Below are positions 1 through 64,000 of a DNA stretch of 64,000 nucleotides, piece by piece (within the stretch, counting starts at the first letter, position 1; each line of letters starts with the position of its first letter). Position numbers and translations under genes: made by a program. The notes under the pieces are model-generated. The model searched no databases. It saw only the letters and a program-made list of their open reading frames with translations, and had not been told where the DNA came from. The stretch is from NCBI GenBank assembly GCA_016350165.1, contig CP066225.1, forward strand, positions 4,278,001 through 4,342,000, read 5' to 3'. The stretch is from Planctomycetota bacterium (lineage in GTDB: Bacteria > Planctomycetota > Phycisphaerae > Phycisphaerales > Phycisphaeraceae).

Positions 1-2
1 CG

Positions 3-548
3 AATTATGTGGTTTTGATCGGGCTGCTGCTCAATGCTTGGGTTGTCTTCATCTTATGGGTCGGCGGGATTTTGCCGGGCTGGGAAGCGATTGATGCGGA
101 AACTGGGCGGTTGGTTGCAGATGCAGCGGGGAGGAAGCCGTTATTCTTTGAGTTGCAGGCACTTGCGTTTGGGGCAGTGGGGGCTTCGATGATCGCGTAT
201 TTGGCGGCTCAGCTCTGCGATGTGTGGCTGTTTCACTTCTGGAAGAAGCTGACGAAGGGTAAGCATTTGTGGCTAAGGAATAATGGCTCGACGTTGGTGA
301 GTCAGATGGTGGATACGACGGCGGTGATTTTGATTACGTATTACTTTACGACGCCTAGTCTGCCAATCCCGGATGGGACGAGCGTGTGGTTCCAGTTACT
401 GGTGGGATATATTGCTGCGGGTTATATCTTTAAGATGTTCGCAGCACTGGTTGATACGCCGATCATTTACGCGGCTGTTTATTATCTGAAAGATTATCTG
501 CGGATTGATCCGACGAAGATGCACGAATTCGGCGATGTAGAAGATTAA
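3..548 (+). CDS. yhhQ: Queuosine precursor transporter, YhhQ/VUT family (5' end cut by window)
   Basis: This is the C-terminal part (about 180 residues) of a VUT/YhhQ-family integral membrane protein. The family imports 7-cyano-7-deazaguanine or related queuosine precursors. The reading frame is open to the window edge, so the GTG at position 9 is not a real start and roughly 40-60 N-terminal residues are missing. The family is recognised from alternating hydrophobic helices, the LAAQLCDVWLFHFWKK stretch and the WLRNNGSTLVSQMVDT stretch, both typical of YhhQ proteins. The acidic tail after the last helix is short. No neighbour in view is a queuosine gene. The family call is by recall of motifs and is fairly firm. 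Confidence 0.8.
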   Translation, partial: NYVVLIGLLLNAWVVFILWVGGILPGWEAIDAETGRLVADAAGRKPLFFELQALAFGAVGASMIAYLAAQLCDVWLFHFWKKLTKGKHLWLRNNGSTLVSQMVDTTAVILITYYFTTPSLPIPDGTSVWFQLLVGYIAAGYIFKMFAALVDTPIIYAAVYYLKDYLRIDPTKMHEFGDVED

Positions 549-1149
549 TTATTCAGTGAACGAAATGTGTTGAGATCATGTCGTTTTTGTGTGCGAAGGC
601 GCGCATGAATTGAAGTGTTTATGTGCATGTGATGTTGTTGAACTTTTGTGTGCGCGAACGACGAAACGTGATTTTGTGATTTTATATTTGGACGTTTTAA
701 GCGTTCGGCTTTGCGCGCACAAATACGCATTTTGCAGATGTAAGTTGAGGGTTGGTTGTGCGTTAGGTTCGCGGAGTTGTCGTTAGTTGCAGAAATGCAA
801 AAACAGCTAAAAACAAAGGGTTTGGGGCGGGTTTAGTGAAGTTTCGTTGCGTTTTGAGCAGTTTTGGTTGGGCTTTGAGGAAGTTATTTTGCTTTTGTGC
901 GCGCATATCGCGATTTTTGAGTTTGATATTTGAACAAAACATGCGCGCTTGGCTTGAGGTGGTTATTTTGGCGGAGATGAATTTTGAGGTGGGGAGGTGA
1001 TGAGGTATGTGTACGGCGAGCGTGGCTCGCCGGCTATTTGGGAATTTGAATGTTGGGTGATTAGATTTTGATGATGGGAAATTTTGGAGTGGTTTGCTAA
1101 ATTGTGATGGTGGAGATTCTGTTGGGTGTCATGATTCAAAGGGCAAAAC
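549..1149. other. Intergenic island A with TTTTGTGCGCGC-type motifs and one palindromic repeat
   Basis: I see no convincing gene in these 600 bases; the short frames here have no recognisable protein features. The stretch contains several copies of a T-rich/GTGCGCGC motif near 584-604, 643-656, 713-723 (reverse orientation) and 893-904, and a weaker one near 941. Similar islands occur at 38122-38999 and 55929-56772. One copy of the dispersed CGGCGAGC hairpin repeat lies at 1013-1036. Confidence 0.6.
1013..1036 (+). repeat. Palindromic intergenic repeat, copy 1
   Basis: This 24-base element has the arms CGGCGAGC and GCTCGCCG around a two-base centre and ends in GCTA. The same 24 bases occur at 7990-8013 and, in reverse, at 37247-37270. 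A variant with different arm bases but the same outline is at 8129-8152. All copies are outside genes. Confidence 0.85.
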
Positions 1150-1812
1150 ATGTTTGAGAAAATTCTGAGATTGTTCGGCGGCGGATCAAAGGAAGAAACT
1201 GCGAAGAAGAATGAACTGGTTGGTAATGATGGTGAGAAAAAAGATGGTGGTGAGGTTGTGGTGAAAGAAGCGGTGGTGCGAGATGAGTTGCCAAAGTTTA
1301 AATATCACCCGGACCCGATTGCGACGGGATCGATTGAGGCCTCGGAAGATAAGTGTGCTTGTTGTGGGATGCGGCGTGGTTATCTATGTGTGGTGGGTTA
1401 TTTTGGACAAGGCGATGAAGAGTTTATGTGTCCGTGGTGTATCTCAGATGGGACGGCAAGGCGGAAGCTGCATAACAATTTATTTGATGAATGGACGTTA
1501 CAGAAGGCGGGGATATCAAAAGAGATTATTGATGAGGTTCATCAACGGACGGTGCCTTATGAATCGTGGCAGACGCCGGAATGGCAGGCGTGTTGTGGGG
1601 ATGCGTGTGAGTATCACGGAACGCCTGAGCGGGAGGATTTAGAGAAGTTGAGTTTTGAAGAAGGGCAGGAATTGTATTATGACTGCTTTGAAGATGAGGC
1701 GGATTGGAGGGAGCATGTTGCGGAGTTTGATAAAGAGACGATGCATGGTGGTGTGTACAAGTTTGTATGCAAGCATTGTGGGAAGGTGTTGATGTATTAC
1801 GATTGTGATTGA
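1150..1812 (+). CDS. CbrC family protein (UPF0167)
   Basis: This 220-residue protein resembles E. coli CbrC (UPF0167), a cysteine-rich cytoplasmic protein of unclear biochemical role linked to colicin E2 tolerance. Residues 48-61 (LPKFKYHPDPIATG) match the family start. Cys pairs at about 69-72 and 94-97 (CACC and CPWC) look like a zinc site. Further Cys follow in WQACCGDACEYHG and, near the end, in VCKHCGKVLMYYDCD. The first 45 residues are a charged, low-complexity extension not usual in the family. The ATG follows AAAGGGCAAAAC, a usable ribosome site. A broken partial copy of the same gene follows at once. Confidence 0.8.
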   Translation: MFEKILRLFGGGSKEETAKKNELVGNDGEKKDGGEVVVKEAVVRDELPKFKYHPDPIATGSIEASEDKCACCGMRRGYLCVVGYFGQGDEEFMCPWCISDGTARRKLHNNLFDEWTLQKAGISKEIIDEVHQRTVPYESWQTPEWQACCGDACEYHGTPEREDLEKLSFEEGQELYYDCFEDEADWREHVAEFDKETMHGGVYKFVCKHCGKVLMYYDCD

Positions 1813-1818
1813 TAGAAG

Positions 1819-2053
1819 TGGCAGGTGTGCTGTGGTGATGCTTGTGAGTATTTGGGGTTTGCTGAGAAAGAGGACTTAAAGGGGCTGGCTCGGGGGGGAG
1901 GCGAGGGCGATGTCGAAGCAGTACGGGTTCAGTGATGAGTGGTTTGGTTGGTGGCGGTTTGTGAGGCGATATGAAAAGGGCGGGCATATTCTTGTGTACA
2001 AGTTCCGTTGCAAAAAATGTGGTGAGATTTTGATGTACATGGACTGGACATAA
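1819..2053 (+). pseudogene. Decayed partial duplicate of the upstream CbrC gene
   Basis: Starting seven bases after the CbrC stop and in the same frame, the DNA encodes WQVCCGDACEYLGFAEKEDL. This closely follows residues of the intact gene (WQACCGDACEYHGTPEREDL). The frame then runs into a stop. A second frame continues with YKFRCKKCGEILMYMDWT, matching the intact C-terminus YKFVCKHCGKVLMYYDCD. The stretch is therefore a C-terminal tandem duplicate with at least one frameshift and no start. A functional short product cannot be excluded but is unlikely. Confidence 0.75.
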
Positions 2054-2447
2054 GGGGGAATGGGGGTTGGGGATAATATAAGAAAAATTGATAATGAGCC
2101 GATTTTGGGGGGTGGGGGTTGGGTGATCGTTAAGCACTGATGGCTGGGGAGGTGGGTTGTGGTGAAAAGTTGAATTAGAGACAGTGAGGTACGATTTTCA
2201 GGGGTGATAACGCTGAAAATTGAGTGAGGGGGGAGAGTGGTTGTATTAGGAAAATTAATGGTATGGCGGGTAGGATTGAGTGGATTCGGTTTTGATCGAA
2301 AGGGGATTGGGTGTTACTCTTTGGCGGTTATGCTGCTCAAGGGTGGCAGTGTGCAGAGTAAAAATGGGCCTCGACTGGCGACTATATAGATAGGTCGGAG
2401 TTGGGGCATAGAATTGGCGGCGGAGGCTGCTAGTTAAGGAAACCATC
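2054..2447. other. Intergenic region upstream of aspC
   Basis: There is no convincing gene here. The only structure I see is an inverted repeat, ATTTTCAG at 2194-2201 and CTGAAAAT at 2213-2220, with an 11-base spacer. It could be an operator or a hairpin. The promoter of the aminotransferase gene should lie between there and 2447. Confidence 0.5.
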
Positions 2448-3659
2448 ATGTTTAAGTCAATCGAAATGGCTCCAGCGGACCCGATCTTGGGTTTATCCGA
2501 AGCTTTTAAAGCAGATGCGAATGCTGAGAAGATCAATCTTGGTGTTGGTGTATATAAGGATGCAGCGGGTGGGACGCCGGTGCTTAAGTGCATCAAGGTC
2601 GCGGAAGCGAAATTGGTTGATACGGAAAGTACAAAGGGGTACTTGCCGATTGATGGTAATCCTGTTTATGGGCAGAAGGTTCGTGAGCTTTTGTTTGGCG
2701 CGGACAGCGAGGTGGTGAAGGAAGGTCGTGCTGCGACAAGTCATACACCTGGTGGTACTGGTGCGTTGCGTGTTGCGGGTGAGTTCATCAAGAACGTACT
2801 TGGTGTGAACACACTTTGGTTGAGCGATCCAAGTTGGGCGAATCATGCTGCAGTGTTTGGTGCTGTGGGTTTGGAAGTGAAGAAGTATCCTTACTTTGAT
2901 AAAGCTTCAAATGGTTTGAACTTTGATGGCATGATTGAGGCGCTTAAGGGTGTTGGTGAAGGTGAAGTTGTATTGCTTCACGGTTGTTGTCATAACCCGA
3001 CGGGTGTTGATCCGAGTGTTGAGCAATGGGAAAAGATTGCTGAGGTCTTGGCAGAGAAGAAGGCGTTGCCTTTGGTTGACTTTGCGTATCAGGGCTTTGG
3101 TGTTGGTCTTGAAGAAGATGCTGCGGGCTTGCGTGCAGTTGTTGCTAAGAACAAAGAACTTTTGGTTTGCTCAAGCTTCAGTAAGAACTTTGGTTTGTAT
3201 AACGAACGTGTAGGCGCGTTTACGATTGTGGCTGAGGACACTGAGGCTGTGAAGAAGGCACAGAGTCAGATTAAGGTTTTGATTCGCCGCATATATTCGA
3301 ACCCACCTGCACATGGTGGTGCTGCTGTTGCGAATGTTTTGGCTGATGCAGATCTGACTGAACAGTGGTATGGTGAGCTTGCAGAGATGCGTGAGCGTAT
3401 TGCAGAGATGCGTAAGCTGTTTGTTGCTGAGTTGGATAAACGAGGCGTGAAGCTGAGTGAAGCTGGCAACCAGTTTATTGTTGATCAGTGCGGCATGTTC
3501 AGTTTCTCTGGTCTGACCAAGGAGCAGGTTGAAGTGCTTAAGAAAGAGCACTCGATTTACATTGTTGGTTCTGGTCGTATCAATGTTGCTGGTATTAGTG
3601 AGAAGAATGTTGGCAAGTTGTGTGATGCGATTGCTTCGGTGACTGGCGCGGCTGTCTAA
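2448..3659 (+). CDS. aspC: Aspartate/aromatic amino acid aminotransferase (class I)
   Basis: This 403-residue protein is a pyridoxal-phosphate aminotransferase of the AspC/TyrB subgroup. It interconverts aspartate and 2-oxoglutarate with oxaloacetate and glutamate in the cytoplasm. The N-terminus (MFKSIEMAPADPILGLSEAF) and the stretch LNLGVGVYKD-like INLGVGVYKD are typical of AspC. The HGCCHNPTGVDPS motif contacts the cofactor, and the Lys in CSSFSKNFGLYNERVG is the Schiff-base lysine. The length equals the family norm. The start is supported by AAGGA eight bases upstream. It is a single gene followed by a terminator. Confidence 0.95.
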   Translation: MFKSIEMAPADPILGLSEAFKADANAEKINLGVGVYKDAAGGTPVLKCIKVAEAKLVDTESTKGYLPIDGNPVYGQKVRELLFGADSEVVKEGRAATSHTPGGTGALRVAGEFIKNVLGVNTLWLSDPSWANHAAVFGAVGLEVKKYPYFDKASNGLNFDGMIEALKGVGEGEVVLLHGCCHNPTGVDPSVEQWEKIAEVLAEKKALPLVDFAYQGFGVGLEEDAAGLRAVVAKNKELLVCSSFSKNFGLYNERVGAFTIVAEDTEAVKKAQSQIKVLIRRIYSNPPAHGGAAVANVLADADLTEQWYGELAEMRERIAEMRKLFVAELDKRGVKLSEAGNQFIVDQCGMFSFSGLTKEQVEVLKKEHSIYIVGSGRINVAGISEKNVGKLCDAIASVTGAAV

Positions 3660-3683
3660 GACGCAATTGAATAAATGAATATT

Positions 3684-3716
3684 AAAAGCTCGGCTGAGAG
3701 GTCGGGCTTTTTTTTG
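3684..3716 (+). terminator. Rho-independent terminator after aspC
   Basis: A stem with AAGCTCGGC and GTCGGGCTT arms (two G-U pairs) is followed by a run of T. It lies 25 bases after the aspC stop. Confidence 0.85.
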
Positions 3717-3779
3717 TGGTTATGTTGTGGGAGTGTTTATAATGCGGAGCAATTAATGAGGTTTTGCTTTCGAGGTTAA

Positions 3780-4676
3780 ATGATGAAGGTATTGGAATAT
3801 TTAGTTTGTGCGTTGTTGTTGGTGCCGGTGTTGGGTGGGTGTGTGTCGATGCCTGCAGAGCGTGAGAGTGTGCTGAGTGATGAGGGAGGAGAGCGGGTGA
3901 CGGTGGTGGTGGTTGGGACGATACATGGTGGGCATAATGCGAATCGGAATTATTCGGCAGAGCGGTTGCGTGAGATTTTGGTAGCGATCGAGCCTGAGTT
4001 AATCTTAATGGAATTACCTCGCACGAAGGATTGGGAGACGAAGCTGAGTGTTGCGAGGGTGTGGCCTTATATAGCGAGGAAGGCTGCTCCAAATGCGCTA
4101 GATGGTTGGTCCGCGTTTGCTGCGGCAAAAGATTTAGGTGTGGCTGTGTTGCCATATGACTGGGATGAATTGGAGGTGGTATTAGCGGAGCAAAATTATT
4201 CTGCGCGTGAAGATGCGGCATGTAATGCAGGAGAACGTTGGGCGAACGGCCAGATTAAAGAATATGGCGAGGAAGCTGATGCTGCAGCGAGGCTGTATGT
4301 CAATTATGTAGGTGGTGGTGGGCATGGGGTTGAAGTGAATGAAACGGGATCTGCGAAGTATTTTAATTCTGCGTGTCATGATCAGTATAAGCAGGTACGT
4401 CATTTGTTGCAGTATGACTTATTGCCGCGTGCGATGGAAAGAGAAAAGGAATGGGTGCATGCAGCGAGTGAATTGAAGTGGTTAGGGCAGGTTTGGGAAA
4501 AGCGAACTGATGAGATGGTTGAAAATATCAAAGATTATGTAGAGATGTATGATGTAGAACGGGTTGTGGTCGTTGTGGGTGCAACGCATCGGTATAACTT
4601 GATACCTGCAATCGATGCGTTGGATGGGGTTGAGGTGAAGGAGTATTGGGAGTTGATTGGGAATGAATATGAATGA
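3780..4676 (+). CDS. TraB/GumN-like (TIKI superfamily) lipoprotein
   Basis: This 298-residue protein has a lipoprotein signal: a hydrophobic N-terminus ending VPVLGGC, with Cys21 as the likely lipidated residue. The mature part contains VVVVGTIHGGH near the start, LILMELPRTKDW, and VVVVVGATHRYNL near the end. These are the GxxH, ELPR and GxxH signatures of the TraB/PrgY/GumN/TIKI family, which are metal-dependent proteins, some of them peptidases. The substrate cannot be inferred. Two ATG codons are adjacent (3780 and 3783). The gene stands alone and ends at a strong terminator shared with the convergent deacetylase. Confidence 0.7.
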   Translation: MMKVLEYLVCALLLVPVLGGCVSMPAERESVLSDEGGERVTVVVVGTIHGGHNANRNYSAERLREILVAIEPELILMELPRTKDWETKLSVARVWPYIARKAAPNALDGWSAFAAAKDLGVAVLPYDWDELEVVLAEQNYSAREDAACNAGERWANGQIKEYGEEADAAARLYVNYVGGGGHGVEVNETGSAKYFNSACHDQYKQVRHLLQYDLLPRAMEREKEWVHAASELKWLGQVWEKRTDEMVENIKDYVEMYDVERVVVVVGATHRYNLIPAIDALDGVEVKEYWELIGNEYE

Positions 4677-4678
4677 TT

Positions 4679-4712
4679 AAAAAAGCTCGACGGGAAGTCG
4701 AGCTTTTTTTTG
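4679..4712. terminator. Bidirectional terminator
   Basis: AAGCTCGAC and GTCGAGCTT form a perfect nine-base-pair stem around GGGAA. A T-run follows on the plus strand and an A-run precedes it. It can therefore terminate both the TraB-like gene and the convergent deacetylase gene. Confidence 0.9.
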
Positions 4713-4724
4713 TTATTGGTTGGG

Positions 4725-5573
4725 TTATTGTGCTGTTTTGATGAGTTCGTCGACTTTTGTCCAGCTGAAGAAGTCGAGGCGGGTGAGGTTGTATTTGTCG
4801 TAATCGCGTTCTGTGGAGAGGATGTCGGGGCGGGCGGTGGTGAAGGTGAAGCCACATTCACGGGCGATTTGTTCGGCGGTGTCGTTGACGACACCATTGG
4901 GGTAGGCGAAGAGATAGGGTCTGGTGCCTACGTATTGGTAGATGAGGTCGTTGAGTTTGGTGAAGTCTGCGCGGAGGCGGGTTTTGTAGTCTTCGAGTGA
5001 TTCGCCTTCGAGTTGGCCGACGCCTGAGCCATCGATTTTGTGGAGGTCGTAGGAATGGTTTTGGATGGAGATGAGACCTGAGTCAGCCATTTCGCGAGCT
5101 TGTGGCCATGAGAAGTGTGGAGTGATGTTTTCGGTGACACCGACGCTGACACCGATGATGCAGATGGCGACTTTGGCGTTGTATTTTTTGATGATTGGGA
5201 AGGCGAGTGTGTAGTTGGAGAGGTAGCCGTCGTCGAAGCGGATGGCGTATGGTTTTTCGGGGAGGGGGGCGCCTTTGTCGAAGTGGTCCATGATTTGTTT
5301 GTGTGTGACGTTGTTGTAGCCTTGGGTTTTGAGGTACTGGAGGTCGGCTTCGAATTTATGGATGTCACGAGTTACGGCAGAGGCTTTGATGTTTTCGTTT
5401 TCTTTGAAGTGGTGGTAGGTGAACTCGAGGATTTGTGGTTTTTCTTCTGTGGTGGTTGAAGGTAATGGGGGTTGTGTTGTTGACATGGATGACGGTCGTT
5501 GTGCGCATGCGGTGAGAAGGAGTGTGGTGAGGAGTAAAAAAAGCATATTAAAAGGTTGGTGGTGCTTGGGCAT
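4725..5573 (-). CDS. Polysaccharide deacetylase (NodB domain) lipoprotein, paralog 1
   Basis: This is an envelope carbohydrate deacetylase of the NodB/CE4 fold, most like PgaB/IcaB enzymes that remove acetyl groups from poly-N-acetylglucosamine. Motifs in order are YHHF near the start of the domain, RFDDGY with the catalytic/metal Asp pair, QNHSYDLH with the two metal-binding His, and LFAYPNG. The signal ends in LLLTAC (lipobox). The frame is open up to 5612, but the ATG at 5573 gives a normal lipoprotein signal, so it is preferred with modest confidence. It lies in tandem downstream of its paralog on the same strand. The substrate is unknown. Confidence 0.82.
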   Translation of the reverse strand: MPKHHQPFNMLFLLLTTLLLTACAQRPSSMSTTQPPLPSTTTEEKPQILEFTYHHFKENENIKASAVTRDIHKFEADLQYLKTQGYNNVTHKQIMDHFDKGAPLPEKPYAIRFDDGYLSNYTLAFPIIKKYNAKVAICIIGVSVGVTENITPHFSWPQAREMADSGLISIQNHSYDLHKIDGSGVGQLEGESLEDYKTRLRADFTKLNDLIYQYVGTRPYLFAYPNGVVNDTAEQIARECGFTFTTARPDILSTERDYDKYNLTRLDFFSWTKVDELIKTAQ

Positions 5574-5633
5574 TTCCTGGTTCCCATTTGTGTTTGTGTG
5601 TGTCGAAGTCATACAGGTGGAAAATATTGTTGT

Positions 5634-6476
5634 TTATTTGAGTAGGTCGCTGAGTTTTGAGTTGCTGAAGATTGAGTAGCGTTTTAGGTTGTATTTTTGG
5701 TTTGAGGTTTGTTGTGGGATGGTTTCGAGGCGGGCGGTGGTGAAGGTGTAGCCAGAGTCTTCGGCGACTTGTTGGGCGGCTGGGTTGCAGACGCGGTTTG
5801 GGAATGCGAGTAGGTATGGTTTGTAGCCTAGGTTTTGCTCGATGAGTGTGTTGACTTTGGTGAAGTCGTTTTTGAGTCTTGTTTTGTAGTCGGCGAGTGA
5901 TTCGTTTTCGAGTCGGGTGACGCCGAGGGGGTCGGCTTTGTGGAGGTCGTAGGTGTGGGACTGGATGGAGATGAGACCTGAGTCGATCATCTCGCGAGCT
6001 TGGGCCCATGTGAAACGTGGGATGACGTTTTTGGATTTGCCGACGTGTACGCCGATGACGCAGATGGTTGCTTTGGCGTTGTATTGCTGCATGACGGGGA
6101 AGGCGAGGGTGTAGTTGGAGAGGTAGCCGTCGTCGAAACGCATGACGTATGGTTTGGGTGGGAGAGGTGAGTTATTGTCGTAGTGATTCATGACGTCTTG
6201 GTATGAGACGGCGGTGTAGCCTTGCTGGTGAAGGTACTGCATGTCGATTTTGAAGTTGGCGATGGTGCGCGTTGCGCCGGAGACGACGCCTGCTTCGGTT
6301 TCGCAAAAGTGGTGGTAGACGAGGAGCGGGATTGGGTCCTGATGCTTGGGCGCGTAGGTGGTGGGCTTTTTGACTTGTGGTGAGGGGGAGGCGGATTGCG
6401 TGGTTTGGCAGCCAAGGAGGAGGGGTAAGGTTATTGATAGCAGTAGAATACAAATATATGACGGGTGTTTTAGCAT
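5634..6476 (-). CDS. Polysaccharide deacetylase (NodB domain) lipoprotein, paralog 2
   Basis: This 280-residue protein is a close paralog of the next gene downstream. Its lipoprotein signal ends LPLLLGC, with Cys23 lipidated. The NodB motifs are VYHHFCE, RFDDGYLSNY, IQSHTYDLH and LLAFPN, the PgaB-like arrangement of His residues. It is predicted to act on an acetylated glycan at the cell surface. The two genes are 60 bases apart and probably co-transcribed, with this copy first. In the last motif this copy has LAFPNR where its paralog has FAYPNG. Whether the two enzymes differ in substrate cannot be told. Confidence 0.82.
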   Translation of the reverse strand: MLKHPSYICILLLSITLPLLLGCQTTQSASPSPQVKKPTTYAPKHQDPIPLLVYHHFCETEAGVVSGATRTIANFKIDMQYLHQQGYTAVSYQDVMNHYDNNSPLPPKPYVMRFDDGYLSNYTLAFPVMQQYNAKATICVIGVHVGKSKNVIPRFTWAQAREMIDSGLISIQSHTYDLHKADPLGVTRLENESLADYKTRLKNDFTKVNTLIEQNLGYKPYLLAFPNRVCNPAAQQVAEDSGYTFTTARLETIPQQTSNQKYNLKRYSIFSNSKLSDLLK

Positions 6477-6614
6477 GACTTTAGAATCCTCATGGAACTA
6501 TATAAGTCTTTATGATACAAAATTAGTTGAGGATGGGTAGATGAAATGTTTGGCGAAGGCGGGAGAGGAGGGGGGATGTGGCTTTTGTGTTTAAGCGGGA
6601 TTTGGGGTTGGTGA

Positions 6615-6620
6615 TATAAT
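6615..6620 (+). promoter_or_regulatory. Extended -10 promoter element for prfB
   Basis: A perfect TATAAT preceded by TGA gives a TGnTATAAT extended -10 element 63 bases before the prfB start. The -35 region is poor, as is usual for extended -10 promoters. Confidence 0.55.
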
Positions 6621-6682
6621 GACGGGTTGAATGGGTTTATGTGGCCCTTGATTTATGACTTTTACTCTTTGGAGACCGGCTC

Positions 6683-7799
6683 GTGAAGCACGAGAATATT
6701 TCAGGTTTGCTCAAGGATATGGAGGCGCGAATTTTAACGACTCGCGACTCTCTTTAACTACGATACACAAAGTGAACGCTTGAAAGAGTGTGAAGAAGCG
6801 ATGGGGGCGATGGACTTCTGGGATAACCAGGAGAAGGCGAATGAGATCGTCATGACGCTGAAGGGGATTAAGGCGAAGTTGGGGCCTTTTGATGCGATTG
6901 CTCAGAAGGTTGAGGATGCGGTGGTGTTGTGGGACATGGCGGAAGAGATGGACGATCAGGATAGCCGGGAGGAAGTGGATGAGATGATCGACGAGTTGCA
7001 TGCGGATCTGGAGAGTCTGGATACGATGTTGCTGCTGTCAGGTAAATATGATGATAGAAATTGTTATCTGTCGTTGTACTCGCGCGAAGGTGGTACTGAG
7101 GCGCAGGACTGGACAGAAATGATGATGCGTATGTACTTGTACTACTTCGAGAAGATGGGTTGGGATGTTACGGAAGTGAATAAGACGCCGGGCGAAGAGG
7201 CGGGGTTGAAGGATGTGACGTTGTATGTGAAGGGTGGGATGGCGTATGGATATTTGAGTGCTGAGAGAGGGACGCACAGGTTGGCGCGTGTGAGTCCGTT
7301 TAATGCACAGGGTAAGCGTCAGACGAGTTTTGCTGCGGTGGATGTGATTCCGGAGTTTCCAGATACGGGCGGGTTGGAGATACCGGATGGTGAGTTGGAG
7401 ATCACGCCGTTTGCGCGATCGAGTGGTCCGGGCGGGCAGAACGTGAATAAACTATCGACCGCGATTCGGTTGGTGCATAAGCCGACGAATATCATGATTG
7501 TGTGTTCGGCTGAGCGTAAGCTTGAGCAGAATAAGAAGCGTGCGATGTCGATCTTGAAAGGTAAGCTTGAATTGCTTGAGGAAGAGAAGCGTCAGGCTGA
7601 GCTGAATAGTGCGACTGGTGGTAAGTTGGAAATGGGTTGGGGATCGCAGATCCGCAGCTATGTTTTCTACGATAACCGTGTGAAGGATCATCGGACGAAC
7701 TATGAGCAACCTAACCCGCAGAATGTGATGGATGGGGATCTGCAAGGGTTCATTGATGCTGAGTTACAGCGTCGTGCGAAGGCTGCGGGGGGAAGTTAA
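6683..7799 (+). CDS. prfB: Peptide chain release factor 2, with programmed +1 frameshift
   Basis: RF2 releases finished peptides at UGA and UAA codons. Translation starts at the GTG at 6683, preceded by GGAG at 6671-6674, and runs 24 codons to CTT TAA C at 6752-6758. A +1 shift on CTT skips base 6755 and enters the long frame at AAC (6756). The joined product then reads RDSL-NYDTQSERLKECEEAM, which aligns with RF2 from other bacteria (RGYL-DYDAKKERL in E. coli). Further on are the stop-recognition motif RVSPFNAQGKR and the hydrolysis motif GPGGQNVNK. The in-frame stop is UAA, not the usual UGA, and no Shine-Dalgarno-like stimulator precedes it. Confidence 0.93.
6752..6758 (+). promoter_or_regulatory. 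Programmed +1 frameshift site in prfB
   Basis: The sequence CTT TAA C fits the known CUUURAC consensus for RF2 autoregulation, with URA being UAA here. When RF2 is scarce the ribosome pauses at the stop and slips +1. The preceding bases (GCGACTCT) are not an AGGGGG-like stimulator. Confidence 0.85.
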
Positions 7800-7865
7800 G
7801 GAAGTGCTAGTGCTAGAGGTTAGTGCTAGTCGCAAGCGAAGGTTGGTAACTTAATAGTGATTATG

Positions 7866-7895
7866 AAGCTCGGCTGTATGGCTGAGCTTTTTTTG
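7866..7895 (+). terminator. Terminator after prfB
   Basis: The arms AAGCTCGGC and GGCTGAGCTT surround TGTAT and are followed by a T-run, about 65 bases after the prfB stop. Confidence 0.85.
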
Positions 7896-7989
7896 TGGGT
7901 GTGTGAGGTGGGGAGGGGTTGTTGTTGAGTTGTTTCACAATAGCGTATCGTTGGTATTAAATGAGACGTGGAGGGATGAGGGGGTGGGC

Positions 7990-8013
7990 ACGGCGAGCGT
8001 GGCTCGCCGGCTA
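7990..8013 (+). repeat. Palindromic intergenic repeat, copy 2
   Basis: The 24 bases are identical to those at 1013-1036: CGGCGAGC and GCTCGCCG arms followed by GCTA. Confidence 0.85.
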
Positions 8014-8128
8014 TGGGGGTGTTGTTTCACTTGAGCATATCGCTGGATGGAAGTTTGTGAGTTGTGGGTGTGCTGATTTGGGGTTGGGGTGTTTTGTGAA
8101 TCGTGTGGTTGTGAGAGAGGGGTAAGAT

Positions 8129-8152
8129 CGGCGACCTGTCAGGTCGCGGCTA
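8129..8152 (+). repeat. Palindromic intergenic repeat, variant
   Basis: This has the same outline as the other copies: it starts CGGCGA, ends TCGCGGCTA and has a short palindromic centre. The middle arms are CCTG/CAGG in place of GCG/GCT. It looks like a subfamily of the same repeat. Confidence 0.6.
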
Positions 8153-8344
8153 CTTGAGATGTAGGAAGTGGGGGATGATGTGGAGGGGGTCGAAAATTTG
8201 GGTTGGAGGCGCAGGTCCAGATAATTTCAGGGTTTGTGGTTTTTTGTTAAAGGAATTATTGGCCCTTTGTCGATATGTAAAACGTCAAACAGTCCAGTTG
8301 CGCGATGGTTATGGTGTAGATGGCGTTTGAAAGGAGGGAGAGGA

Positions 8345-8387
8345 TAATGCGTTTTACGAAATAGCTTCCTTGTTGACCAGAAGGTCG
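8345..8387 (+). promoter_or_regulatory. 43-base leader element, copy 1
   Basis: The element begins TAATGCGTTTT, has GAAAT after two variable bases, and ends CTTGTTGACCAG-AA-GGTCG, where GACC and GGTC can pair. The same layout with identical spacing is at 41685-41727. It lies 166 bases before the MerR gene start. It could be a structured leader RNA or a protein binding site. Confidence 0.5.
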
Positions 8388-8553
8388 TTTCGTGGGAAGC
8401 AGGTCGATTCATCGGACTGCTGGCGAAAAAGGGAAGTATTGCTGGGGCGGATTCACGTAAAATGCAGCAGTCAGCGATGGATTGCTGGCTTTGATGGTGA
8501 GCTGAAAAGGCTTGTCTGAACAGAATGGATTCTGAATTATTGAGGTACTCAGT

Positions 8554-8844
8554 ATGAGTGTAGTCGCAAGAGTCAAGCTCCCGCCTAAACGGTATAAGAT
8601 CGGGGAGCTTGTTGCGTTTACGGGGTTGACGCGTCAGACGATTCATAACTATACGCGTTGGGGGTTGATTGATGAGGTGGCGTGGACGGATGGTGGTCAT
8701 CGTTTGTATGACGAGGGTGTGTTTGAGAAGTTGGCACGGATTGTGGAGTTGAGGGAGATGCATGGGGTGGATGAGATGCGTGGCATATTGGCTGCTGAGT
8801 TTGGCAGTGTTGAGAGTTGTGAATCCGGACAGTTTGAAGGGTAG
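8554..8844 (+). CDS. Short MerR-family DNA-binding protein
   Basis: This 96-residue protein is almost entirely a MerR-type winged helix. YKIGELVAFTGLTRQTIHNYTRWGLI is the helix-turn-helix and GGHRLYDE is the wing. It lacks the C-terminal coiled coil and effector domain of full MerR proteins, so it may work as a minimal regulator or with a partner. The ATG follows a weak GAGG-type site. Its stop overlaps the start of the TPR gene (TAGTG), so the two are translationally coupled. What it controls is unknown; its own operon is the obvious candidate. Confidence 0.75.
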   Translation: MSVVARVKLPPKRYKIGELVAFTGLTRQTIHNYTRWGLIDEVAWTDGGHRLYDEGVFEKLARIVELREMHGVDEMRGILAAEFGSVESCESGQFEG

Positions 8845-11420
8845 TGCCTGTGGTCGAAGGACAGGAACAATCTGACGCATTGCCGGAAGAGGTGATGGAA
8901 GACGTGAAGCCGGCGAGATCGGTGATCTTTGACGAATTACATTGGTCGCAGGTTTGGCATGTGCCGTTGTTGTTGCTGGGGATAGGGTTGTTCTGCTTGG
9001 CGTTGTATACGCTACGTACAGAAAAGCCTGATCATGATTTTGATGGGAAGTTGGCTGAAGTAGCGGCTTACCTTGATGTCAATAATCTTGAAGATGCGAA
9101 AAAGGAACTGGATGAGCTTGAGCCTGTGCTGAAGATGGAAGAGCAGGGCGGGACGATTGAGCAGCAGGGCCAGTTTTATTTGTTGCGTGCGGACTTGTTG
9201 TATATGACGCATGCGGATAATCGTAAGGCTGAGACAGAGCAGACGCGTGAGAATAATCGTGTTGTGCTGAAGTATTACGATGAGGCGGTTGAACGTGGTG
9301 TGAAGTTGGAGGCTGGTTCGATTCAGCGTAAAGCGGAGACGCTGTTGGCGCTTGGTAAGTTGGATCGGGTGAATGAAGAATTAAAGGCGTTAGATCATGT
9401 TGATCCGAAGACGCGCCGTCAAGTCTTTAAGAAGCTGGTTGAGTATCAGTTTGCACGAAGGTTTAAAGGTAATACGGATGATCTTATTAAGCTGATTACT
9501 GATTACAGTGAGACGCTTGGTGATTTGGAGCCTCGTGAAAAGTTAGCTGAGAAGGTTTGGGTTGTTGGGCTGAATGCACAGTTGATGTTGGAAGCGGAAG
9601 ATGGGGCAGGGGCAGCGGATTATCTAACGATGCAGATTATGCGTTTGCGCGGGCAGACGGATGTATCGAAGTTGTGGGACCTTCGCGTAAAGTTGGCGAA
9701 GGCTTGTCAGATGATGGGCGAATTGGATCGTGCTAGAGGTTTGTATCGAGAAGTACAGGCTCAGATTAAGACGGACGATCCGTTGAATGCTGAAATCTTG
9801 ACGGGATTGGGATCGATATTGCTGATGGCTGGGGATAGTCAGTCGGTAGAAGAAGCGCGTGCGAACTTTACAGCAGTGACGATGCAGTTTCCTGATACAT
9901 CGAGTGATGCGTATTTGCAGGCGATGATTGGTTTGGCTGACTGTGAGGCGAGGTTGGGTGAGTATCCAGCGAGCATGGATCACTTCAGGCAAGCGGTTGC
10001 GATATTGACGAATGAGAAACGGGTTTATGGGGATCGTCGTAAGGATGAGTTGAAGGAGATTATTCAGGCGCATATCCGTTATGCGATGGAGCGTAGTGAA
10101 TATGAACAGGGGTTGGAGTATTTGCAGGTGTTGTCGCCGCTGTATGGGAAGGAATTGCCTGCGGACTTGATTTTGTCGTTTGCGCTTACGCATGAAAAGA
10201 TCGCAGAAGTTGCAGCGAAGTATGCGAGTAAGATTGATCCTAAATTGACGAATGATTACACGCCTGAACGATTGAAGGCGTGGCGTCATCGTAATCAGCA
10301 GAGTGTAATACATTATGGCAAGTCGGCAGAGCGGTATCTTGAGCATGCTCGGGCTGTGACGATTTCGAGTAATGAGTTGCATGGTGAGAGTTTGTGGGCG
10401 GCTGCTGCGAATTATGATAAAGCGAATGACTGGCAGAAGTCAGTTGATGTGTATGCTGAGTTTATTGATACGCGTGAGAGTGATTCGAGAAGATGGCGGG
10501 GAATGGTGAATCATGGTAAAGCGTTGTTTGCGTTGTCTCAGTATGATGCTGCGGCAGAAGATTTTCGTGGTGTGATTCAGGATCATCCTCGAACGCTTGA
10601 AGCGTATGAATCGCGTGTGATGTTGGCGCGTACATTTGAAAAGATGGGTGAGGTGAATAAGGCGTTGCGTGGGTTGGAGCAGGTGATTGAAGACGACCCG
10701 GTAATTACACCTGACAGTAAACAGTATCGTGAAGCACTGATTGAATTGGGACGGTTGTATTATCAGCAGATCGCGAAGGATGTTGAGCAATCAGAGAATG
10801 CGATCGAGGTGTTGACGAAGGCTGTTGAGCGTTATGGTGATCAGTCGGAAGGTGCGAAGCTGAGGTATTGGTTGGCGGACGCGTATCGGCAATCAGTTGA
10901 GGCGATCAATCTTGAATTGGATCGTCAGTTATCACATAAGCGTCAGTTAGAGCTTAGTAGTGAGCGTAATTCTCGGTTGCAGAAGGCGCAGAGTTATTTC
11001 CAGAGTGCGAAGCGTGAGTTTGAGATGCGTAAGTATGATGCCTTGACGCCTTTGGAAAAGATGTACTTGAGAAACAGCTATTTTTATAGAGCCGATTGTG
11101 CATTTGATCAGCAGCATTATGAGCAGGCGATTGGTTTGTACGATGAGGCTGCGAGGAAGTGGGAGAAAGATCCTGCTTCGATGGTGGCGCTTGTGCAGAT
11201 TGTGAATGCTTATTGCGAGTTGGGTCAGTTTAGAGAAGCGAAGATCGCGCATGACAATGCGTTATTGCAGTTGCAGCGTATACCGGATGATGCTTTTAAA
11301 AGGCCGGGGCTGCCGATGGATCGCGAGCACTGGGAAAACTGGTTGCGTTGGGATAGTGAACTACGTTTGCTTGAAGAGTCGGCGGGGATGGCTGGTGTTG
11401 TGAATAATAAGGGGAGTTGA
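8844..11420 (+). CDS. Large membrane-anchored TPR protein
   Basis: This 858-residue protein has a short cytoplasmic N-terminus, one membrane segment at about residues 38-56 (HVPLLLLGIGLFCLALY), and a long mostly helical region. That region carries repeated 34-residue TPR-like units, for example LDRARGLYREVQAQ, YDAAAEDFRGVIQDHPRTLEAYESRVMLARTFEKMGEVNKAL, and YEQAIGLYDEAARKWEKDP. TPR arrays bind other proteins, and the single helix would place the array on the outer face of the inner membrane. The GTG start overlaps the MerR stop. No enzyme motif is visible. It precedes the flagellar genes but need not belong to them. Confidence 0.8.
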   Translation: MPVVEGQEQSDALPEEVMEDVKPARSVIFDELHWSQVWHVPLLLLGIGLFCLALYTLRTEKPDHDFDGKLAEVAAYLDVNNLEDAKKELDELEPVLKMEEQGGTIEQQGQFYLLRADLLYMTHADNRKAETEQTRENNRVVLKYYDEAVERGVKLEAGSIQRKAETLLALGKLDRVNEELKALDHVDPKTRRQVFKKLVEYQFARRFKGNTDDLIKLITDYSETLGDLEPREKLAEKVWVVGLNAQLMLEAEDGAGAADYLTMQIMRLRGQTDVSKLWDLRVKLAKACQMMGELDRARGLYREVQAQIKTDDPLNAEILTGLGSILLMAGDSQSVEEARANFTAVTMQFPDTSSDAYLQAMIGLADCEARLGEYPASMDHFRQAVAILTNEKRVYGDRRKDELKEIIQAHIRYAMERSEYEQGLEYLQVLSPLYGKELPADLILSFALTHEKIAEVAAKYASKIDPKLTNDYTPERLKAWRHRNQQSVIHYGKSAERYLEHARAVTISSNELHGESLWAAAANYDKANDWQKSVDVYAEFIDTRESDSRRWRGMVNHGKALFALSQYDAAAEDFRGVIQDHPRTLEAYESRVMLARTFEKMGEVNKALRGLEQVIEDDPVITPDSKQYREALIELGRLYYQQIAKDVEQSENAIEVLTKAVERYGDQSEGAKLRYWLADAYRQSVEAINLELDRQLSHKRQLELSSERNSRLQKAQSYFQSAKREFEMRKYDALTPLEKMYLRNSYFYRADCAFDQQHYEQAIGLYDEAARKWEKDPASMVALVQIVNAYCELGQFREAKIAHDNALLQLQRIPDDAFKRPGLPMDREHWENWLRWDSELRLLEESAGMAGVVNNKGS

Positions 11421-11503
11421 TGGAGAGGGAGTGAGTTAGGGTAAGGGAAGGGGTTGATTGGTCGTGTGTACGGCTAATCAAGAGATAGAAGACGATCGAT
11501 GAA

Positions 11504-11519
11504 TGGGTCGTGCCTTGCA
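11504..11519 (+). promoter_or_regulatory. Possible sigma-54 promoter for flgN-flrB-flrC
   Basis: TGGGTCGTGCCTTGCA has GG (11505-11506) and GC (11517-11518) exactly ten bases apart and a perfect TTGCA at -12. Two -24 bases differ from TGGCAC. Transcription would begin about 17 bases before the flgN ATG. Confidence 0.4.
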
Positions 11520-11545
11520 GGGGAGCTGCAAGAGAAAGGGTCAGG

Positions 11546-12049
11546 ATGACCATAGGTAAGAAGACAATTGTAAATACGAGGTTGGCGTATGACGTTGCGG
11601 CGGTGGTAAAGTTGCTGACGAGGCAGCGTGATTTGTACAAGCGGTTGAGTGAGTTTAGTGCTCAGCAAGCGGCGTGTGTTGAAAGTGGTGAGACTGAAGA
11701 GTTATTGAAGGTGTTATCGCAGCGTCAGTATCTGGTGGATGCTTTGACTAAGCTTAATACGGAGCTTCAGCCTTACAGAGCGAGATGGGATGAGATTTCG
11801 GGTGCGATGAATGGTGCTGTGAAGTTGCAAGTTAATGGGTTGGTTGATGAGGTTGAGCGGCTACTGAGTGAAATGTTGAAACGCGATGATGAAACTCAGA
11901 AAAAGCTTGAATTGGCGAAGGCAGAGGTTGGCAAGAAGATACATCAGACGAAGAAGGTTGGGCAGGTCGCGAATGCGTATCGTGGTGCAGCGATGAATGC
12001 ATATGCTGCTGGTGGTGGTGTTTCACGTTATACGGATAATCGAGGCTAA
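11546..12049 (+). CDS. flgN: FlgN-like flagellar export chaperone
   Basis: This is a 167-residue, largely helical cytoplasmic protein starting MTIGKKTIVNTRLAYDV. The pattern VVKLLTRQRDLYKRLSEFSAQQAACVESGETEELLKVLSQRQYLVDAL matches the FlgN fold: long helices with an E/D-rich turn before a basic helix. FlgN chaperones the hook-associated proteins FlgK and FlgL. The ATG at 11546 has AAAGGGTCAGG in front and is preferred over an upstream frame extension from 11510. Its place directly ahead of flagellar regulators supports the call, but FlgN is divergent, so the name is tentative. Confidence 0.6.
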   Translation: MTIGKKTIVNTRLAYDVAAVVKLLTRQRDLYKRLSEFSAQQAACVESGETEELLKVLSQRQYLVDALTKLNTELQPYRARWDEISGAMNGAVKLQVNGLVDEVERLLSEMLKRDDETQKKLELAKAEVGKKIHQTKKVGQVANAYRGAAMNAYAAGGGVSRYTDNRG

Positions 12050-12069
12050 TCGAGGGATAGACAAAACGT

Positions 12070-13074
12070 ATGTCGGAAGTTGTTGAACAAGTTGAAGCAA
12101 TTGGTGAAGAAACGCAGGAAGATCCTCGGTTGAAGGATCTTGCGCAGATTATCAATGCGTATAATGATGTCACTGATAAGTTGCAGCAGAGTCATGAGAA
12201 GCTGAAGGGGGAAGTGCTTCGACTGCGTGAGGAGCTTGCGAGTACGAATGCACAGTTGCAGAGATCGAAGCGGCTGAGTGCTTTAGGTGAGATGGCAGCG
12301 GGGATCGCGCACGAGATCAGGAATCCACTTGCTGCGATACAGTTGTATGCGTCGATGGTTGAAGAAGATTTGGGTGGTGTTGATGGTGAGGTGTCTAACC
12401 GTGAGTTAGCTGTAGATAACACGCGGAAAATTGCAAGTGCGGTGAGAGGGTTGAATGGGATTGTAAATGATGTACTCAGTTTTGCGAGAGAAATTGAGCT
12501 TGAGCGTCAAGATGTTTATGTGGTTGATTTGTTTGATAAGGTGATTGAATCGCATTTGCCCGGGATTGAACAGGCGGGGGTTGTGGTTGAACGAGATGAT
12601 TTTGAGTGGGCAGATGTGATGCTGCGTGTTGATGAGGGGATGATAGGGCAGGCGATTTTGAATCTAGTGCGTAATGCAGTGGATGCAATGAGTGAGGTTG
12701 AAGGTGAGCGGGTGCTGCGAACAAATGTAGAGCTTCGTGATGATGAAAAGCTGGTGGTGCTGTCGGTGAGGGATAGTGGTAGTGGGATTGATGAGGATGA
12801 TGTGGATCGTATTTTTAATCCGTTTTTTACAACGCGAAATGCTGGGACAGGTTTGGGGCTAGCGATTGTGCACCGGATTGTTGATGCGCATGGTGGTGGG
12901 ATTGTGGTGAGGAATGATGGTGGGGCGGTGTTTGAGTTGAACTTGCCTATGGGTGAATGCATGCCCTCGGATGCTTCAGTAGAAGTGATTGAGGGTGTTT
13001 TTGAAGATTGTGAAAAGTCGCAGGCGGAGTCTTGCGGAATGAATATCCAGGATGGAGTTAGGGATGAGCAATAA
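12070..13074 (+). CDS. flrB: Soluble histidine kinase, FlrB/FleS-like
   Basis: This 334-residue sensor kinase has no membrane helix. A coiled coil (about residues 35-70) leads into the H-box LSALGEMAAGIAHEIRNPLAAI with His81 as phosphoacceptor. The ATP-binding part has ILNLVRNAVDAM (N box), VRDSGSGID (G1) and FFTTRNAGTGLGLAIVHRI (F and G2). It should phosphorylate the sigma-54 activator encoded next; the genes overlap by 11 bases. By analogy with FlrB/FleS it controls the middle flagellar genes that follow. The input signal is not visible from the sequence. Confidence 0.85.
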   Translation: MSEVVEQVEAIGEETQEDPRLKDLAQIINAYNDVTDKLQQSHEKLKGEVLRLREELASTNAQLQRSKRLSALGEMAAGIAHEIRNPLAAIQLYASMVEEDLGGVDGEVSNRELAVDNTRKIASAVRGLNGIVNDVLSFAREIELERQDVYVVDLFDKVIESHLPGIEQAGVVVERDDFEWADVMLRVDEGMIGQAILNLVRNAVDAMSEVEGERVLRTNVELRDDEKLVVLSVRDSGSGIDEDDVDRIFNPFFTTRNAGTGLGLAIVHRIVDAHGGGIVVRNDGGAVFELNLPMGECMPSDASVEVIEGVFEDCEKSQAESCGMNIQDGVRDEQ

Positions 13075-14704
13075 AATCCTCGTCGTCGATGATAAACAAA
13101 TGATGCGCGACAGTGTTGGTGCGACGTTACAGCGTGGTGGCTTTGTTGTCGTTGCAGCTAGTAATGGCAAGGTTGCGTTGGATATGGTGGCGAAGCATCG
13201 TCCGGCGGCAGTGATTACTGACTTGAAGATGCCTGAGATGGATGGTTTGGAGTTGTTGAAGCAATTGAAGCAGGCAGATGATCAGTTGCCTGTGGTTTTG
13301 ATGACTGCGTATGGGAAGATCAATGATGCGGTGACGGCGATGAAGGAAGGGGCTTTTGATTTTATTCAGAAGCCGTTCGAGGGTGATCAGCTATTGGTGG
13401 TGATGAAGCGTGCGGTGAAGCATCGTCAATTGGTGCAGGAAAACACGACGTTGAAGACAGTGTCGAAGATGATGGATAATTCGCCGACGATGATCGGGAC
13501 AAGTCCGGGGATGAGGCGAGTGGCGCAGCAGATTCATCAGATGGCGAATTCTTCGGGGACGGTTTTGATTTGTGGCGAGAGTGGTACGGGTAAGGAAGTC
13601 ATCGCACGGACGTTGCATGCACATAGTGCGAGGCGTAACCGTTTGATGTTGTGTTTGAATTGTGCTGCGTTGTCGAGCAGTTTGCTAGAATCGGAATTGT
13701 TTGGGCATGAGAGAGGTGCGTTTACTGGTGCGGATCAGTTGAGGAAGGGGCGGTTTGAGCTGTCGGATAATGGTACGCTATTGCTGGATGAGATTAGTGA
13801 GATTAGTCCACAGTTGCAGGCCAAGTTGTTACGTGTGTTGCAGGAGGGTCAGTTTGAACGAGTGGGTTCGAGCTTGACGATGAATGTTGATGTGAGGGTG
13901 GTTGCGACGACGAACCGTGATCTGACGCAGAGCGTGATGGCGGGTGAGTTTAGGCAGGATTTGTATTATCGATTGAATGTGTTGCCGATTTATTTACCGC
14001 CGCTAAGGGAACGTGATGAAGATATACCGTTGTTGGCAGATCACTTTTTGAATCAGGTCGCGATGCGTGAAGGTCGTGAGGCGAAGAAGTTTGATGAAGA
14101 ATCGATTGGATTATTGAAACAGTATGCGTGGCCGGGCAATGTGCGTGAGTTGCAGAATATTTGTGAACGCGCGAGTGTGCTGAGTCGTGGGCATGTGATT
14201 GATGCAGGATTGATTCAGCCTTGGTTGGTAGTGCCGCAGATGCCGGTGGGTGGCTTCTTTACACCTGCACCGATGAGGGCTAGTCAACAGGTGATGGGTG
14301 GTCCGACGCCGCAAGTTAATGGTGGTGGAATGGGGAATGGTTTTGGTCATGGAAATATGCAGGAGCAAGGTGTTGGATGCCAGAATGTGGGTCACGCTGG
14401 TGGTGTTGGGCAACCGCAGACACAGCCGCAGGCAATGACGAATGTGCAGCCAGTTACGGTGACGCCAATAAATGGCGGGGCGAATGGTCATGTGAATCCT
14501 GCGACGAGTAGTGCGGCGATGGGTGGATTGATGCCTGAAGTGAGATCGCTTGAAGAGATTGAGCGTGAACAGATTGTGAAAGCATTAGGGCACTTTGGTG
14601 GAAATCGTCAACAAACAGCTGAGGCGTTGGGTATTGGTGTGAGAACACTTGGTTTGAAGTTGAAGAAATGGAAAGAGCAGAAACTGGTGGCTCAAACGAT
14701 TTAG
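13064..14704 (+). CDS. flrC: Sigma-54 dependent response regulator, FlrC/FleR-like
   Basis: This 546-residue protein is a NtrC-type activator. The receiver domain (1-120) has VVDD and Asp53 in VITDLKMPEMDG. The AAA+ domain has Walker A GESGTGKE (171-178) and the sigma-54 contact loop GAFTGA (218-223). A Fis-type helix-turn-helix ends the protein (IVKALGHFGGNRQQTAEALGIGVRTL). Between the AAA+ domain and the helix-turn-helix lies an unusual linker of about 110 residues rich in Gly, Gln, Asn and Met. The ATG at 13064 has GGAG seven bases upstream and gives the usual receiver start, so it is preferred to 13052. A sigma-54 promoter follows immediately, before flgB. Confidence 0.92.
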   Translation: MSNKILVVDDKQMMRDSVGATLQRGGFVVVAASNGKVALDMVAKHRPAAVITDLKMPEMDGLELLKQLKQADDQLPVVLMTAYGKINDAVTAMKEGAFDFIQKPFEGDQLLVVMKRAVKHRQLVQENTTLKTVSKMMDNSPTMIGTSPGMRRVAQQIHQMANSSGTVLICGESGTGKEVIARTLHAHSARRNRLMLCLNCAALSSSLLESELFGHERGAFTGADQLRKGRFELSDNGTLLLDEISEISPQLQAKLLRVLQEGQFERVGSSLTMNVDVRVVATTNRDLTQSVMAGEFRQDLYYRLNVLPIYLPPLRERDEDIPLLADHFLNQVAMREGREAKKFDEESIGLLKQYAWPGNVRELQNICERASVLSRGHVIDAGLIQPWLVVPQMPVGGFFTPAPMRASQQVMGGPTPQVNGGGMGNGFGHGNMQEQGVGCQNVGHAGGVGQPQTQPQAMTNVQPVTVTPINGGANGHVNPATSSAAMGGLMPEVRSLEEIEREQIVKALGHFGGNRQQTAEALGIGVRTLGLKLKKWKEQKLVAQTI

Positions 14705-14790
14705 TGGATGATATTGCTGATCGTGTGCAGGAATTGCGCTGGTATGAAAAAATGAATCGGCTATGAGGGAGAATGAGTAAGGTTTTTCAG

Positions 14791-14808
14791 TTAGGCACGG
14801 AATTTGCT
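14791..14808 (+). promoter_or_regulatory. Sigma-54 promoter upstream of flgB
   Basis: TTAGGCACGGAATTTGCT has the -24 core GGCACG, the -12 core TTGCT, and GG and GC exactly ten bases apart. It differs from the consensus at one conserved base. It lies 48 bases before flgB and directly after the gene for a sigma-54 activator. Confidence 0.8.
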
Positions 14809-14855
14809 CACGATACCACACGGCTTAGTTTGGCTGATATGAAAAGGAACAGGAT

Positions 14856-15293
14856 TTGATTACGGGTTTGTTAGATACAGGTGCATTGCCCAGCCTTGAA
14901 CGGTTTGTTCAGTTCACAGGCCAGCGTCATCGTGTACTGGCAGACAACATTGCGAATCTTGATACGCCTTATTACAAGCCAAAGGATTTGGATACCGGGT
15001 CGTTTCAAGCTGAGTTATCGCGAGCTATTGGTGAGCGACGTGAACAGATGAATCCATTAAGTGGCGAATTAGAGCTGGAAGAAACTGATCAGCTGCAATT
15101 TGGCCAGGATGGGATCTTGACAAAAGCTGAAGCGACGAATGAGAATATTATGTTCCATGACCGTAATAATCGTGATCTTGAGTTGATCATGAAAGATCTT
15201 GCTGAGAATACACTTGCACACAAAACCGGTGTGGAATTGTTGAAAAATCAGTTTGATATGTTGAAGACGGCGATACGTGGAACGATTGGCTAA
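14856..15293 (+). CDS. flgB: Flagellar basal-body rod protein FlgB
   Basis: This 145-residue protein forms part of the proximal rod of the flagellum. The conserved rod-protein motif is LADNIANLDTPYYKPKDLD (about residues 29-47), and the C-terminal helix (LELLKNQFDMLKTAIRG-like) is typical. The start is a TTG preceded by AAAAGGAACAGGA; there is no in-frame ATG nearby. It is the first gene of the basal-body operon flgB-flgC-fliE-fliF and lies just behind a sigma-54 promoter. Confidence 0.92.
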   Translation: MITGLLDTGALPSLERFVQFTGQRHRVLADNIANLDTPYYKPKDLDTGSFQAELSRAIGERREQMNPLSGELELEETDQLQFGQDGILTKAEATNENIMFHDRNNRDLELIMKDLAENTLAHKTGVELLKNQFDMLKTAIRGTIG

Positions 15294-15370
15294 TTGTAAA
15301 TTAAGGACCTGCTTGCATGAACAATGTTCATGCCTGTGAGTCTGGAAATGAATAGCGAGTAAAAAGAAGC

Positions 15371-15778
15371 ATGTTTGGTTCATTAGATATTTCGACATCA
15401 GCATTGGTCGCGCAGCGAACACGTATGGAGACGATCGCTGCAAACTTGGCGAATGCAGATACGATTTATAATTCAAAAGGTGAATATGAGCCTTATAGAC
15501 GCAGGGAAGTTGTTTTTGCACCGGGAGATACGATCAGTGGTGCAGCAGGTGGCGTGCATGTTCAGGATATTTTGCTTGATGATTCGCCGTTGCGTCCTGT
15601 GTTTGTTGGTAAGGAACATCCTGATGCTGATGAGAACGGGTATATTTACAAGCCGAATGTTGATCCAGCAGTAGAGCAGATTAATGCGTTGGAGGCTGGT
15701 CGAGCTTATGAAGCAAATATTACTGCTGCAGAGGCGACCAAGTCGATGTTACAAACAAGCTTGCGCTTGTTGGCATAA
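15371..15778 (+). CDS. flgC: Flagellar basal-body rod protein FlgC
   Basis: This 135-residue rod protein starts MFGSLDISTSALVAQRTRMETIAANLANADT, the conserved FlgC N-terminus. It ends in the conserved helix EQINALEAGRAYEANITAAEATKSMLQTSLRLLA. It polymerises with FlgB and FlgF in the rod across the periplasm. It follows flgB by 77 bases, a relatively wide gap for an operon, with no terminator seen. Confidence 0.95.
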   Translation: MFGSLDISTSALVAQRTRMETIAANLANADTIYNSKGEYEPYRRREVVFAPGDTISGAAGGVHVQDILLDDSPLRPVFVGKEHPDADENGYIYKPNVDPAVEQINALEAGRAYEANITAAEATKSMLQTSLRLLA

Positions 15779-15845
15779 TTGTTACAATGTGTGAGTACTC
15801 AAGTATGTGTCAATACTTGGGGTTAGAGCGAGTAGGACATTAAGA

Positions 15846-16163
15846 ATGTCAGATCCATTAGGACTCATTAACAACACGCAGAATATTGGTGGGATTCAGC
15901 CTAAACAGGCGGTCCGACCACAAGCTCCAGATGCGCCGGAAGGGCCGAGCTTTAAAGACGTGTTGATGGAAAATATTGAGCAAGTGAATCGCATGCAGCA
16001 GGACGCTGAGATGGCGATCGAAGATCTTGCAAGTGGGAAACGGGATGATATGGATGCTGTTTTGATGGCGAAACAGAAAGCGGATATTGCTTTCCAGACG
16101 CTGCTTCAGGTACGCAATAAGTTGATGGATGCGTATGAAGAAGTGAAACAGATTCGTGTATAA
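15846..16163 (+). CDS. fliE: Flagellar hook-basal body complex protein FliE
   Basis: This 105-residue protein links the MS ring to the rod. The C-terminal region MEIAIEDLASGK-like (AEMAIEDLASGKRDDMDAVLMAKQKADIAFQTLLQVRNKLMDAYEEVKQIRV) is the conserved FliE domain. The ATG at 15846 (MSDPLGLINN) gives the normal family length and is preceded by an AGGA site. An upstream GTG/ATG extension to 15807 is possible but less likely. Confidence 0.92.
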   Translation: MSDPLGLINNTQNIGGIQPKQAVRPQAPDAPEGPSFKDVLMENIEQVNRMQQDAEMAIEDLASGKRDDMDAVLMAKQKADIAFQTLLQVRNKLMDAYEEVKQIRV

Positions 16164-16306
16164 AAAGTAGGGGGTAGGTGAGGGGAAGCTAGTGCGAAGA
16201 TCTGTGTTGGAATCGTGGATCAAGCAGTAGTTTTAAGGAGATGATTTTGGGTGAAAGATTAAGCGGAGCTTAAGCAGAACAACCATCGGCATGGAGGCCG
16301 AGCGAC

Positions 16307-17941
16307 ATGGAAGTCTTAAAACGAAGTTGGGCACAGATTGCAGCGCTACTGAGCGGACTGAACCGCACGGAGAGGGCTGCTATTATTTTAGCTGCTTTGT
16401 TCTTGCTTTCGGTGTTGTTGTATCTGGTGACGTGGACGGGGCAGGCTGAATTAGCGCGGTTGACAGGGATTCCTAGGGAGAGCGTACCTACTGCAGTAGA
16501 TGAACTGAAGCGGTATGGTGTCGATTACACACTCAAAAACGATATGATCTATGTGAAGCAAGCCGATTATTTCGATGCGCTTGCGACGTTAAAGCAGTCA
16601 GATTTGATGGTGGTGGATATTGATGTTGCGTTTGAAGACTATTTATTGAATCAAAGCCCTTGGTCGACGAACGAACAGGCAAAGTCTTCATTTAATATTG
16701 CATTGCAAAAAGCATTGGGCGATTCGGTTGAGCAGATGATAGGAATTGAATCTGCGACAGTTTTGATTGGTCGTCCAGCGAATGAAGGTTTTGGAGCAAC
16801 GCTGACAAAGCCGACGGCATCGGTGAGTGTGAAGTTGTCAGGCCGAAACAAGAAGCTTGGTAAGGAACAGGTTGCTGCGATTGCGAATCACGTTGCAGGT
16901 GCGATTGCAAAGCTTGAGCCACAGGAAGTTTCGATTACGGATTTGACGAATGGTCGTGTATACCATGTTGGACGCGATGATGAAGTTGATCCAAGTGAAG
17001 TCTATGCACAGGTTAGACGTGAAGAGGATGATCTGCGTGATAAGATTTACGGTGTTGTAAGTCATATTCCGGGTGTTCGTGTTGAGGTTTCTATCAAGAC
17101 GGACAAGATCGCGAGAAAAGAATCAAATAAATACGTATACGATAAAAACGGCTCGATTATTAAAGAAGAATCGGAAACGATGAGCCGTAAGAATGTATCG
17201 AAAAGTGGTGCTCCGGGCGTGTATTCAAATACCAGCCTTGATATTGCAGGCTCGCAAGGTGCTGGTTCAGAAGAAGAATCCGAGAAAACAAAGACCGAAA
17301 GTAGTGTACGACCTGTTACTGAGGTTACCCACCTTGAAGTAAGTGGCCCTGAGGTTCTGCAGAAATCAGCGACAGTAATGGTGCCGCGTAGTTTCTTTGC
17401 TCAGGTGTGGAAGCGAAATAATCCGGATAGTGAGAATGATCCGACTGATGCAGATCTTGAGCCAATTAAGTCGCAGCGTTGTGCAGCAATTGAACAGAAC
17501 GTTATACCCCTGTTGAATGATAATAACGCAACGGTTCGCGTCGATTGGATGGATGACTCAGTCGCACTAGCAGCTGCTTCACAAACAGCGGGTATGGGCA
17601 CGGTTGTTGATACAGTTGCTGGGCTAGGTTTAACGAAACATGTTGGCAGTATTGCGTTGGGTGTTCTTGCAGTTGGTTTGATGCTGTGGATGGTGAGAAG
17701 TGCGACGAAACCAGAGAAGCTACCGACGGTGGAAGAGCTTGCTGGTATCCCACCTGAATTGCCATCGGAAGAAGAGTTTGTTGGTGAGGTTGATGAACAA
17801 GAAGCAACGATGGCTGGTTATGAGCTGGATGAAAGTGAATTGCAGTCACGTCGTATAGCAGAGCAAATTAGCGAATTGATCAAATCTAACCCTGAGGAAG
17901 CAGGCAATATATTCGGCAGATGGGTTCAAACAGATGATTAG
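16307..17941 (+). CDS. fliF: Flagellar MS-ring protein FliF
   Basis: This 544-residue inner-membrane protein builds the MS ring. It has membrane helices near residues 25-42 (ERAAIILAALFLLSVLLYLV) and 440-465 (HVGSIALGVLAVGLMLWMVR). Two periplasmic ring-building domains lie between, including GRPANEGFGATLTKPTASVSVKL. The acidic C-terminal tail binds FliG. The ATG has GGAGG upstream. It ends 85 bases before fliG. Confidence 0.95.
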   Translation: MEVLKRSWAQIAALLSGLNRTERAAIILAALFLLSVLLYLVTWTGQAELARLTGIPRESVPTAVDELKRYGVDYTLKNDMIYVKQADYFDALATLKQSDLMVVDIDVAFEDYLLNQSPWSTNEQAKSSFNIALQKALGDSVEQMIGIESATVLIGRPANEGFGATLTKPTASVSVKLSGRNKKLGKEQVAAIANHVAGAIAKLEPQEVSITDLTNGRVYHVGRDDEVDPSEVYAQVRREEDDLRDKIYGVVSHIPGVRVEVSIKTDKIARKESNKYVYDKNGSIIKEESETMSRKNVSKSGAPGVYSNTSLDIAGSQGAGSEEESEKTKTESSVRPVTEVTHLEVSGPEVLQKSATVMVPRSFFAQVWKRNNPDSENDPTDADLEPIKSQRCAAIEQNVIPLLNDNNATVRVDWMDDSVALAAASQTAGMGTVVDTVAGLGLTKHVGSIALGVLAVGLMLWMVRSATKPEKLPTVEELAGIPPELPSEEEFVGEVDEQEATMAGYELDESELQSRRIAEQISELIKSNPEEAGNIFGRWVQTDD

Positions 17942-18025
17942 ACCCGTTGTTAGAATGTGAATGAAAATAATTGTACTGAGTCATATGTGAGCAGTACGAA
18001 TGAGTCTGGAAAAAGAGGCGAATCA

Positions 18026-19060
18026 ATGGCGATAGGAGCAGCAGTAACAGAATCAGTGAAAGATATGCCGGGCATCCGCAAGGCAGCGATTTTGTTACTT
18101 GCGCTTGATCAGGAAGCTTCGACGCGCATTTTAATGGCGATGCCTGCAAAAGCTGTTGAAACAGTAACACGAGAGTTAGCAAGTTTGGGTGAAATTCCAA
18201 AAGAAACTCGTGATGCAGTTTTGACTCAATTTTATGATTTGGCAGTCGCGCAGTCATGGGCCAGTGAAGGTGGATTGGATTATGCACGTGCGTTGCTGAT
18301 GAAGTCGCTTGATCCAAAGGAAGCTGAGCGGATTATTCAGCAGATCAGCCAGCAAGTGAGAAAGACGCCGTTCTCGTTTTTGCAAAAAGCTGAAGCTGGC
18401 AACTTACTCACGTTTATCCAAGATGAACATCCACAGACTATTGCACTGATCGTTTCGCACTTATCGTTTCATAAAGCTTCAGAAATTTTGGCAGGTCTTC
18501 CAACACCGAAGCAGATTGAAGTAGTGAAGCGTGTTGCAAACATGGAACAAACCAACCCTGAAGTGATTAACGAAGTGGAAAAAGGTTTGGAATCACGTCT
18601 TGCAAATATGCTCAATCAATCGTTCGAAAAGATTGGTGGCGTAGAAACTGTTGCAGAGATGTTGAACTTGGTCGATCGCACGACAGAAAAATCGATCATG
18701 GAAGGTTTGGAAGCAGAGGATCCGGATCTGGTCGAAGAAATCCGCAGGCTTATGTTCGTCTTCGAAGATATTTTGTTGGTGGACGACAAAGGTATTCAAG
18801 CGGTTCTCAAAGAGGTGGACAACGACGAATTGGCTTTGGCTCTCAAGACTGCTTCGCAAGAGCTCAAGGACAAAATTTTTGGCAATATGTCAGAACGTGC
18901 AGCGACGCTTATTGGCGAAGACATGGAATTCATGGGGCCAGTTCGTGTCAGCGATGTGGAAGCAGCACAACAACGTATCGTGGATATCGTGCGGCGGCTT
19001 GAAGATGCTGGCGAAATCATTGTCAGTGGACGTGGCGGCGACTCGGATGTTGTGGTTTAA
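18026..19060 (+). CDS. fliG: Flagellar motor switch protein FliG
   Basis: This protein of 344 residues from the ATG at 18026 couples the stator to the rotor. FliG domains are visible: the N-terminal FliF-binding part (MPGIRKAAILLLALDQEASTRIL), the middle domain with EHPQTIALIVSHL, and the C-terminal torque helix region with IRRLMFVFEDILLVDDKGIQAVLKEVD. The start at 18026 (AGAGGCG upstream) gives the normal N-terminus; the frame extends to 17957. FliM, the usual middle-domain partner, is not in its expected place in this cluster. Confidence 0.95.
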   Translation: MAIGAAVTESVKDMPGIRKAAILLLALDQEASTRILMAMPAKAVETVTRELASLGEIPKETRDAVLTQFYDLAVAQSWASEGGLDYARALLMKSLDPKEAERIIQQISQQVRKTPFSFLQKAEAGNLLTFIQDEHPQTIALIVSHLSFHKASEILAGLPTPKQIEVVKRVANMEQTNPEVINEVEKGLESRLANMLNQSFEKIGGVETVAEMLNLVDRTTEKSIMEGLEAEDPDLVEEIRRLMFVFEDILLVDDKGIQAVLKEVDNDELALALKTASQELKDKIFGNMSERAATLIGEDMEFMGPVRVSDVEAAQQRIVDIVRRLEDAGEIIVSGRGGDSDVVV

Positions 19061-19118
19061 CATGAATACATAACTGACGCATTGATGCTCAATATGGCAT
19101 GATGCTCAGATATAAACA

Positions 19119-19137
19119 TTGATTAGATATTAATCAA
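19119..19137. promoter_or_regulatory. Inverted repeat TTGATTA-N5-TAATCAA before fliH
   Basis: Perfect seven-base arms flank GATAT, 16 bases before the fliH start. The arms resemble the half sites of the CTAATC-N3-GATTAG palindrome found elsewhere. It may be an operator or a chance AT-rich repeat. Confidence 0.35.
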
Positions 19138-19152
19138 ATACAGGTAATTCAA

Positions 19153-20103
19153 ATGGGTGTCCTGAAAAACGAATCTGCTCTTTCTGCTTTAAAACAGGCT
19201 GTTGTGTTGGACCTGAGCGATATCAACAAGCAGGCTGCAAAATTGCGTATGCGCGCAGAGGCAAAAGCGGCAGAGATCATCGCGAAGGCAGAAGCTGATG
19301 CGAGGCAGTTAGTTCAGGATGCAAAAAGTGCGTTTGAACGTGGGCAACAAGAGGGGTTTGATGAAGGGCATGCTCGCGGCTTACAGGGTGGAATGAAACA
19401 AGGGTATGATCAGGGGTTAAAGCAGGGGTATGACGAAGCGTTTCAGCAGCAGTTTGATTCACTGCAGCAGATCCAGACGGCTTGGTCGGATGTCATTCAG
19501 CAATGGGAAGGTTACCGCACGCGAATGGAAGTTGAATCCAGCGAAGCGGTCACTGAATTTGCATTGAAGTTGGCAGAGCGACTCGTGCATCGTGTGATTG
19601 AAGTTGATCATACGGTCATCGTAGATCAAGTTGCGAATGCGTTGTCGTATATTTTGAGACCTATGGATGTGTCGATACAGATCAATTCGGATGATAGGCC
19701 CATGTTAGATGAGGCATTGCCGGAGTTGATGAATGAGTTCCGTCACCTTAAGCATATTGAATTGATTGAGAATAAAGATATAACACGAGGTGGGTGTATT
19801 GTGGTATATGGTCGTGGTGAGATTGATGGGCAAATCGAGACGCAACTTGAGCGAGTGATCGATATGATTTTGCCTGAAGATCCGATTGGTGAATTTGATA
19901 ATTCAGGTGTGGTCGGGGAAGTTGATGCGGTCGAAGCAGCAATGGGTGAGGGAATGATTGATGACGCTGGAGTTGAGCCGGTTGATATGAGTGATGCGGT
20001 GTTGTTGAATGAGCATATGGTTAGTCCACCAGTTGAGGGCGAAGATATGGTGGCTGATGAAATGGTTGGTGAGTTGGATCAAGGCGAGTTGCCATTGGAA
20101 TGA
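19153..20103 (+). CDS. fliH: Flagellar assembly protein FliH
   Basis: This 316-residue cytoplasmic stalk protein binds and regulates the export ATPase FliI. After an N-terminal Ala/Glu-rich helix comes a ladder of Gly at residues 64, 68, 72, 76, 80, 84, 88 and 92 (GxxxG repeats known from FliH), then a coiled coil and the conserved FliH C-domain (about 120-240; LAERLVHRVIEVDHTVI, GGCIV). An acidic C-terminal extension of about 70 residues after VIDMILPEDPIGEFDN is unusual. The gene lies directly upstream of fliI. Confidence 0.88.
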   Translation: MGVLKNESALSALKQAVVLDLSDINKQAAKLRMRAEAKAAEIIAKAEADARQLVQDAKSAFERGQQEGFDEGHARGLQGGMKQGYDQGLKQGYDEAFQQQFDSLQQIQTAWSDVIQQWEGYRTRMEVESSEAVTEFALKLAERLVHRVIEVDHTVIVDQVANALSYILRPMDVSIQINSDDRPMLDEALPELMNEFRHLKHIELIENKDITRGGCIVVYGRGEIDGQIETQLERVIDMILPEDPIGEFDNSGVVGEVDAVEAAMGEGMIDDAGVEPVDMSDAVLLNEHMVSPPVEGEDMVADEMVGELDQGELPLE

Positions 20104-20213
20104 TGTGGCAATGATTGCGTAATGTGATTCCCATAAAAGAAGAATCTTGAAATTTTTACGTCAAAAGGATGGCGTGAAGGTTTTTGGCGCGCTTTTTGCT
20201 AGAGGTACTGCGT

Positions 20214-21611
20214 ATGACGGTTTTATCACAGCAAATCGAGATGTTAGATGCATCTGCCCCGCTAGAATTGCGCGGTACGGTAGTAGAAGTGCGCGGTCTT
20301 GCGCTTCAAGTTGCTGATTTGCCAGTTCCGATTGGCTCGATGGTGCGAATCACTTCTAGAAGTGCACGCCAATCGTCTGTGGTATTAGAAGGTGAAGTTG
20401 TTGGTTTTGATGAAGATATGACGATTGTGATGCCGTTTGGTGAACTGTCGGGTGTGAAGCGTGGCGATCGGGTGATTGCAACACAATTTGCTCAGTATGT
20501 GCGAGTTGGTGAATCTTTATTGGGTCGTGTTCTGGATGGCTTGGGTAGGCCGATCGATAATTTGGGGCCAGTTGGTGAGACGGTCGCGAGGCCTTTGAAT
20601 CCAAAGCCTGTTGAGCCATTGGATCGCCCACGGATTAGCGATCCGCTTGCGACGGGTGTGCGTGCAGTTGATACGATGATGTCGGTTGGACGTGGACAGC
20701 GTGTTGGTGTTTTTGCTGGTCCAGGCATGGGTAAGTCGACATTGTTGGGGATGATGGCGAAGCATACAGCTGCTGATGTAAGTGTAATTGCATTGGTAGG
20801 TGAACGTGGTCGCGAAGTTAAAGACTTTGTTGAAGGGATTCTTGGTCCCGAAGGTTTGGCGAGGTCTGTTGTTGTGGTTGCGACGAGTGATGAGCCAGCA
20901 TTGGTTCGTATTCGTTCTGCAATGGTCGCAACTTCAATTGCTGAATTTTTCCGTGATCTTGGGTTGGACGTCTTGATGATTATGGATTCAGTAACACGCT
21001 TTTGTCAGGCTCAACGTCAGGTTGGCTTGGCTGCTGGCGAACCTCCGACAACAAAAGGTTTCCCGCCAAGTGTGTTTGCTATGTTGCCACGACTTCTTGA
21101 AAGATCAGGACGTACGAACGCTGGATCGATCACAGGCTTGTATTCCATCTTGGTTGAAGGTGAGGATATGACTGAGCCTATCGCTGATGCGTGTCGTGGT
21201 ATTTTGGATGGCCATATTCAGTTGACGCGTAAGTTAGCAGAGCAGGGGCATTATCCTGCGATTGACGTATTGGGTTCAGTTAGTCGTGTGATGGATGATG
21301 TAACGCAACTTGATCATCAACAATCTAGAAAAGAAGTGATCAGATTGTTGTCTTCGTATTCGCAGGTAGAGGATCTGCTGAATATTGGAGCATATACACC
21401 TGGGTCAAATCCAGATTTTGATTTGGCGATTGCATGTAAGCCTGCGATTGATCGTGTGCTTCAGCAAACGCGTGCTTTTGATCCGGAACAGAGGAATTTT
21501 GAAAGAACACGTGCGATGTTGCTAGCGTTAAATGCCAATATTGATCAGGCAAAGCAGCAACTTTCACGTCAACAAGTTGGTATGCAGACAAATATGCAAA
21601 TGCCTTCTTAG
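20214..21611 (+). CDS. fliI: Flagellum-specific export ATPase FliI
   Basis: This 465-residue ATPase is a relative of the F1 beta subunit and energises flagellar type III export. It has an N-terminal beta-barrel, then Walker A FAGPGMGKSTLLG (168-180), ALVGERGREVKDF, the Walker B region LDVLMIMDSVTRF, and PPSVFAMLPRLLERSG. The ATG at 20214 has AGAGG eight bases upstream and fits the family start. A sigma-54-like sequence at 20184-20200 overlaps this ribosome site region and may be fortuitous. Confidence 0.95.
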   Translation: MTVLSQQIEMLDASAPLELRGTVVEVRGLALQVADLPVPIGSMVRITSRSARQSSVVLEGEVVGFDEDMTIVMPFGELSGVKRGDRVIATQFAQYVRVGESLLGRVLDGLGRPIDNLGPVGETVARPLNPKPVEPLDRPRISDPLATGVRAVDTMMSVGRGQRVGVFAGPGMGKSTLLGMMAKHTAADVSVIALVGERGREVKDFVEGILGPEGLARSVVVVATSDEPALVRIRSAMVATSIAEFFRDLGLDVLMIMDSVTRFCQAQRQVGLAAGEPPTTKGFPPSVFAMLPRLLERSGRTNAGSITGLYSILVEGEDMTEPIADACRGILDGHIQLTRKLAEQGHYPAIDVLGSVSRVMDDVTQLDHQQSRKEVIRLLSSYSQVEDLLNIGAYTPGSNPDFDLAIACKPAIDRVLQQTRAFDPEQRNFERTRAMLLALNANIDQAKQQLSRQQVGMQTNMQMPS

Positions 21612-21701
21612 TGAGGATGTCTCAGGGGTGAGAGCCTGAGTTTGTTCGAAAGAGTATGTGCTTGGAGGATCCGAGCGCAGGATAAAAAGAGGATGAGGGC
21701 T

Positions 21702-22160
21702 ATGCCCGGATTTGAGTTTAAACTTGATGCATTGTTGAAGCATCGTTGCACTGAAGAAGAAAAGTGTCAACGAGATTTGTCACGTCTGCTTAGATCTAAA
21801 ATGATTTTTGAAGATGAACTCAGGAAAATGCAGCAAACAATCACCGAGTCTAAGCATCAGTTAGGTGATGGTCTTGTGGGCAAGATTAATATTTCCAGAG
21901 TTGCTGAATTCGCCAGCTATAGTGGGCAAACAACAATGCGTGGGCATCATTTAGTCATGAAAATGGCTGAACTCGAACAGCATATCCAGATTGCACGTCA
22001 AAAACTTCTTGAAGCGACAAAGAAACGCAAAGCACTTGAACTGCTTCGTGATAAGCAAAAAGAAGCATGGATACGTGAGCAAAATCGTCGTGAAACAGCG
22101 GAGCTGGATGAGATTGCGACACAGAAGTATGCAAGGACAATGATCGGGGGGAGTATCTAA
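21702..22160 (+). CDS. fliJ: Flagellar export protein FliJ
   Basis: This protein of 153 residues is almost entirely coiled coil, starting MPGFEFKLDALLKHRCTEEEKCQRDLSRLL, the usual FliJ opening. FliJ sits in the FliI ring like the gamma subunit of F1 and links it to FlhA. The frame extends upstream to 21642; the ATG at 21702 gives the typical start and has GAGG upstream. It abuts the next gene with no spacer (stop TAA directly before ATG at 22161). Confidence 0.85.
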   Translation: MPGFEFKLDALLKHRCTEEEKCQRDLSRLLRSKMIFEDELRKMQQTITESKHQLGDGLVGKINISRVAEFASYSGQTTMRGHHLVMKMAELEQHIQIARQKLLEATKKRKALELLRDKQKEAWIREQNRRETAELDEIATQKYARTMIGGSI

Positions 22161-22853
22161 ATGAAAACGCTTCGTATTATCATTGGCTGTGTACTTGCGA
22201 TCAATATGCTTGTCGTTTTGGGTGGCTTAGGTTTCCTTTATGGAACAGATCGTCTTGACCGTGACCGTTTAGATCAGACTATAGACATGTTCCGCCTTAC
22301 AATCACAGAACAAGCAGATCTTGAAGCAGAACAATTGGCAACTGCAGAACAAGCTGATGCGGAGTTAGAGCAGGTTATGCGTTTGCAGCAAGCAGAAAAT
22401 GGCTCAAAATCATTTTCTGACTACTTGGATGAAAGTCAGTCTGCAACCGAAATTGCCATGGCTAGATACGCTCGTCTCAATCGTGAAATCAAAGATCTCG
22501 AACGTCGTATGGCTGCAAATAAACTTGTCATTGAACAAGAAAAGAACAAACTTAAAGAAGATCGAGATGCTTTAGAAGCAGATCGTAGAAAATATGCTGA
22601 AGGTAATAAAGATGCTGACTTTGACCGCATGATCGAAATGTTTGAGCAGCTTAAACCAAAGCAATCAAAAGAAATCATGCAACGAATGTTGTCTGAAAAT
22701 AAGTTGAATGATGTCGTTGATTATTTAAACGCGATGTCATCTCGTAAGTCAGCATCGATTATCAAGGAATTTAAGACACCTGAAGAGATTGTGCAGGCAA
22801 AAGCTATTCTGGAACGTATTCGCACACGTGGCCAGTTGGCAAAGAGTTCATAA
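22161..22853 (+). CDS. MotE-like flagellar protein (MgtE N-like domain)
   Basis: This 230-residue protein has one N-terminal membrane helix (about 5-28), a long charged coiled coil (about 60-155), and a C-terminal domain FDRMIEMFEQLKPKQSKEIMQRML...VVDYLNAMSSRKSASIIKEF. That domain resembles the MgtE N-terminal fold found in MotE/YlxF-type proteins encoded between fliJ and fliK in many flagellar operons. In characterised cases MotE is a periplasmic chaperone for MotC. Here there is no MotC, so the role may differ. The call rests on motif and gene order. Confidence 0.65.
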   Translation: MKTLRIIIGCVLAINMLVVLGGLGFLYGTDRLDRDRLDQTIDMFRLTITEQADLEAEQLATAEQADAELEQVMRLQQAENGSKSFSDYLDESQSATEIAMARYARLNREIKDLERRMAANKLVIEQEKNKLKEDRDALEADRRKYAEGNKDADFDRMIEMFEQLKPKQSKEIMQRMLSENKLNDVVDYLNAMSSRKSASIIKEFKTPEEIVQAKAILERIRTRGQLAKSS

Positions 22854-22865
22854 AGGGTCCAGTTG

Positions 22866-24323
22866 ATGAATATTTTGTTACAAACACTCGATACTCGTAT
22901 GTCATCCAAAGCAAAGACGATAGACCGTTCATCCGATTCGCAGCAGAATAACAGCGATTCTGATTTTCAACAGTCTCTGGAAAAAGTACGTCAAGATTCA
23001 ACAGCTAAAAATGATCAAACCAGTTCATCTGATACTAAAGAGATGAATACGAAGACTGATGCAGATTCAACTAAGTCAGAAGTCGCAACAGACGAAGCAA
23101 ATACAGAAGAAACATCTGTGAAAACAGATGAATCTAATCAAGCTCAAGATGACACGGAAGTTGTTGTACCTGAAGACACAAATTCAGAAGAACAAATTAA
23201 TAATGTAGATGCGGGCGCTTTGGTTGTGCAAATCAACATGCCAGCCGTTGAAGATCAACAAAATGCGCAGAGCGAAGGCATCGCATTAAACGCTCAAGAT
23301 TTGCAGAATATCGTTAAGGGTGTTTTTGAAAATGCCGTTGGTGATGTGCAAGTCGAATCATCAACAGAGGCAGCACAGACTGCTGAATTGAATCAGCAAC
23401 TTGAAGGTGAAAATGTACAAGTCACTGAAATGCAAACAGAGCAAAATGTCGATTCAGTCACAGTAAATACAGATGAAGCTGTTTTGCAAGTTGGTAACAC
23501 GGATCAAAAAACACAAAAAAATAATACTGTAGCATTAAACGAAAATACCAACACGGTGGTAAGTGGAACTGAAGAGAGCATCGTAATTGAATCCAATGCG
23601 AATGACTCGGCCAACATCTCTAAAAATCATACTGATACTTCAGCAACAACTGATGATGTTGTTTTAGAAGCAAAGATTGCAAAAGGTGGCAGTCGATACG
23701 ATGTTGAGCTTCAAGATGTATCTGAGAAAACGGTTGATAACAAAGCTGCAGTAGTATCAGAGAAGGTCAATGTTAATGTTGATGCTCGTGCACAGGAAGT
23801 TGCAGCCCAAGGCCAATTTCGTGTCGAAACTCAGCAAGTTGTCAATGAAAAAGCAACACAGCAAATTCAATTGCCATCCACTGGTGCTGATAGTGAACAC
23901 CAGAACGTCGCACGTATTGAACGTGGCCTGCAATCTGCACTTAACCAAAATGGCGGCAATGTTACTTTACGACTTACCCCTGCTGAGATGGGTACTGTAA
24001 GAATCAACTTGCAAATCCAAGGCACTCAGGTAAACGTACAAATGCATGCTGAGAATGAATCTGCACGTTCATTGCTCAATCAGCATGTTCAGCAGCTTCG
24101 CCAATCGCTTGAGCATCAAGGTTTGAGCGTTGATCGCATCGGCGTTCAGCAAATGCAAAATACATCACAGTCGAATATGAATTCACAATCGGATATGAGT
24201 CAGTCAGATGGCCGTAGCCGTGGTGAGTACTCAGGTAATCAGCAACAAAATCAACAAAATGACTCGCAGCAAGAACGTTCTCAAAACTTTGAGGATATGT
24301 TCGGCGACGAAATCGCAGCGTAA
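22866..24323 (+). CDS. fliK: Flagellar hook-length control protein FliK
   Basis: This protein of 485 residues is a secreted ruler that sets hook length and switches export specificity. Residues up to about 330 are a low-complexity region rich in Asp, Glu, Gln, Asn, Ser and Thr, as expected for a flexible ruler. The conserved FliK C-domain follows: NVTLRLTPAEMGTVRINLQIQGTQVNVQM and the LRQSLEHQGLSVDRIGV helix. The ATG at 22866 has AAGGG eight bases upstream; a TTG just before is less likely. Confidence 0.9.
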   Translation: MNILLQTLDTRMSSKAKTIDRSSDSQQNNSDSDFQQSLEKVRQDSTAKNDQTSSSDTKEMNTKTDADSTKSEVATDEANTEETSVKTDESNQAQDDTEVVVPEDTNSEEQINNVDAGALVVQINMPAVEDQQNAQSEGIALNAQDLQNIVKGVFENAVGDVQVESSTEAAQTAELNQQLEGENVQVTEMQTEQNVDSVTVNTDEAVLQVGNTDQKTQKNNTVALNENTNTVVSGTEESIVIESNANDSANISKNHTDTSATTDDVVLEAKIAKGGSRYDVELQDVSEKTVDNKAAVVSEKVNVNVDARAQEVAAQGQFRVETQQVVNEKATQQIQLPSTGADSEHQNVARIERGLQSALNQNGGNVTLRLTPAEMGTVRINLQIQGTQVNVQMHAENESARSLLNQHVQQLRQSLEHQGLSVDRIGVQQMQNTSQSNMNSQSDMSQSDGRSRGEYSGNQQQNQQNDSQQERSQNFEDMFGDEIAA

Positions 24324-24359
24324 TCGTTTGTTTAAGTCTTTCATGAATCGGAGTTAATT

Positions 24360-25043
24360 ATGGTAGACGCAGTTGGAGCATCTGGAAACCAGACGCAAAA
24401 CGTCTCAGGATCGCAATCTAATCCCTATGCGGAATTAGATAGCTCTGAGTTCGTCAAGTTGATGGTTGCGGAACTGGTAAACCAGGATCCATTCGAACCA
24501 AACGACACCGCAGCGGTGATGGAGCAACTCAGCTCTCTGATGAATATTGAAAGTCAGAACAAGCTACAGGCTTCACTCGAATCAATGGTCAATCAACAAT
24601 CAATCGCACAATCAAGTGGTTTGATCGGCTACGAAGTTACCGGCTTGGACGGTAACAATAAAACAGTAACTGGTGTAGTTCAATCGATTCGTGTTGTTGA
24701 AGGCGAACCTCAGTTAGTACTAACAACTGGCAAGACACTCGGCGTTGATAGAGTTACGGACATCAATATTCCGCAGCAAGAAGAGCAGGATGTTGATTAT
24801 CTCTGGGATACCAACGGCGATGATGAAGTGACGTACTACGATTATGAAGAATGGTACTCACGTTGGGAAGAAAACCAAGGTAAAGATCCTGCTGTTAATG
24901 ACGATGGCATGATTGAGACATGGCAGTTCAATGACGGCGATTTTGATGGTGATGGCGATATTGATATCACAGACCTGACGTTACTGCAGAAGGTTTTCGG
25001 CGACATCATCGATGAGCATAATAACCCCAGCTCAGGTAGCTAA
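24360..25043 (+). CDS. flgD: Hook-capping scaffold FlgD with C-terminal dockerin-like EF-hand pair
   Basis: The N-terminal half (about 20-85; SEFVKLMVAELVNQDPFEPNDTAAVMEQLSSLMNIESQ) is the conserved FlgD domain that caps the growing hook. The usual C-terminal Tudor/Fn3 part is short. It is followed by two calcium-loop motifs: residues 150-161 (DTNGDDEVTYYD) and 194-205 (DFDGDGDIDITD). The second is followed by LTLLQKVFGD, a type I dockerin signature. Both loops keep the acidic ligands at positions 1, 3, 5, 7 and 12. This addition is not part of normal FlgD. Confidence 0.9.
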   Translation: MVDAVGASGNQTQNVSGSQSNPYAELDSSEFVKLMVAELVNQDPFEPNDTAAVMEQLSSLMNIESQNKLQASLESMVNQQSIAQSSGLIGYEVTGLDGNNKTVTGVVQSIRVVEGEPQLVLTTGKTLGVDRVTDINIPQQEEQDVDYLWDTNGDDEVTYYDYEEWYSRWEENQGKDPAVNDDGMIETWQFNDGDFDGDGDIDITDLTLLQKVFGDIIDEHNNPSSGS

Positions 25044-25054
25044 AGAATAGAACA

Positions 25055-25357
25055 ATGACTGCAAACGGAACTGATTTATTACGCATGCTTGAACCCGCTG
25101 TTAGGCCAGTAAATGTTGCCGACAGCCATTCTGCAAAAGCTGCTAATCAGCCGTTTGAAAGACAGGATTTTGATCAGCTTCTTCATGAAGCAAAACTCAT
25201 CACTGCACCAATGGATTCGTCTGTGAAAACAGATTCACAAACGAGTGCGGTCTCGGACTCACAAGCAAACATACTGTCCGACTTGTCACGGATTGACTCC
25301 GTGGAAAATGCCTCGCTAAGAGCAATCTTAAACCCGGGGCAAAATAGCGATCTTTGA
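25055..25357 (+). CDS. Small hypothetical protein between flgD and flgE
   Basis: This 100-residue polar protein has no signal or membrane segment. I do not recognise its family. Its position between flgD and flgE is where many bacteria carry a small flagellar operon protein (the TIGR02530 type), but I do not see that family's conserved residues. It starts 12 bases after flgD and ends 62 bases before flgE, so co-expression is likely. The Ser/Asp/Gln-rich middle suggests a disordered or exported protein. Confidence 0.6.
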   Translation: MTANGTDLLRMLEPAVRPVNVADSHSAKAANQPFERQDFDQLLHEAKLITAPMDSSVKTDSQTSAVSDSQANILSDLSRIDSVENASLRAILNPGQNSDL

Positions 25358-25418
25358 TTGCTTAAATGAACAATAATCTGCTATTGGAAAAGCAGCGAAT
25401 AAAAAGCAGGAGCTTACT

Positions 25419-27131
25419 ATGGGACTTGGAACTTCAATGTATACCGCACTGTCAGGTTTGACAGCGAACTCACAACTATTGACTGTGACCGGTAACAATA
25501 TTTCAAACGTCAATACGACCGCTTTCAAAAGAAGCCAAGTCTCATTCGAAACTCAAATCTCAACCACTCTCAGAAGCGGTTCTGCTCCATCCGAAATGCA
25601 CGGCGGTACCAACCCAATGCAAATCGGTTTAGGTACTAAAATGGGTTCAACTCGCACAGTGTTCACAAGTGGTACACCACAACCAACCGGTGTTAGCACG
25701 AACATGGCGATTGATGGCAACGGCTTCTTCGTTGTGCAACTCAACGGCTCACGCTTCTTCACACGTGATGGTGGCTTCGTTCTCGACAGTAACTTTGATC
25801 TCGTTACCCCATCTGCAGGTGGACAAGTGATGGGTTATCCGATTGATGCTGACTTCAACATCGTCGAAGGGGTTATGCAGCCAATCAATATTCCAATCGG
25901 CGTTATGACCATTGCCGAAAAAACACAAAACGTCAATCTTTCAGGCAACCTTAACGTAGGCGGCGATGTAGGTTCAGCTGGTTCTGTTCATGAAACTCAG
26001 CCCATGTACTCCGACGCAACTGGCACTACGCTCGCAGATCCAACAACGCCTCTGGATTCACTTTACAACGCAGATGGCACAAAGCTTTTCGATATAGGTG
26101 ACGTAGTTACCATGGAAGGCCCAACGCGTGGTGGTGCGACAGTCACAACGATGACTTTTGAAGTTGGTGGAACTAATACAACTAACAGCGACGCTAACGG
26201 TACAACACTTCAAGAATACATGGACTTCATGCAAGGTTCACTCGGCATTGATCCAACTGTCGATAGCGCAGGGGTCACGCTCAATGCTGGTAAACTTACA
26301 GTTACAAGTAACTTTGGTTCAGGTAACGCATACCGTATTGAAGATGGCGACATTATCGTAAACAAAGGTAACTCACCATCAGTTCCATTTGACCTGTCTA
26401 AAACACAGGATGCGATCGGCGAATCATCCAAAACAAGTTACGTCGTCTACGATTCACTCGGTAACGAGATGAAAATTAACATGACATTCGTTTTGGATAC
26501 CAAAGATGACAGCGGATCAATTTGGCGCTTCTATGCCACTTCTGATCAAGACACGGATGTCGATACAGTCATTGGTAACGGCGTCATTCAATTCGATAAC
26601 AATGGCCAATATATCGGTGCCAGTGATGCCGAATTAATTTTGAACCGTGATGGTACTGGTGCTGAAACACCACAATCAATCAAGCTCGCATTTGATGCTC
26701 CAAACGGTCAACTCACTTCATTGCAAGACACAGCTGGCCAGGTTTCCATGATTCTTCAGGACGGCTCAGCACTCGGCACACTCGAAGATTTCACTGTTTC
26801 TGGTGACGGTATCATCACGGGTGTCTTCTCCAACAGTCTGCTTCGCCCGCTTGGCCAAGTACCACTTGCAATGTTTGCGAACAACGAAGGTCTTGAACAA
26901 CAAGGCGGTAACTTATATCGCGCTTCAACTAACTCCGGTACACCAATTCTCGTATCCCCAACAACTGGTGGTGCGGGCAGTGTTATCGGCCGAGCTATCG
27001 AAGGCTCAAACGTTGACTTGGCTGAAGAATTTCTCAGCATGATCAATGCGTCTACAGGTTTCTCCGCCAACTCACGTGTCATGTCAACCAGTAACGAGAT
27101 GATGCAGGAACTGTTGACATCGATTAGATAA
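25419..27131 (+). CDS. flgE: Flagellar hook protein FlgE
   Basis: This 570-residue protein forms the flagellar hook. The N-terminus MGLGTSMYTALSGLTANS and TVTGNNISNVNTTAFKRSQVSF is the conserved D0/axial motif. IDGNGFFVVQ and the C-terminal NVDLAEEFLSMINASTGFSANSRVMSTSNEMMQELL are equally diagnostic. It is longer than the enterobacterial FlgE (about 400 residues), the extra length being in the surface-exposed middle domains. The ATG has AGGAG upstream. Confidence 0.96.
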   Translation: MGLGTSMYTALSGLTANSQLLTVTGNNISNVNTTAFKRSQVSFETQISTTLRSGSAPSEMHGGTNPMQIGLGTKMGSTRTVFTSGTPQPTGVSTNMAIDGNGFFVVQLNGSRFFTRDGGFVLDSNFDLVTPSAGGQVMGYPIDADFNIVEGVMQPINIPIGVMTIAEKTQNVNLSGNLNVGGDVGSAGSVHETQPMYSDATGTTLADPTTPLDSLYNADGTKLFDIGDVVTMEGPTRGGATVTTMTFEVGGTNTTNSDANGTTLQEYMDFMQGSLGIDPTVDSAGVTLNAGKLTVTSNFGSGNAYRIEDGDIIVNKGNSPSVPFDLSKTQDAIGESSKTSYVVYDSLGNEMKINMTFVLDTKDDSGSIWRFYATSDQDTDVDTVIGNGVIQFDNNGQYIGASDAELILNRDGTGAETPQSIKLAFDAPNGQLTSLQDTAGQVSMILQDGSALGTLEDFTVSGDGIITGVFSNSLLRPLGQVPLAMFANNEGLEQQGGNLYRASTNSGTPILVSPTTGGAGSVIGRAIEGSNVDLAEEFLSMINASTGFSANSRVMSTSNEMMQELLTSIR

Positions 27132-27198
27132 TCATAACTACACACCATAAGCGGAGCTCGTGGTTAGCCATTCACGGATGATAAGGCAGGTAATAAGT

Positions 27199-27396
27199 AT
27201 GATCACGGTGACTAGACTCAATGGACGTAGGATGGTCGTTAATGCAGATTTGATCCGGACTGTGGAAGAAAATCCGGATACAACAATCAAGCTTATTAAC
27301 GGCGATCACATCATCGTGAAAGAACCGATGCAGCGAGTCGTTGAACTCGCAATTGAGTACGGACGGAGCTTACGACGTTTGCTCCCTCCTTCATAA
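27199..27396 (+). CDS. flbD: FlbD/SwrD family flagellar protein
   Basis: This short protein (65 residues from the ATG at 27199) starts MITVTRLNGRRMVVNADLIRTVEENPDTTIKLINGDHIIVKE, the FlbD/SwrD pattern. The family sits between flgE and motA in many species and in Bacillus is needed for full motor torque. It is a small cytoplasmic protein. The frame extends to 27160 but the internal ATG matches the family start and has AGG upstream. Confidence 0.88.
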   Translation: MITVTRLNGRRMVVNADLIRTVEENPDTTIKLINGDHIIVKEPMQRVVELAIEYGRSLRRLLPPS

Positions 27397-27434
27397 CGCA
27401 GGATGCAATGGACGATGGCGCTGGAAGCGCGCGG

Positions 27435-27450
27435 CGGCACGGAGGCTGCC
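27435..27450 (+). promoter_or_regulatory. Possible sigma-54 site before motA
   Basis: CGGCACGGAGGCTGCC keeps GGCACG and TGC, with GG (27436-27437) and GC (27448-27449) exactly ten bases apart. Two flanking consensus bases differ. It lies 39 bases after flbD. Confidence 0.35.
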
Positions 27451-27592
27451 AAGGTTTAACTCGAACGTCTTATAACTATCCATATAAGACGCTATATATA
27501 GATGCAATGGATTGCATTGGGCGTTAGCAACGTCCGAAAATAAGTTATCTGCATGACCACGCAGTTTTACAGCTTCAAGTCGCGAATCACGC

Positions 27593-27620
27593 AAAAGCTT
27601 CCTCCATTCGCGGCCGATAA
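27593..27620 (+). promoter_or_regulatory. Sigma-28 (FliA) promoter for motAB
   Basis: GCCGATAA at 27613-27620 is a perfect sigma-28 -10 element. AAAAGCTT begins 20 bases upstream and resembles the -35 TAAAGTTT, with a spacer one base longer than usual. It lies about 90 bases before motA. Confidence 0.6.
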
Positions 27621-27711
27621 ACAGTGTGTAAGTAATGCTTGAGTACATGACCTTTGTTTCTAAGTCGGTCAATACTCTCGGTCAGGCGATTAACGCTGAA
27701 GAGGTGCAAGG

Positions 27712-28485
27712 ATGGATCTCGGAATCCTATTTGGTTTTATTGGTACCTGGGTGCTCGTTTTCTGGGCTCTACTCTCAGGCGGCCAGATTGGTATGTACGT
27801 TGACATACCCTCTGTCATCATCGTTGTCGGTGCATCATTCACCGTGACTTTCTTTGCGCTGCCCGCAAATACTGTCAAAGGTGTTATTGCGATTATACGC
27901 AAAGCAATGTTCTGGAAGAGCGACTCTGTCGAGAAGCTAATCGAGGACATGGTTTCGTATGCAGAGATTGCGCGACGTGATGGTATTCTCTCACTCGAAA
28001 ATTCAACCAAAGATATCGAGGACCCATTCATCGTCCAAGGCATCCAAATGGCTGTCGATGGCACTGATCCTGAACTCATCGAACAGATCATGACAACAGA
28101 ACTGGAAAACCAGATGGAACGTCATGACACGGGTAAAGCAATCTTCGATACAGTCGGTAAATATGCACCTGCCTTCGGTATGATCGGTACACTCGTCGGC
28201 CTCGTCGCCATGCTTGCTGACCTATCTGACCCTTCAGGTATTGGTGCTGGTATGGCCGTCGCGTTGCTCACGACCCTCTACGGTGCTCTTATTTCTAACG
28301 CAATTGCACTCCCACTCGCTGATCGTCTCGAAAAACGTTCAGCCGAAGAAGTGCTCTATAAAACAATCATTATCAAAGGCGTGATGTCCATTCAGTCTGG
28401 TGATAACCCTCGCGTTGTTGAACAAAAATTACGCACCTTCCTTCCGCCGTCATTAAGACCTCAGGAAGAAAAGGATGCAGCCTAA
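27712..28485 (+). CDS. motA: Flagellar motor stator protein MotA
   Basis: This 257-residue inner-membrane protein has four hydrophobic segments (about 5-25, 33-52, 148-170 and 180-205). With MotB it forms the ion-conducting stator. The cytoplasmic loop carries the conserved charged residues that contact FliG, and GKYAPAFGMIGTLVGLVAML is the family signature. It starts a motor block motA-motB-fliL that probably has its own sigma-28 promoter. A 15-base palindrome overlaps the stop codon. Confidence 0.95.
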   Translation: MDLGILFGFIGTWVLVFWALLSGGQIGMYVDIPSVIIVVGASFTVTFFALPANTVKGVIAIIRKAMFWKSDSVEKLIEDMVSYAEIARRDGILSLENSTKDIEDPFIVQGIQMAVDGTDPELIEQIMTTELENQMERHDTGKAIFDTVGKYAPAFGMIGTLVGLVAMLADLSDPSGIGAGMAVALLTTLYGALISNAIALPLADRLEKRSAEEVLYKTIIIKGVMSIQSGDNPRVVEQKLRTFLPPSLRPQEEKDAA

Positions 28486-28496
28486 TCATTGATTAG
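28482..28496. repeat. CTAATC-ATT-GATTAG palindrome at the motA end
   Basis: This perfect six-base-arm palindrome overlaps the motA stop codon. Matching copies with GTT in the centre are at 50713-50727 and 56362-56376, and a one-mismatch copy is at 59959-59973. Confidence 0.75.
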
Positions 28497-28560
28497 TAAT
28501 TTCAGCAATCAGGTCCAGAGTATTTTGATTCGCTGATTTCAGTATAAAACGGTTTTTAAG

Positions 28561-29307
28561 ATGGCTAAGAAACATAAATGCCCACCGGCAGGCGCACCCG
28601 ATTGGATGGTCACGTTCTCCGATATGACCACGCTATTGCTCTGTTTCTTCGTTCTCATTATCGCCTTCTCTGAAATTAAAAAAGAAGACGAGTTTCAAGC
28701 TGTTGTTGAAGAAGTCAAAAAAGCGTTCGGTATGAAAGGTGGCGGCGGTCGTCTTCCCACTGATGATGATCCTGAACTCACGCTCATCCAGCGCCTCGAA
28801 GCACTCAACCTTCAACGCCAAAAAATGGAAAACGAAGCCAACACCGAAGACCCCGGTGTTGACGGACGTGAACGTGAAACACAAGTCATTCGTCCCGGCA
28901 TGCTCATCGTCTTAGGGGGGCCAATCTACTTTGAGCATGGTTCAAAAAACCTTACGCCTGAAGCAAAAAAACAACTTCAGTTCATCGCAGATCAAACCAA
29001 AGGCAACAACAACCTTATCGAAATTCAAGGTCATTGCGCTGCAATGGAAAAAAGTGATCTGCCTCCAGAATACAAAAATCTTTGGCAGCTCAGTTACGAA
29101 CGTGCCAACGTTGTACTCGAATATCTCACTAGTGATGAAGTTGGACTTAATCAAAACCGATTCCGTGTCGTTAGCAATGCTGACCGAGAACCGGTCGTGA
29201 GTCGCGTTTACACTGCAGACGAACAAAAACAAAATCGCCGTGTAATCGTTAGCGTCAGCGAATCAATTGTCCGTGATTACACCAAGCCAATCGCGATGGG
29301 AAACTGA
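28561..29307 (+). CDS. motB: Flagellar motor stator protein MotB
   Basis: This 248-residue protein has a single helix near the N-terminus (WMVTFSDMTTLLLCFFVLIIAF). Asp21 in TFSDM is the ion-carrying residue. A plug/linker with charged residues follows, then the OmpA-like peptidoglycan-binding domain (about 125-235; IEIQGHCAAMEKSDLPPEYKNLWQLSYERANVVLEYL). It anchors the stator to the cell wall. It starts 75 bases after motA. Confidence 0.93.
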   Translation: MAKKHKCPPAGAPDWMVTFSDMTTLLLCFFVLIIAFSEIKKEDEFQAVVEEVKKAFGMKGGGGRLPTDDDPELTLIQRLEALNLQRQKMENEANTEDPGVDGRERETQVIRPGMLIVLGGPIYFEHGSKNLTPEAKKQLQFIADQTKGNNNLIEIQGHCAAMEKSDLPPEYKNLWQLSYERANVVLEYLTSDEVGLNQNRFRVVSNADREPVVSRVYTADEQKQNRRVIVSVSESIVRDYTKPIAMGN

Positions 29308-29343
29308 TGTATAAAAGAGGATTGAGAAAGATAGGACAAGCCC

Positions 29344-29868
29344 ATGGCTGAAGAAAAAAACAACGAACAAGCCGAACAGCCTAAAAAGAAACTGCCCATT
29401 AAACTTTTCCTGGCAATCTTTGGAACGCTAATTCTCGAAGGTGCCATCCTAACCGGCGTCTTTATGTTCACTGGTCAGCCTGAAGCTGTCGTCGCAGACA
29501 CAACTGCTGTTGACTCGCTCGCTGAAGAGGATAAAGAAGTAGAGCATCTTCTGCTCCAAGATAAGTTTCAAAATATCCGCACAGGCCGCGCGTATCTCTA
29601 CGACACGACGATCTACATTACGGTCAAAAAGAAAAATCTTTCTGAAGTGGAAGACCGTCTTGAAAAAAATCGTGCACGTATCGAATCCGCCATCTCCTCC
29701 ATTTTCAGCAAAGCTGAGCCTGCATATCTCATGGAGTTTGAACTCTCCACACTCACACGCCAAATCAAAGCGATTCTCGATGATCGTATTGGCCGTGATG
29801 AAGATGATGAAGATAAACCTTTCATCACCGACGTCATTATGCGTATGAAACGCTTCCGTGCTGACTAG
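29344..29868 (+). CDS. fliL: Flagellar basal body-associated protein FliL
   Basis: This 174-residue single-pass membrane protein has a charged N-terminus, a helix at about 17-40 (LPIKLFLAIFGTLILEGAILTGVFMF), and a periplasmic domain. The C-terminal region VIMRMKRFRAD is short. FliL rings surround stators and raise torque. It follows motB by 36 bases. The next expected gene, fliM, is absent. Confidence 0.8.
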   Translation: MAEEKNNEQAEQPKKKLPIKLFLAIFGTLILEGAILTGVFMFTGQPEAVVADTTAVDSLAEEDKEVEHLLLQDKFQNIRTGRAYLYDTTIYITVKKKNLSEVEDRLEKNRARIESAISSIFSKAEPAYLMEFELSTLTRQIKAILDDRIGRDEDDEDKPFITDVIMRMKRFRAD

Positions 29869-30086
29869 AGCAAGTTTGCGTGAATAAATGTAGGACTTGA
29901 TTGGGAATGCAATGCAGCCAATCACGGTTTCAATCTTTTGCATATGAGTTCGATTTTTGGGTCAACGAGTAAAGTATTCAAAAATCGCATTTAAAACGTG
30001 TTATTGCTTTTTCATCTGTTCATTATTTATTCAGGTGAAAATTCAGACTCAAAAAATTCCGCTCCTTCGGTTACAATACAAATCAA

Positions 30087-30548
30087 ATGACTGAAGACAC
30101 ACAACAAGCTGCCGTTGACCAGACTCAAGACGCGTCCGTACAGGATGCACTTGAGCAGGCACAAGCCTCCGTCAATGAAATCAAAGATCAAGTTGACCAA
30201 GTCTCTGCAGACTTCAACTTGCCCGATTTCTCTGGCGTCCCCGAAGCCGAAGGGATCGAACTTCTCTCAGATGTTGACCTCGGCGTCACCATCGAGCTCG
30301 GCCGCACCGAAATGCTTGTCGAAGATGTACTTCGCCTTGCGAAAGGCTCAGTCGTCGAACTCGACAAACTTGCTGGTGACCCCGTCGATGTTCGCGTCAA
30401 TGGCCGTCTCGTCGCACGTGGTGAAGTTCTTGTCCTCAACGACAACTTCTGTATCCGTATCAGTGAAATCGTCGCCAACCTCGATGAGCCTGTCGAATCA
30501 CTCATCCCCGGCCTCGAATCCCCGCCAAGTGATGCAAATTCTCAATAA
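30087..30548 (+). CDS. fliN: Flagellar motor switch protein FliN
   Basis: This 153-residue protein has an acidic, Gln-rich N-terminal 60 residues and a conserved SpoA domain (about 60-145). The domain contains LLSDVDLGVTIELGRTEMLVEDVLRLAKGSVVELDKLAGDPVDVRVNGRLVARGEVLVLNDNFCIRI. It forms the lower C-ring with FliM and FliG. It follows fliL by 218 bases instead of the usual fliM gene. No second SpoA domain is present that would make it a FliY/FliM substitute. Confidence 0.93.
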   Translation: MTEDTQQAAVDQTQDASVQDALEQAQASVNEIKDQVDQVSADFNLPDFSGVPEAEGIELLSDVDLGVTIELGRTEMLVEDVLRLAKGSVVELDKLAGDPVDVRVNGRLVARGEVLVLNDNFCIRISEIVANLDEPVESLIPGLESPPSDANSQ

Positions 30549-30637
30549 TCACACCTCACCACAATGCACCCTTCAACTAATTTAGTTGACCTCATTTAAA
30601 AGTACCTGCATTCCCAACATACTTTGTTAAAATAGAT

Positions 30638-30763
30638 ACCGGCTTGAGTTTACCTCAGCCGGTTATTTCATGATCGTACTCAAATATGAGTGTTTCGATC
30701 AATCCAAGCGGAGGATCCGCTGCAATTCTTGGCAATCACGATTGCCCGAGGCCATGGAGGGCC
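30638..30763 (+). promoter_or_regulatory. Structured leader of fliO: four successive hairpins
   Basis: Hairpins can form at 30638-30663 (ACCGGCT...AGCCGGT), 30707-30721 (AGCGGA-GGA-TCCGCT), 30731-30746 (GGCAATC/GATTGCC) and 30750-30763 (GGCC-ATGGAG-GGCC). The GGAG in the loop of the last one is the ribosome site of fliO. Confidence 0.5.
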
Positions 30764-30769
30764 AGTTAA

Positions 30770-31687
30770 GTGCCGAATCGACTCGCACACACATCTATCC
30801 TCATTCTTGCTTTCATCCTCACGCCTATCCTCTGCGCACAATCCGACTCCGGTGCCAATCAAACTCTCTCACTTCAACCTGAAGAACTGCAGGAACCAAC
30901 CTTCACCAAGCCCGATATAGGCGATATTCAAGTCGATTTTGCTCCTGTTGACTCACCTACTCGTTCACGCATCCAAACTATTGCTGACAACTTCCCTCAA
31001 AATCCAGAATCTCCCACGATTTCTCCCACTCAACTCCCCACCACGCCTATTCTCCAGCCTACCACCGTCACTGCAGATATCGATCCCACAACAGACGAAG
31101 CAGCGGTTGAACCGACGACCAAAAAAGCCAACCCCAATCTTGCGAAACGCCACATAAATTCGCCCCCACCAACTCAAACTGGCAATGAAGATCAAGCCTT
31201 CAACCCAGCCACCAATTCATACATTTACCAAACCCTCATCGCTCTCGGCATCGTCATATCACTCATGTTTTTCCTCAAGTGGCTCTACTCAAAGCTCACC
31301 GGCCAAGTCTCCGTCAACAGCGCTTCAGTTGTTCAAGTACTCGCAAGAACGTCCATCGCACCGCGAAACCACATTCTCGTTCTTCGCATAGGTTCACGCA
31401 TCCTGATCTGCTCCGATTCCTCCAACGGCACACGTACGCTCTCCGAAATAACGGATCCTGAAGAAGTCGCAGAAATGCTCGCTCATACCTCTGCAGCCAA
31501 AGACAACTCTCTTTCAAAAAGCTTCAACAATATGCTCGGCCGCTACGGCGCCGACTACGATAAACAAGGTCGTCACCCCGATGAAGGCCTCGATACCGTC
31601 GAATTTCAATCAGACTCAGCTCGCGAATCAGTATCAAAACTACTCTCAAAAGTTCGCGACATGGCAGGGAAGGGAGGCTCTCGATGA
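30770..31687 (+). CDS. fliO: Flagellar biosynthetic protein FliO
   Basis: This 305-residue protein has a signal sequence (LAHTSILILAFILTPILCAQ), a Pro/Thr-rich periplasmic stretch of about 120 residues, a membrane helix at about 149-175, and a FliO domain (VNSASVVQVLARTSIAPRNHILVLRIGSRILICSDS). FliO helps assemble the FliP ring of the export gate. The start is a GTG with GGAG in a hairpin loop upstream. It overlaps fliP by four bases. Confidence 0.85.
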   Translation: MPNRLAHTSILILAFILTPILCAQSDSGANQTLSLQPEELQEPTFTKPDIGDIQVDFAPVDSPTRSRIQTIADNFPQNPESPTISPTQLPTTPILQPTTVTADIDPTTDEAAVEPTTKKANPNLAKRHINSPPPTQTGNEDQAFNPATNSYIYQTLIALGIVISLMFFLKWLYSKLTGQVSVNSASVVQVLARTSIAPRNHILVLRIGSRILICSDSSNGTRTLSEITDPEEVAEMLAHTSAAKDNSLSKSFNNMLGRYGADYDKQGRHPDEGLDTVEFQSDSARESVSKLLSKVRDMAGKGGSR

Positions 31688-32556
31688 CCCGCCTCATCCT
31701 CCCGCTCATCATTCTGCTCTCACTCTTCACCCCATCAACACTCTTTGCTCAATCCACAACTTCTTCATCCGAAGACACTGTGCAGCTTGATCTGAGCAAC
31801 CCTGTTTCAATCCTTGAAAACGCACAAAAAACACTCGATGCAGTCAGCAGCAATGCCGAAGATCGTCAATCCCTCGGCGGCACCGTTGGTCTCTCAGGTA
31901 CACTCTCTGTTCTCATTCTCCTCACCGTTCTCTCGCTCGCACCTGCCATCATTGTTCTTTGTACAAGTTTCACGCGCATCATTGTTGTGCTCGCACTCCT
32001 TCGCCAAGCCATCGGCACGCAATCACTACCTCCCTCACAGGTCATCATCGGGCTCGCACTCTTCATGACCTTCCTCATCATGTACCCAACCTTTCAAAAA
32101 ATTAACACCAACGCAATCGTTCCACTCAATGCAGGCACCATTACCCAAGCCACCGCATGGGAAAACGCAAAAGAACCAATACGCGATTTTATGTTTGAGC
32201 AGATCGATTATGCAGGCAACTGGGAAAGCCTCTACATGATTCTCAACTATCGCGGCATCGACACATCCAAACCCGAAGAGCTTCGCGAATCCGACGTCGA
32301 TATGCTCTCACTCATCCCCGCCTTCGTCCTTTCTGAACTCAAAGTCGCCTTCCTTATGGGCTTCCGACTCTACCTCCCATTCCTCGTCATCGACATGGTC
32401 GTCTCATCTATTCTCATCTCAATGGGCATGATGATGCTCCCACCTGTCATGATCTCACTCCCCTTCAAGCTACTCATGTTCGTCCTCGTTGACGGCTGGA
32501 TGCTCGTCGCTGGTAGCCTTCTCAACAGCTTTGCCGTCCCCGGCATAACTATATAG
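31684..32556 (+). CDS. fliP: Flagellar export gate protein FliP
   Basis: This 290-residue membrane protein forms the core of the type III export gate with FliQ and FliR. It has a cleavable signal (LIILLSLFTPSTLFAQ), then the conserved TSFTRIIVVLALLRQAIGTQSLPPSQVIIGLALFMT and ESDVDMLSLIPAFVLSELKVAFLMGFRLYLPFLVIDMVVSSILISMGMMMLPPVMISLPFKL blocks. Translation is coupled to fliO through an ATGA overlap. Confidence 0.96.
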   Translation: MTRLILPLIILLSLFTPSTLFAQSTTSSSEDTVQLDLSNPVSILENAQKTLDAVSSNAEDRQSLGGTVGLSGTLSVLILLTVLSLAPAIIVLCTSFTRIIVVLALLRQAIGTQSLPPSQVIIGLALFMTFLIMYPTFQKINTNAIVPLNAGTITQATAWENAKEPIRDFMFEQIDYAGNWESLYMILNYRGIDTSKPEELRESDVDMLSLIPAFVLSELKVAFLMGFRLYLPFLVIDMVVSSILISMGMMMLPPVMISLPFKLLMFVLVDGWMLVAGSLLNSFAVPGITI

Positions 32557-32594
32557 CTATTTCAATTTAACCACAGTACCGGTACGTACTTACA

Positions 32595-32852
32595 ATGATT
32601 AACGAAACGCAGGCAATCGAATTCGTACGCGAGACACTCACGCTCATGCTGTTGCTGTCTCTCCCCGTACTCGCTGCCGCGCTTGTCGTAGGTCTACTCA
32701 TCAGCATTCTTCAAGCTGTCACTCAAATTCAGGAACAAACCCTCTCTTTCGTCCCCAAAATCCTCGGCATGGGCATCGTTGCCATCATCGCAATGCCCTG
32801 GATCGTCGCTAAAATCCTCGAATTCGCCTCACGCATGTTCTCAGGCTACTAA
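32595..32852 (+). CDS. fliQ: Flagellar export gate protein FliQ
   Basis: This 85-residue protein has two membrane helices. LPVLAAALVVGLLISILQAVTQIQEQTLSFVPKI is the family signature. It packs around the FliP-FliR gate. The length is normal. Confidence 0.95.
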   Translation: MINETQAIEFVRETLTLMLLLSLPVLAAALVVGLLISILQAVTQIQEQTLSFVPKILGMGIVAIIAMPWIVAKILEFASRMFSGY

Positions 32853-32875
32853 CCACTCCCTCATAACTTCCAACA

Positions 32876-33682
32876 ATGCCCGTTGACCTCACTGCCATCC
32901 TCCCGCATCTCCCTGCTTGGCTGCTCGTTCTCTTCCGACTCTCAGGCATCTTTTTCTTTGCGCCCATGTTTGGCTCGCAAATAATCCCACGACAAGTCAA
33001 AGTTCTCCTCATCCTCGGCCTCTCATTCTGTATCTATCCACTACTACTTGAACCAACACAGCAGTCCGCCATCTACATTAACTCCGTCATCGACGCGCCG
33101 CTTTCACTCTATTACCTCGTCCCGATCATCGCCGTCGAACTTCTCATCGGCTTCGTCATAGGCTTCGTATGCAATCTCCCACTCATCGGCATGCAAGTTG
33201 GTGGGCAAGTCATCGACCAGCAGATGGGCCTCGGTTTCGCGCAAGTCTATAACGCTGAAACCGGCGGCCAAGCTTCGCTCATGAGTAACATCCTTTTCCA
33301 ACTCGCACTCATCATCTTCCTCATCCTCGGCGGCGAACGCATCATCCTCAACGCACTCGTCAACTCATTCAATCACATACCACTCGGCGGCTTCACTGGT
33401 TTTACTGCTGTCGTCAACATCATCTTCGGCGTTCTCACCATCGCTTTCGAACTCGCAATCCAAATTGCAGCACCCATCATCTGTCTCATGTTCCTCGTAA
33501 CATTCGCAATGGGCTTTATCAACCGCACGATGCCTCAGTTCAACATCCTCTCCGTTGGCTTCTCAATTCGTATCCTCGTCTCCGCCCTCATACTCATCGT
33601 GATCATCCCCACCATGGGCTCAACTTTCATCAGCGTTTGCCGCCAGATTTTCTATCATCTCGCACAATTTGTTGGCATGTAA
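32876..33682 (+). CDS. fliR: Flagellar export gate protein FliR
   Basis: This 268-residue protein has six or more hydrophobic segments. FRLSGIFFFAPMFGSQIIPRQVK near the start and QVGGQVIDQQMGLGFAQVYN in the middle are typical of FliR. With FliP and FliQ it forms the export channel and it contacts FlhB. It follows fliQ by 23 bases. Confidence 0.93.
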   Translation: MPVDLTAILPHLPAWLLVLFRLSGIFFFAPMFGSQIIPRQVKVLLILGLSFCIYPLLLEPTQQSAIYINSVIDAPLSLYYLVPIIAVELLIGFVIGFVCNLPLIGMQVGGQVIDQQMGLGFAQVYNAETGGQASLMSNILFQLALIIFLILGGERIILNALVNSFNHIPLGGFTGFTAVVNIIFGVLTIAFELAIQIAAPIICLMFLVTFAMGFINRTMPQFNILSVGFSIRILVSALILIVIIPTMGSTFISVCRQIFYHLAQFVGM

Positions 33683-33769
33683 TCCCTCATTTCGTGTACA
33701 CTGATATCCATACATGTTTCGCGCGCAAATCACGCCGCACACAAACAGTTAGAGCAGGATGCTCGCCCC

Positions 33770-33809
33770 GGTTTATGTCTCGGTAGGACCACCGTTTAAA
33801 ACATAAACC
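33770..33809 (+). promoter_or_regulatory. Nested inverted repeat before flhB
   Basis: GGTTTATGT and ACATAAACC form a nine-base-pair outer stem. CGGT and ACCG can form an inner stem around AGGACC. The element ends 21 bases before the flhB start, so it may affect translation initiation. Confidence 0.4.
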
Positions 33810-33830
33810 CATACAACGTCATGGATGACA

Positions 33831-34922
33831 ATGGCTGAGAGTGACGCAGAAAAAACCGAAGCACCTACACCGCGCCGTCTTGCAGAAGCCCGCAAGGACG
33901 GTAATGTTGCGCGCTCTACTGACCTCACCGCAGCACTCGTACTCCTTGTCACAATCATCTTCATCTACTTCGCTGGTCGCCAAGTCTTCGGCGGAATGCA
34001 GCACTACCTCAACGACTACCTCGCCGCCACACACGCTGTTGACAACAACCCAACACGACTCACTGCACTCTCCGAAATGATCTACTACGGCCTCTTCATG
34101 TTCGCCTCCACCATCGGTCCAATCCTCCTCGCCATCTTTGCAATCTCTCTCGTTGCAACCGTCTCGCAAGTCGGCTTCCTCCTCACAACCAAACCACTCG
34201 AACCAAGCATCGGCCGCATTAACCCACTCAAAGGTATCGCCAACCTATTCAACGCCCGCTCCGGCGTACGTCTTAGCATGTCACTCCTTAAAGTACTCTT
34301 CATCTCATTGCTCGCCATCCTCCTCATCTCCATGGACCTCGAAGCAATTGTTCACATGTCAGGCCTCACCCCCCGACAGTCATTCCCACTCATCGGCCAA
34401 CTCATTTTCTCATTCTCACTCAAAATCGTCGCCGTCCTGCTCATCCTCGCAATCATCGATTTCGCCTTCCAAAAATGGCAACGTTCTCGCGAACTCCGCA
34501 TGACCAAGCAGGAAGTCAAAGAAGAGATGAAAGCAATGGAAGGCGACCCCATGGTCAAACAACGCCGCGCCCAAGTTGCTAAACAACTCGCAATGCAGCG
34601 TCTCTCGCAAGCCGTCCCCTCAGCAGACGTCATCGTCACCAACCCAACTCACTTCGCAATTGCACTCAAATACGATTCCCAAAACATGCGTGCACCAACC
34701 GTCGTTGCAAAAGGCGCCGACTTCATGGCCATGCGCATCCGGCAAATCGCAAACCTCCACGACATCCCAATCGTTGAACGCAAACCACTCGCTCGCGCGC
34801 TCTTCTCTGCTTGCGACATCGGCCAGGAAATACCAGCCGAACACTACGCTGCCGTTGCCGAAATACTCGCATACGTTTACCGAATTTCCGAAGGCTCAAA
34901 ACAACCAGCCCTCGCGACATAA
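33831..34922 (+). CDS. flhB: Flagellar export switch protein FlhB
   Basis: This protein of 363 residues has four membrane helices and a cytoplasmic domain with the self-cleavage motif NPTH at about 271-274 (VIVTNPTHFAIALKYD). Cleavage there switches export from hook to filament substrates. The N-terminus MAESDAEKTEAPTPRRLAEARKDGNVARSTDL is the classic FlhB opening, which decides the start at 33831 over the ATG at 33825. Confidence 0.96.
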   Translation: MAESDAEKTEAPTPRRLAEARKDGNVARSTDLTAALVLLVTIIFIYFAGRQVFGGMQHYLNDYLAATHAVDNNPTRLTALSEMIYYGLFMFASTIGPILLAIFAISLVATVSQVGFLLTTKPLEPSIGRINPLKGIANLFNARSGVRLSMSLLKVLFISLLAILLISMDLEAIVHMSGLTPRQSFPLIGQLIFSFSLKIVAVLLILAIIDFAFQKWQRSRELRMTKQEVKEEMKAMEGDPMVKQRRAQVAKQLAMQRLSQAVPSADVIVTNPTHFAIALKYDSQNMRAPTVVAKGADFMAMRIRQIANLHDIPIVERKPLARALFSACDIGQEIPAEHYAAVAEILAYVYRISEGSKQPALAT

Positions 34923-34966
34923 ACCACAAAAACCCTTTTAAATAAGCACAAAACAAACAACACAAC

Positions 34967-37180
34967 ATGCCAGCACAGTTCGACTTCAACAAGATTCTCG
35001 CATACCTTTCGCAGACAGATAAGCTGCGATCGATCATTGTGCCTATCTTGTTCGTGCTCATGCTCGGCATCGTCATCGTCCCAATCCCCGCCGGATTTAT
35101 GGACGTCTTCATCTCCGCAAACATCGCGCTTTCTGTCCTCATACTCCTCACAACTCTCTATATCGAAAGACCACTCGACTTCTCTGTCATGCCTTCCTTA
35201 CTCCTAGGCACGACTCTCTTTCGACTCGTTCTCAATATCGCAACCACACGTATGATCCTTGGCGTTGAAACCAACTCGCCCGCAGAAGCAACCGCTGTCG
35301 CCGGTAAAGTCATCGAAACATTCGCCGACTTTGTCGCAGGTGGTAACCCTGTCGTCGGGATCATCCTCTTTATCATTCTCATCATCGTGCAGTTCGTAGT
35401 GATCACCAAAGGTGCAACACGTATCTCCGAAGTCGCCGCGCGTTTCACCTTGGACGGCATGCCCGGCAAGCAAATGGCGATCGACGCTGACCTCAACGCA
35501 GGCATCATCTCTGAGCAGGAAGCCAAAGACCGCCGCGAAAATATCGCACAAGAAGCTGATTTCTACGGAGCGATGGACGGTTCCGCTAAGTTCGTTCGTG
35601 GCGATGCCATCGCAGGCATCATCATTACCGTCATCAACATCCTCGGCGGCTTCGCCATCGGCATGGCCATGAAAGGCTGGTCTTTCACCGAATCAATCGA
35701 AGTCTTTACCAAACTAACCATCGGTGACGGCCTCGTCTCGCAAGTCCCCGCTTTTATTATCTCCATTGCCTCAGGCCTCATTGTTACTCGTTCTTCTTCA
35801 CGTAACGATCTTGGCACAGAACTCACTTCACAACTTACCGCTCGAAAAGCCGCCCTCGGAATCACCGCGGGTTTCCTCATCCTGCTCGCTTTCACCGGTC
35901 TCCCTGCCGTACCAATGCTAACACTCGCCGCTTCCATCGGCGTCATCGCATACGTCATGTCTCGCGCATCAAAACGTGCCGCAACACAAACCGCTCAGCA
36001 AGAACAAACACAGCAACAAACGCAAGCCGCTGAACCTGAACCTGTTGAAGCTGCACTCAAAGTCGATACACTCGAGCTCGAAGTCGGTTACGGCCTCGTC
36101 AAACTTGTCGAAAAAGCACAAGGTGGCGACCTTCTCGATCGTATCTCCATGATCCGTCGTCAACTCGCGGGTGAGCTCGGCCTCGTCATGCCGCCTGTTC
36201 GTATTCGTGACAACATGCAGCTTCAACCTGATTGTTACAACATCAAAATTCGTAACAACACCGTCGCTTCTGGTGAAGTGCATCCCGGCCAATTCCTCGC
36301 AATGGACGGCGGTCTCGCAACCGAACAAATTGAAGGCATTCCAACGACCGAACCAGCTTTCGGCCTCCCCGCTATCTGGATCGAAGCAGGACAAAAAGAA
36401 CGCGCCGAATCCCATTCATATACAGTCGTCGATGCTGCTAACGTACTCACAACACACCTCATCGAAATCGTCAAGAACCACGCACACGAACTTCTCACAC
36501 GCGAAGAAACAAACAACCTCATCGTTCAACTCAAAGAGTCCGCACCTAAACTCACCGAAGAAGTCCTGCTCGGCGAACAAAAACTCATCAAGCCAGGCGA
36601 ATTGCAAAAAGTACTTCAAAACCTGCTCAGAGAACGTGTCCCCATCCGCGACATGGAATCCATCGTCGAAACCCTCGGCGACTGGTGTGCACGCACAAAA
36701 GACCTCGAAGTTCTCACCGAATACGTCCGCAATTCACTCCGTCGAACCATCTGCAATCAATATGCAACTCGCGAACAAGAAACATCCGACGGCATCACGC
36801 CAACTGGCCGCATGATCTCTCGCCTTTACTGCGTTTCACTCGACCCAATGCTCGAAGATCAAATCAACGGCTACATCCAACGTACCGGCGACGGTACATC
36901 CATGACCATGCCGCCACTCGTCGCTAATCGCATCACAACATCCATCGTCGAAGAAATCCAAAACCTCATTCAGCTAGGCCACCAACCAGTTATCCTCGCT
37001 TCACCACAAGTCCGCGCACAAATCCGCCGCCTCATCGAACCACAACTTCCAGCCGTCGCGGTCCTCGGCTACAACGAAGTTTCCAAAGGCGTCGAAGTTG
37101 AATCCCTAGGCTTAATCCAAGCCGTCCAAACCGATCAGCAGCAACAACAACCCACCATCCCACAACCCACCTCCGCTTAA
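34967..37180 (+). CDS. flhA: Flagellar export gate protein FlhA
   Basis: This 737-residue protein has eight membrane helices in the first 340 residues and a large cytoplasmic domain that docks chaperone-substrate complexes. The conserved export-apparatus block is GATRISEVAARFTLDGMPGKQMAIDADLNAGIISEQEAKDRR. A Gln-rich linker (about 338-355) joins the two halves. It is slightly longer than usual (about 690) because of this linker and a Gln/Pro tail. The gene is strongly C-rich on its coding strand. Confidence 0.96.
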   Translation: MPAQFDFNKILAYLSQTDKLRSIIVPILFVLMLGIVIVPIPAGFMDVFISANIALSVLILLTTLYIERPLDFSVMPSLLLGTTLFRLVLNIATTRMILGVETNSPAEATAVAGKVIETFADFVAGGNPVVGIILFIILIIVQFVVITKGATRISEVAARFTLDGMPGKQMAIDADLNAGIISEQEAKDRRENIAQEADFYGAMDGSAKFVRGDAIAGIIITVINILGGFAIGMAMKGWSFTESIEVFTKLTIGDGLVSQVPAFIISIASGLIVTRSSSRNDLGTELTSQLTARKAALGITAGFLILLAFTGLPAVPMLTLAASIGVIAYVMSRASKRAATQTAQQEQTQQQTQAAEPEPVEAALKVDTLELEVGYGLVKLVEKAQGGDLLDRISMIRRQLAGELGLVMPPVRIRDNMQLQPDCYNIKIRNNTVASGEVHPGQFLAMDGGLATEQIEGIPTTEPAFGLPAIWIEAGQKERAESHSYTVVDAANVLTTHLIEIVKNHAHELLTREETNNLIVQLKESAPKLTEEVLLGEQKLIKPGELQKVLQNLLRERVPIRDMESIVETLGDWCARTKDLEVLTEYVRNSLRRTICNQYATREQETSDGITPTGRMISRLYCVSLDPMLEDQINGYIQRTGDGTSMTMPPLVANRITTSIVEEIQNLIQLGHQPVILASPQVRAQIRRLIEPQLPAVAVLGYNEVSKGVEVESLGLIQAVQTDQQQQQPTIPQPTSA

Positions 37181-37246
37181 TCAATAAACCCATTTCAAAA
37201 GATCAATAATCAGTCAACGATTAGTTTTAGTGCAACAGTTTAACTT

Positions 37247-37270
37247 TAGCCGGCGAGCCACGCTCGCCGT
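37247..37270 (-). repeat. Palindromic intergenic repeat, copy 3 (reverse)
   Basis: This is the exact reverse complement of the 24 bases at 1013-1036. It lies between flhA and the following hypothetical gene. A degenerate CTAATC-type palindrome is just upstream at about 37209-37224. Confidence 0.85.
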
Positions 37271-37341
37271 GCCCATTGCCTCAAACCTCCGCACCTAAAC
37301 ACTTAAATCCAACATCAATTCCCTGCTAAACTACTACAGTT

Positions 37342-38121
37342 ATGCAAACCATCCTCAAAAACCCGAAACTTCTTACCCTTTGGCAAGACTACGTCACGCT
37401 CCGTGAGCAAGGCCGCAAAAAGCTCGCCAACAAAACCCTCAACGACTTCATCGCATTACTCAAGCAGCAAGATAAGCAAACCAACACCGCCTTCGTCGAA
37501 CAACTCTGCAAAATCATGATCGGCAGAAAGCACCTGCCAACACTCAGCTTTCGTAAATCCATCGGATACCCCGATGACATCCAGCACTCACTCTTCAAAG
37601 AAATCTTCTTCCCTGTACTCGTCGATTGGTACACCGACAGCAATGCTCTTCATATGCAATGGATCGCACAACTCTCACGATGTTTTAATCGTGATTGGCC
37701 AACAGCCCAAGACTTCATTAAAGCCATCGGCATCACCGATGATGAGCACCATTACGATATAAACTATCTCAAAAAGTCATACCAACTCGATCCTCACCCC
37801 GACACACTCAACATGATATTGATCAGATTAGCTCAAGGTGTCAGTTTTGATCTCCATCATATGCCCGAAGTCGTCCTCTCAGGGCCAGATGAATACGATT
37901 CATGGATTGATAAGTTAGAGCACTATTTGCAATTTTGCGAAGATGAACTCGAACCTCGTTGGCAAATAGATCTGAGCACATGGCGAAACATTGGTAAACA
38001 CTGGCGTACATATTTCGACAAGCGTAAAGAATACGACGGATTTTATGATTATCAGCAAAAACACAATCTTAATTTGGATCAAAGTTTCACAGCATTAAAT
38101 GAGCTCTACAAGTCTCTGTAA
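37342..38121 (+). CDS. Hypothetical protein
   Basis: This 259-residue protein is soluble and rich in Trp, Tyr and His, with no signal peptide. I do not recognise its family. It looks mostly helical (MQTILKNPKLLTLWQDYVTLREQGRKKLANKTLNDFIALLKQQ). Codon use is like that of flhA before it (C-rich), so it is not obviously a newcomer. It separates flhA from flhF, genes that are adjacent in many bacteria. No role can be given. Confidence 0.7.
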   Translation: MQTILKNPKLLTLWQDYVTLREQGRKKLANKTLNDFIALLKQQDKQTNTAFVEQLCKIMIGRKHLPTLSFRKSIGYPDDIQHSLFKEIFFPVLVDWYTDSNALHMQWIAQLSRCFNRDWPTAQDFIKAIGITDDEHHYDINYLKKSYQLDPHPDTLNMILIRLAQGVSFDLHHMPEVVLSGPDEYDSWIDKLEHYLQFCEDELEPRWQIDLSTWRNIGKHWRTYFDKRKEYDGFYDYQQKHNLNLDQSFTALNELYKSL

Positions 38122-38999
38122 GTTCAACTACGTCATAGCCATCTCAATAACAACCAACGATACGCTTTAGTAAGTCAGCCCATCATCACGCACATCTCAC
38201 TCAAAGCTCACGTCCCCTCATATCACCACCCCAATCTTTCGCTCTCAACCTCAAAGGCCCATCCGGCCTCATTGAGGATACCGCAATTTAATATTTACTT
38301 TGATGCAGGCCGCAGCAAACCGCATGCCAAACCAACATGTTTTCAAAACGCGCGCACAAAAGCGCTCCTACCTAAAAAACACAATCAATTCTTTACCCAT
38401 TTTCAACCGTTTTTAATCCATTCCTCGCCATTCTCATTGCATTTCAGCTTATTCCTATCCATTTCCAACTACGGGAAAGTCATCGAAAATCGATTAACTT
38501 TCACATTCGTGCGCACAAAAGCGCGTCCCAGCTTTCATAACTCCTTATCTTTCGTTCATATTTAACAATATCAATCACCTACTTGATCAAATCGTGCATA
38601 AAACATTTCAATATCATCTTTATTAAGACCATTTCAAAAACCAACTTTCAAACAAAGCGCGCGCACAAATCCGAATATGCCACCATATAAGCATGCACTA
38701 TTGACTACATCTTGTGTTTTCGTCACTACATCTCGTACAGTTATTCCCCGCACCATGAAACGTATAAAAACTTAGGAAAAATAGGCGATTTTGATCCCCG
38801 CTAGACTTACGTAACATGGAGAAAAATGTTACACTTAGCTCAACATTTTCTTTTAAAATTAGTATGCCGCGATGTGACCGAACTCATTGAACTGACAAGG
38901 GTTGAGATCATTTCAGATTCATAACGTCAGTTGATTCAAAACATCGCTAATCGCTAATGCAGCGTAAACCCGTCAGGATGACACAAAAGGGGTTAACAG
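38122..38999. other. Intergenic island B with GCGCGCACAAAA-type motifs
   Basis: No gene is seen in 878 bases; the longest frame has no protein character. The motif seen in islands A and C occurs here in reverse orientation at 38350-38361, 38509-38525 and 38659-38669. The last 250 bases should contain the flhF promoter. Confidence 0.6.
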
Positions 39000-40565
39000 G
39001 TGAATTTAAGGACGTTCACTGCTCGCTCAATGGCAGATGCACTACAACTTGTAAAAGACGCCTACGGCTCCGACGGCGTCATACTTCACACTCGCACTTA
39101 CAAACAAGGCGGTATCCTTGGATTTGGTGCGCGCAACATTGTCGAAGTAACAGCAGGTCGTGGTCAAGACATTGGCCGTCAGAAACGACGTTCTGCAAAG
39201 AAATCACCTCGCGCGATTGCACTTGCCAACGCCGCGGAACGTCGTCGCAAAGCACAAGTGCAACATCAGCAGCAGCAACAGCAAAAACAACAAGAACTCG
39301 AGCAAGTACACGGCTCCGCCGGCGATCTAATCAAAAAAACATACGCAGCAGCCCGTGCACAACTTGAAACGACTCAAACCACAACACTCCCAGCTTCAAC
39401 CAACGAAGCTGCTGTCGCACAACGCGCCGCCGCTGCGATCACCGGATCACCTGCAACCGCGACCGCGCCGCAAACAACATTCCCATCACCTCGCCGCACA
39501 TCAACAAATATTCAACCTGTCGCACAGCCAACCAGCCAGCCAGCTACGCAGCCAACCATGCAATCGGTCGCGCAGGCGACGATGCAGCCAGCATCACCTG
39601 AGCCGCAAGTTGTATTTACGCAACCTGCAGCAAATAATCAGGATCAGCTTGCGGAAGAGTTGAAAGCTGTGAAACGTATGGTCACGCAGATGATGCGTGA
39701 GCAGAATTCACGTGTTGCGAAGACAGCAGAAAAACCAGACGTCCCCGACAAGCTGTTCAATCAGTATCTCGCACTTTTGGAGCAGGAGGTTTCAGAAGAG
39801 CTGGTACAGGAAATCATCGCGCAGGTGCGTGAAGAATTAAGTGAAGAACAGCTTGCTGATGATACAGCCTGCAAAGCCGCGATTGAAAAAGCGATTGCAG
39901 AACTGATTCCGACCGATTGCTCCTCTGATAAGGATGCATTCGAGAATACGCGCCAAGCCGATGGCCGCCCAAAGACGATTGCACTCGTTGGGCCAACAGG
40001 CGTTGGTAAAACCACGACCGTTGCAAAACTCGCAGCGACTTTCAAGTTGAAACACAATAAGAAGGTAGCGCTGGTCACGCTGGATACCTACCGTATCGCG
40101 GCTGTCGATCAGTTAAGAACTTATGCAGGGATTATTGGTGTGGATCTGCATGTGGTGATGTCGCCAGCGGAGTTGAAAGACACGCTTGCTCGCACCGCGG
40201 ATTGTGATGTTGTGCTGATTGATACAGCGGGCAGGGCTCCTCGAGACGACTCAAGGCTTCAGGAACTTTCCCAATTTATCCAAGCTGCCCAACCTCATGA
40301 GGTGCACTTGGTGTTGTCATCTACATGTACGCAAAATGTACTTATGGAGGCAGTAGACCGGTTTTCAAAGATCCGAACAGACCGTATCATCTTTACGAAG
40401 CTAGATGAAGCCGTGACCTTTGGGGTAGTCCTCAATGTTGCCAGAAAGGTCAATAAACAGTTAAGCTACATCACAACGGGACAGGAAGTCCCACACCAGA
40501 TTGAAGCGGGTCAGTCGGACCGAATCGCAAAACTGGTGATGGGAGAGGGAGAGCTCGTATCATGA
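39000..40565 (+). CDS. flhF: Flagellar SRP-like GTPase FlhF
   Basis: This 521-residue GTPase determines where and how many flagella form. The N-terminal B domain (MNLRTFTARSMADALQLVKDAYGSDGVILHTRTYKQGG) is conserved. A Gln/Ala/Thr/Pro-rich linker covers about 85-215, and the NG domain follows with VGPTGVGKTTTVAKLAA, LVTLDTYRIAAVDQLRTYA, LIDTAGRAPRDD and FTKLDEA. The start is a GTG with ACAGG in front. Base bias on the coding strand changes from C-rich to G-rich near 39640, at the linker/NG boundary. It overlaps flhG by four bases. Confidence 0.94.
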   Translation: MNLRTFTARSMADALQLVKDAYGSDGVILHTRTYKQGGILGFGARNIVEVTAGRGQDIGRQKRRSAKKSPRAIALANAAERRRKAQVQHQQQQQQKQQELEQVHGSAGDLIKKTYAAARAQLETTQTTTLPASTNEAAVAQRAAAAITGSPATATAPQTTFPSPRRTSTNIQPVAQPTSQPATQPTMQSVAQATMQPASPEPQVVFTQPAANNQDQLAEELKAVKRMVTQMMREQNSRVAKTAEKPDVPDKLFNQYLALLEQEVSEELVQEIIAQVREELSEEQLADDTACKAAIEKAIAELIPTDCSSDKDAFENTRQADGRPKTIALVGPTGVGKTTTVAKLAATFKLKHNKKVALVTLDTYRIAAVDQLRTYAGIIGVDLHVVMSPAELKDTLARTADCDVVLIDTAGRAPRDDSRLQELSQFIQAAQPHEVHLVLSSTCTQNVLMEAVDRFSKIRTDRIIFTKLDEAVTFGVVLNVARKVNKQLSYITTGQEVPHQIEAGQSDRIAKLVMGEGELVS

Positions 40566-41554
40566 TTGCTGACCAAGCACATTCGCTGCGTCAACTTGTT
40601 CAGGAGGCCGAGATGAAAACAGAGAACACATCCGGTCTTTCCCTGAAGCGAAAAATTTCTGACGCGCCGGTTTTGAGGGGGGAATCCTCAAATATGGATG
40701 ACCAAACAGTTGCCACGCCGAAACGTCGAGCACGCATTATTGCAGTATCGTCGGGTAAGGGTGGTGTTGGAAAAACAACGATGTCTGTAAACCTTGCAGT
40801 GCAGCTTTCGAAGCTGGGACGCAAGGTCGTTTTGCTGGATGCTGACCTCGGCACGGCGAACGCTGATGTGATCTGTAATGTTGCGCCTTCCAATAATCTG
40901 GCCCATGTGGTTGCTGGGCGCAAGACAATTGATCAGGCGATCATCAACGCACCAGGTGGTTTTGAATTGATCCCGGGTGCTTCAGGTTTGGCTCAGATCG
41001 CGAATTTGTCTGACTTCGAACGTGCTCGTTTGATGCAGCAAATCAAGACGCTTGAAGATACACGTGACATGATCATCATCGATACCGGTGCTGGTGTTTC
41101 ACCTAATGTGCTTGGCTTCCTCGCGGCAGCTGATGAGATCTTGTTGGTGACGACTCCTGAGCCGACAGCGATCACCGATGCGTATGCACTAGTTAAGACC
41201 TTATCCCGAAAAGTCGATATGACTGGCACAACCCGAAATGGTCACGTCGATCATCCGGGTTTGCGGATCTTGGTTAATATGGTGCGGGACGAGGCTGAGG
41301 CTAAAGTCATTTACGACCGCATTTCTGCAGTTTGCAAAAAGTTCTTAGGTATTTCGCCAAGATTCGCGGGCCATATCACCGCCGATCCACGCGTTCAGCT
41401 GTCAATTCGCAGACGTAAGCCGTTTACGTTGGAGTCACCTAACACGGTGGCGTCGAATTGCATGAATCAACTGGCTCACCGAATGGACCGACACGCTACT
41501 GAGCCTCCCTCAGCAGGACTCCTCAAGCGTATGGCTGCCTGGCTGGCTGGCTAA
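40562..41554 (+). CDS. flhG: MinD-like ATPase FlhG/FleN
   Basis: This 330-residue ParA/MinD-type ATPase limits flagellar number. Its first residues (MIADQAHSLRQLV) contain the DQAxxLR motif that in FlhG stimulates the FlhF GTPase. The deviant Walker A is SSGKGGVGKTTMSVNLA (about 59-75), followed by LLDADLGTANADV and MIIDTGAG. The C-terminal amphipathic helix (LLKRMAAWLAG) would bind the membrane. It is translationally coupled to flhF. Confidence 0.94.
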   Translation: MIADQAHSLRQLVQEAEMKTENTSGLSLKRKISDAPVLRGESSNMDDQTVATPKRRARIIAVSSGKGGVGKTTMSVNLAVQLSKLGRKVVLLDADLGTANADVICNVAPSNNLAHVVAGRKTIDQAIINAPGGFELIPGASGLAQIANLSDFERARLMQQIKTLEDTRDMIIIDTGAGVSPNVLGFLAAADEILLVTTPEPTAITDAYALVKTLSRKVDMTGTTRNGHVDHPGLRILVNMVRDEAEAKVIYDRISAVCKKFLGISPRFAGHITADPRVQLSIRRRKPFTLESPNTVASNCMNQLAHRMDRHATEPPSAGLLKRMAAWLAG

Positions 41555-41867
41555 CACAGCACTCATTTTGCTCTTCCCGGAATCGGGAAATAAATGATGT
41601 AATTTTTTTATTGATACCCACTTGGGTACTTCACAGCGCGCGCGCCAGCCCTTAGAATGAATCAAGTCTCAAGGATGAGACGTTTAATGCGTTTTGTGAA
41701 ATTACGAGCTTGTTGACCAGTTGGTCGAGAGCACCAAGCGGCTTCTTAAAGTAAAGTGGCTGCTGAGTAGGTCAGGTGCCAACTGATAATTAAGTAACAC
41801 AAAACGTAAATCATATTTGTCTTTTGTTTGGTTTCTTTCTGAATCTCCAAGCATAAAGGGCAAAGGA
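41555..41867. other. Intergenic region between flhG and the small membrane protein
   Basis: No gene is seen. The region holds a short hairpin TTCCCG-GAAT-CGGGAA at 41573-41588 (a weak terminator candidate), a 14-base palindrome TACCCACTTGGGTA at 41614-41627, a GCGCGCGC run at about 41637-41644, and copy 2 of the 43-base leader element at 41685-41727. Confidence 0.6.
41685..41727 (+). promoter_or_regulatory. 43-base leader element, copy 2
   Basis: This has the same 43-base layout as 8345-8387: TAATGCGTTTT, GAAAT, and CTTGTTGACCAG-TT-GGTCG. The two loop bases next to the GACC/GGTC stem are TT here and AA there. It lies 140 bases before the membrane protein gene that precedes fliA. Confidence 0.5.
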
Positions 41868-42233
41868 GTGTCCGACATACCTGCACGAGTTATTGCAACT
41901 TCTTTCGCGCTAGTCGCCTTTGCGTTGTGTTTGATTTCAGGCACATTCGCTGGCAATGATTTTGCGACTGTACTTTACCGATCGATTCTGGTGATGATGT
42001 TCACTTGGGCGGTTGGACGTGCTGTGGGTTCAGTGATGCAGGTGACGGTTGAGGACTACGTAAATAGGTACAAAGAAGCGAAGCCTGTTCCGGTAGTGGA
42101 ACTGCTGAGCGATGACTCCGACGACTCTGAATACGCAAAGATCGGCAAAGAAGTAAAAAGTGATGTCGATGAACAGCACCAGCGTCTCTCCAATGACGAT
42201 ATTGATATTGAAGAGCTACTGAATGCTGCTTAG
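41868..42233 (+). CDS. Small two-helix membrane protein next to fliA
   Basis: This protein of 121 residues from the GTG at 41868 (AAGGG seven bases upstream) has two hydrophobic segments, about 5-27 and 33-55 (RVIATSFALVAFALCLISGTFA and VLYRSILVMMFTWAVGRAVGSVM). An acidic cytoplasmic tail ends DDIDIEELLNAA. I do not recognise the family. Its position between flhG and fliA suggests a flagellar role, possibly in placement or in sensing assembly state, but that is only inference. Confidence 0.7.
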   Translation: MSDIPARVIATSFALVAFALCLISGTFAGNDFATVLYRSILVMMFTWAVGRAVGSVMQVTVEDYVNRYKEAKPVPVVELLSDDSDDSEYAKIGKEVKSDVDEQHQRLSNDDIDIEELLNAA

Positions 42234-42430
42234 GTGAAATTCAGCGGGCGAAAAAATGGAAGTTGCAATTAAGTGATTGTTTGATTGTGACGAGTAGAGT
42301 GATTCATACCCTTAACGCGATTCTTATTTGATTCTTATTGCGCTTTTTTATCCCAAGTTTTCTCTGACTCATTTCCTGTGAATTGCTGGCAACGGACTTG
42401 GCCGGCACAAGCCACGTCAAGGAGTAGACA

Positions 42431-43261
42431 ATGGCAAGAATTAGATCTCGCTCACGATCTGCATCAAGAAAACCATCTCCCGAAGCAGAAAAGCGCATCA
42501 AAGAAGTGTGGCTGATTTATAAGAATGATGGGCCAACTGAATTGCTCCGCAATGAGTTGATGGAGCATTATTTGCCGCTGGTGAAGTACAACGCTGAACG
42601 AATTCACGCAAAGCTCCCCGATGAAGTTGATGTTGAGGACTTGATGTCGGCTGGCATCTTTGGATTGATGGATGCGATTGATGCATTCGATCTTTCGCGT
42701 GGCGTGAAGTTTGAAACCTATTGTGCACCTCGTATCAGAGGCGCGATTCTCGATGAATTGCGATCGATGGACTGGGTTCCTCGTTTGGTCCGTTCGCGGT
42801 CATCACAGGTTGATCAGGCTCGTAAGCGCATTGAAATGTCCACAGGTCAGAAGCCAACGGATGATGAATTGCGTGATGAACTTGGCGTTGATAAAGATGA
42901 ATATGAAAAGATTCGTCGTGATGCTGGAGCGGTTGGTGTGGTGTCACTATCACGTAAATGGTTTGAAACCGACTCGAACAAGGACGTTCGTGAGATTGAT
43001 GTTCTGAAGGATCAAAGACAAATCAATCCATTGACTGCAGTTCAAAAACGTGATCTTAAAGATATGATCACCAAGGGACTGACGCGAGCAGAACGATTGA
43101 TTGTCGTGCTTTATTACTACGAAGAAATGACGATGAAAGAGATTGGCGTGACGCTTGATCTTTCAGAGTCGCGTGTTTCGCAGATGCATTCATCAATTCT
43201 TGCGAGACTAAAAGCACAACTGCAGCATCGTTCGACTGAACTGCAAACTGAATCTGCATAA
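42431..43261 (+). CDS. fliA: Flagellar sigma factor FliA (sigma-28)
   Basis: This 276-residue group 3 sigma factor directs RNA polymerase to late flagellar genes. Region 2 has LPDEVDVEDLMSAGIFGLMDAIDAFDLSRGVKFETYCAPRIRGAILDELRSMDWVPR, the FliA/WhiG hallmark. Region 3 and region 4 (LTRAERLIVVLYYYEEMTMKEIGVTLDLSESRVSQMHSSILARL) follow. The N-terminus has an Arg/Ser-rich extension of about 15 residues. AAGGAG precedes the ATG. A strong terminator closes the locus. The anti-sigma factor FlgM is not seen in the window. Confidence 0.95.
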   Translation: MARIRSRSRSASRKPSPEAEKRIKEVWLIYKNDGPTELLRNELMEHYLPLVKYNAERIHAKLPDEVDVEDLMSAGIFGLMDAIDAFDLSRGVKFETYCAPRIRGAILDELRSMDWVPRLVRSRSSQVDQARKRIEMSTGQKPTDDELRDELGVDKDEYEKIRRDAGAVGVVSLSRKWFETDSNKDVREIDVLKDQRQINPLTAVQKRDLKDMITKGLTRAERLIVVLYYYEEMTMKEIGVTLDLSESRVSQMHSSILARLKAQLQHRSTELQTESA

Positions 43262-43287
43262 ATGAAATAAACAACATTGGATTACCT

Positions 43288-43318
43288 AAGCTGCGGTTAA
43301 ATGATCGCAGCTTTTTTT
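43288..43318 (+). terminator. Terminator after fliA
   Basis: AAGCTGCG and CGCAGCTT arms are followed by a run of T, 27 bases after the fliA stop. Confidence 0.9.
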
Positions 43319-43324
43319 GCATGA

Positions 43325-43353
43325 GAAAAGCCTCGCTTCGAAAAGCGAGGCTT
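43325..43353 (-). terminator. Terminator of the first PEP-CTERM gene (minus strand)
   Basis: A ten-base-pair stem (AAGCCTCGCTT / AAGCGAGGCTT) with a short loop is followed on the minus strand by TTTTC. It lies 35 bases after the minus-strand gene and faces the fliA terminator. Confidence 0.75.
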
Positions 43354-43387
43354 CAGAAATTTTACATTTCTGGGTGTGAAAGAAAGA

Positions 43388-44146
43388 CTATTCAATTTTT
43401 TGTGGTGCTCTAGTACGGCGTAAAAGTAAGCCACCTAAGGCGACTACACCGAGAACTGCAGCAGCAGGAGTCGGTACAGCGACGCCGTTACCATCCTGAC
43501 CATCAGATGCACTTGGTGCGCCAATCTGGAAACCAATGTCAGAACTTAAGAAGGACTGGAATGGTCGGCCGTTACCAAGAACGCCGAGTTCGCTGAATGA
43601 TTGTCCTTCTTCAGGAGACAAAACGGTTGCCTCGTACGCAATGGTACCCGTTGGATTGACGGGGTCGTCAGCAGTGTTGGATACATTTTCCAATGCACCG
43701 ATTTCAGTTGTACCAGAAGCGCTGACGGTGACAGCATAGTTACCGCCTTGCTCCAGGCCAACAGCCTGATCGAGTGCATAATACTGCCAACCCAAATCTG
43801 ATTGATTCTGAATGGATGCTTCAGCGAGTAGTTCGCCGCTTTGAGCATTCCAGAGTTGTACCACGTCACCGTCACTAGCATGAGCAGTTAAAGCTGCTAA
43901 TTCAGTGACGTAAACATCAGCGTCGTTAACAGTGAACTGCCAACCGATCGTGATGCCAGGAAGGGCGGCTGTTGATGACGAATATTCAAGCCCTTCAAAG
44001 TCGGCAATGTTGTAGTTTTGTGCCGATGCAGTGCTGCTGACACTAACCGCTTGAGTGGTTGTGTTTAAACTTAAAAAAAGCGTGAAGGCCGCAGCAAGTG
44101 CTGTTGGAAAAATATATTTATTAATGTCTCTTGTTGTTTGCTTCAT
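43388..44146 (-). CDS. Secreted PEP-CTERM-type protein, paralog 1
   Basis: This 252-residue protein has an N-terminal signal (about 12-35), a beta-rich middle, and a C-terminal sorting tail VPTPAAAVLGVVALGGLLLRRTR. This is a VPTP form of the PEP-CTERM signal: motif, hydrophobic helix, then Arg. The middle (TVNDADVYVTELAALTAHASDGDVVQLWNAQSGELLAEASIQNQSDLGWQYYAL) resembles DUF4082-like beta-sandwich domains, but this is only by eye. AGGAG lies 12 bases before the ATG. Its closest relative is the next gene on the same strand. It is likely cell-surface bound after exosortase processing. Confidence 0.75.
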   Translation of the reverse strand: MKQTTRDINKYIFPTALAAAFTLFLSLNTTTQAVSVSSTASAQNYNIADFEGLEYSSSTAALPGITIGWQFTVNDADVYVTELAALTAHASDGDVVQLWNAQSGELLAEASIQNQSDLGWQYYALDQAVGLEQGGNYAVTVSASGTTEIGALENVSNTADDPVNPTGTIAYEATVLSPEEGQSFSELGVLGNGRPFQSFLSSDIGFQIGAPSASDGQDGNGVAVPTPAAAVLGVVALGGLLLRRTRAPQKIE

Positions 44147-44724
44147 TATTGATGTGCTCCTGTTTCACATTCTGTGTTCACCCGTGTGAAGACTTGCTGG
44201 GGATCAATCAAGCTAATTGGTGCTTAGAGCATTGATTGCAGCAAATCACGGTAGAACTTCTACAAACCAATTTCTCCTATATAATTGTTGCGATCCAAAT
44301 GGATCAGCGATGCCCAGAAGGTCTGAAGTTCTGAGTCCAACAATAAGTCGTCTTTTTATGTGTTTCATAGATTTAGGGGTATATATGATTAGCAATTCAA
44401 CTAGTTTTAAAGGCATATTCATGTCATGTTTATCTTTTGATCATTTGCTCGTGATCAGCAATCACTGCTTTTAGATCAGTGCAATTTGAATAAGAGAATG
44501 TCATGTAATACTCAAAATTATATTTTGACATCGGTATTACTTAGCTTTGAAGAAATGCTTCAGAAGTATTGAACTATTTGTAATGACGCGAATTTACATA
44601 AATGCGTTTGAAATAGATATGGCTTGAAGAGAATCGTAATTCAGATATGTGCGAACAAAAAATAGCCCCGCCGACGCAGCGGGGCTGTGTGAGACTCAGC
44701 ATACACTAATACACTTCTGTTTTG
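44147..44724. other. Intergenic region between the two PEP-CTERM genes
   Basis: No credible gene is seen; an 85-codon plus-strand frame here has no protein features. The region must hold the promoter of paralog 1 (minus strand) near 44150-44250 and the terminator of paralog 2 at 44656-44686. The middle is AT-rich. Confidence 0.5.
44656..44686 (-). terminator. Terminator of the second PEP-CTERM gene (minus strand)
   Basis: AGCCCCGC and GCGGGGCT form a perfect eight-base-pair stem, followed on the minus strand by ATTTTTTG. Confidence 0.85.
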
Positions 44725-45495
44725 CTAGACTGACTTGCGATTACGTTTGCGACCATGTCGTAACGTCAATGCAGCCAATCCCATGACCCCCATGATTGCA
44801 CTACCCGGTGTTGGCACAGCGATACCTTCAGCAGTTGCTTCATCGGTAGTGATTTCATTGAAGCCTGCAGGTGCGCCGAGTTGATAACCAAAGTCGGCGA
44901 TGAAGAAATCTTGTGCGTTACCTAAACGCCCGAGATCGTTGTAGGTTGGATCATCATCGTATGCCCAGAGCAGTGTTTGATAATCAATCACGCCATCTGG
45001 ATTTCTTGGATCGGATGCGCTGTATGTAGGGTTATCGACTTTGCCCCATTGTGTGCCTGTGGATGCGCTGACGGTGACTGCATATGAGCCGCCTTCTTCA
45101 AGTTGCACGGTGTCAGCAAGATCATAGAACTGCCAACCAACTTCTCTTTGGCTTTCAGGGCTGACTTCAGCTAATAATGTGTTAGACGTTGTGTCCCAGA
45201 GTTGAATTACGTCTGTATTGGTAACAGTGCCTGTATTTGCACCGAGTTGTGTGACGTAAACATCCGGATCGTTGACGGTGAACTCCCAACCTGCGGTATA
45301 GCCGTATCTGTTGGCTACGTTAAGTGTTTCGTATGTCCAACCACTTTCATTTGCGATGTTATAGATTGTTTTGCCACCAGATTCCGGAGTGCTTGCGGCT
45401 TCTGCTCTTTGACCTTTGCCGACACCTAGAAGCATGACGGTTCCCCCCATGGCCGGAAGCATGACCCTACGTAGATGCTTGATTCGTTTCTTCAT
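44725..45495 (-). CDS. Secreted PEP-CTERM-type protein, paralog 2
   Basis: This protein of 256 residues has a basic N-terminus (MKKRIKHLRRVMLPAMGGTVMLLGVG), a middle domain clearly paralogous to the neighbour (shared GWEFTVNDPDVYVTQL, DVIQLWDTTSNTLLAE, YAVTVSAS), and a C-terminal tail VPTPGSAIMGVMGLAALTLRHGRKRNRK. The ATG at 45495 has GGAG six bases upstream. The frame can start at 45507 but the later start fits the ribosome site. Both paralogs share the leader GGAGCACATCA before their starts. Confidence 0.75.
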   Translation of the reverse strand: MKKRIKHLRRVMLPAMGGTVMLLGVGKGQRAEAASTPESGGKTIYNIANESGWTYETLNVANRYGYTAGWEFTVNDPDVYVTQLGANTGTVTNTDVIQLWDTTSNTLLAEVSPESQREVGWQFYDLADTVQLEEGGSYAVTVSASTGTQWGKVDNPTYSASDPRNPDGVIDYQTLLWAYDDDPTYNDLGRLGNAQDFFIADFGYQLGAPAGFNEITTDEATAEGIAVPTPGSAIMGVMGLAALTLRHGRKRNRKSV

Positions 45496-46073
45496 GATGT
45501 GCTCCAATTTGTTGCCAGAGCCTGCCAGACAAACTCGAGCGTGTGGAGCTGGTTATCTTGAGCAGGTCTGCCTGTTGTTTGGTTTTCAACAGCGTCCTTG
45601 CAAAAGACATCATTCCGTATCGTTATGTGAAATTTCTTTCGTCTTCTGATTTCACGTTACGTGTAACAAAACTGCGTTTCTTCATTTTTAGGGAATTCCA
45701 TGTGAGCATAAATTTGTGAGGTGTGAAACTCACTTCGCTATCTGACCATATATGGCCTCCTGCTATTAAAACGGGCATACCTTCGTACGACTCACTCGGT
45801 TTTCAGGTATTTTGCTACTTTGGTAGGGTATTGGTGTAGATACGGTTTGAAAGCGTCAGAGCGATGCTTTTTTGCTTTTTCCACGAAAAATTTCCACATG
45901 ATCAGCGTTTCGCATGCTGGTATTGGGTATCCATACCCCTTGATATGCCTTAGAGGTTGCTGAATTTCAACCACCGACGCACTTTGCATTACAATACTGC
46001 TCCTGATCGGCCTTCTGTTTGAGGCTGTTTGGCAATTTCTCACACAATGAACTGGCCCAAGGATCACCGCATC
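45496..46073. other. Divergent intergenic region between PEP-CTERM paralog 2 and argS
   Basis: No gene is seen. It must hold the minus-strand promoter of the PEP-CTERM gene and the plus-strand promoter of argS. A TTACGTGTAA palindrome is present near 45660. I find no RNA gene or terminator. Confidence 0.45.
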
Positions 46074-47828
46074 ATGGCAAATATTCAGAAACGCATTGAG
46101 TCTATCCTCTCATCCGCTGTGGTTGCAGCCTTTGGGCAAGAGCACGCCGATGCCGATCCACTCATCAACCCAACCAAAGATCCGAAGTTTGGCGATTACC
46201 AAGCCAACCTCGCGATGGGGCTTGCAAAGAAAGTTGGGCAAAAGCCGCGCGATATCGCTACGACAATTGTTGAGAATATCAATGAGCCAGAGTTCTTTGA
46301 GAAGATCGATATTGCTGGGCCAGGTTTTATTAACCTGACACTGACACAAAACACGATTAATGATTCAGCTGAAAATATTCTTGGTGACCTTGATCGTCTT
46401 GCGATTGCAAAGACTGAGGACAAGCAAACTGTTGTCGTTGATTTCTCTTCACCGAACGTTGCGAAAGAAATGCACGTTGGGCATATTCGCTCAACTGTTA
46501 TAGGTGATGCACTCGCACGCATCTTCGATTTCCTTGGCCACGATGTGATTAAGCAGAACCATGTCGGCGACTGGGGCACTCAATTCGGCATGCTCATTCA
46601 GTACATGGATGAAATGCCAGATGAAGATAAAGCTGCTCATGAATCAGGGCAGGGCGATACGCTCAACACGATCTATCAGAAATCTAAAAAGCGTTTTGAT
46701 GAAGACGCAGATTTTGCAACTCGCGCACGTGAACGTGTTGTTGCATTGCAGGCTGGTGATGAAGATACACTTGCAGTGTGGCAAAAACTCGTTAATGAAT
46801 CAGAAACATACTTTGATTCAGTTTATAAACGTCTTGGCGTTTCGCTGACACTTGAAAACATCAAGGGTGAATCGTTCTACAACCCAATGCTCGCGAAAGT
46901 GATTGAAGATTTGAAAACTGCTGATCTTCTTAAAGTATCACAAGGCGCAGACGTTGTGTATCCGGAAGGCTTCAAAGACCGTGATGGCAATCCAATGCCG
47001 ATGATCGTGCGTAAATCCGATGGTGGTTTCTTATACGCAACAACCGACCTAGCTGCAGCTCACTACCGAATCGAAGATTTGAAGTCAGATCGCATTGTTT
47101 ACGTGACAGATAGCCGTCAATCGCAGCACTTCGCGATGGTTTTCCAAACACTACGTGAAGCTGGTTGGGCACCGTTTAACGTTCGCTTAGACCACGTTCC
47201 ATTCGGCACGATCATGGGCAAAGATCGCAAACCGTTCAAGACCCGTTCAGGCGAAACGATCAAGCTCGTTGACCTTATCGATGAAGCAGAATCACGTGCA
47301 ATCAAGATTCTTGCAGATAAAAATCCAGATATGGATGAAGCTGTAGCGAAAGATGTTGCACATACCGTCGGCATCGGCTGCCTGAAATATGCTGACCTTT
47401 CAAACGACCGTATTAAAGATTACATCTTTGATTGGGATCGCATGCTCTCATTCGATGGTAATACTGCTGCGTACCTTCAGAACTCATACGTTCGCTGCAT
47501 GTCGATCTTCCGGCGTGGCGAAATTGATCCTGCATCACTAGCCGGTGCGAAGATCATGGCTGTTGAAGCTGCGGAACGTTTGATTGTTTTGAAACTATTG
47601 CAACTACCAAACGTATTGCAGTCTGTCGCTGATTCACTCGAACCACACCGCCTCTGCAACTACCTCTACGAACTCGCTTCACTATATCACTCTTTCTACG
47701 AGAAGTGCCCGGTTCTGAAATCAGAAGGCGAAACCAAGACATCACGTCTTGCACTTTGTTTGCTCACTGCAACGACGATTTCGCACGGACTTGCATTGCT
47801 CGGCATCGATACGCCTGAACAAATGTAA
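46074..47828 (+). CDS. argS: Arginyl-tRNA synthetase
   Basis: This class I synthetase charges tRNA-Arg. From the ATG at 46074 it is 584 residues. The N-terminal Add1 domain is followed by VVVDFSSPNVAKEMHVGHIRSTVIGDALARI with the HVGH (HIGH) motif, then GDWGTQFGMLI, GGFLYATTDLAA and the C-terminal DALR anticodon-binding domain (NSYVRCMSIFRR). As in most ArgRS a strict KMSKS is lacking; the loop here is GKDRKPFKTRSGETIKL. AAGGAT nine bases upstream supports 46074 over 46029. Confidence 0.95.
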   Translation: MANIQKRIESILSSAVVAAFGQEHADADPLINPTKDPKFGDYQANLAMGLAKKVGQKPRDIATTIVENINEPEFFEKIDIAGPGFINLTLTQNTINDSAENILGDLDRLAIAKTEDKQTVVVDFSSPNVAKEMHVGHIRSTVIGDALARIFDFLGHDVIKQNHVGDWGTQFGMLIQYMDEMPDEDKAAHESGQGDTLNTIYQKSKKRFDEDADFATRARERVVALQAGDEDTLAVWQKLVNESETYFDSVYKRLGVSLTLENIKGESFYNPMLAKVIEDLKTADLLKVSQGADVVYPEGFKDRDGNPMPMIVRKSDGGFLYATTDLAAAHYRIEDLKSDRIVYVTDSRQSQHFAMVFQTLREAGWAPFNVRLDHVPFGTIMGKDRKPFKTRSGETIKLVDLIDEAESRAIKILADKNPDMDEAVAKDVAHTVGIGCLKYADLSNDRIKDYIFDWDRMLSFDGNTAAYLQNSYVRCMSIFRRGEIDPASLAGAKIMAVEAAERLIVLKLLQLPNVLQSVADSLEPHRLCNYLYELASLYHSFYEKCPVLKSEGETKTSRLALCLLTATTISHGLALLGIDTPEQM

Positions 47829-47902
47829 TTCATATAGACTCACGCCCAGTCTATTCGTAAATTAGTCTGTGTTCGATATCAGTTTTTCTACCGGGAGTGT
47901 AT

Positions 47903-48994
47903 ATGGACACGAAACTCCTCAACATCGACGAAGCATTTGCATCGCTCGATCTGAATACAAAGACGTATCTTCCCTGGCGATTGCGTTGGGAAGAATCGTC
48001 TGCTGCGTATAACCCAGACAAGCTTGTGATCTTCTCTGAATCACAAACACGTGAGCGTGCAGCTTGGATGGGTTATACATCTGAATACATCGAACAGATT
48101 CTTTCGCATCGCGAAGCGTTTCTTAAAAATGATGCGATGGTTCAGTTGCTGTGGCATATTTATTACTGCATGACCGATCCAACCAATCCGATGCCTGCAG
48201 ATTATGGTACGTCTGTGAACCTGCCTGAATCGCAAGGCCACATGGGTGAACTGTTCTACATCTACCTTTACCTTTGCCTTGTTGAACTGCCAATCAGACT
48301 CGATCAGGCTCGCAATGTGCCAGAGAAAATCACGCGTGATACGTTGTATGACATCGTGCTTTGGACGCAGTTTAATTCAGAGGACAAAGAGCGGCTCGCA
48401 CTGACGCAAGGTGTCTGGCTCAATCATCACATCGGTGGTCGAATCCATACGATCGGGCGTTTGCAACATGAGCGTCGAATTTGTGACTACACGACGATTC
48501 TTGCACGTGATCCTGAAACCGGTTTATTGCACGGCTACACTGAAGATCAATACGACGATGTGCGTGGTGAAATCTTCCTGCAAAAAGGCGATCCCATTAT
48601 CTCAATTCATATTCCGCGAACTGGGCCGATGGATCATGAGGCGTGCACACAGTCTTTTGTCGAGTCGAAACGATTTTTGAAGAAACACTTCCCAGAGTTT
48701 CAGCCAAAAGCATGGTGTTGCTTCTCTTGGCTTACGAATAAACTCTGGTCAGAGTATCTGCCTGAATATTCAAACGTTCGCAAGTTTGTTGAGCGTTATC
48801 ATCACTTCCCATTGCCAGATCGCGAAGATACTGGATTGTGGTATTGGTTGTATAAACGGTGGAAGCCGTTTGAAAATCTGGACGATGCACCACAAGAAAG
48901 CTCGGTGCAAAAAGCGTTCATTAAACACCTGAAAGATGGTAAAAAATGGATGATCGCTGGCGGCTATGTTTTGCCAGAAGATATTCCAGATTAA
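47903..48994 (+). CDS. GNAT-like acyltransferase domain protein
   Basis: This 363-residue protein matches a two-domain family of predicted acyltransferases (N-terminal NAT_N-like and C-terminal GNAT_C-like parts). The C-terminal part has ISIHIPRTGPMDHEACTQSFVESKRFLKKHFPEFQPKAWCCFSWLTNKLWSEYL, a pattern I know from that family. The substrate is unknown. The ATG at 47903 has GGGAG in front and is preferred over the GTG at 47897. It follows argS by 74 bases and precedes the DUF1802 gene by 48, so the three may be co-transcribed. Confidence 0.7.
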   Translation: MDTKLLNIDEAFASLDLNTKTYLPWRLRWEESSAAYNPDKLVIFSESQTRERAAWMGYTSEYIEQILSHREAFLKNDAMVQLLWHIYYCMTDPTNPMPADYGTSVNLPESQGHMGELFYIYLYLCLVELPIRLDQARNVPEKITRDTLYDIVLWTQFNSEDKERLALTQGVWLNHHIGGRIHTIGRLQHERRICDYTTILARDPETGLLHGYTEDQYDDVRGEIFLQKGDPIISIHIPRTGPMDHEACTQSFVESKRFLKKHFPEFQPKAWCCFSWLTNKLWSEYLPEYSNVRKFVERYHHFPLPDREDTGLWYWLYKRWKPFENLDDAPQESSVQKAFIKHLKDGKKWMIAGGYVLPEDIPD

Positions 48995-49042
48995 TGTGTT
49001 TGACTATTCATTGATTAGAGTTTTGCATGTGGAGATGTTTCA

Positions 49043-49615
49043 ATGCTCGATTTAGCCCTTAAAGAATGGGCAGTGATTACCGATCTGCTTTTGTCAGGCG
49101 ATCAGGTAATCCTGTTACGTAAAGGCGGTATCCACGAGTACGAGGGGCCAGGCCGCTTTCGTTTGGAAAATGAACGATTCGCATTGTTCCCCGCTTGGGA
49201 GCACCAGCACCCGGAATGGATCAAGCCGGAGTTTCAGCATTTGGCGAATGAGTTTGAATCTGAGCCGAAATCGTTCCCGATCAAAGGCATAGGTACAGTG
49301 ACGCCCGGCCATATCTGGACTGTTCCTTCACGTGAAGCATTTGATTCGCTGGATGATTTGCATGCATGGCTACCGCCGCAGATCGATATGCGTTTTAACT
49401 ACAAACCCGATCGGCCGCTCTATCTTATGGCTGTACGTGCATATAAATTACCAGAACCAAAGATCATCACGATGAACGATCATTACTGGGGTTGCAAGTC
49501 ATGGGTTGATCTTGACGCTGATCATCAGATTGATGATACTAGCCTGATCCCTTCGATTGAGGATGGAAAATTCAGTCAAATCGTTGAGCGTATCAATGCA
49601 GCGATGACTAGTTGA
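49043..49615 (+). CDS. DUF1802 family protein
   Basis: This 190-residue cytoplasmic protein starts LDLALKEWAVITDLLLSGDQVILLRKGGIHEYEG and has FALFPAWEHQHPEWIKPEF, both characteristic of the DUF1802 family. The family is found in cyanobacteria, planctomycetes and others and has no known function. It is the last gene of the run argS, acyltransferase, DUF1802 and ends at a terminator. Confidence 0.85.
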   Translation: MLDLALKEWAVITDLLLSGDQVILLRKGGIHEYEGPGRFRLENERFALFPAWEHQHPEWIKPEFQHLANEFESEPKSFPIKGIGTVTPGHIWTVPSREAFDSLDDLHAWLPPQIDMRFNYKPDRPLYLMAVRAYKLPEPKIITMNDHYWGCKSWVDLDADHQIDDTSLIPSIEDGKFSQIVERINAAMTS

Positions 49616-49635
49616 TAGAGTAGAACATATAAATA

Positions 49636-49669
49636 AAAAGAGCACCGCGTTTTGCTGTGCTCTTTTTTT
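49636..49669. terminator. Bidirectional terminator
   Basis: AAAGAGCAC and GTGCTCTTT form the stem, with a T-run on the plus side and an A-rich run on the other. It serves DUF1802 and the convergent glycosyltransferase. Confidence 0.88.
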
Positions 49670-49684
49670 GTATCGTTTTAGATC

Positions 49685-51247
49685 TTATACGCCAGCCGCA
49701 GCCATGATGCGTTTACTTCGCCAAGCTTGAATGTGCCACCACAAACTTGTGAGCCCAACGTACCAGTAACCCGATGCGAAGAGAACAAGAAATGGGAAGC
49801 TGACAACTGTTCTGCCATGAATGGTTGACAGGCGAATACATTCAAGCAGGTACACGCCCATAGCGAGCTCTAATAGACAGATCGATAGCTTTTGTGTTGG
49901 AATGGCGATAACGCCAAAGCGTCGTTTACTTTTTACAACAACGTTACCATCTTCGCCGGGCACATTGTATTTAGGTGTTCTGATGAATGCGCTCTCGTGT
50001 CCTAATAATGCCTCTAATACAGCTACTGCATTGTTTGCCGCGATGCCGATACCGATAGCCATGAGTATGGGGATGAGCATGATCGTTTCGATGAGACTGC
50101 GTTTTTGCACCTGTTGGCTGATGACGTAGAAGACGCCGCCAGAGATTGTGCCGAGTACGAAGAACATCATGCCGATGACGATCGCAACGACACGGCTATC
50201 ACCCAACGCATTGAGATTCACGTAAATTGCAGGGTAAAAGAGCAGTGCGAGCAAGGTCACATATAAATAAACCATTGGACTGGTGAGATGGAAAAATGCT
50301 TCCAGTTTCACGCGCCAATTGATGTTTGATTTAAGTATCCGTGGCAGCAACTTCTTGGCAGTTTGAATTGAACCTTTCGTCCAGCGATGTTGCTGACTCT
50401 TAAATGCATTGATTTCAGGCGGCAGTTCGGCGGGGCAATTCATCCAAGGCAGGAATAGAAAATCCCAGCCCGCCAACTGCGTGCGGTACGAAAGATCCAC
50501 ATCTTCAGTCAGCGTATCATGCTGCCAACCACCACCCTCTGCAATTGCAGTTTTACGCCAAATGCCAGCGGTTCCGTTGAAATTGATCCATGCGCCTGAT
50601 CGATTTCTGGCTGTGTGTTCAATCACAAAGTGACCATCCAAAAAGATCGCTTGTCCTTTGGTAAGTAGTGAATCATCACGATTAATGTGGCCCCATTTGC
50701 ACTGTACCATGCCTAATCGTTGATTAGTAAAGTAGTGAACCGTCTTTTTAAGAAAGTCACGTGGTGGCACAAAATCTGCATCAAAAATTGCGACCAGTTC
50801 GCCCTTGGCAGTTTCCATCCCCGCATCTAGTGCGCCAGCTTTATATCCAACGCGATCAACACGGTGTCGGTATTCAATGTCGATGCCCTTGTTTTTCCAG
50901 TATTCGCATCGTTTTTCAGCAATGTCTTTGGAGATGTCTGTCGAATCATCCAAGACCTGTATTTGTAGTCTATCTTTCGGATAGTTGATTTCGCATGCTG
51001 CATCGATCACGCGCTCAGCCACAGCCAGTTCATTGAACATCGGTAGCTGCACCGTGACCATCGGCAAGTCTTTATATCGCTTCGATGGGCGTTTGGAATT
51101 TCTCAGATGTTTGCGGAATAGGAAGACCAGCCAATAACGATGCAACCCATACATCGATATCATTGCGATCAAGCCGATATAGCCGATCGTCAGTAACCAG
51201 CCTCCCCAGTACGCCGCCATCCCTGTTTCTTGACCTAGCAGCATCAT
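49685..51247 (-). CDS. Membrane-bound processive GT2 glycosyltransferase (cellulose synthase-like)
   Basis: From the ATG at 51247 this is a 520-residue inner-membrane enzyme. One or two helices at the N-terminus precede a family 2 catalytic domain with LDDSTD (first Asp pair), FDADF (DxD), TED (catalytic base) and QQHRW (product binding); together these mark processive beta-glycan synthases. Several membrane helices follow (about 310-500). The arrangement resembles bacterial and plant CslA-like glucan/mannan synthases. No PilZ domain or BcsB partner is nearby, so the product cannot be named. A GTG at 51253 is an alternative start. Confidence 0.88.
   Translation of the reverse strand: MMLLGQETGMAAYWGGWLLTIGYIGLIAMISMYGLHRYWLVFLFRKHLRNSKRPSKRYKDLPMVTVQLPMFNELAVAERVIDAACEINYPKDRLQIQVLDDSTDISKDIAEKRCEYWKNKGIDIEYRHRVDRVGYKAGALDAGMETAKGELVAIFDADFVPPRDFLKKTVHYFTNQRLGMVQCKWGHINRDDSLLTKGQAIFLDGHFVIEHTARNRSGAWINFNGTAGIWRKTAIAEGGGWQHDTLTEDVDLSYRTQLAGWDFLFLPWMNCPAELPPEINAFKSQQHRWTKGSIQTAKKLLPRILKSNINWRVKLEAFFHLTSPMVYLYVTLLALLFYPAIYVNLNALGDSRVVAIVIGMMFFVLGTISGGVFYVISQQVQKRSLIETIMLIPILMAIGIGIAANNAVAVLEALLGHESAFIRTPKYNVPGEDGNVVVKSKRRFGVIAIPTQKLSICLLELAMGVYLLECIRLSTIHGRTVVSFPFLVLFASGYWYVGLTSLWWHIQAWRSKRIMAAAGV
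50713..50727. repeat. CTAATC-GTT-GATTAG palindrome inside the glycosyltransferase gene
   Basis: This perfect 15-base palindrome lies inside the coding region, on the antisense side of the residues around TNQRL. It is identical to the copy at 56362-56376. Confidence 0.75.
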
Positions 51248-52056
51248 CAACACGCACCCAATCGTCTAATTGATCCCATGAAAGCTCGTTCCCTCAAGTC
51301 CGTTACATTGCTTGATGTAAACAGTGAACACGTAAGCAAAGACACCGACATCTCTGTACGACGCTTATCAATGAATATGAATCGATGAACCAAACACAAC
51401 GCCCGCTGCCAACGCATAGCAGCTAACACAGGCTTTGAATCTTGCTGCAATACACCGCATGACCTGATGCTGAAACATACGACTCGTTTCACTTTCACCA
51501 TTTAGCCATGATCGCAGCTCACTCATGCCCCCGAAATGCTTCATCTAAAGATAGAGAAGCTTTGCATATTTTCGGCGACCTTACAGGTTTCCCGCAATAG
51601 GGGTTTCGCCTCGACTTAGATCAAACCCATTTATCGCATTGATTATTGCACTCACCGAAAATCAACTCACTCGTTTATTTGATCTTCTGTTCTAGGCGCG
51701 ACCTCATGCCTCGGCAACCACCGACTGAATCATCTTTTGTCTTATTGTCCATGTTCAGTGATCAGTGTTCATGGATTTGAGACGCAAACATCTGAAAAAA
51801 ATATCACCTCTATATCTTTTTGCCCGTCCGATAAACAATCTCGGACCTACCACTGGAGAAACCACCCCTCAATGTCCCGATAAAAGACATGCACAATCAA
51901 GTAGATTGCATGTTTTATCGCACGAACTCGCAAAGACATGAGCGAATGATGAAACTTTGCCCCTGAAAATGGGCTGAATGGAAGCAATAACCCATTTCAG
52001 GCACCGCAATTTGCACGAAACTGACCTCAGCCACCGTGTGCTGGAAGGAGCCGAGT
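51248..52056. other. Long divergent intergenic region between GT2 and TolB-like genes
   Basis: No gene is seen in 800 bases. It contains a long imperfect hairpin at 51878-51920 and an AT-rich part around 51790-51830. A hairpin GGCGA...TCGCC is possible at about 51580-51617. Promoters for both flanking genes should lie here. Confidence 0.5.
51878..51920. other. Long bulged hairpin upstream of the TolB-like gene
   Basis: CGATAAAA pairs with TTTTATCG (8 bp), then CATGCA with TGCATG (6 bp), then ATC with GAT (3 bp), around the loop AAGTA. Two 2-base bulges (GA and CA) lie on the same side. It is not followed by a T-run, so it is not a typical terminator. Confidence 0.6.
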
Positions 52057-53322
52057 ATGAAACGACGCACAACCATAGCCGCTTTTCTTGCTGCAACGAC
52101 CGCGCTTATCGCTGGTTGCTCGCAGTCCTATAACGGTACTTTGGGACTCAGTGATTCATTAACCTCACCGAAATCTGTGCGTGACTACCAGAGCATGAAG
52201 AAAGAGCAGGCCTCTCGCCTCAACTCTGGCCGTATAACTCAGAAACGCGCTGGCCGTGTTGATTTCGGCGATTCAACCATCGCTCCGACTGATCGTGGCA
52301 TCATCTACAACACCAGTAGTGCTGGCCTCGACACACTCGGCATGTTCGGTAACACATCGCCTCAAGATGTTTACTCACCTGTCAGCCCGATGGATGCAGG
52401 CGGCAACGCTTCCAAGATCACCAACACCGAAGAAGGCGGCGACTTTGATCCTGAAATCAACCGCTCAGGTCTCTGGATGGTCTATTCTTCCACAAAGCAC
52501 CGTCAAACTGCTGATATCTACAAAAAACAAGTCGGCTCATCTGCCATCATTCAGCTCACCAATGACCCAGCTGAAGATCGCATGCCGACCTTCTCTCCTG
52601 ATGGCAAGCTCATTGCTTTCAGCTCAAATCGCGGTGGCAACTGGGATATCTACCTCATGGATTCATCAGGTGGACCAGCTCGCCAACTCACCAATACCAG
52701 TGATCGTGATGAAATTCATCCATCCTTCTCACCCGATGGCTCGCAAATGGTCTACTGCACCTATGGCGGCCCTTCTGGTCAGATGGAAATGGTCATCATT
52801 GATGTCGAAAATCCAGCCGTCAAACGCTTCATCGGTTACGGCACCCTCCCTGTCTGGTCACCAAACTCCAATCGCATTGCTTACCAACGTGCTCGTGAAC
52901 GTGGCACCCGCTGGTACAGCATCTGGAGCGTCGATATTCTCGAAAATGGCAATGTTTCGTCACCCATGGAGTTGATATCTGCAGCAAATGCTGCGGCCAT
53001 CACCCCAAATTGGTCTCCTGACGGTAAATACATTGTTTTTTGCACAGTTATCGACCCAGAGTCCGATGATATTCAGAGAATGACCAAGACAGATGTCTGG
53101 GTCATGAGTGCTGACGGTTCCGGCAAAGCCCGCGTGACTTCAGGCCCATACGCATATCAGCAGCCAACATGGTCCGCAGATGGTTCAATCCTCTTCGTAT
53201 CTGACAGAGCTGGTGAAAATGCGAAAAACATCTGGTCACTTCGTCCAGATCGGGCCCTGAGACTTGCTTCACCAGGCAACAACAATTTGCAGGCACCTTC
53301 AGTGATGGTTCCTACAAACTAA
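52057..53322 (+). CDS. TolB-like beta-propeller lipoprotein
   Basis: From the ATG at 52057 (GGAAGGAG upstream) this is a 421-residue lipoprotein; the signal ends ATTALIAGC with Cys21 lipidated. The C-terminal part has at least four PD40/WD-like blades, such as MPTFSPDGKLIAFSSNRGGNWDIYLMD, IHPSFSPDGSQMVYCT, ITPNWSPDGKYIVFCT and QPTWSADGSILFVSDRAG, as in TolB. TolB itself is periplasmic and not usually lipidated, and no tol-pal genes are adjacent, so it is a TolB-like propeller and not proven TolB. It likely works with the lipoprotein encoded next. Confidence 0.8.
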   Translation: MKRRTTIAAFLAATTALIAGCSQSYNGTLGLSDSLTSPKSVRDYQSMKKEQASRLNSGRITQKRAGRVDFGDSTIAPTDRGIIYNTSSAGLDTLGMFGNTSPQDVYSPVSPMDAGGNASKITNTEEGGDFDPEINRSGLWMVYSSTKHRQTADIYKKQVGSSAIIQLTNDPAEDRMPTFSPDGKLIAFSSNRGGNWDIYLMDSSGGPARQLTNTSDRDEIHPSFSPDGSQMVYCTYGGPSGQMEMVIIDVENPAVKRFIGYGTLPVWSPNSNRIAYQRARERGTRWYSIWSVDILENGNVSSPMELISAANAAAITPNWSPDGKYIVFCTVIDPESDDIQRMTKTDVWVMSADGSGKARVTSGPYAYQQPTWSADGSILFVSDRAGENAKNIWSLRPDRALRLASPGNNNLQAPSVMVPTN

Positions 53323-53499
53323 CTCGCGGGAACTCAGACAACAATAATTACGAGTTTGCCCGCCTGCGAAAACGGTTTTACTTGCCTGTAACGGCACAAA
53401 ACTACTCGGATAGATTTCCGATTTTCAAGACGGGTCCAAACAATGAATAGCTTTTCTCATCAGCGGAGGCTGATGAACCAAAACTCTCGGCAGGATGCC

Positions 53500-54330
53500 A
53501 TGACAAGTAAACAGTTCATGTTGATTATCGTGACTCTGCTCACGCTGACCACGCTCACCGGCTGCTCGCTCTTCGAATCTAAAAAAACAGATCCGATGGA
53601 CCCGATCAGCACCGGCATCTATCCGCGTCGCCAGCTTTGGGCTGTCGTGCCATTACGCAACGAATCAGGTACTGCACTTGTCGTTGATAAAGGCGCACGT
53701 ATCGCTGACACGCTGGCTGCTCAACTCGAAACCCAACCCGGGATCGATGTTATTCCAGTCAACCGCGTGCTCGCTGCGATGGAATCCCTGCAGATCACTC
53801 AGATCACCACGCCTGCTGAAGCACTCACCCTTCGTCATGTTCTTGAAGTCGATGCTCTGGTCGTAGGCAGCATCACTGCTTACAACGCATACGACCCACC
53901 CAAACTCGGCATCGGTGTTGAGCTCTATGTCAATGACAAGCTCCCATGGTTCAACGGTGTCGGCGATCTCTCAGTTCTTCAGCAATCCGCAACCGATAAG
54001 CTTTCACACCCAATCGGTTCCACTGCTTCGACCTATGCTCAGCCTCAAGGTGTTCGCCAACCACTTACTGTTGCCGTTGGTTACTTTGATGCGGGTGATC
54101 CTGGCACACAGGATTTGCTGAAACTTTATGCTTCTGGACGTGGTGTCAATCAAAAAGACAAATACGCATGGCGGCTTTGGCGTATCAACATGGATCTGTA
54201 TACAGAATTTGTAGCCAACATCGTGAGTGACAGGCTCATGAAACTTGAAGTTAAACGTCTTCAGGAATCGCAGCCTAAGCCCACAGAATCGTCGAAAGAC
54301 GAATATAACTTAGACCCCGAATTCTTCTGA
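53500..54330 (+). CDS. Envelope lipoprotein with TolB-N/FlgO/LpoB-like domain
   Basis: From the ATG at 53500 this is a 276-residue protein with the lipobox LTTLTGC (Cys22). The mature part begins LWAVVPLRNESGTALVVDKGARIADTLAAQLETQPGIDVIPVNRVLAAM and continues EVDALVVGSITAYNAYDPPKLGIGVELY. This is the pattern of the alpha/beta fold shared by CsgG, FlgO, LpoB and the TolB N-domain. Frame-compatible ATGs at 53443 and 53473 would only lengthen the signal region. It follows the propeller gene by 177 bases. A pair in which this domain and the propeller are on separate lipoproteins is possible but unproven. Confidence 0.65.
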   Translation: MTSKQFMLIIVTLLTLTTLTGCSLFESKKTDPMDPISTGIYPRRQLWAVVPLRNESGTALVVDKGARIADTLAAQLETQPGIDVIPVNRVLAAMESLQITQITTPAEALTLRHVLEVDALVVGSITAYNAYDPPKLGIGVELYVNDKLPWFNGVGDLSVLQQSATDKLSHPIGSTASTYAQPQGVRQPLTVAVGYFDAGDPGTQDLLKLYASGRGVNQKDKYAWRLWRINMDLYTEFVANIVSDRLMKLEVKRLQESQPKPTESSKDEYNLDPEFF

Positions 54331-54366
54331 TCCGGTTCACTCCGGCAGAAGGCCCGGAGCGAACTG

Positions 54367-54657
54367 ATGTCCGATTCTTTCAAAATCTCGCAAGATGACT
54401 TTGACGAAAACTGTATGTTCGAACTTCGTGATACTGATCACGGTGATGAGTTCGAACTTATTTTCGTTAAGCACGGCACGCGCTTTACCTTCCGCTGTCG
54501 ACATGGACATGAGGCAGAACTCCTCGGGGAACTCGCTGATCATGTTCGTGATCCCGATAATAAGCTCGACTGGTTCGATGCCGCGGTGATTTCACATCAA
54601 ATGGGGCAGAAACTCAAAGAACGTCTCGGCCAAATGATCAAACGAAAAACAGGATAA
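54367..54657 (+). CDS. Small hypothetical acidic protein
   Basis: This 96-residue soluble protein has no recognised family. It is rich in Asp, Glu, Phe and His (FELRDTDHGDEFELIFVKHGTRFTFRCRHGHEAELLGELADHV). It starts 36 bases after the lipoprotein gene, with GGAGC nine bases before the ATG, and shares codon use with its neighbours, so it is likely real. Its position ahead of xerC suggests nothing specific. Confidence 0.65.
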   Translation: MSDSFKISQDDFDENCMFELRDTDHGDEFELIFVKHGTRFTFRCRHGHEAELLGELADHVRDPDNKLDWFDAAVISHQMGQKLKERLGQMIKRKTG

Positions 54658-54944
54658 CTGCTAACAAGCAATCATTCCGATTGCGTGGGTATTTTCCCAC
54701 CTAACGCATCGAATTCTAACTGCAGGAACGATTTACATACGAATAACAATGTTATCCGAACCTGTAAAAAGCTCAGTCAGATTCATCGGAACAAACTCAA
54801 TACCGCAATAAACCACAAAGCTCTGCGACTCAAATACAGCAAAAACAAACGCAGAATTAAGCGTTTAAATTAGATACAAAGGACTGTCAGCTCGTCAGGG
54901 GCCCGCGGGTTATGGCGAAACAGCGTTTATGAGGAACCATAGTT

Positions 54945-55928
54945 ATGTCAGGTGAAATCGCTTTAATTGATCAGTTCGTTTCATACTTGCGGAATGAGAG
55001 GCACTTCAGCCCTTATACCGCTAGATGTTACGGCGCTGACCTACGTCAGTACGCGGAGTATATCTCTACGACACGAGCAACCGGGGAAAACGGGGACCAG
55101 CAGCAAGACGCTGCGGAAATGAGTACAGCAGAAATTGGTCAGCGCATGCAGACCGGTGATGCGATGCTTATTCGTGGTTTCCTGACTCACTTGGACAACT
55201 TCGGTTACTCCCCTGCGACAACCGCTCGTAAGATCGCGACGCTCCGCAGCTTCTACAAGTGGATGCTCAAGCGTGAGATGATCGAAAGCAATCCAATGAT
55301 GCTCATCCGTACACCGAAGCAAACCAAACGTTTGCCCAAGGCAATCGCTGTTGATCAGGTTGAGAAGCTTCTCGCTGCTCCTGATAACCGTGATACGCTC
55401 GGTGCACGCGACCGCGCGATTCTCGAAACTCTGTACTCAACAGGCGTTCGAGTAAGCGAGCTGGTTGATCTGAATCGCTCTGATTTGGATTATGCATCAC
55501 AGACATTGCATGTCCGTGGTAAGGGCAAGAAGGAACGTATCGTTCCGCTCGGCTCACATGCGATGGCTGCGATCCGTCATTACTTGACGCTTCTTGAGCC
55601 AGATCCACGCTTTACACATCTGCGTCAGCAGTCAATGGTTGATACGACTGTACCGCTGTTCGTGAACAAGAACGGTGGCAGACTGTCTAGCCGCAGTGTG
55701 CGTCGTAAGCTGGATAAGTACCTTAAGAGTGCTGGCCTTGATCCGACGATCAGCCCACACACATTGCGTCACAGCTTCGCAACTCACTTGCTGGATAACG
55801 GTGCTGACCTTCGTAGTGTTCAGGAACTACTTGGTCACCAGTCACTTAGCACAACGCAGATCTATACGCATCTATCCTCAATGCGTATGCGTACGGCTTA
55901 TGACGAAGCGCATCCAAGAGCTAGCTAG
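54945..55928 (+). CDS. xerC: Tyrosine recombinase XerC/XerD
   Basis: This 327-residue recombinase resolves chromosome dimers at dif. The N-terminal SAM-like domain has RNERHFSPYTARCYGADLRQY. The catalytic residues are Arg169 (TGVRVSEL), Lys193 or Lys195 (RGKGKKERIVPL), His272 and Arg275 (HTLRHSFATHLL), His298 (LGHQSLST) and the nucleophile Tyr307 (TQIYTH). The set is complete. An insertion of roughly 25 residues (about 45-70) makes it slightly longer than usual. It lacks mobile-element neighbours, so a housekeeping role is favoured over an integrase. XerC and XerD cannot be told apart here with certainty. Confidence 0.9.
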   Translation: MSGEIALIDQFVSYLRNERHFSPYTARCYGADLRQYAEYISTTRATGENGDQQQDAAEMSTAEIGQRMQTGDAMLIRGFLTHLDNFGYSPATTARKIATLRSFYKWMLKREMIESNPMMLIRTPKQTKRLPKAIAVDQVEKLLAAPDNRDTLGARDRAILETLYSTGVRVSELVDLNRSDLDYASQTLHVRGKGKKERIVPLGSHAMAAIRHYLTLLEPDPRFTHLRQQSMVDTTVPLFVNKNGGRLSSRSVRRKLDKYLKSAGLDPTISPHTLRHSFATHLLDNGADLRSVQELLGHQSLSTTQIYTHLSSMRMRTAYDEAHPRAS

Positions 55929-56083
55929 TTCTCCTCGAAATTTCAGTATTCGACTTTCGAATATGAGTTGGGTAGGTGAGTGGTACGCTGCTTTAAGATT
56001 GACAGTCTAATCGGCGGTTAGGTGGTTGCGGTTGGTCTGCCTCACCTTGAGGCGGGGCATAAACCTAATGTGAAGATAGACAG

Positions 56084-56113
56084 CCTGATCATGGAAACAT
56101 GATCGGGTTTTTT
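56084..56113 (+). terminator. Terminator downstream of xerC
   Basis: CCTGATCATG and CATGATCGGG arms around GAAA are followed by six T, about 155 bases after the xerC stop. Confidence 0.85.
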
Positions 56114-56361
56114 AGTGCGCTGCTGTGGATGCTTTTGTGCGCTTGAACGCATGAATTGGTTTGAAAAGGGATGTTAATGTGCGCACAGAATAAAAAGATT
56201 TTAGACACATTTCACACGCAGGAGTTTTGGTTTTAGCTGACAAAAATGTGAAATGAAATTTTAGCAAATTGTGACAAAATGCCTATTTTATAAGCATAGA
56301 ATCGCGGATTATGTGCACAATTGTGCGCGCGTTTTGCTTCGGTATTGAACAGGTATAAAAT

Positions 56362-56376
56362 CTAATCGTTGATTAG
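56362..56376. repeat. CTAATC-GTT-GATTAG palindrome in island C
   Basis: This perfect 15-base palindrome is identical to the copy at 50713-50727. Confidence 0.75.
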
Positions 56377-56772
56377 GGGGCTCGTAAAGGTTTGTGAGAT
56401 CTGAGGTTGTGGGGATGTGGTGTTTGGGCTGTGAATTGTGGGGGATTCTGAAAAGTGTTAGAAATGATCAGAAACGGCGAGAAACGGGCTGATTTTGGTA
56501 TGGTTTTGGTCAGAAATGATGAGAAATCGGAGGTTTTTGGATAGGTCGTTCGTTTTTGTGCGCGCTGGTTGCAATATGTTCAATTTGGATGCGTCTAGTA
56601 GGTAGTGTTGAGTCGAGAAGGTGCTGTGCAATGGGGTTGGTGATTGGTAAGGTGGGGGAGATAGTGGGAGAGTGGTGAGTGAAGTTGTGGTTGATGGGGA
56701 TGAAGTGAAGGTGATGATGTAAGTGAGAGTGAGGGAGAGGAGCTTGTTTGAATCTTTTCTGGAGTAGGCGTC

Positions 56773-58116
56773 ATGGCATGGGATTTGATCGGTTTGATTT
56801 ACTGGGTGAGTGTTGGGTTAATTGGCGGGTTAGCTTTTGTAATATTGTTGTTGGGCTTTAGGGGCAGGGTGGTGGATGATCATCCAATCTGTAAGAAGTG
56901 TGGTTATGACTTGGAGGGGAATCGTGAAGCGGTGCTTAAAGGTGATGGGGGTAGATGCCCGGAGTGTGGTGCGTGTTTGGATGAGAAAAGGAAGGTGAAG
57001 ATTGGGAATCGGGCGAAGGTGCGAAAGAAGATAGTGGTTGGTGTTGCAGGGTTGATGTTGGCGGCTGGGCTTGGTGGGGTGCGGATGATGGATTTGGATT
57101 TTACGCAGTCAAAGCCTGTGTGGTATTTAAGGTTGGAAGCGAGGCGGCCGGGATGGTTTCAGAATACTTCGGAGGTAGCGATGGAGGAGTTAGAGAGGCG
57201 GATAGAGATGGGGGAGTTGAGTGAGGATGAAATTAGTGATGTGTTTTATGATGGGGTTAGGCGGATCAATGAGGAGGATAAGGAATTTGGGGGGTGGGGA
57301 ACTATCCTTGATGTTGTGTTTATGTATGGAAATCCGGATCAGGCAATGATGGATGCTTATCTTGAGGCGGTGCTGGAGAGTGTTGAACTGAAGTGGCGGA
57401 AGGTGGTGTTGGAAGATGGGAGGTTGCCATTTGAAATGACGTCGAATTTTCGTGATGGGTTTGTGTCGATGGTGAGTTGGGAGTTTCATGTGAGCGTGGA
57501 TGATGGTGGGAGTTGTTTGTTTGTGATGGATGGTTTGAATAGGCAGGGTACGTTGCCTATCGGGAGAGATGGAAAGGTACAATTGTCGTTGGGAGAAAGA
57601 AAGCTGCATATCGAGGCAAAATATAGTTTGTTACTGAGAGCTGGAGGGAAGCATTTAACAACAACGACGCGAGAGTATGACTTGGATTTTAAGGTGGCGA
57701 CACGGTTTGAACGGGATCAGCTTTTGAAACGGGTGAAGGGTGAAAAGAATAAAGAAATGTTGAGGGATGCGTTGGGTAGCTTGGAGATTGCGAAGAGTGA
57801 CTTTGGGCAGGGAGATGTTGAGTATGTTTTGCTGAGCGATTATGAAAATTCGAAGCTTTGTGATTTGTTTTTTAAGGTGTATTTGCTGGAGGGGGAGAAA
57901 CGTGTGGAGACTGGTTTGAGACTTCGTACAAAAGAAGAAAGTGAGCCTCTCGATTCATTTCGGCTGGAGGTGAATGGAGTGGAATTAAATGTGGGTGATG
58001 AGGTTGATTTGGTTTTGGTGCCTGATGTTGGAGCGGTGTGTGAGACGGTTGATGTGTGGGAGTTTTTTGATGAAGAAATAGTGCTTCGAGATGTAAAGGT
58101 AGTGACATTATGGTGA
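56773..58116 (+). CDS. Membrane protein with N-terminal zinc ribbon
   Basis: This 447-residue protein has a membrane helix at about 8-29, then a zinc ribbon with Cys40, Cys43, Cys62 and Cys65 (CKKCGYDL and CPECG), and a second helix at about 84-102. A large, mostly extracytoplasmic region follows with no motif I recognise. CxxCGYDL ribbons placed next to membrane helices are common in planctomycete hypothetical proteins. The coding strand is strongly G-rich. It heads a block with two other zinc-ribbon membrane proteins. The ATG has GGAG upstream. Confidence 0.75.
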   Translation: MAWDLIGLIYWVSVGLIGGLAFVILLLGFRGRVVDDHPICKKCGYDLEGNREAVLKGDGGRCPECGACLDEKRKVKIGNRAKVRKKIVVGVAGLMLAAGLGGVRMMDLDFTQSKPVWYLRLEARRPGWFQNTSEVAMEELERRIEMGELSEDEISDVFYDGVRRINEEDKEFGGWGTILDVVFMYGNPDQAMMDAYLEAVLESVELKWRKVVLEDGRLPFEMTSNFRDGFVSMVSWEFHVSVDDGGSCLFVMDGLNRQGTLPIGRDGKVQLSLGERKLHIEAKYSLLLRAGGKHLTTTTREYDLDFKVATRFERDQLLKRVKGEKNKEMLRDALGSLEIAKSDFGQGDVEYVLLSDYENSKLCDLFFKVYLLEGEKRVETGLRLRTKEESEPLDSFRLEVNGVELNVGDEVDLVLVPDVGAVCETVDVWEFFDEEIVLRDVKVVTLW

Positions 58117-58240
58117 TGTTAGGCGTTGCCGGTGTCTTTTGTTTGTGATGGCCTTGTCGCTATGGGTGATGCGTGGGATTGAAAAAAAGAGCTTTTAGCT
58201 GGTGCATATATGAGAAAATTGGTTTTGAGATGGGGGTGTT

Positions 58241-59947
58241 GTGGAACGGGGTTTGGTGTATGTTGGTGGTATGAAGATTACTGATTCTATGATGGGCAAA
58301 ACTCAGGGGCTTCGTGGTGGGAGCGTGAGGCGTCGCCGACGTGAGGTTGAGGATACTGGTGGTCATCTTGGTTTTGAGCCTCGGAAGTATTGGAAGTGGT
58401 GGGTTTGTTTGATTGTTGGTGTGGTGATGCCTGTGCGAGCGGTGGAGCGATATCGGTTTAAGGAAAAGGGATGTGATGGCGAGTTGAAGTGGTGGATGTG
58501 TTTGGGGATGTGGATTGTTGCGTGGGTGATGATGATTGGGGCGGTGAATGGTGGGCGGATTGCTTGGGAGAGGATGGATGATGTTAAGTATGTTGAGGTG
58601 GTAAGAGGGATGAGTCGGTATGACGCGGGGCGGAAATTACGTGAGGGTGAATGGACGAGTTGGCAGCACAAGAAGGTGAAGAAAGTGAAGGGGGAAAGTG
58701 GAGATGAGGTTGTGTTGATGAAGGGGGAGTTGGCTTATGGTTCGCCTTTTAGTGTGGGGTTGTGGTGGGAAGTTATGAAGGGATTTAGAGGTGGTTTTGA
58801 GAAGGTGAGTGGTGGTGAGGTTGTAATGATGGGGGGAGGGTTGTTGGGGATCGCTGGGGTGTTGAGTGGATTATTTTTTGGTTGGGGTGCGCGGGGGTAT
58901 GAGGATGTGTTGGTGAGTTATAAGCGTGGAGTTATGAGAGGGGTGATGATGTTGCCTTGGGTTGTGGTGGCGGTGAGTGTGGGTGGTGTGATGTGGTTGT
59001 GGTTTGAAAGAGGTGGTGGTTGGGATATTGAAGGGTATGACGGAGTAAGATTTTTTAAAGGGCTTGCTGGGTGGCGTGGGAGTGGCGATTGGACTTGGTT
59101 AATCGGGATGGTGGTGATGGGGATTGTTATTGTGGAAGCGATGCGTGTGATGGGTGCGGCGAGTAAGGGGTGGGATGCGCGGTTAGTTGAGGGAGGAAGT
59201 TGTCGATGGCCGTTGGTGTGCAAACGGTGTGGGTGGGTGCTGTTTAAATTGGATCGTGGCGCGTGGTGTCAGAAGTGCGGATTGACGGCGAAGAAATCGT
59301 TTCGGTCGAAGGACTGGTGTTTGGATTTTGTGAATGAAGGGAAGTGGTATGCGCGGTGGTGGGGAGTGGTGAAGGATGTATTTGTGAAGCCTACGAAGGT
59401 GGGTGAGCGTGTGCGATCGATGCGGCCTAATGATGGGTTTGTTGAGATTGTTGTGGGGCATTTACTTTGCTTTGCGGGATTGCTGTGGCTTGTGGGGATG
59501 GTGGAGTTGTTTGGCAGGATGAGTGTGGTGGGTGGTGAGATTGCTGTGATGGGTGGTCTGAATGGTGTGGGTGATTATGTGTGGAGTGCGATGCGCGTAC
59601 CTGTAAGATTTTGCAGGTTGGAGCTGCTGATATTGGGAGCTGGTATGGTGAGTGGATTGATGTGGTGTAATGTGTGGGGGATGTGGAAGTCGAGAGGTAA
59701 GCGAGTGAATTATGTGGGTGTGTCGAGCAGGGTTGGTGCGATGGGTTTGATCGGGATGATGGTCGTGTTTGCTGTGGTGATGATGGCGATGTCAGCAATG
59801 GGGTATGGAAGGATGTCGAGCATGGATCGGTGGGAAGTGATGCGGTTGTTGGATCATGCGAGCAGGTGGTCGTCGGTGGCAGGTGTGGTGTGGATGGGAT
59901 TCTTTGTGAGGTATGCGATGAGGCATGTGACGCGGAAGAGTTATTAG
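58241..59947 (+). CDS. Polytopic membrane protein with central zinc ribbon
   Basis: This protein of up to 568 residues has an N-terminal cytoplasmic stretch, several helices, a zinc ribbon at about 326-350 (CKRCGWVLFKLDRGAWCQKCG), then a short motif WWGVVKDVFVKPTKVGERVRSMRP and more helices. The same layout, with a similar motif after the ribbon, is in the gene at 61891, so the two are paralogs. The start is uncertain: the GTG at 58241 or the ATG at 58271. I do not know the function. Confidence 0.72.
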   Translation: MERGLVYVGGMKITDSMMGKTQGLRGGSVRRRRREVEDTGGHLGFEPRKYWKWWVCLIVGVVMPVRAVERYRFKEKGCDGELKWWMCLGMWIVAWVMMIGAVNGGRIAWERMDDVKYVEVVRGMSRYDAGRKLREGEWTSWQHKKVKKVKGESGDEVVLMKGELAYGSPFSVGLWWEVMKGFRGGFEKVSGGEVVMMGGGLLGIAGVLSGLFFGWGARGYEDVLVSYKRGVMRGVMMLPWVVVAVSVGGVMWLWFERGGGWDIEGYDGVRFFKGLAGWRGSGDWTWLIGMVVMGIVIVEAMRVMGAASKGWDARLVEGGSCRWPLVCKRCGWVLFKLDRGAWCQKCGLTAKKSFRSKDWCLDFVNEGKWYARWWGVVKDVFVKPTKVGERVRSMRPNDGFVEIVVGHLLCFAGLLWLVGMVELFGRMSVVGGEIAVMGGLNGVGDYVWSAMRVPVRFCRLELLILGAGMVSGLMWCNVWGMWKSRGKRVNYVGVSSRVGAMGLIGMMVVFAVVMMAMSAMGYGRMSSMDRWEVMRLLDHASRWSSVAGVVWMGFFVRYAMRHVTRKSY

Positions 59948-59958
59948 ATGATAAGAGG

Positions 59959-59973
59959 CTAATCAATGGTTAG
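59959..59973. repeat. CTAATC-AAT-GGTTAG imperfect palindrome
   Basis: This copy has one mismatch from the palindrome at 28482, 50713 and 56362. It lies 12 bases after the zinc-ribbon gene. Confidence 0.5.
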
Positions 59974-60055
59974 ATGGGTGAGTGCGTGTGTGAGGCATTT
60001 CTGATGATGATGGTGGGGAAAGAGAAAATGTAAAAAGTGTTGCAAATATAAAATG

Positions 60056-60069
60056 TAGCATATATGCTA
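60056..60069. promoter_or_regulatory. Palindrome TAGCATATATGCTA upstream of the sulfatase
   Basis: A perfect 14-base palindrome is followed at once by TAAACATATTT. It is a candidate operator about 180 bases before the sulfatase start. Confidence 0.4.
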
Positions 60070-60250
60070 TAAACATATTTATTGAGATATTCAGTGTTTT
60101 ATTGCATCACTTAATTCATGAGATAAATTTGCCAGGAGATTTGAGGGGCGGCATGGAAGTTTGCTGAATATGAATAGCACGACTTTGAACGTGTCGCTGT
60201 TGTTGTGTGTGTGTTGAGTCCGTGGCGGATTTAAGTGAGGGAATGTAATC

Positions 60251-61804
60251 ATGTTGATGAGGCAGGCATGTGTAGCGGGTTTGATGGGTGCGGCTGTTGG
60301 GAGTGGATGTTTGAATGCGAATATTGGAAGTGGTGAGAGCGGGGCGAAGCCGAATATTGTGGTGATTGATATTGATGATTGGCGGTACGATTTATTTGGT
60401 GCAGGTGGGCATCCGTATTTGCAGACGCCGAATATTGATCGGATGGTGAATGAGGGTGTGATGTTTGATCGTTCATATTGTACGACGCCGTTGAGTACGC
60501 CTGCGAGGACGGCTTTGTTTACGGGGATGTATGCACCGAGTAATGATTTGTTTAATCATTCGCATCACCCGGCGAATACGTACGAGGGAAATGATTATGC
60601 GCACTATGACAAGATGTATACGCATCAGTTGAAGGCGAATGGGTATGACACAGGGTTGTTTGGGAAATGGCATATCGGTTCGGACACGATGAATGAATCG
60701 AAGAATAAAGGCGGATTCGATACGATGTTCACGTGGTTTGGTTATTACAAAGAAGAGGGGTTGACGAATAGTCAGAATAAGCAGAAGTATTATCACAAGA
60801 AGATGAACTATAAGTATGTGAAGCCTGCGGAGAGTGCTTATGTTTCGGATGAGTATATGACGGAGGTGGTGTTTGGCGAGGCGTCGAAATATGTTGAGGA
60901 GAAGGCAATAGGAGGGGAGCCGTTTTATTTGCATGTGGCTCCGATCTCGATTCATGCGCCGTTTAATCCTGCGGATAAATATGATGGAACTTATGAAGAT
61001 GAGACGACGCTTTTTAATGTGGATCGTTTTGATGGAGATGCACTAGAGGCAGCGTATGAAGGGCGATACGATGAAGCGGGTGTGTTGGAAGATACAGTGA
61101 ATCAGGCGGAGATGATGCTGTCGGTTGATGATGGGATTGGAACGTTGTTGGATACGCTTGAAGCGCAGGGGTTGGCGGATAATACGGTGGTGATGTTGAC
61201 GAGTGATAATGGATTGATGTTTGGTGAGCATGGGATGATGTGGAAGCAACATGCTTGGGAAGAGAGTGTGAGGGTGCCTTTGATTGTGTGGGGTGGAGAT
61301 GAGTGGGTTGATGGTGATAGGCATGTGAGTAGTCCTGTTGGGCGAGTTGATTTTATGCCGACGATCATGGATTTGGCTGGGATTGATACACCTGATTATG
61401 CAGAAGGTAATTCGTTTGCGAATTTGCTGAAGGGTGTTGATGATAACTTGGATCGGTATGCACTGAATCTTGGTTATGGCGGTGATGAAGAAGTGAGTGG
61501 AGATGAATTGCCTGAGTGGGCAACGATTACTCTTGAGAATGATATGAAGCTAATCATGATGGCAGATGGTTCGGCGATGATGTTTGATTTATCGGCTGAT
61601 CCGTATGAGCAAAATGATCTGTGGGATGATGCAATGTATCAGGATGAGCGGATTGAGTTGGTTGCAGCGTTGACGATGAAGCTTGATGAGATTGGTGCGC
61701 CGACAAGTTGGTTCGCGTTGAGTGTGCCTGAGCCGGGGGTTCTGGGGTTAATGATATTGAGTGGATTGGGGATGTTGATGCGACGTGGTGGCATGTTGGC
61801 TTAA
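60251..61804 (+). CDS. Secreted sulfatase with PEP-CTERM tail, Ser-type active site
   Basis: This 517-residue type I sulfatase hydrolyses sulfate esters, probably on marine polysaccharides. IVVIDIDDWRYDLFG gives the metal-binding Asp residues. The active-site segment is LSTPARTALFTG, with Ser82 at the position modified to formylglycine, so maturation would need an anSME-type enzyme. Later come GKWHIG, HAPF and LTSDNGLMFGEHGMMWK. The C-terminus VPEPGVLGLMILSGLGMLMRRGG is a PEP-CTERM sorting signal. The N-terminus is a short signal with a possible lipobox (AVGSGC). The ATG has GAGGGA upstream. The sugar substrate is unknown. Confidence 0.88.
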   Translation: MLMRQACVAGLMGAAVGSGCLNANIGSGESGAKPNIVVIDIDDWRYDLFGAGGHPYLQTPNIDRMVNEGVMFDRSYCTTPLSTPARTALFTGMYAPSNDLFNHSHHPANTYEGNDYAHYDKMYTHQLKANGYDTGLFGKWHIGSDTMNESKNKGGFDTMFTWFGYYKEEGLTNSQNKQKYYHKKMNYKYVKPAESAYVSDEYMTEVVFGEASKYVEEKAIGGEPFYLHVAPISIHAPFNPADKYDGTYEDETTLFNVDRFDGDALEAAYEGRYDEAGVLEDTVNQAEMMLSVDDGIGTLLDTLEAQGLADNTVVMLTSDNGLMFGEHGMMWKQHAWEESVRVPLIVWGGDEWVDGDRHVSSPVGRVDFMPTIMDLAGIDTPDYAEGNSFANLLKGVDDNLDRYALNLGYGGDEEVSGDELPEWATITLENDMKLIMMADGSAMMFDLSADPYEQNDLWDDAMYQDERIELVAALTMKLDEIGAPTSWFALSVPEPGVLGLMILSGLGMLMRRGGMLA

Positions 61805-61890
61805 ACATGGAAATATTCTGGTTTTGTCGCAGCTGTCTCGATGGTCGGGATAGCTGCACTTTTTATTGGGCGAGAAGTTAATGCGTTTGT

Positions 61891-63696
61891 ATGATGGGGC
61901 ACATGAATGAACAGCATACAGATGGATTGGATCATGAGAGGGTTGCGGTTTTGGAGGAGGGGGGTTCGCCTGAGGGTGGTGGAATGCTGTGGCGCGTCGA
62001 GGATGGTATTGAGGGAGAGGATCTGCATGCGCTGAGAGAAGGGAATGAGTGGAAGGGAATTGTGGCAAGGTGGCAGGCGGGGTTTGAACAAAAAGCGTCT
62101 ATGCGACGGTTAGGTGAGGTGAAGCGAGAGACGCTGGGTGTGTTGAAGATGCTGTTTTGGAGCATATTTTGGCCGAGCAAGACGACGAGGCGTGCGGATG
62201 ATGTGAGTTGGGTTGATGTGATGATATTACATGTATTGGGTTTGGGGCTGTATGCAGTTTGTTTGCTGACGATTGGTATCTATGAGCTATTTTTTGTTGA
62301 GTATGGGGGGATGTTCAGTTATGCGGTTGAATGGGTGATAGGACAAAATTCAAGTAACTCAATGTGGAATTTCAGATTTGAGGAATGGCTGTCAGCTGGT
62401 TTGAGTGCTGTGGCAGGTGAATTGTGTGGCGTGTTGTTTTTGGTATTGATGAGTAGTTGGTGTGCGCGGCCGGGAGAGGGAATGTGGGTGAGTATCAGAC
62501 GATGTGTGAAACGAGGTTTATGCCTGACGGGTTTTTCAGTGTTGCCGTTGCTGATTGTCGCGCTGTTTGAACCGATGGGTGACACTGTATTTGGTTATAT
62601 GCCACGTACGAATATGTTCTGGAATTTCGTTGGTGTTGTGATTGGCGGGACTGTTTTTGTCGGGATGATGTTGTTGCCGGGATTGATGTTGGTGAAGGCA
62701 CTGGGTGAAGGAGGGCGGGGTTGGGATTGGCGAACAGGTGAGGGGATGAGTGATGCGTGGCCGCTGCGATGTGAGGGGAATGATGGTGGTTGTGGATACC
62801 GGATTGTGAATGTTAAGGAAGGGGAGAGTTGTCCTGAGTGCGGCATGGATGTGATGGTGAGTGCTGCTCGGAAACAGGATATGTATTTGGGTGATATGGA
62901 ACGAGCGAGAACGAGTAGTGTGTGGCCGTTGCGGTGCGAGGGAAATGATGGGGCGTGTGGTTATCAGTTGGTTGATGTGAATGATGGAGCAGTGTGTCCG
63001 GAGTGTGGTGAGGATGTGAGTAAGAGTCTGGTGAAAATGCAAAACAAGCAGAAGGGTGGCGGTGAGAAGAGTGCGTTTAAACGATTGTTTGAGAGTGTTG
63101 TGATTGGGCGAGGTGCGTGGCAAGCTGTGTTTAAGCCTGGGAAGTTTGGGCAGGGGATGAATACGTTGGTGCCGAGTAGTGGCGGTGGGTTGGTGATGCT
63201 TGGGAATATGATCAAGGGATCGTTCTTGATGTTGATTTTGGTGTACGTGATTGCGGCGAGCACGTTCTTATTTGAAGGTGGTGGCCCAGTTGATTTTGAG
63301 GACTTGATCATTGCGACGACGGTTGTCACTTTCGGAACGATGATCGGTTGTTGTGTTGCGGGATGGTGCTTGTTTGGGATATTGCAGTTGTATGTGTTTG
63401 TGGTGGGTTTCTTTATCAGGATTGCTGGTGGTGAGAATCGTTTGTATGAGTTGCAGCGACTGATGAGCAGGCAGAGTTTGTTTGCGACCTTTAGTGTTCC
63501 GATTTTGGCATCGATTGCGGCGGTGGGTTTGTTTGTTTCGTTGACATTTGCGTTCTCCTCAACGAGGGGAATGGATACGTTGAGTCCGGTGTTGTTTGCG
63601 GTTGCTGGTTTTGGTGTACTGTTTGCTGGGATATGGCAGTTAGTGATTTTGATACTGGGTGTACGTGGTATCCGATCGCTGCATGGGAATGAGTAG
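61891..63696 (+). CDS. Polytopic membrane protein with two zinc ribbons
   Basis: This protein of about 601 residues has helices in its N-terminal half and two tandem zinc-ribbon units at about 288-320 and 343-375, each built as WPLRCEGNDG-CGY-...-CPECG. A motif AWQAVFKPGKFGQGMNTLVPSSGG and four or so more helices follow. A related motif (LFWSIFWPSKTTRRADDVSW) precedes the first helix set, suggesting an internal duplication. It is paralogous to the gene at 58241. The ATG at 61891 lacks a clear ribosome site and the start may be a few codons later. Function unknown. Confidence 0.72.
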   Translation: MMGHMNEQHTDGLDHERVAVLEEGGSPEGGGMLWRVEDGIEGEDLHALREGNEWKGIVARWQAGFEQKASMRRLGEVKRETLGVLKMLFWSIFWPSKTTRRADDVSWVDVMILHVLGLGLYAVCLLTIGIYELFFVEYGGMFSYAVEWVIGQNSSNSMWNFRFEEWLSAGLSAVAGELCGVLFLVLMSSWCARPGEGMWVSIRRCVKRGLCLTGFSVLPLLIVALFEPMGDTVFGYMPRTNMFWNFVGVVIGGTVFVGMMLLPGLMLVKALGEGGRGWDWRTGEGMSDAWPLRCEGNDGGCGYRIVNVKEGESCPECGMDVMVSAARKQDMYLGDMERARTSSVWPLRCEGNDGACGYQLVDVNDGAVCPECGEDVSKSLVKMQNKQKGGGEKSAFKRLFESVVIGRGAWQAVFKPGKFGQGMNTLVPSSGGGLVMLGNMIKGSFLMLILVYVIAASTFLFEGGGPVDFEDLIIATTVVTFGTMIGCCVAGWCLFGILQLYVFVVGFFIRIAGGENRLYELQRLMSRQSLFATFSVPILASIAAVGLFVSLTFAFSSTRGMDTLSPVLFAVAGFGVLFAGIWQLVILILGVRGIRSLHGNE

Positions 63697-63859
63697 AAGG
63701 TGGGCGCGTTTTGGGGTGGATTGGTGTAAGATGTCAGAGCAGGGTCGGGATATTCTGAGGGGCGTGTCTGTGTTTGCATGTGTGCGATGTCAGGATTGTC
63801 ATGCATGCAGAATTGGTTGATGGGGATGGTCGAACGGAATCGTGGTGACTAGGTAGCTT

Positions 63860-64000
63860 ATGAGTGAACATGTGACCAGTTGCAGGATCAGTAAGCCTCG
63901 GATGACTGTACAGACGGTGTGGGGTCATCTTGTATTGCTTGGTTTGAGTATCGTGATGTTGGGTCTTTCGTACCCGAGACCTGGTATGTGGATATTGGGT
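63860..64000 (+). CDS. lnt: Probable apolipoprotein N-acyltransferase, N-terminus only
   Basis: The last 47 codons of the window start at the ATG 63860 and encode a hydrophobic helix ending GLSYPRPGMWILG. That is the kind of sequence found at the start of Lnt (LxxPPxxxWPLAW in other bacteria). Lnt adds the third acyl chain to lipoproteins in the inner membrane. The fragment is short, so the call is tentative and another polytopic protein is possible. Confidence 0.45.
   Translation, partial: MSEHVTSCRISKPRMTVQTVWGHLVLLGLSIVMLGLSYPRPGMWILG

Follow-up and report, generated by a model that had tools for sequence, protein, structure and literature searches.

The flagellar hook cap protein FlgD of Poriferisphaera heterotrophicis ZRK32 ends in a tail that sequence comparison supports as a dockerin-type EF-hand module, and this also applies to the sister species P. 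corsica. Module and protein are each of a known kind; what is unexpected, and repeated, is their combination. With a probability of roughly 0.55, we propose that the tail is a fused dockerin module that folds with calcium after type III export, stabilising the outer lobe of the cap. A preliminary description of this DNA had proposed a dockerin-like EF-hand pair on FlgD; this is borne out by the sequence profile and by the sister species, which keeps the module, with weaker backing from the predicted fold. The same description knew of no dockerin on a flagellar scaffold. Indeed, none was found in the open-access literature (subscription papers lie mostly outside the scope of that search), nor was any earlier description of a FlgD with an EF-hand, or of a flagellar hook with a calcium-binding domain, found there.

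The flgD gene and its domains

The window, meaning the whole stretch of 64,000 nucleotides that was analysed, belongs to the ZRK32 genome (G000), a single contig of 5,234,020 bases in which a whole-genome search placed FlgD at one place only. The nearest relative is P. corsica KS4 (G001), with a genome of 4,291,168 bases. In both the window and P. corsica, flgD lies between fliK and flgE. ZRK32 is reported to have a single polar flagellum (PMC10945688), and KS4 is reported to be motile (PMC7783415). The features of the region are as follows.

22863..24323, + strand: fliK, hook-length control, upstream of flgD (PF02120 Flg_hook, E 2.2e-19)
24360..25043, + strand: flgD, flagellar hook cap protein, 227 aa (PF03963, 50.4 bits, E 2.6e-13; fliK and flgE as neighbours)
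24381..24584, + strand: FlgD N-terminal domain, residues 8-75 (Pfam PF03963; long helix 48-86 in the model)
24609..24755, + strand: short tudor-like domain, residues 84-132 (FLgD_tudor E 0.93, weak; model; PDB tudor matches)
24777..25040, + strand: dockerin-type C-terminal extension, residues 140-227 (local dockerin HMM; fold matches of a dockerin-seeded model; kept in P. corsica)
24807..24842, + strand: first calcium-type loop DTNGDDEVTYYD, residues 150-161 (sequence; followed by helix 159-172 in the model)
24939..24974, + strand: second calcium-type loop DFDGDGDIDITD, residues 194-205 (Dockerin_1 match 193-214; followed by helix 203-221 in the model)
25055..25357, + strand: 100-aa open reading frame between flgD and flgE, without a Pfam match at E <= 0.01
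25419..27131, + strand: flgE, hook protein, 570 aa, downstream of flgD (PF06429, PF07559, PF22692, PF00460)

The PF03963 score of FlgD compares with a cut-off of 27 bits in the Pfam profile search, and residues 8-75 are expected to form the pentamer stalk helix. The tudor-like part is weak by profile but clear in the AlphaFold2 model, where it has five strands within residues 92-136 at pLDDT 90-97. In Salmonella, the N-terminal half of FlgD is described as the stalk of the pentamer and the C-terminal region as helping efficient hook assembly (PMC8595650). The N-terminal domain and the tudor fold are common to the Salmonella protein (7bhq; PMC8595650) and ZRK32 FlgD. However, the C-terminal domain of Salmonella FlgD is described as a tudor/Fn3 hybrid (PMC8595650), whereas in ZRK32 the C-terminal part seems to have shrunk to a tudor-like domain with a dockerin-type module after it, and no Fn3 (FlgD_ig) match is listed for the protein at E <= 10 in the Pfam search. 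An ordinary FlgD tudor/Fn3 domain was considered as the explanation of residues 140-227 and was rejected. The tudor domain is accounted for upstream, at residues 84-132, and therefore the extension is not that domain.

Dockerin-type signature of the C-terminal tail

The two 12-residue calcium-type loops were found exactly where they had been claimed, at residues 150-161 and 194-205 of FlgD. The claim that acidic ligands occupy positions 1, 3, 5, 7 and 12 stands apart from position 3 of loop 1, which is Asn, a normal ligand although not an acidic one. The second loop had also been placed in a full type I dockerin context. Pfam Dockerin_1 (PF00404) does match ZRK32 FlgD at residues 193-214, covering positions 2-23 of the 57 in the model, but the 20.1 bits fall just below the curated cut-off of 22.9. 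EF-hand matches, below cut-off, also lie beyond the tudor part of the protein (Pfam). The P. corsica module scores 27.3 bits with Dockerin_1, above the cut-off, and in both species this profile covers one half of the module only. Each species has one imperfect loop, because position 6 of loop 1 in ZRK32 is Asp, where Gly is usual, and position 3 of loop 2 in P. corsica is Thr; loop 1 of P. corsica is canonical.

A local dockerin HMM, trained on 15 further dockerins from the two Poriferisphaera genomes, spans both halves of the tail and its two tandem loop-helix repeats. It gives the isolated tail 20.2 bits in ZRK32 and 38.7 bits in P. corsica, and none of 10,000 residue shuffles per tail reaches the score of the real one, the best shuffles scoring 14.9 and 10.9 bits, respectively. 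The bare two-loop motif, written as a single regular expression that picks up both loops in each species, appears in 57 of 10,000 shuffles for ZRK32 and in 6 of 10,000 for P. corsica. A stricter expression brings this to 31 and 6 per 10,000 but would miss the second loop in P. corsica. By itself, the motif carries less weight than the HMM shuffles. Among the 254 stop-to-stop segments of at least 80 aa in the window, FlgD alone has two such loops. A chance motif in an acidic tail was also considered, and the HMM shuffles together with conservation rule it out.

As in type I dockerins (PF00404), the FlgD tail has two calcium-type loops of 12 residues, with a helix after each. It differs from them in sitting on a flagellar protein, which would be exported by the type III route to judge from its family. 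Moreover, its two halves are dissimilar, the linker between the loops has an insertion of 13 residues relative to the local dockerin profile, and the genome has no detectable cohesin. We therefore call the module dockerin-type rather than a working cellulosomal dockerin, since no Pfam cohesin was found as a partner, although a partner of an undescribed kind may exist.

Predicted fold

The full-length protein was modelled by AlphaFold2 on 24 FlgD sequences, with a mean pLDDT of 74, and the PDB entry that matches it best is 7bhq, the hook cap FlgD of Salmonella (E 2.5e-3, TM 0.31). The extension was also modelled by itself, from an alignment with the P. corsica orthologue and 15 dockerins (mean pLDDT 71). 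The 14 best Foldseek rows for this second model are cohesin-dockerin entries, at weak E values that are all at least 0.43. Similarly, the 18 best VIA rows are dockerin entries, the best being 2vn5_B with Z 6.6 and an rmsd of 2.0 over 56 residues, although Z values below 8 in VIA may reflect only a common arrangement; the next row is an EF-hand protein at Z 3.8. The dockerin matches of the extension model are partly circular, because its alignment was seeded with dockerin sequences. Both models are only moderately confident, as their mean pLDDT values indicate. Taken together, the models support a dockerin fold of the extension, short of proof.

Conservation between the two Poriferisphaera species

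FlgD is 65% identical overall between ZRK32 and P. corsica. The rate of nonsynonymous change (dN) is 0.15 in the N-terminal core, 0.24 in the tudor part, 0.24 in the extension and 0.97 in the disordered first 20 residues; the dN/dS ratio is left out because synonymous sites are saturated or nearly so. These values bear on the idea that the tail is the remnant of a dockerin in decay, no longer able to bind calcium. The imperfect loops, loop 1 in ZRK32 and loop 2 in P. corsica, would fit such decay. However, the tail and the tudor domain have the same dN, a quarter of the value for the disordered N-terminus, and most of the calcium-type ligands are kept in both species, so that we regard decay as very unlikely.

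Possible origin of the tail

Dockerin-type modules are known from Sec-exported surface proteins and from cellulosome proteins. At E <= 0.001 there are 7 Dockerin_1 matches in ZRK32 and 10 in P. corsica, one of the latter being FlgD. Thirteen of the 16 matches other than FlgD belong to proteins with a PEP motif, a hydrophobic stretch and basic residues at the C-terminus, an arrangement that we take to be the PEP-CTERM layout, and in 12 of these 13 the match lies no more than 50 residues from the PEP-type C-terminus. The open-access literature yielded no instance of a dockerin together with PEP-CTERM. The local dockerin repeats of these proteins share with the FlgD tail the pattern loop-helix-W-x-GDF-loop-helix. 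Unlike them, FlgD has no PEP-type tail and, as its family suggests, would leave the cell by type III rather than Sec export. Two other proteins, at loci L052 (ZRK32) and L051 (P. corsica), have a C-terminal dockerin pair without a PEP-type tail; the L052 protein has a leader-like N-terminus and a motif that is presumably of the GH18 chitinase type.

Searched against the ZRK32 genome, the tail alone finds five non-self places, all of them dockerin repeats of PEP-type proteins. Since this is true of all five, the tail was most likely taken over, probably by fusion, from the pool of dockerin repeats on the surface proteins of Poriferisphaera. The search is weak (best non-self E 0.024), and because of this no single donor can be named.

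Distribution among relatives

Of 61 genomes searched in the genus, family and order, 51 gave a FlgD match, and every one of these tails was read. The search of the class found FlgD in at least 286 of 397 genomes, with part of the tails being read. In all, the class contributed 182 genomes whose tails were read, including G039 and G419, which lack the module; because the genomes were picked partly for long open frames, counts of tails are not prevalences. Of all these tails, only those of the two Poriferisphaera species have the two-loop module, which makes 2 of the 35 genomes read of family f1, and the loops are absent from all 33 FlgDs read in other genera of that family. In family f3 of the Phycisphaerales, a single dockerin-type loop and helix stand at the end of FlgD in 10 of 69 genomes read (four of g55, two of g66 and four of g35), and all ten flgD genes lie between fliK and flgE. 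From f3, G523 was left out, its FlgD match being broken off at a contig end, and the tail of G330, which is partly N (L104/L282), was kept unaltered. A first reading of 50 relatives had suggested a tail confined to the genus; this was dropped, since the class and family surveys found half-repeats in another family.

The f3 proteins thus resemble those of Poriferisphaera in having a dockerin-type loop and helix at the C-terminus, and differ from them in having one loop instead of two, in the Gly/Pro-rich linkers that join the half-repeat or the acidic tails that come after it, and in their separate place in the FlgD tree. Whether FlgD of other Phycisphaerae shares the feature was a question raised in the preliminary description, and the answer is mixed: P. 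corsica keeps both loops, so that they are not lacking in every relative, f3 has half-repeats and most of the FlgDs read have neither. Because most relatives read are without the module, it is unnecessary for hook caps in general.

A single FlgD protein used as query against the contigs of the named genomes gave no match, and alignment A3 used in the same way gave 76 loci. A half-repeat is found in nine of these, including TMED75, SP135, ALOHA_ZT_32 and ZH-13MAY13 bins; eight of the nine are apparently genomes already counted above, the addition being L243, ZH-13MAY13-plancto44. The expression used in the survey of named loci requires Gly at loop position 6, and that used in the class survey does not. 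Six loci without a tblastn match (L106, L110, L114, L121, L127 and L131) were read by HMM with a wider flank (L206-L211). In a sample of the phylum, FlgD was found in 150 of 294 genomes; in 40 FlgD tails of other classes, selected for their long frames, the expression requiring Gly at position 6 detected no EF-type loop.

A tree of FlgD cores without tails was built from 119 rows and 118 columns (method 'quick', SH-aLRT support only); the alignment is short, and 46 of its 114 inner branches are open. In this tree, the Poriferisphaera pair (99*), the group of g55 and g66 (99*) and the g35 cases stand apart. Presence of the module requires a minimum of five changes on the tree, although the starred branches alone force fewer. 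FlgD has therefore probably taken up dockerin-type repeats more than once, gains and losses being indistinguishable on the tree.

For the tails read, FlgD of the class is mostly minimal, consisting of the N-terminal stalk and one short tudor-like domain, and its C-terminal end is a variable slot. In other genomes of the class, this slot holds a second tudor-like repeat, a He_PIG Ig domain, an Asp-rich or Gly/Pro-rich stretch, or nothing. Several lineages of one order have dockerin-type modules on FlgD, which suggests an outer lobe of the cap that is open to domain exchange. At L122 (G321, same order), the end of FlgD is a He_PIG-type Ig domain (58.1 bits, E 1.3e-15), which is another surface-protein domain on the hook cap. 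In other classes, five FlgDs of 368-447 aa (L299, L300, L303, L311 and L321) apparently consist of several tandem tudor-like repeats. Asp/Glu/Gly-rich low-complexity tails are found in FlgD of nine Phycisphaerae loci (L089, L093, L096, L103, L115, L155, L187, L188 and L204); these tails may bind calcium as well.

Potential function of the module

The P. corsica strain KS4 was grown in an artificial seawater medium (PMC7783415), in which the calcium, calculated from the recipe, is about 5 mM. In the mechanism that we propose, the two-loop module would probably stand where Salmonella FlgD has the fibronectin-type lobe of its 'petal'. At the low calcium level inside the cell, its loops would stay unfolded and the chain would pass the flagellar type III channel. 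Outside, at millimolar calcium, the loops would bind calcium and the module would fold, and the folded module could then stabilise the outer lobe of the cap and its contacts with FlgE or with neighbouring FlgD subunits. This is the simplest mechanism because calcium-induced folding of a dockerin was reportedly described by Lytle and co-workers in 2000, because a type III substrate must pass the channel unfolded, and because calcium is plentiful in the medium. Control of folding by calcium after export, already suggested in the preliminary description, is plausible and in our analysis the best of the options. External calcium drives the folding of RTX proteins in type I secretion, and the FlgD module may offer a simple system for asking if it also folds a flagellar export substrate.

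Alternatively, the module may be a structural decoration, a compact calcium-stabilised lobe in a variable slot that could be swapped with the tails of relatives and in which calcium would have no regulatory role beyond the stability of the fold. The variety of domains that relatives carry in the same slot is consistent with this. On the other hand, further parts of the tree also have FlgDs with dockerin-type repeats, although these genomes are rich in dockerin-type repeats and this richness alone could explain the recurrence. We consider pure decoration possible, and clearly less probable than calcium-dependent folding after export. More doubtful is a stronger role of calcium, in which the external ion would gate the formation of the cap and the growth of the hook; in lineages with half-repeats, two adjacent subunits of the pentamer would then make up an EF-hand pair.

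The preliminary description had also considered docking to a cohesin-like partner. In this case the tail would be a true dockerin, anchoring the hook cap, or FlgD shed from it, to a cohesin located at the surface of the cell or in its environment. The dockerin kinship of the tail is in line with docking, and cohesin-dockerin pairs without ties to cellulases, the 'planctosome', have been proposed in freshwater planctomycetes (PMC6461901). However, a Pfam profile search for Cohesin (PF00963) in the two Poriferisphaera genomes gave no match at E <= 10, which makes docking unlikely there. Among 20 genomes, cohesins over the cut-off are found in five, all of g35. Three of these have a half-repeat FlgD (G279, G542 and G510), and a fourth half-repeat genome, G458, has a cohesin match just below the cut-off (21.8 of 24.1 bits). 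In contrast, the other two cohesin genomes (G519 and G338) have a FlgD without a dockerin repeat, and seven repeat-bearing f3 genomes (six of g55 and g66, and G527) have no cohesin over the cut-off, so that in these 20 genomes cohesins do not track dockerin-bearing FlgD. Furthermore, the halves of the Poriferisphaera module are dissimilar, and single half-repeats should not by themselves make a normal dockerin pair. Docking is thus the least probable of the readings, although in g35 it may occur.

There are two other observations on the neighbourhood of flgD. Of 14 loci tested, four (L002, L003, L009 and L019) have a relative of the 100-aa reading frame (25055-25357) in this position, and none of the 10 f3 loci does. 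In FlgE, about 170 residues between the D1 and D2 Pfam matches are unclaimed by Pfam at E <= 0.01, and the tail of FlgD might make contact there. The larger FlgD of Campylobacter has extra sequence that, it was suggested, might meet extra domains of FlgE (PMC8595650).
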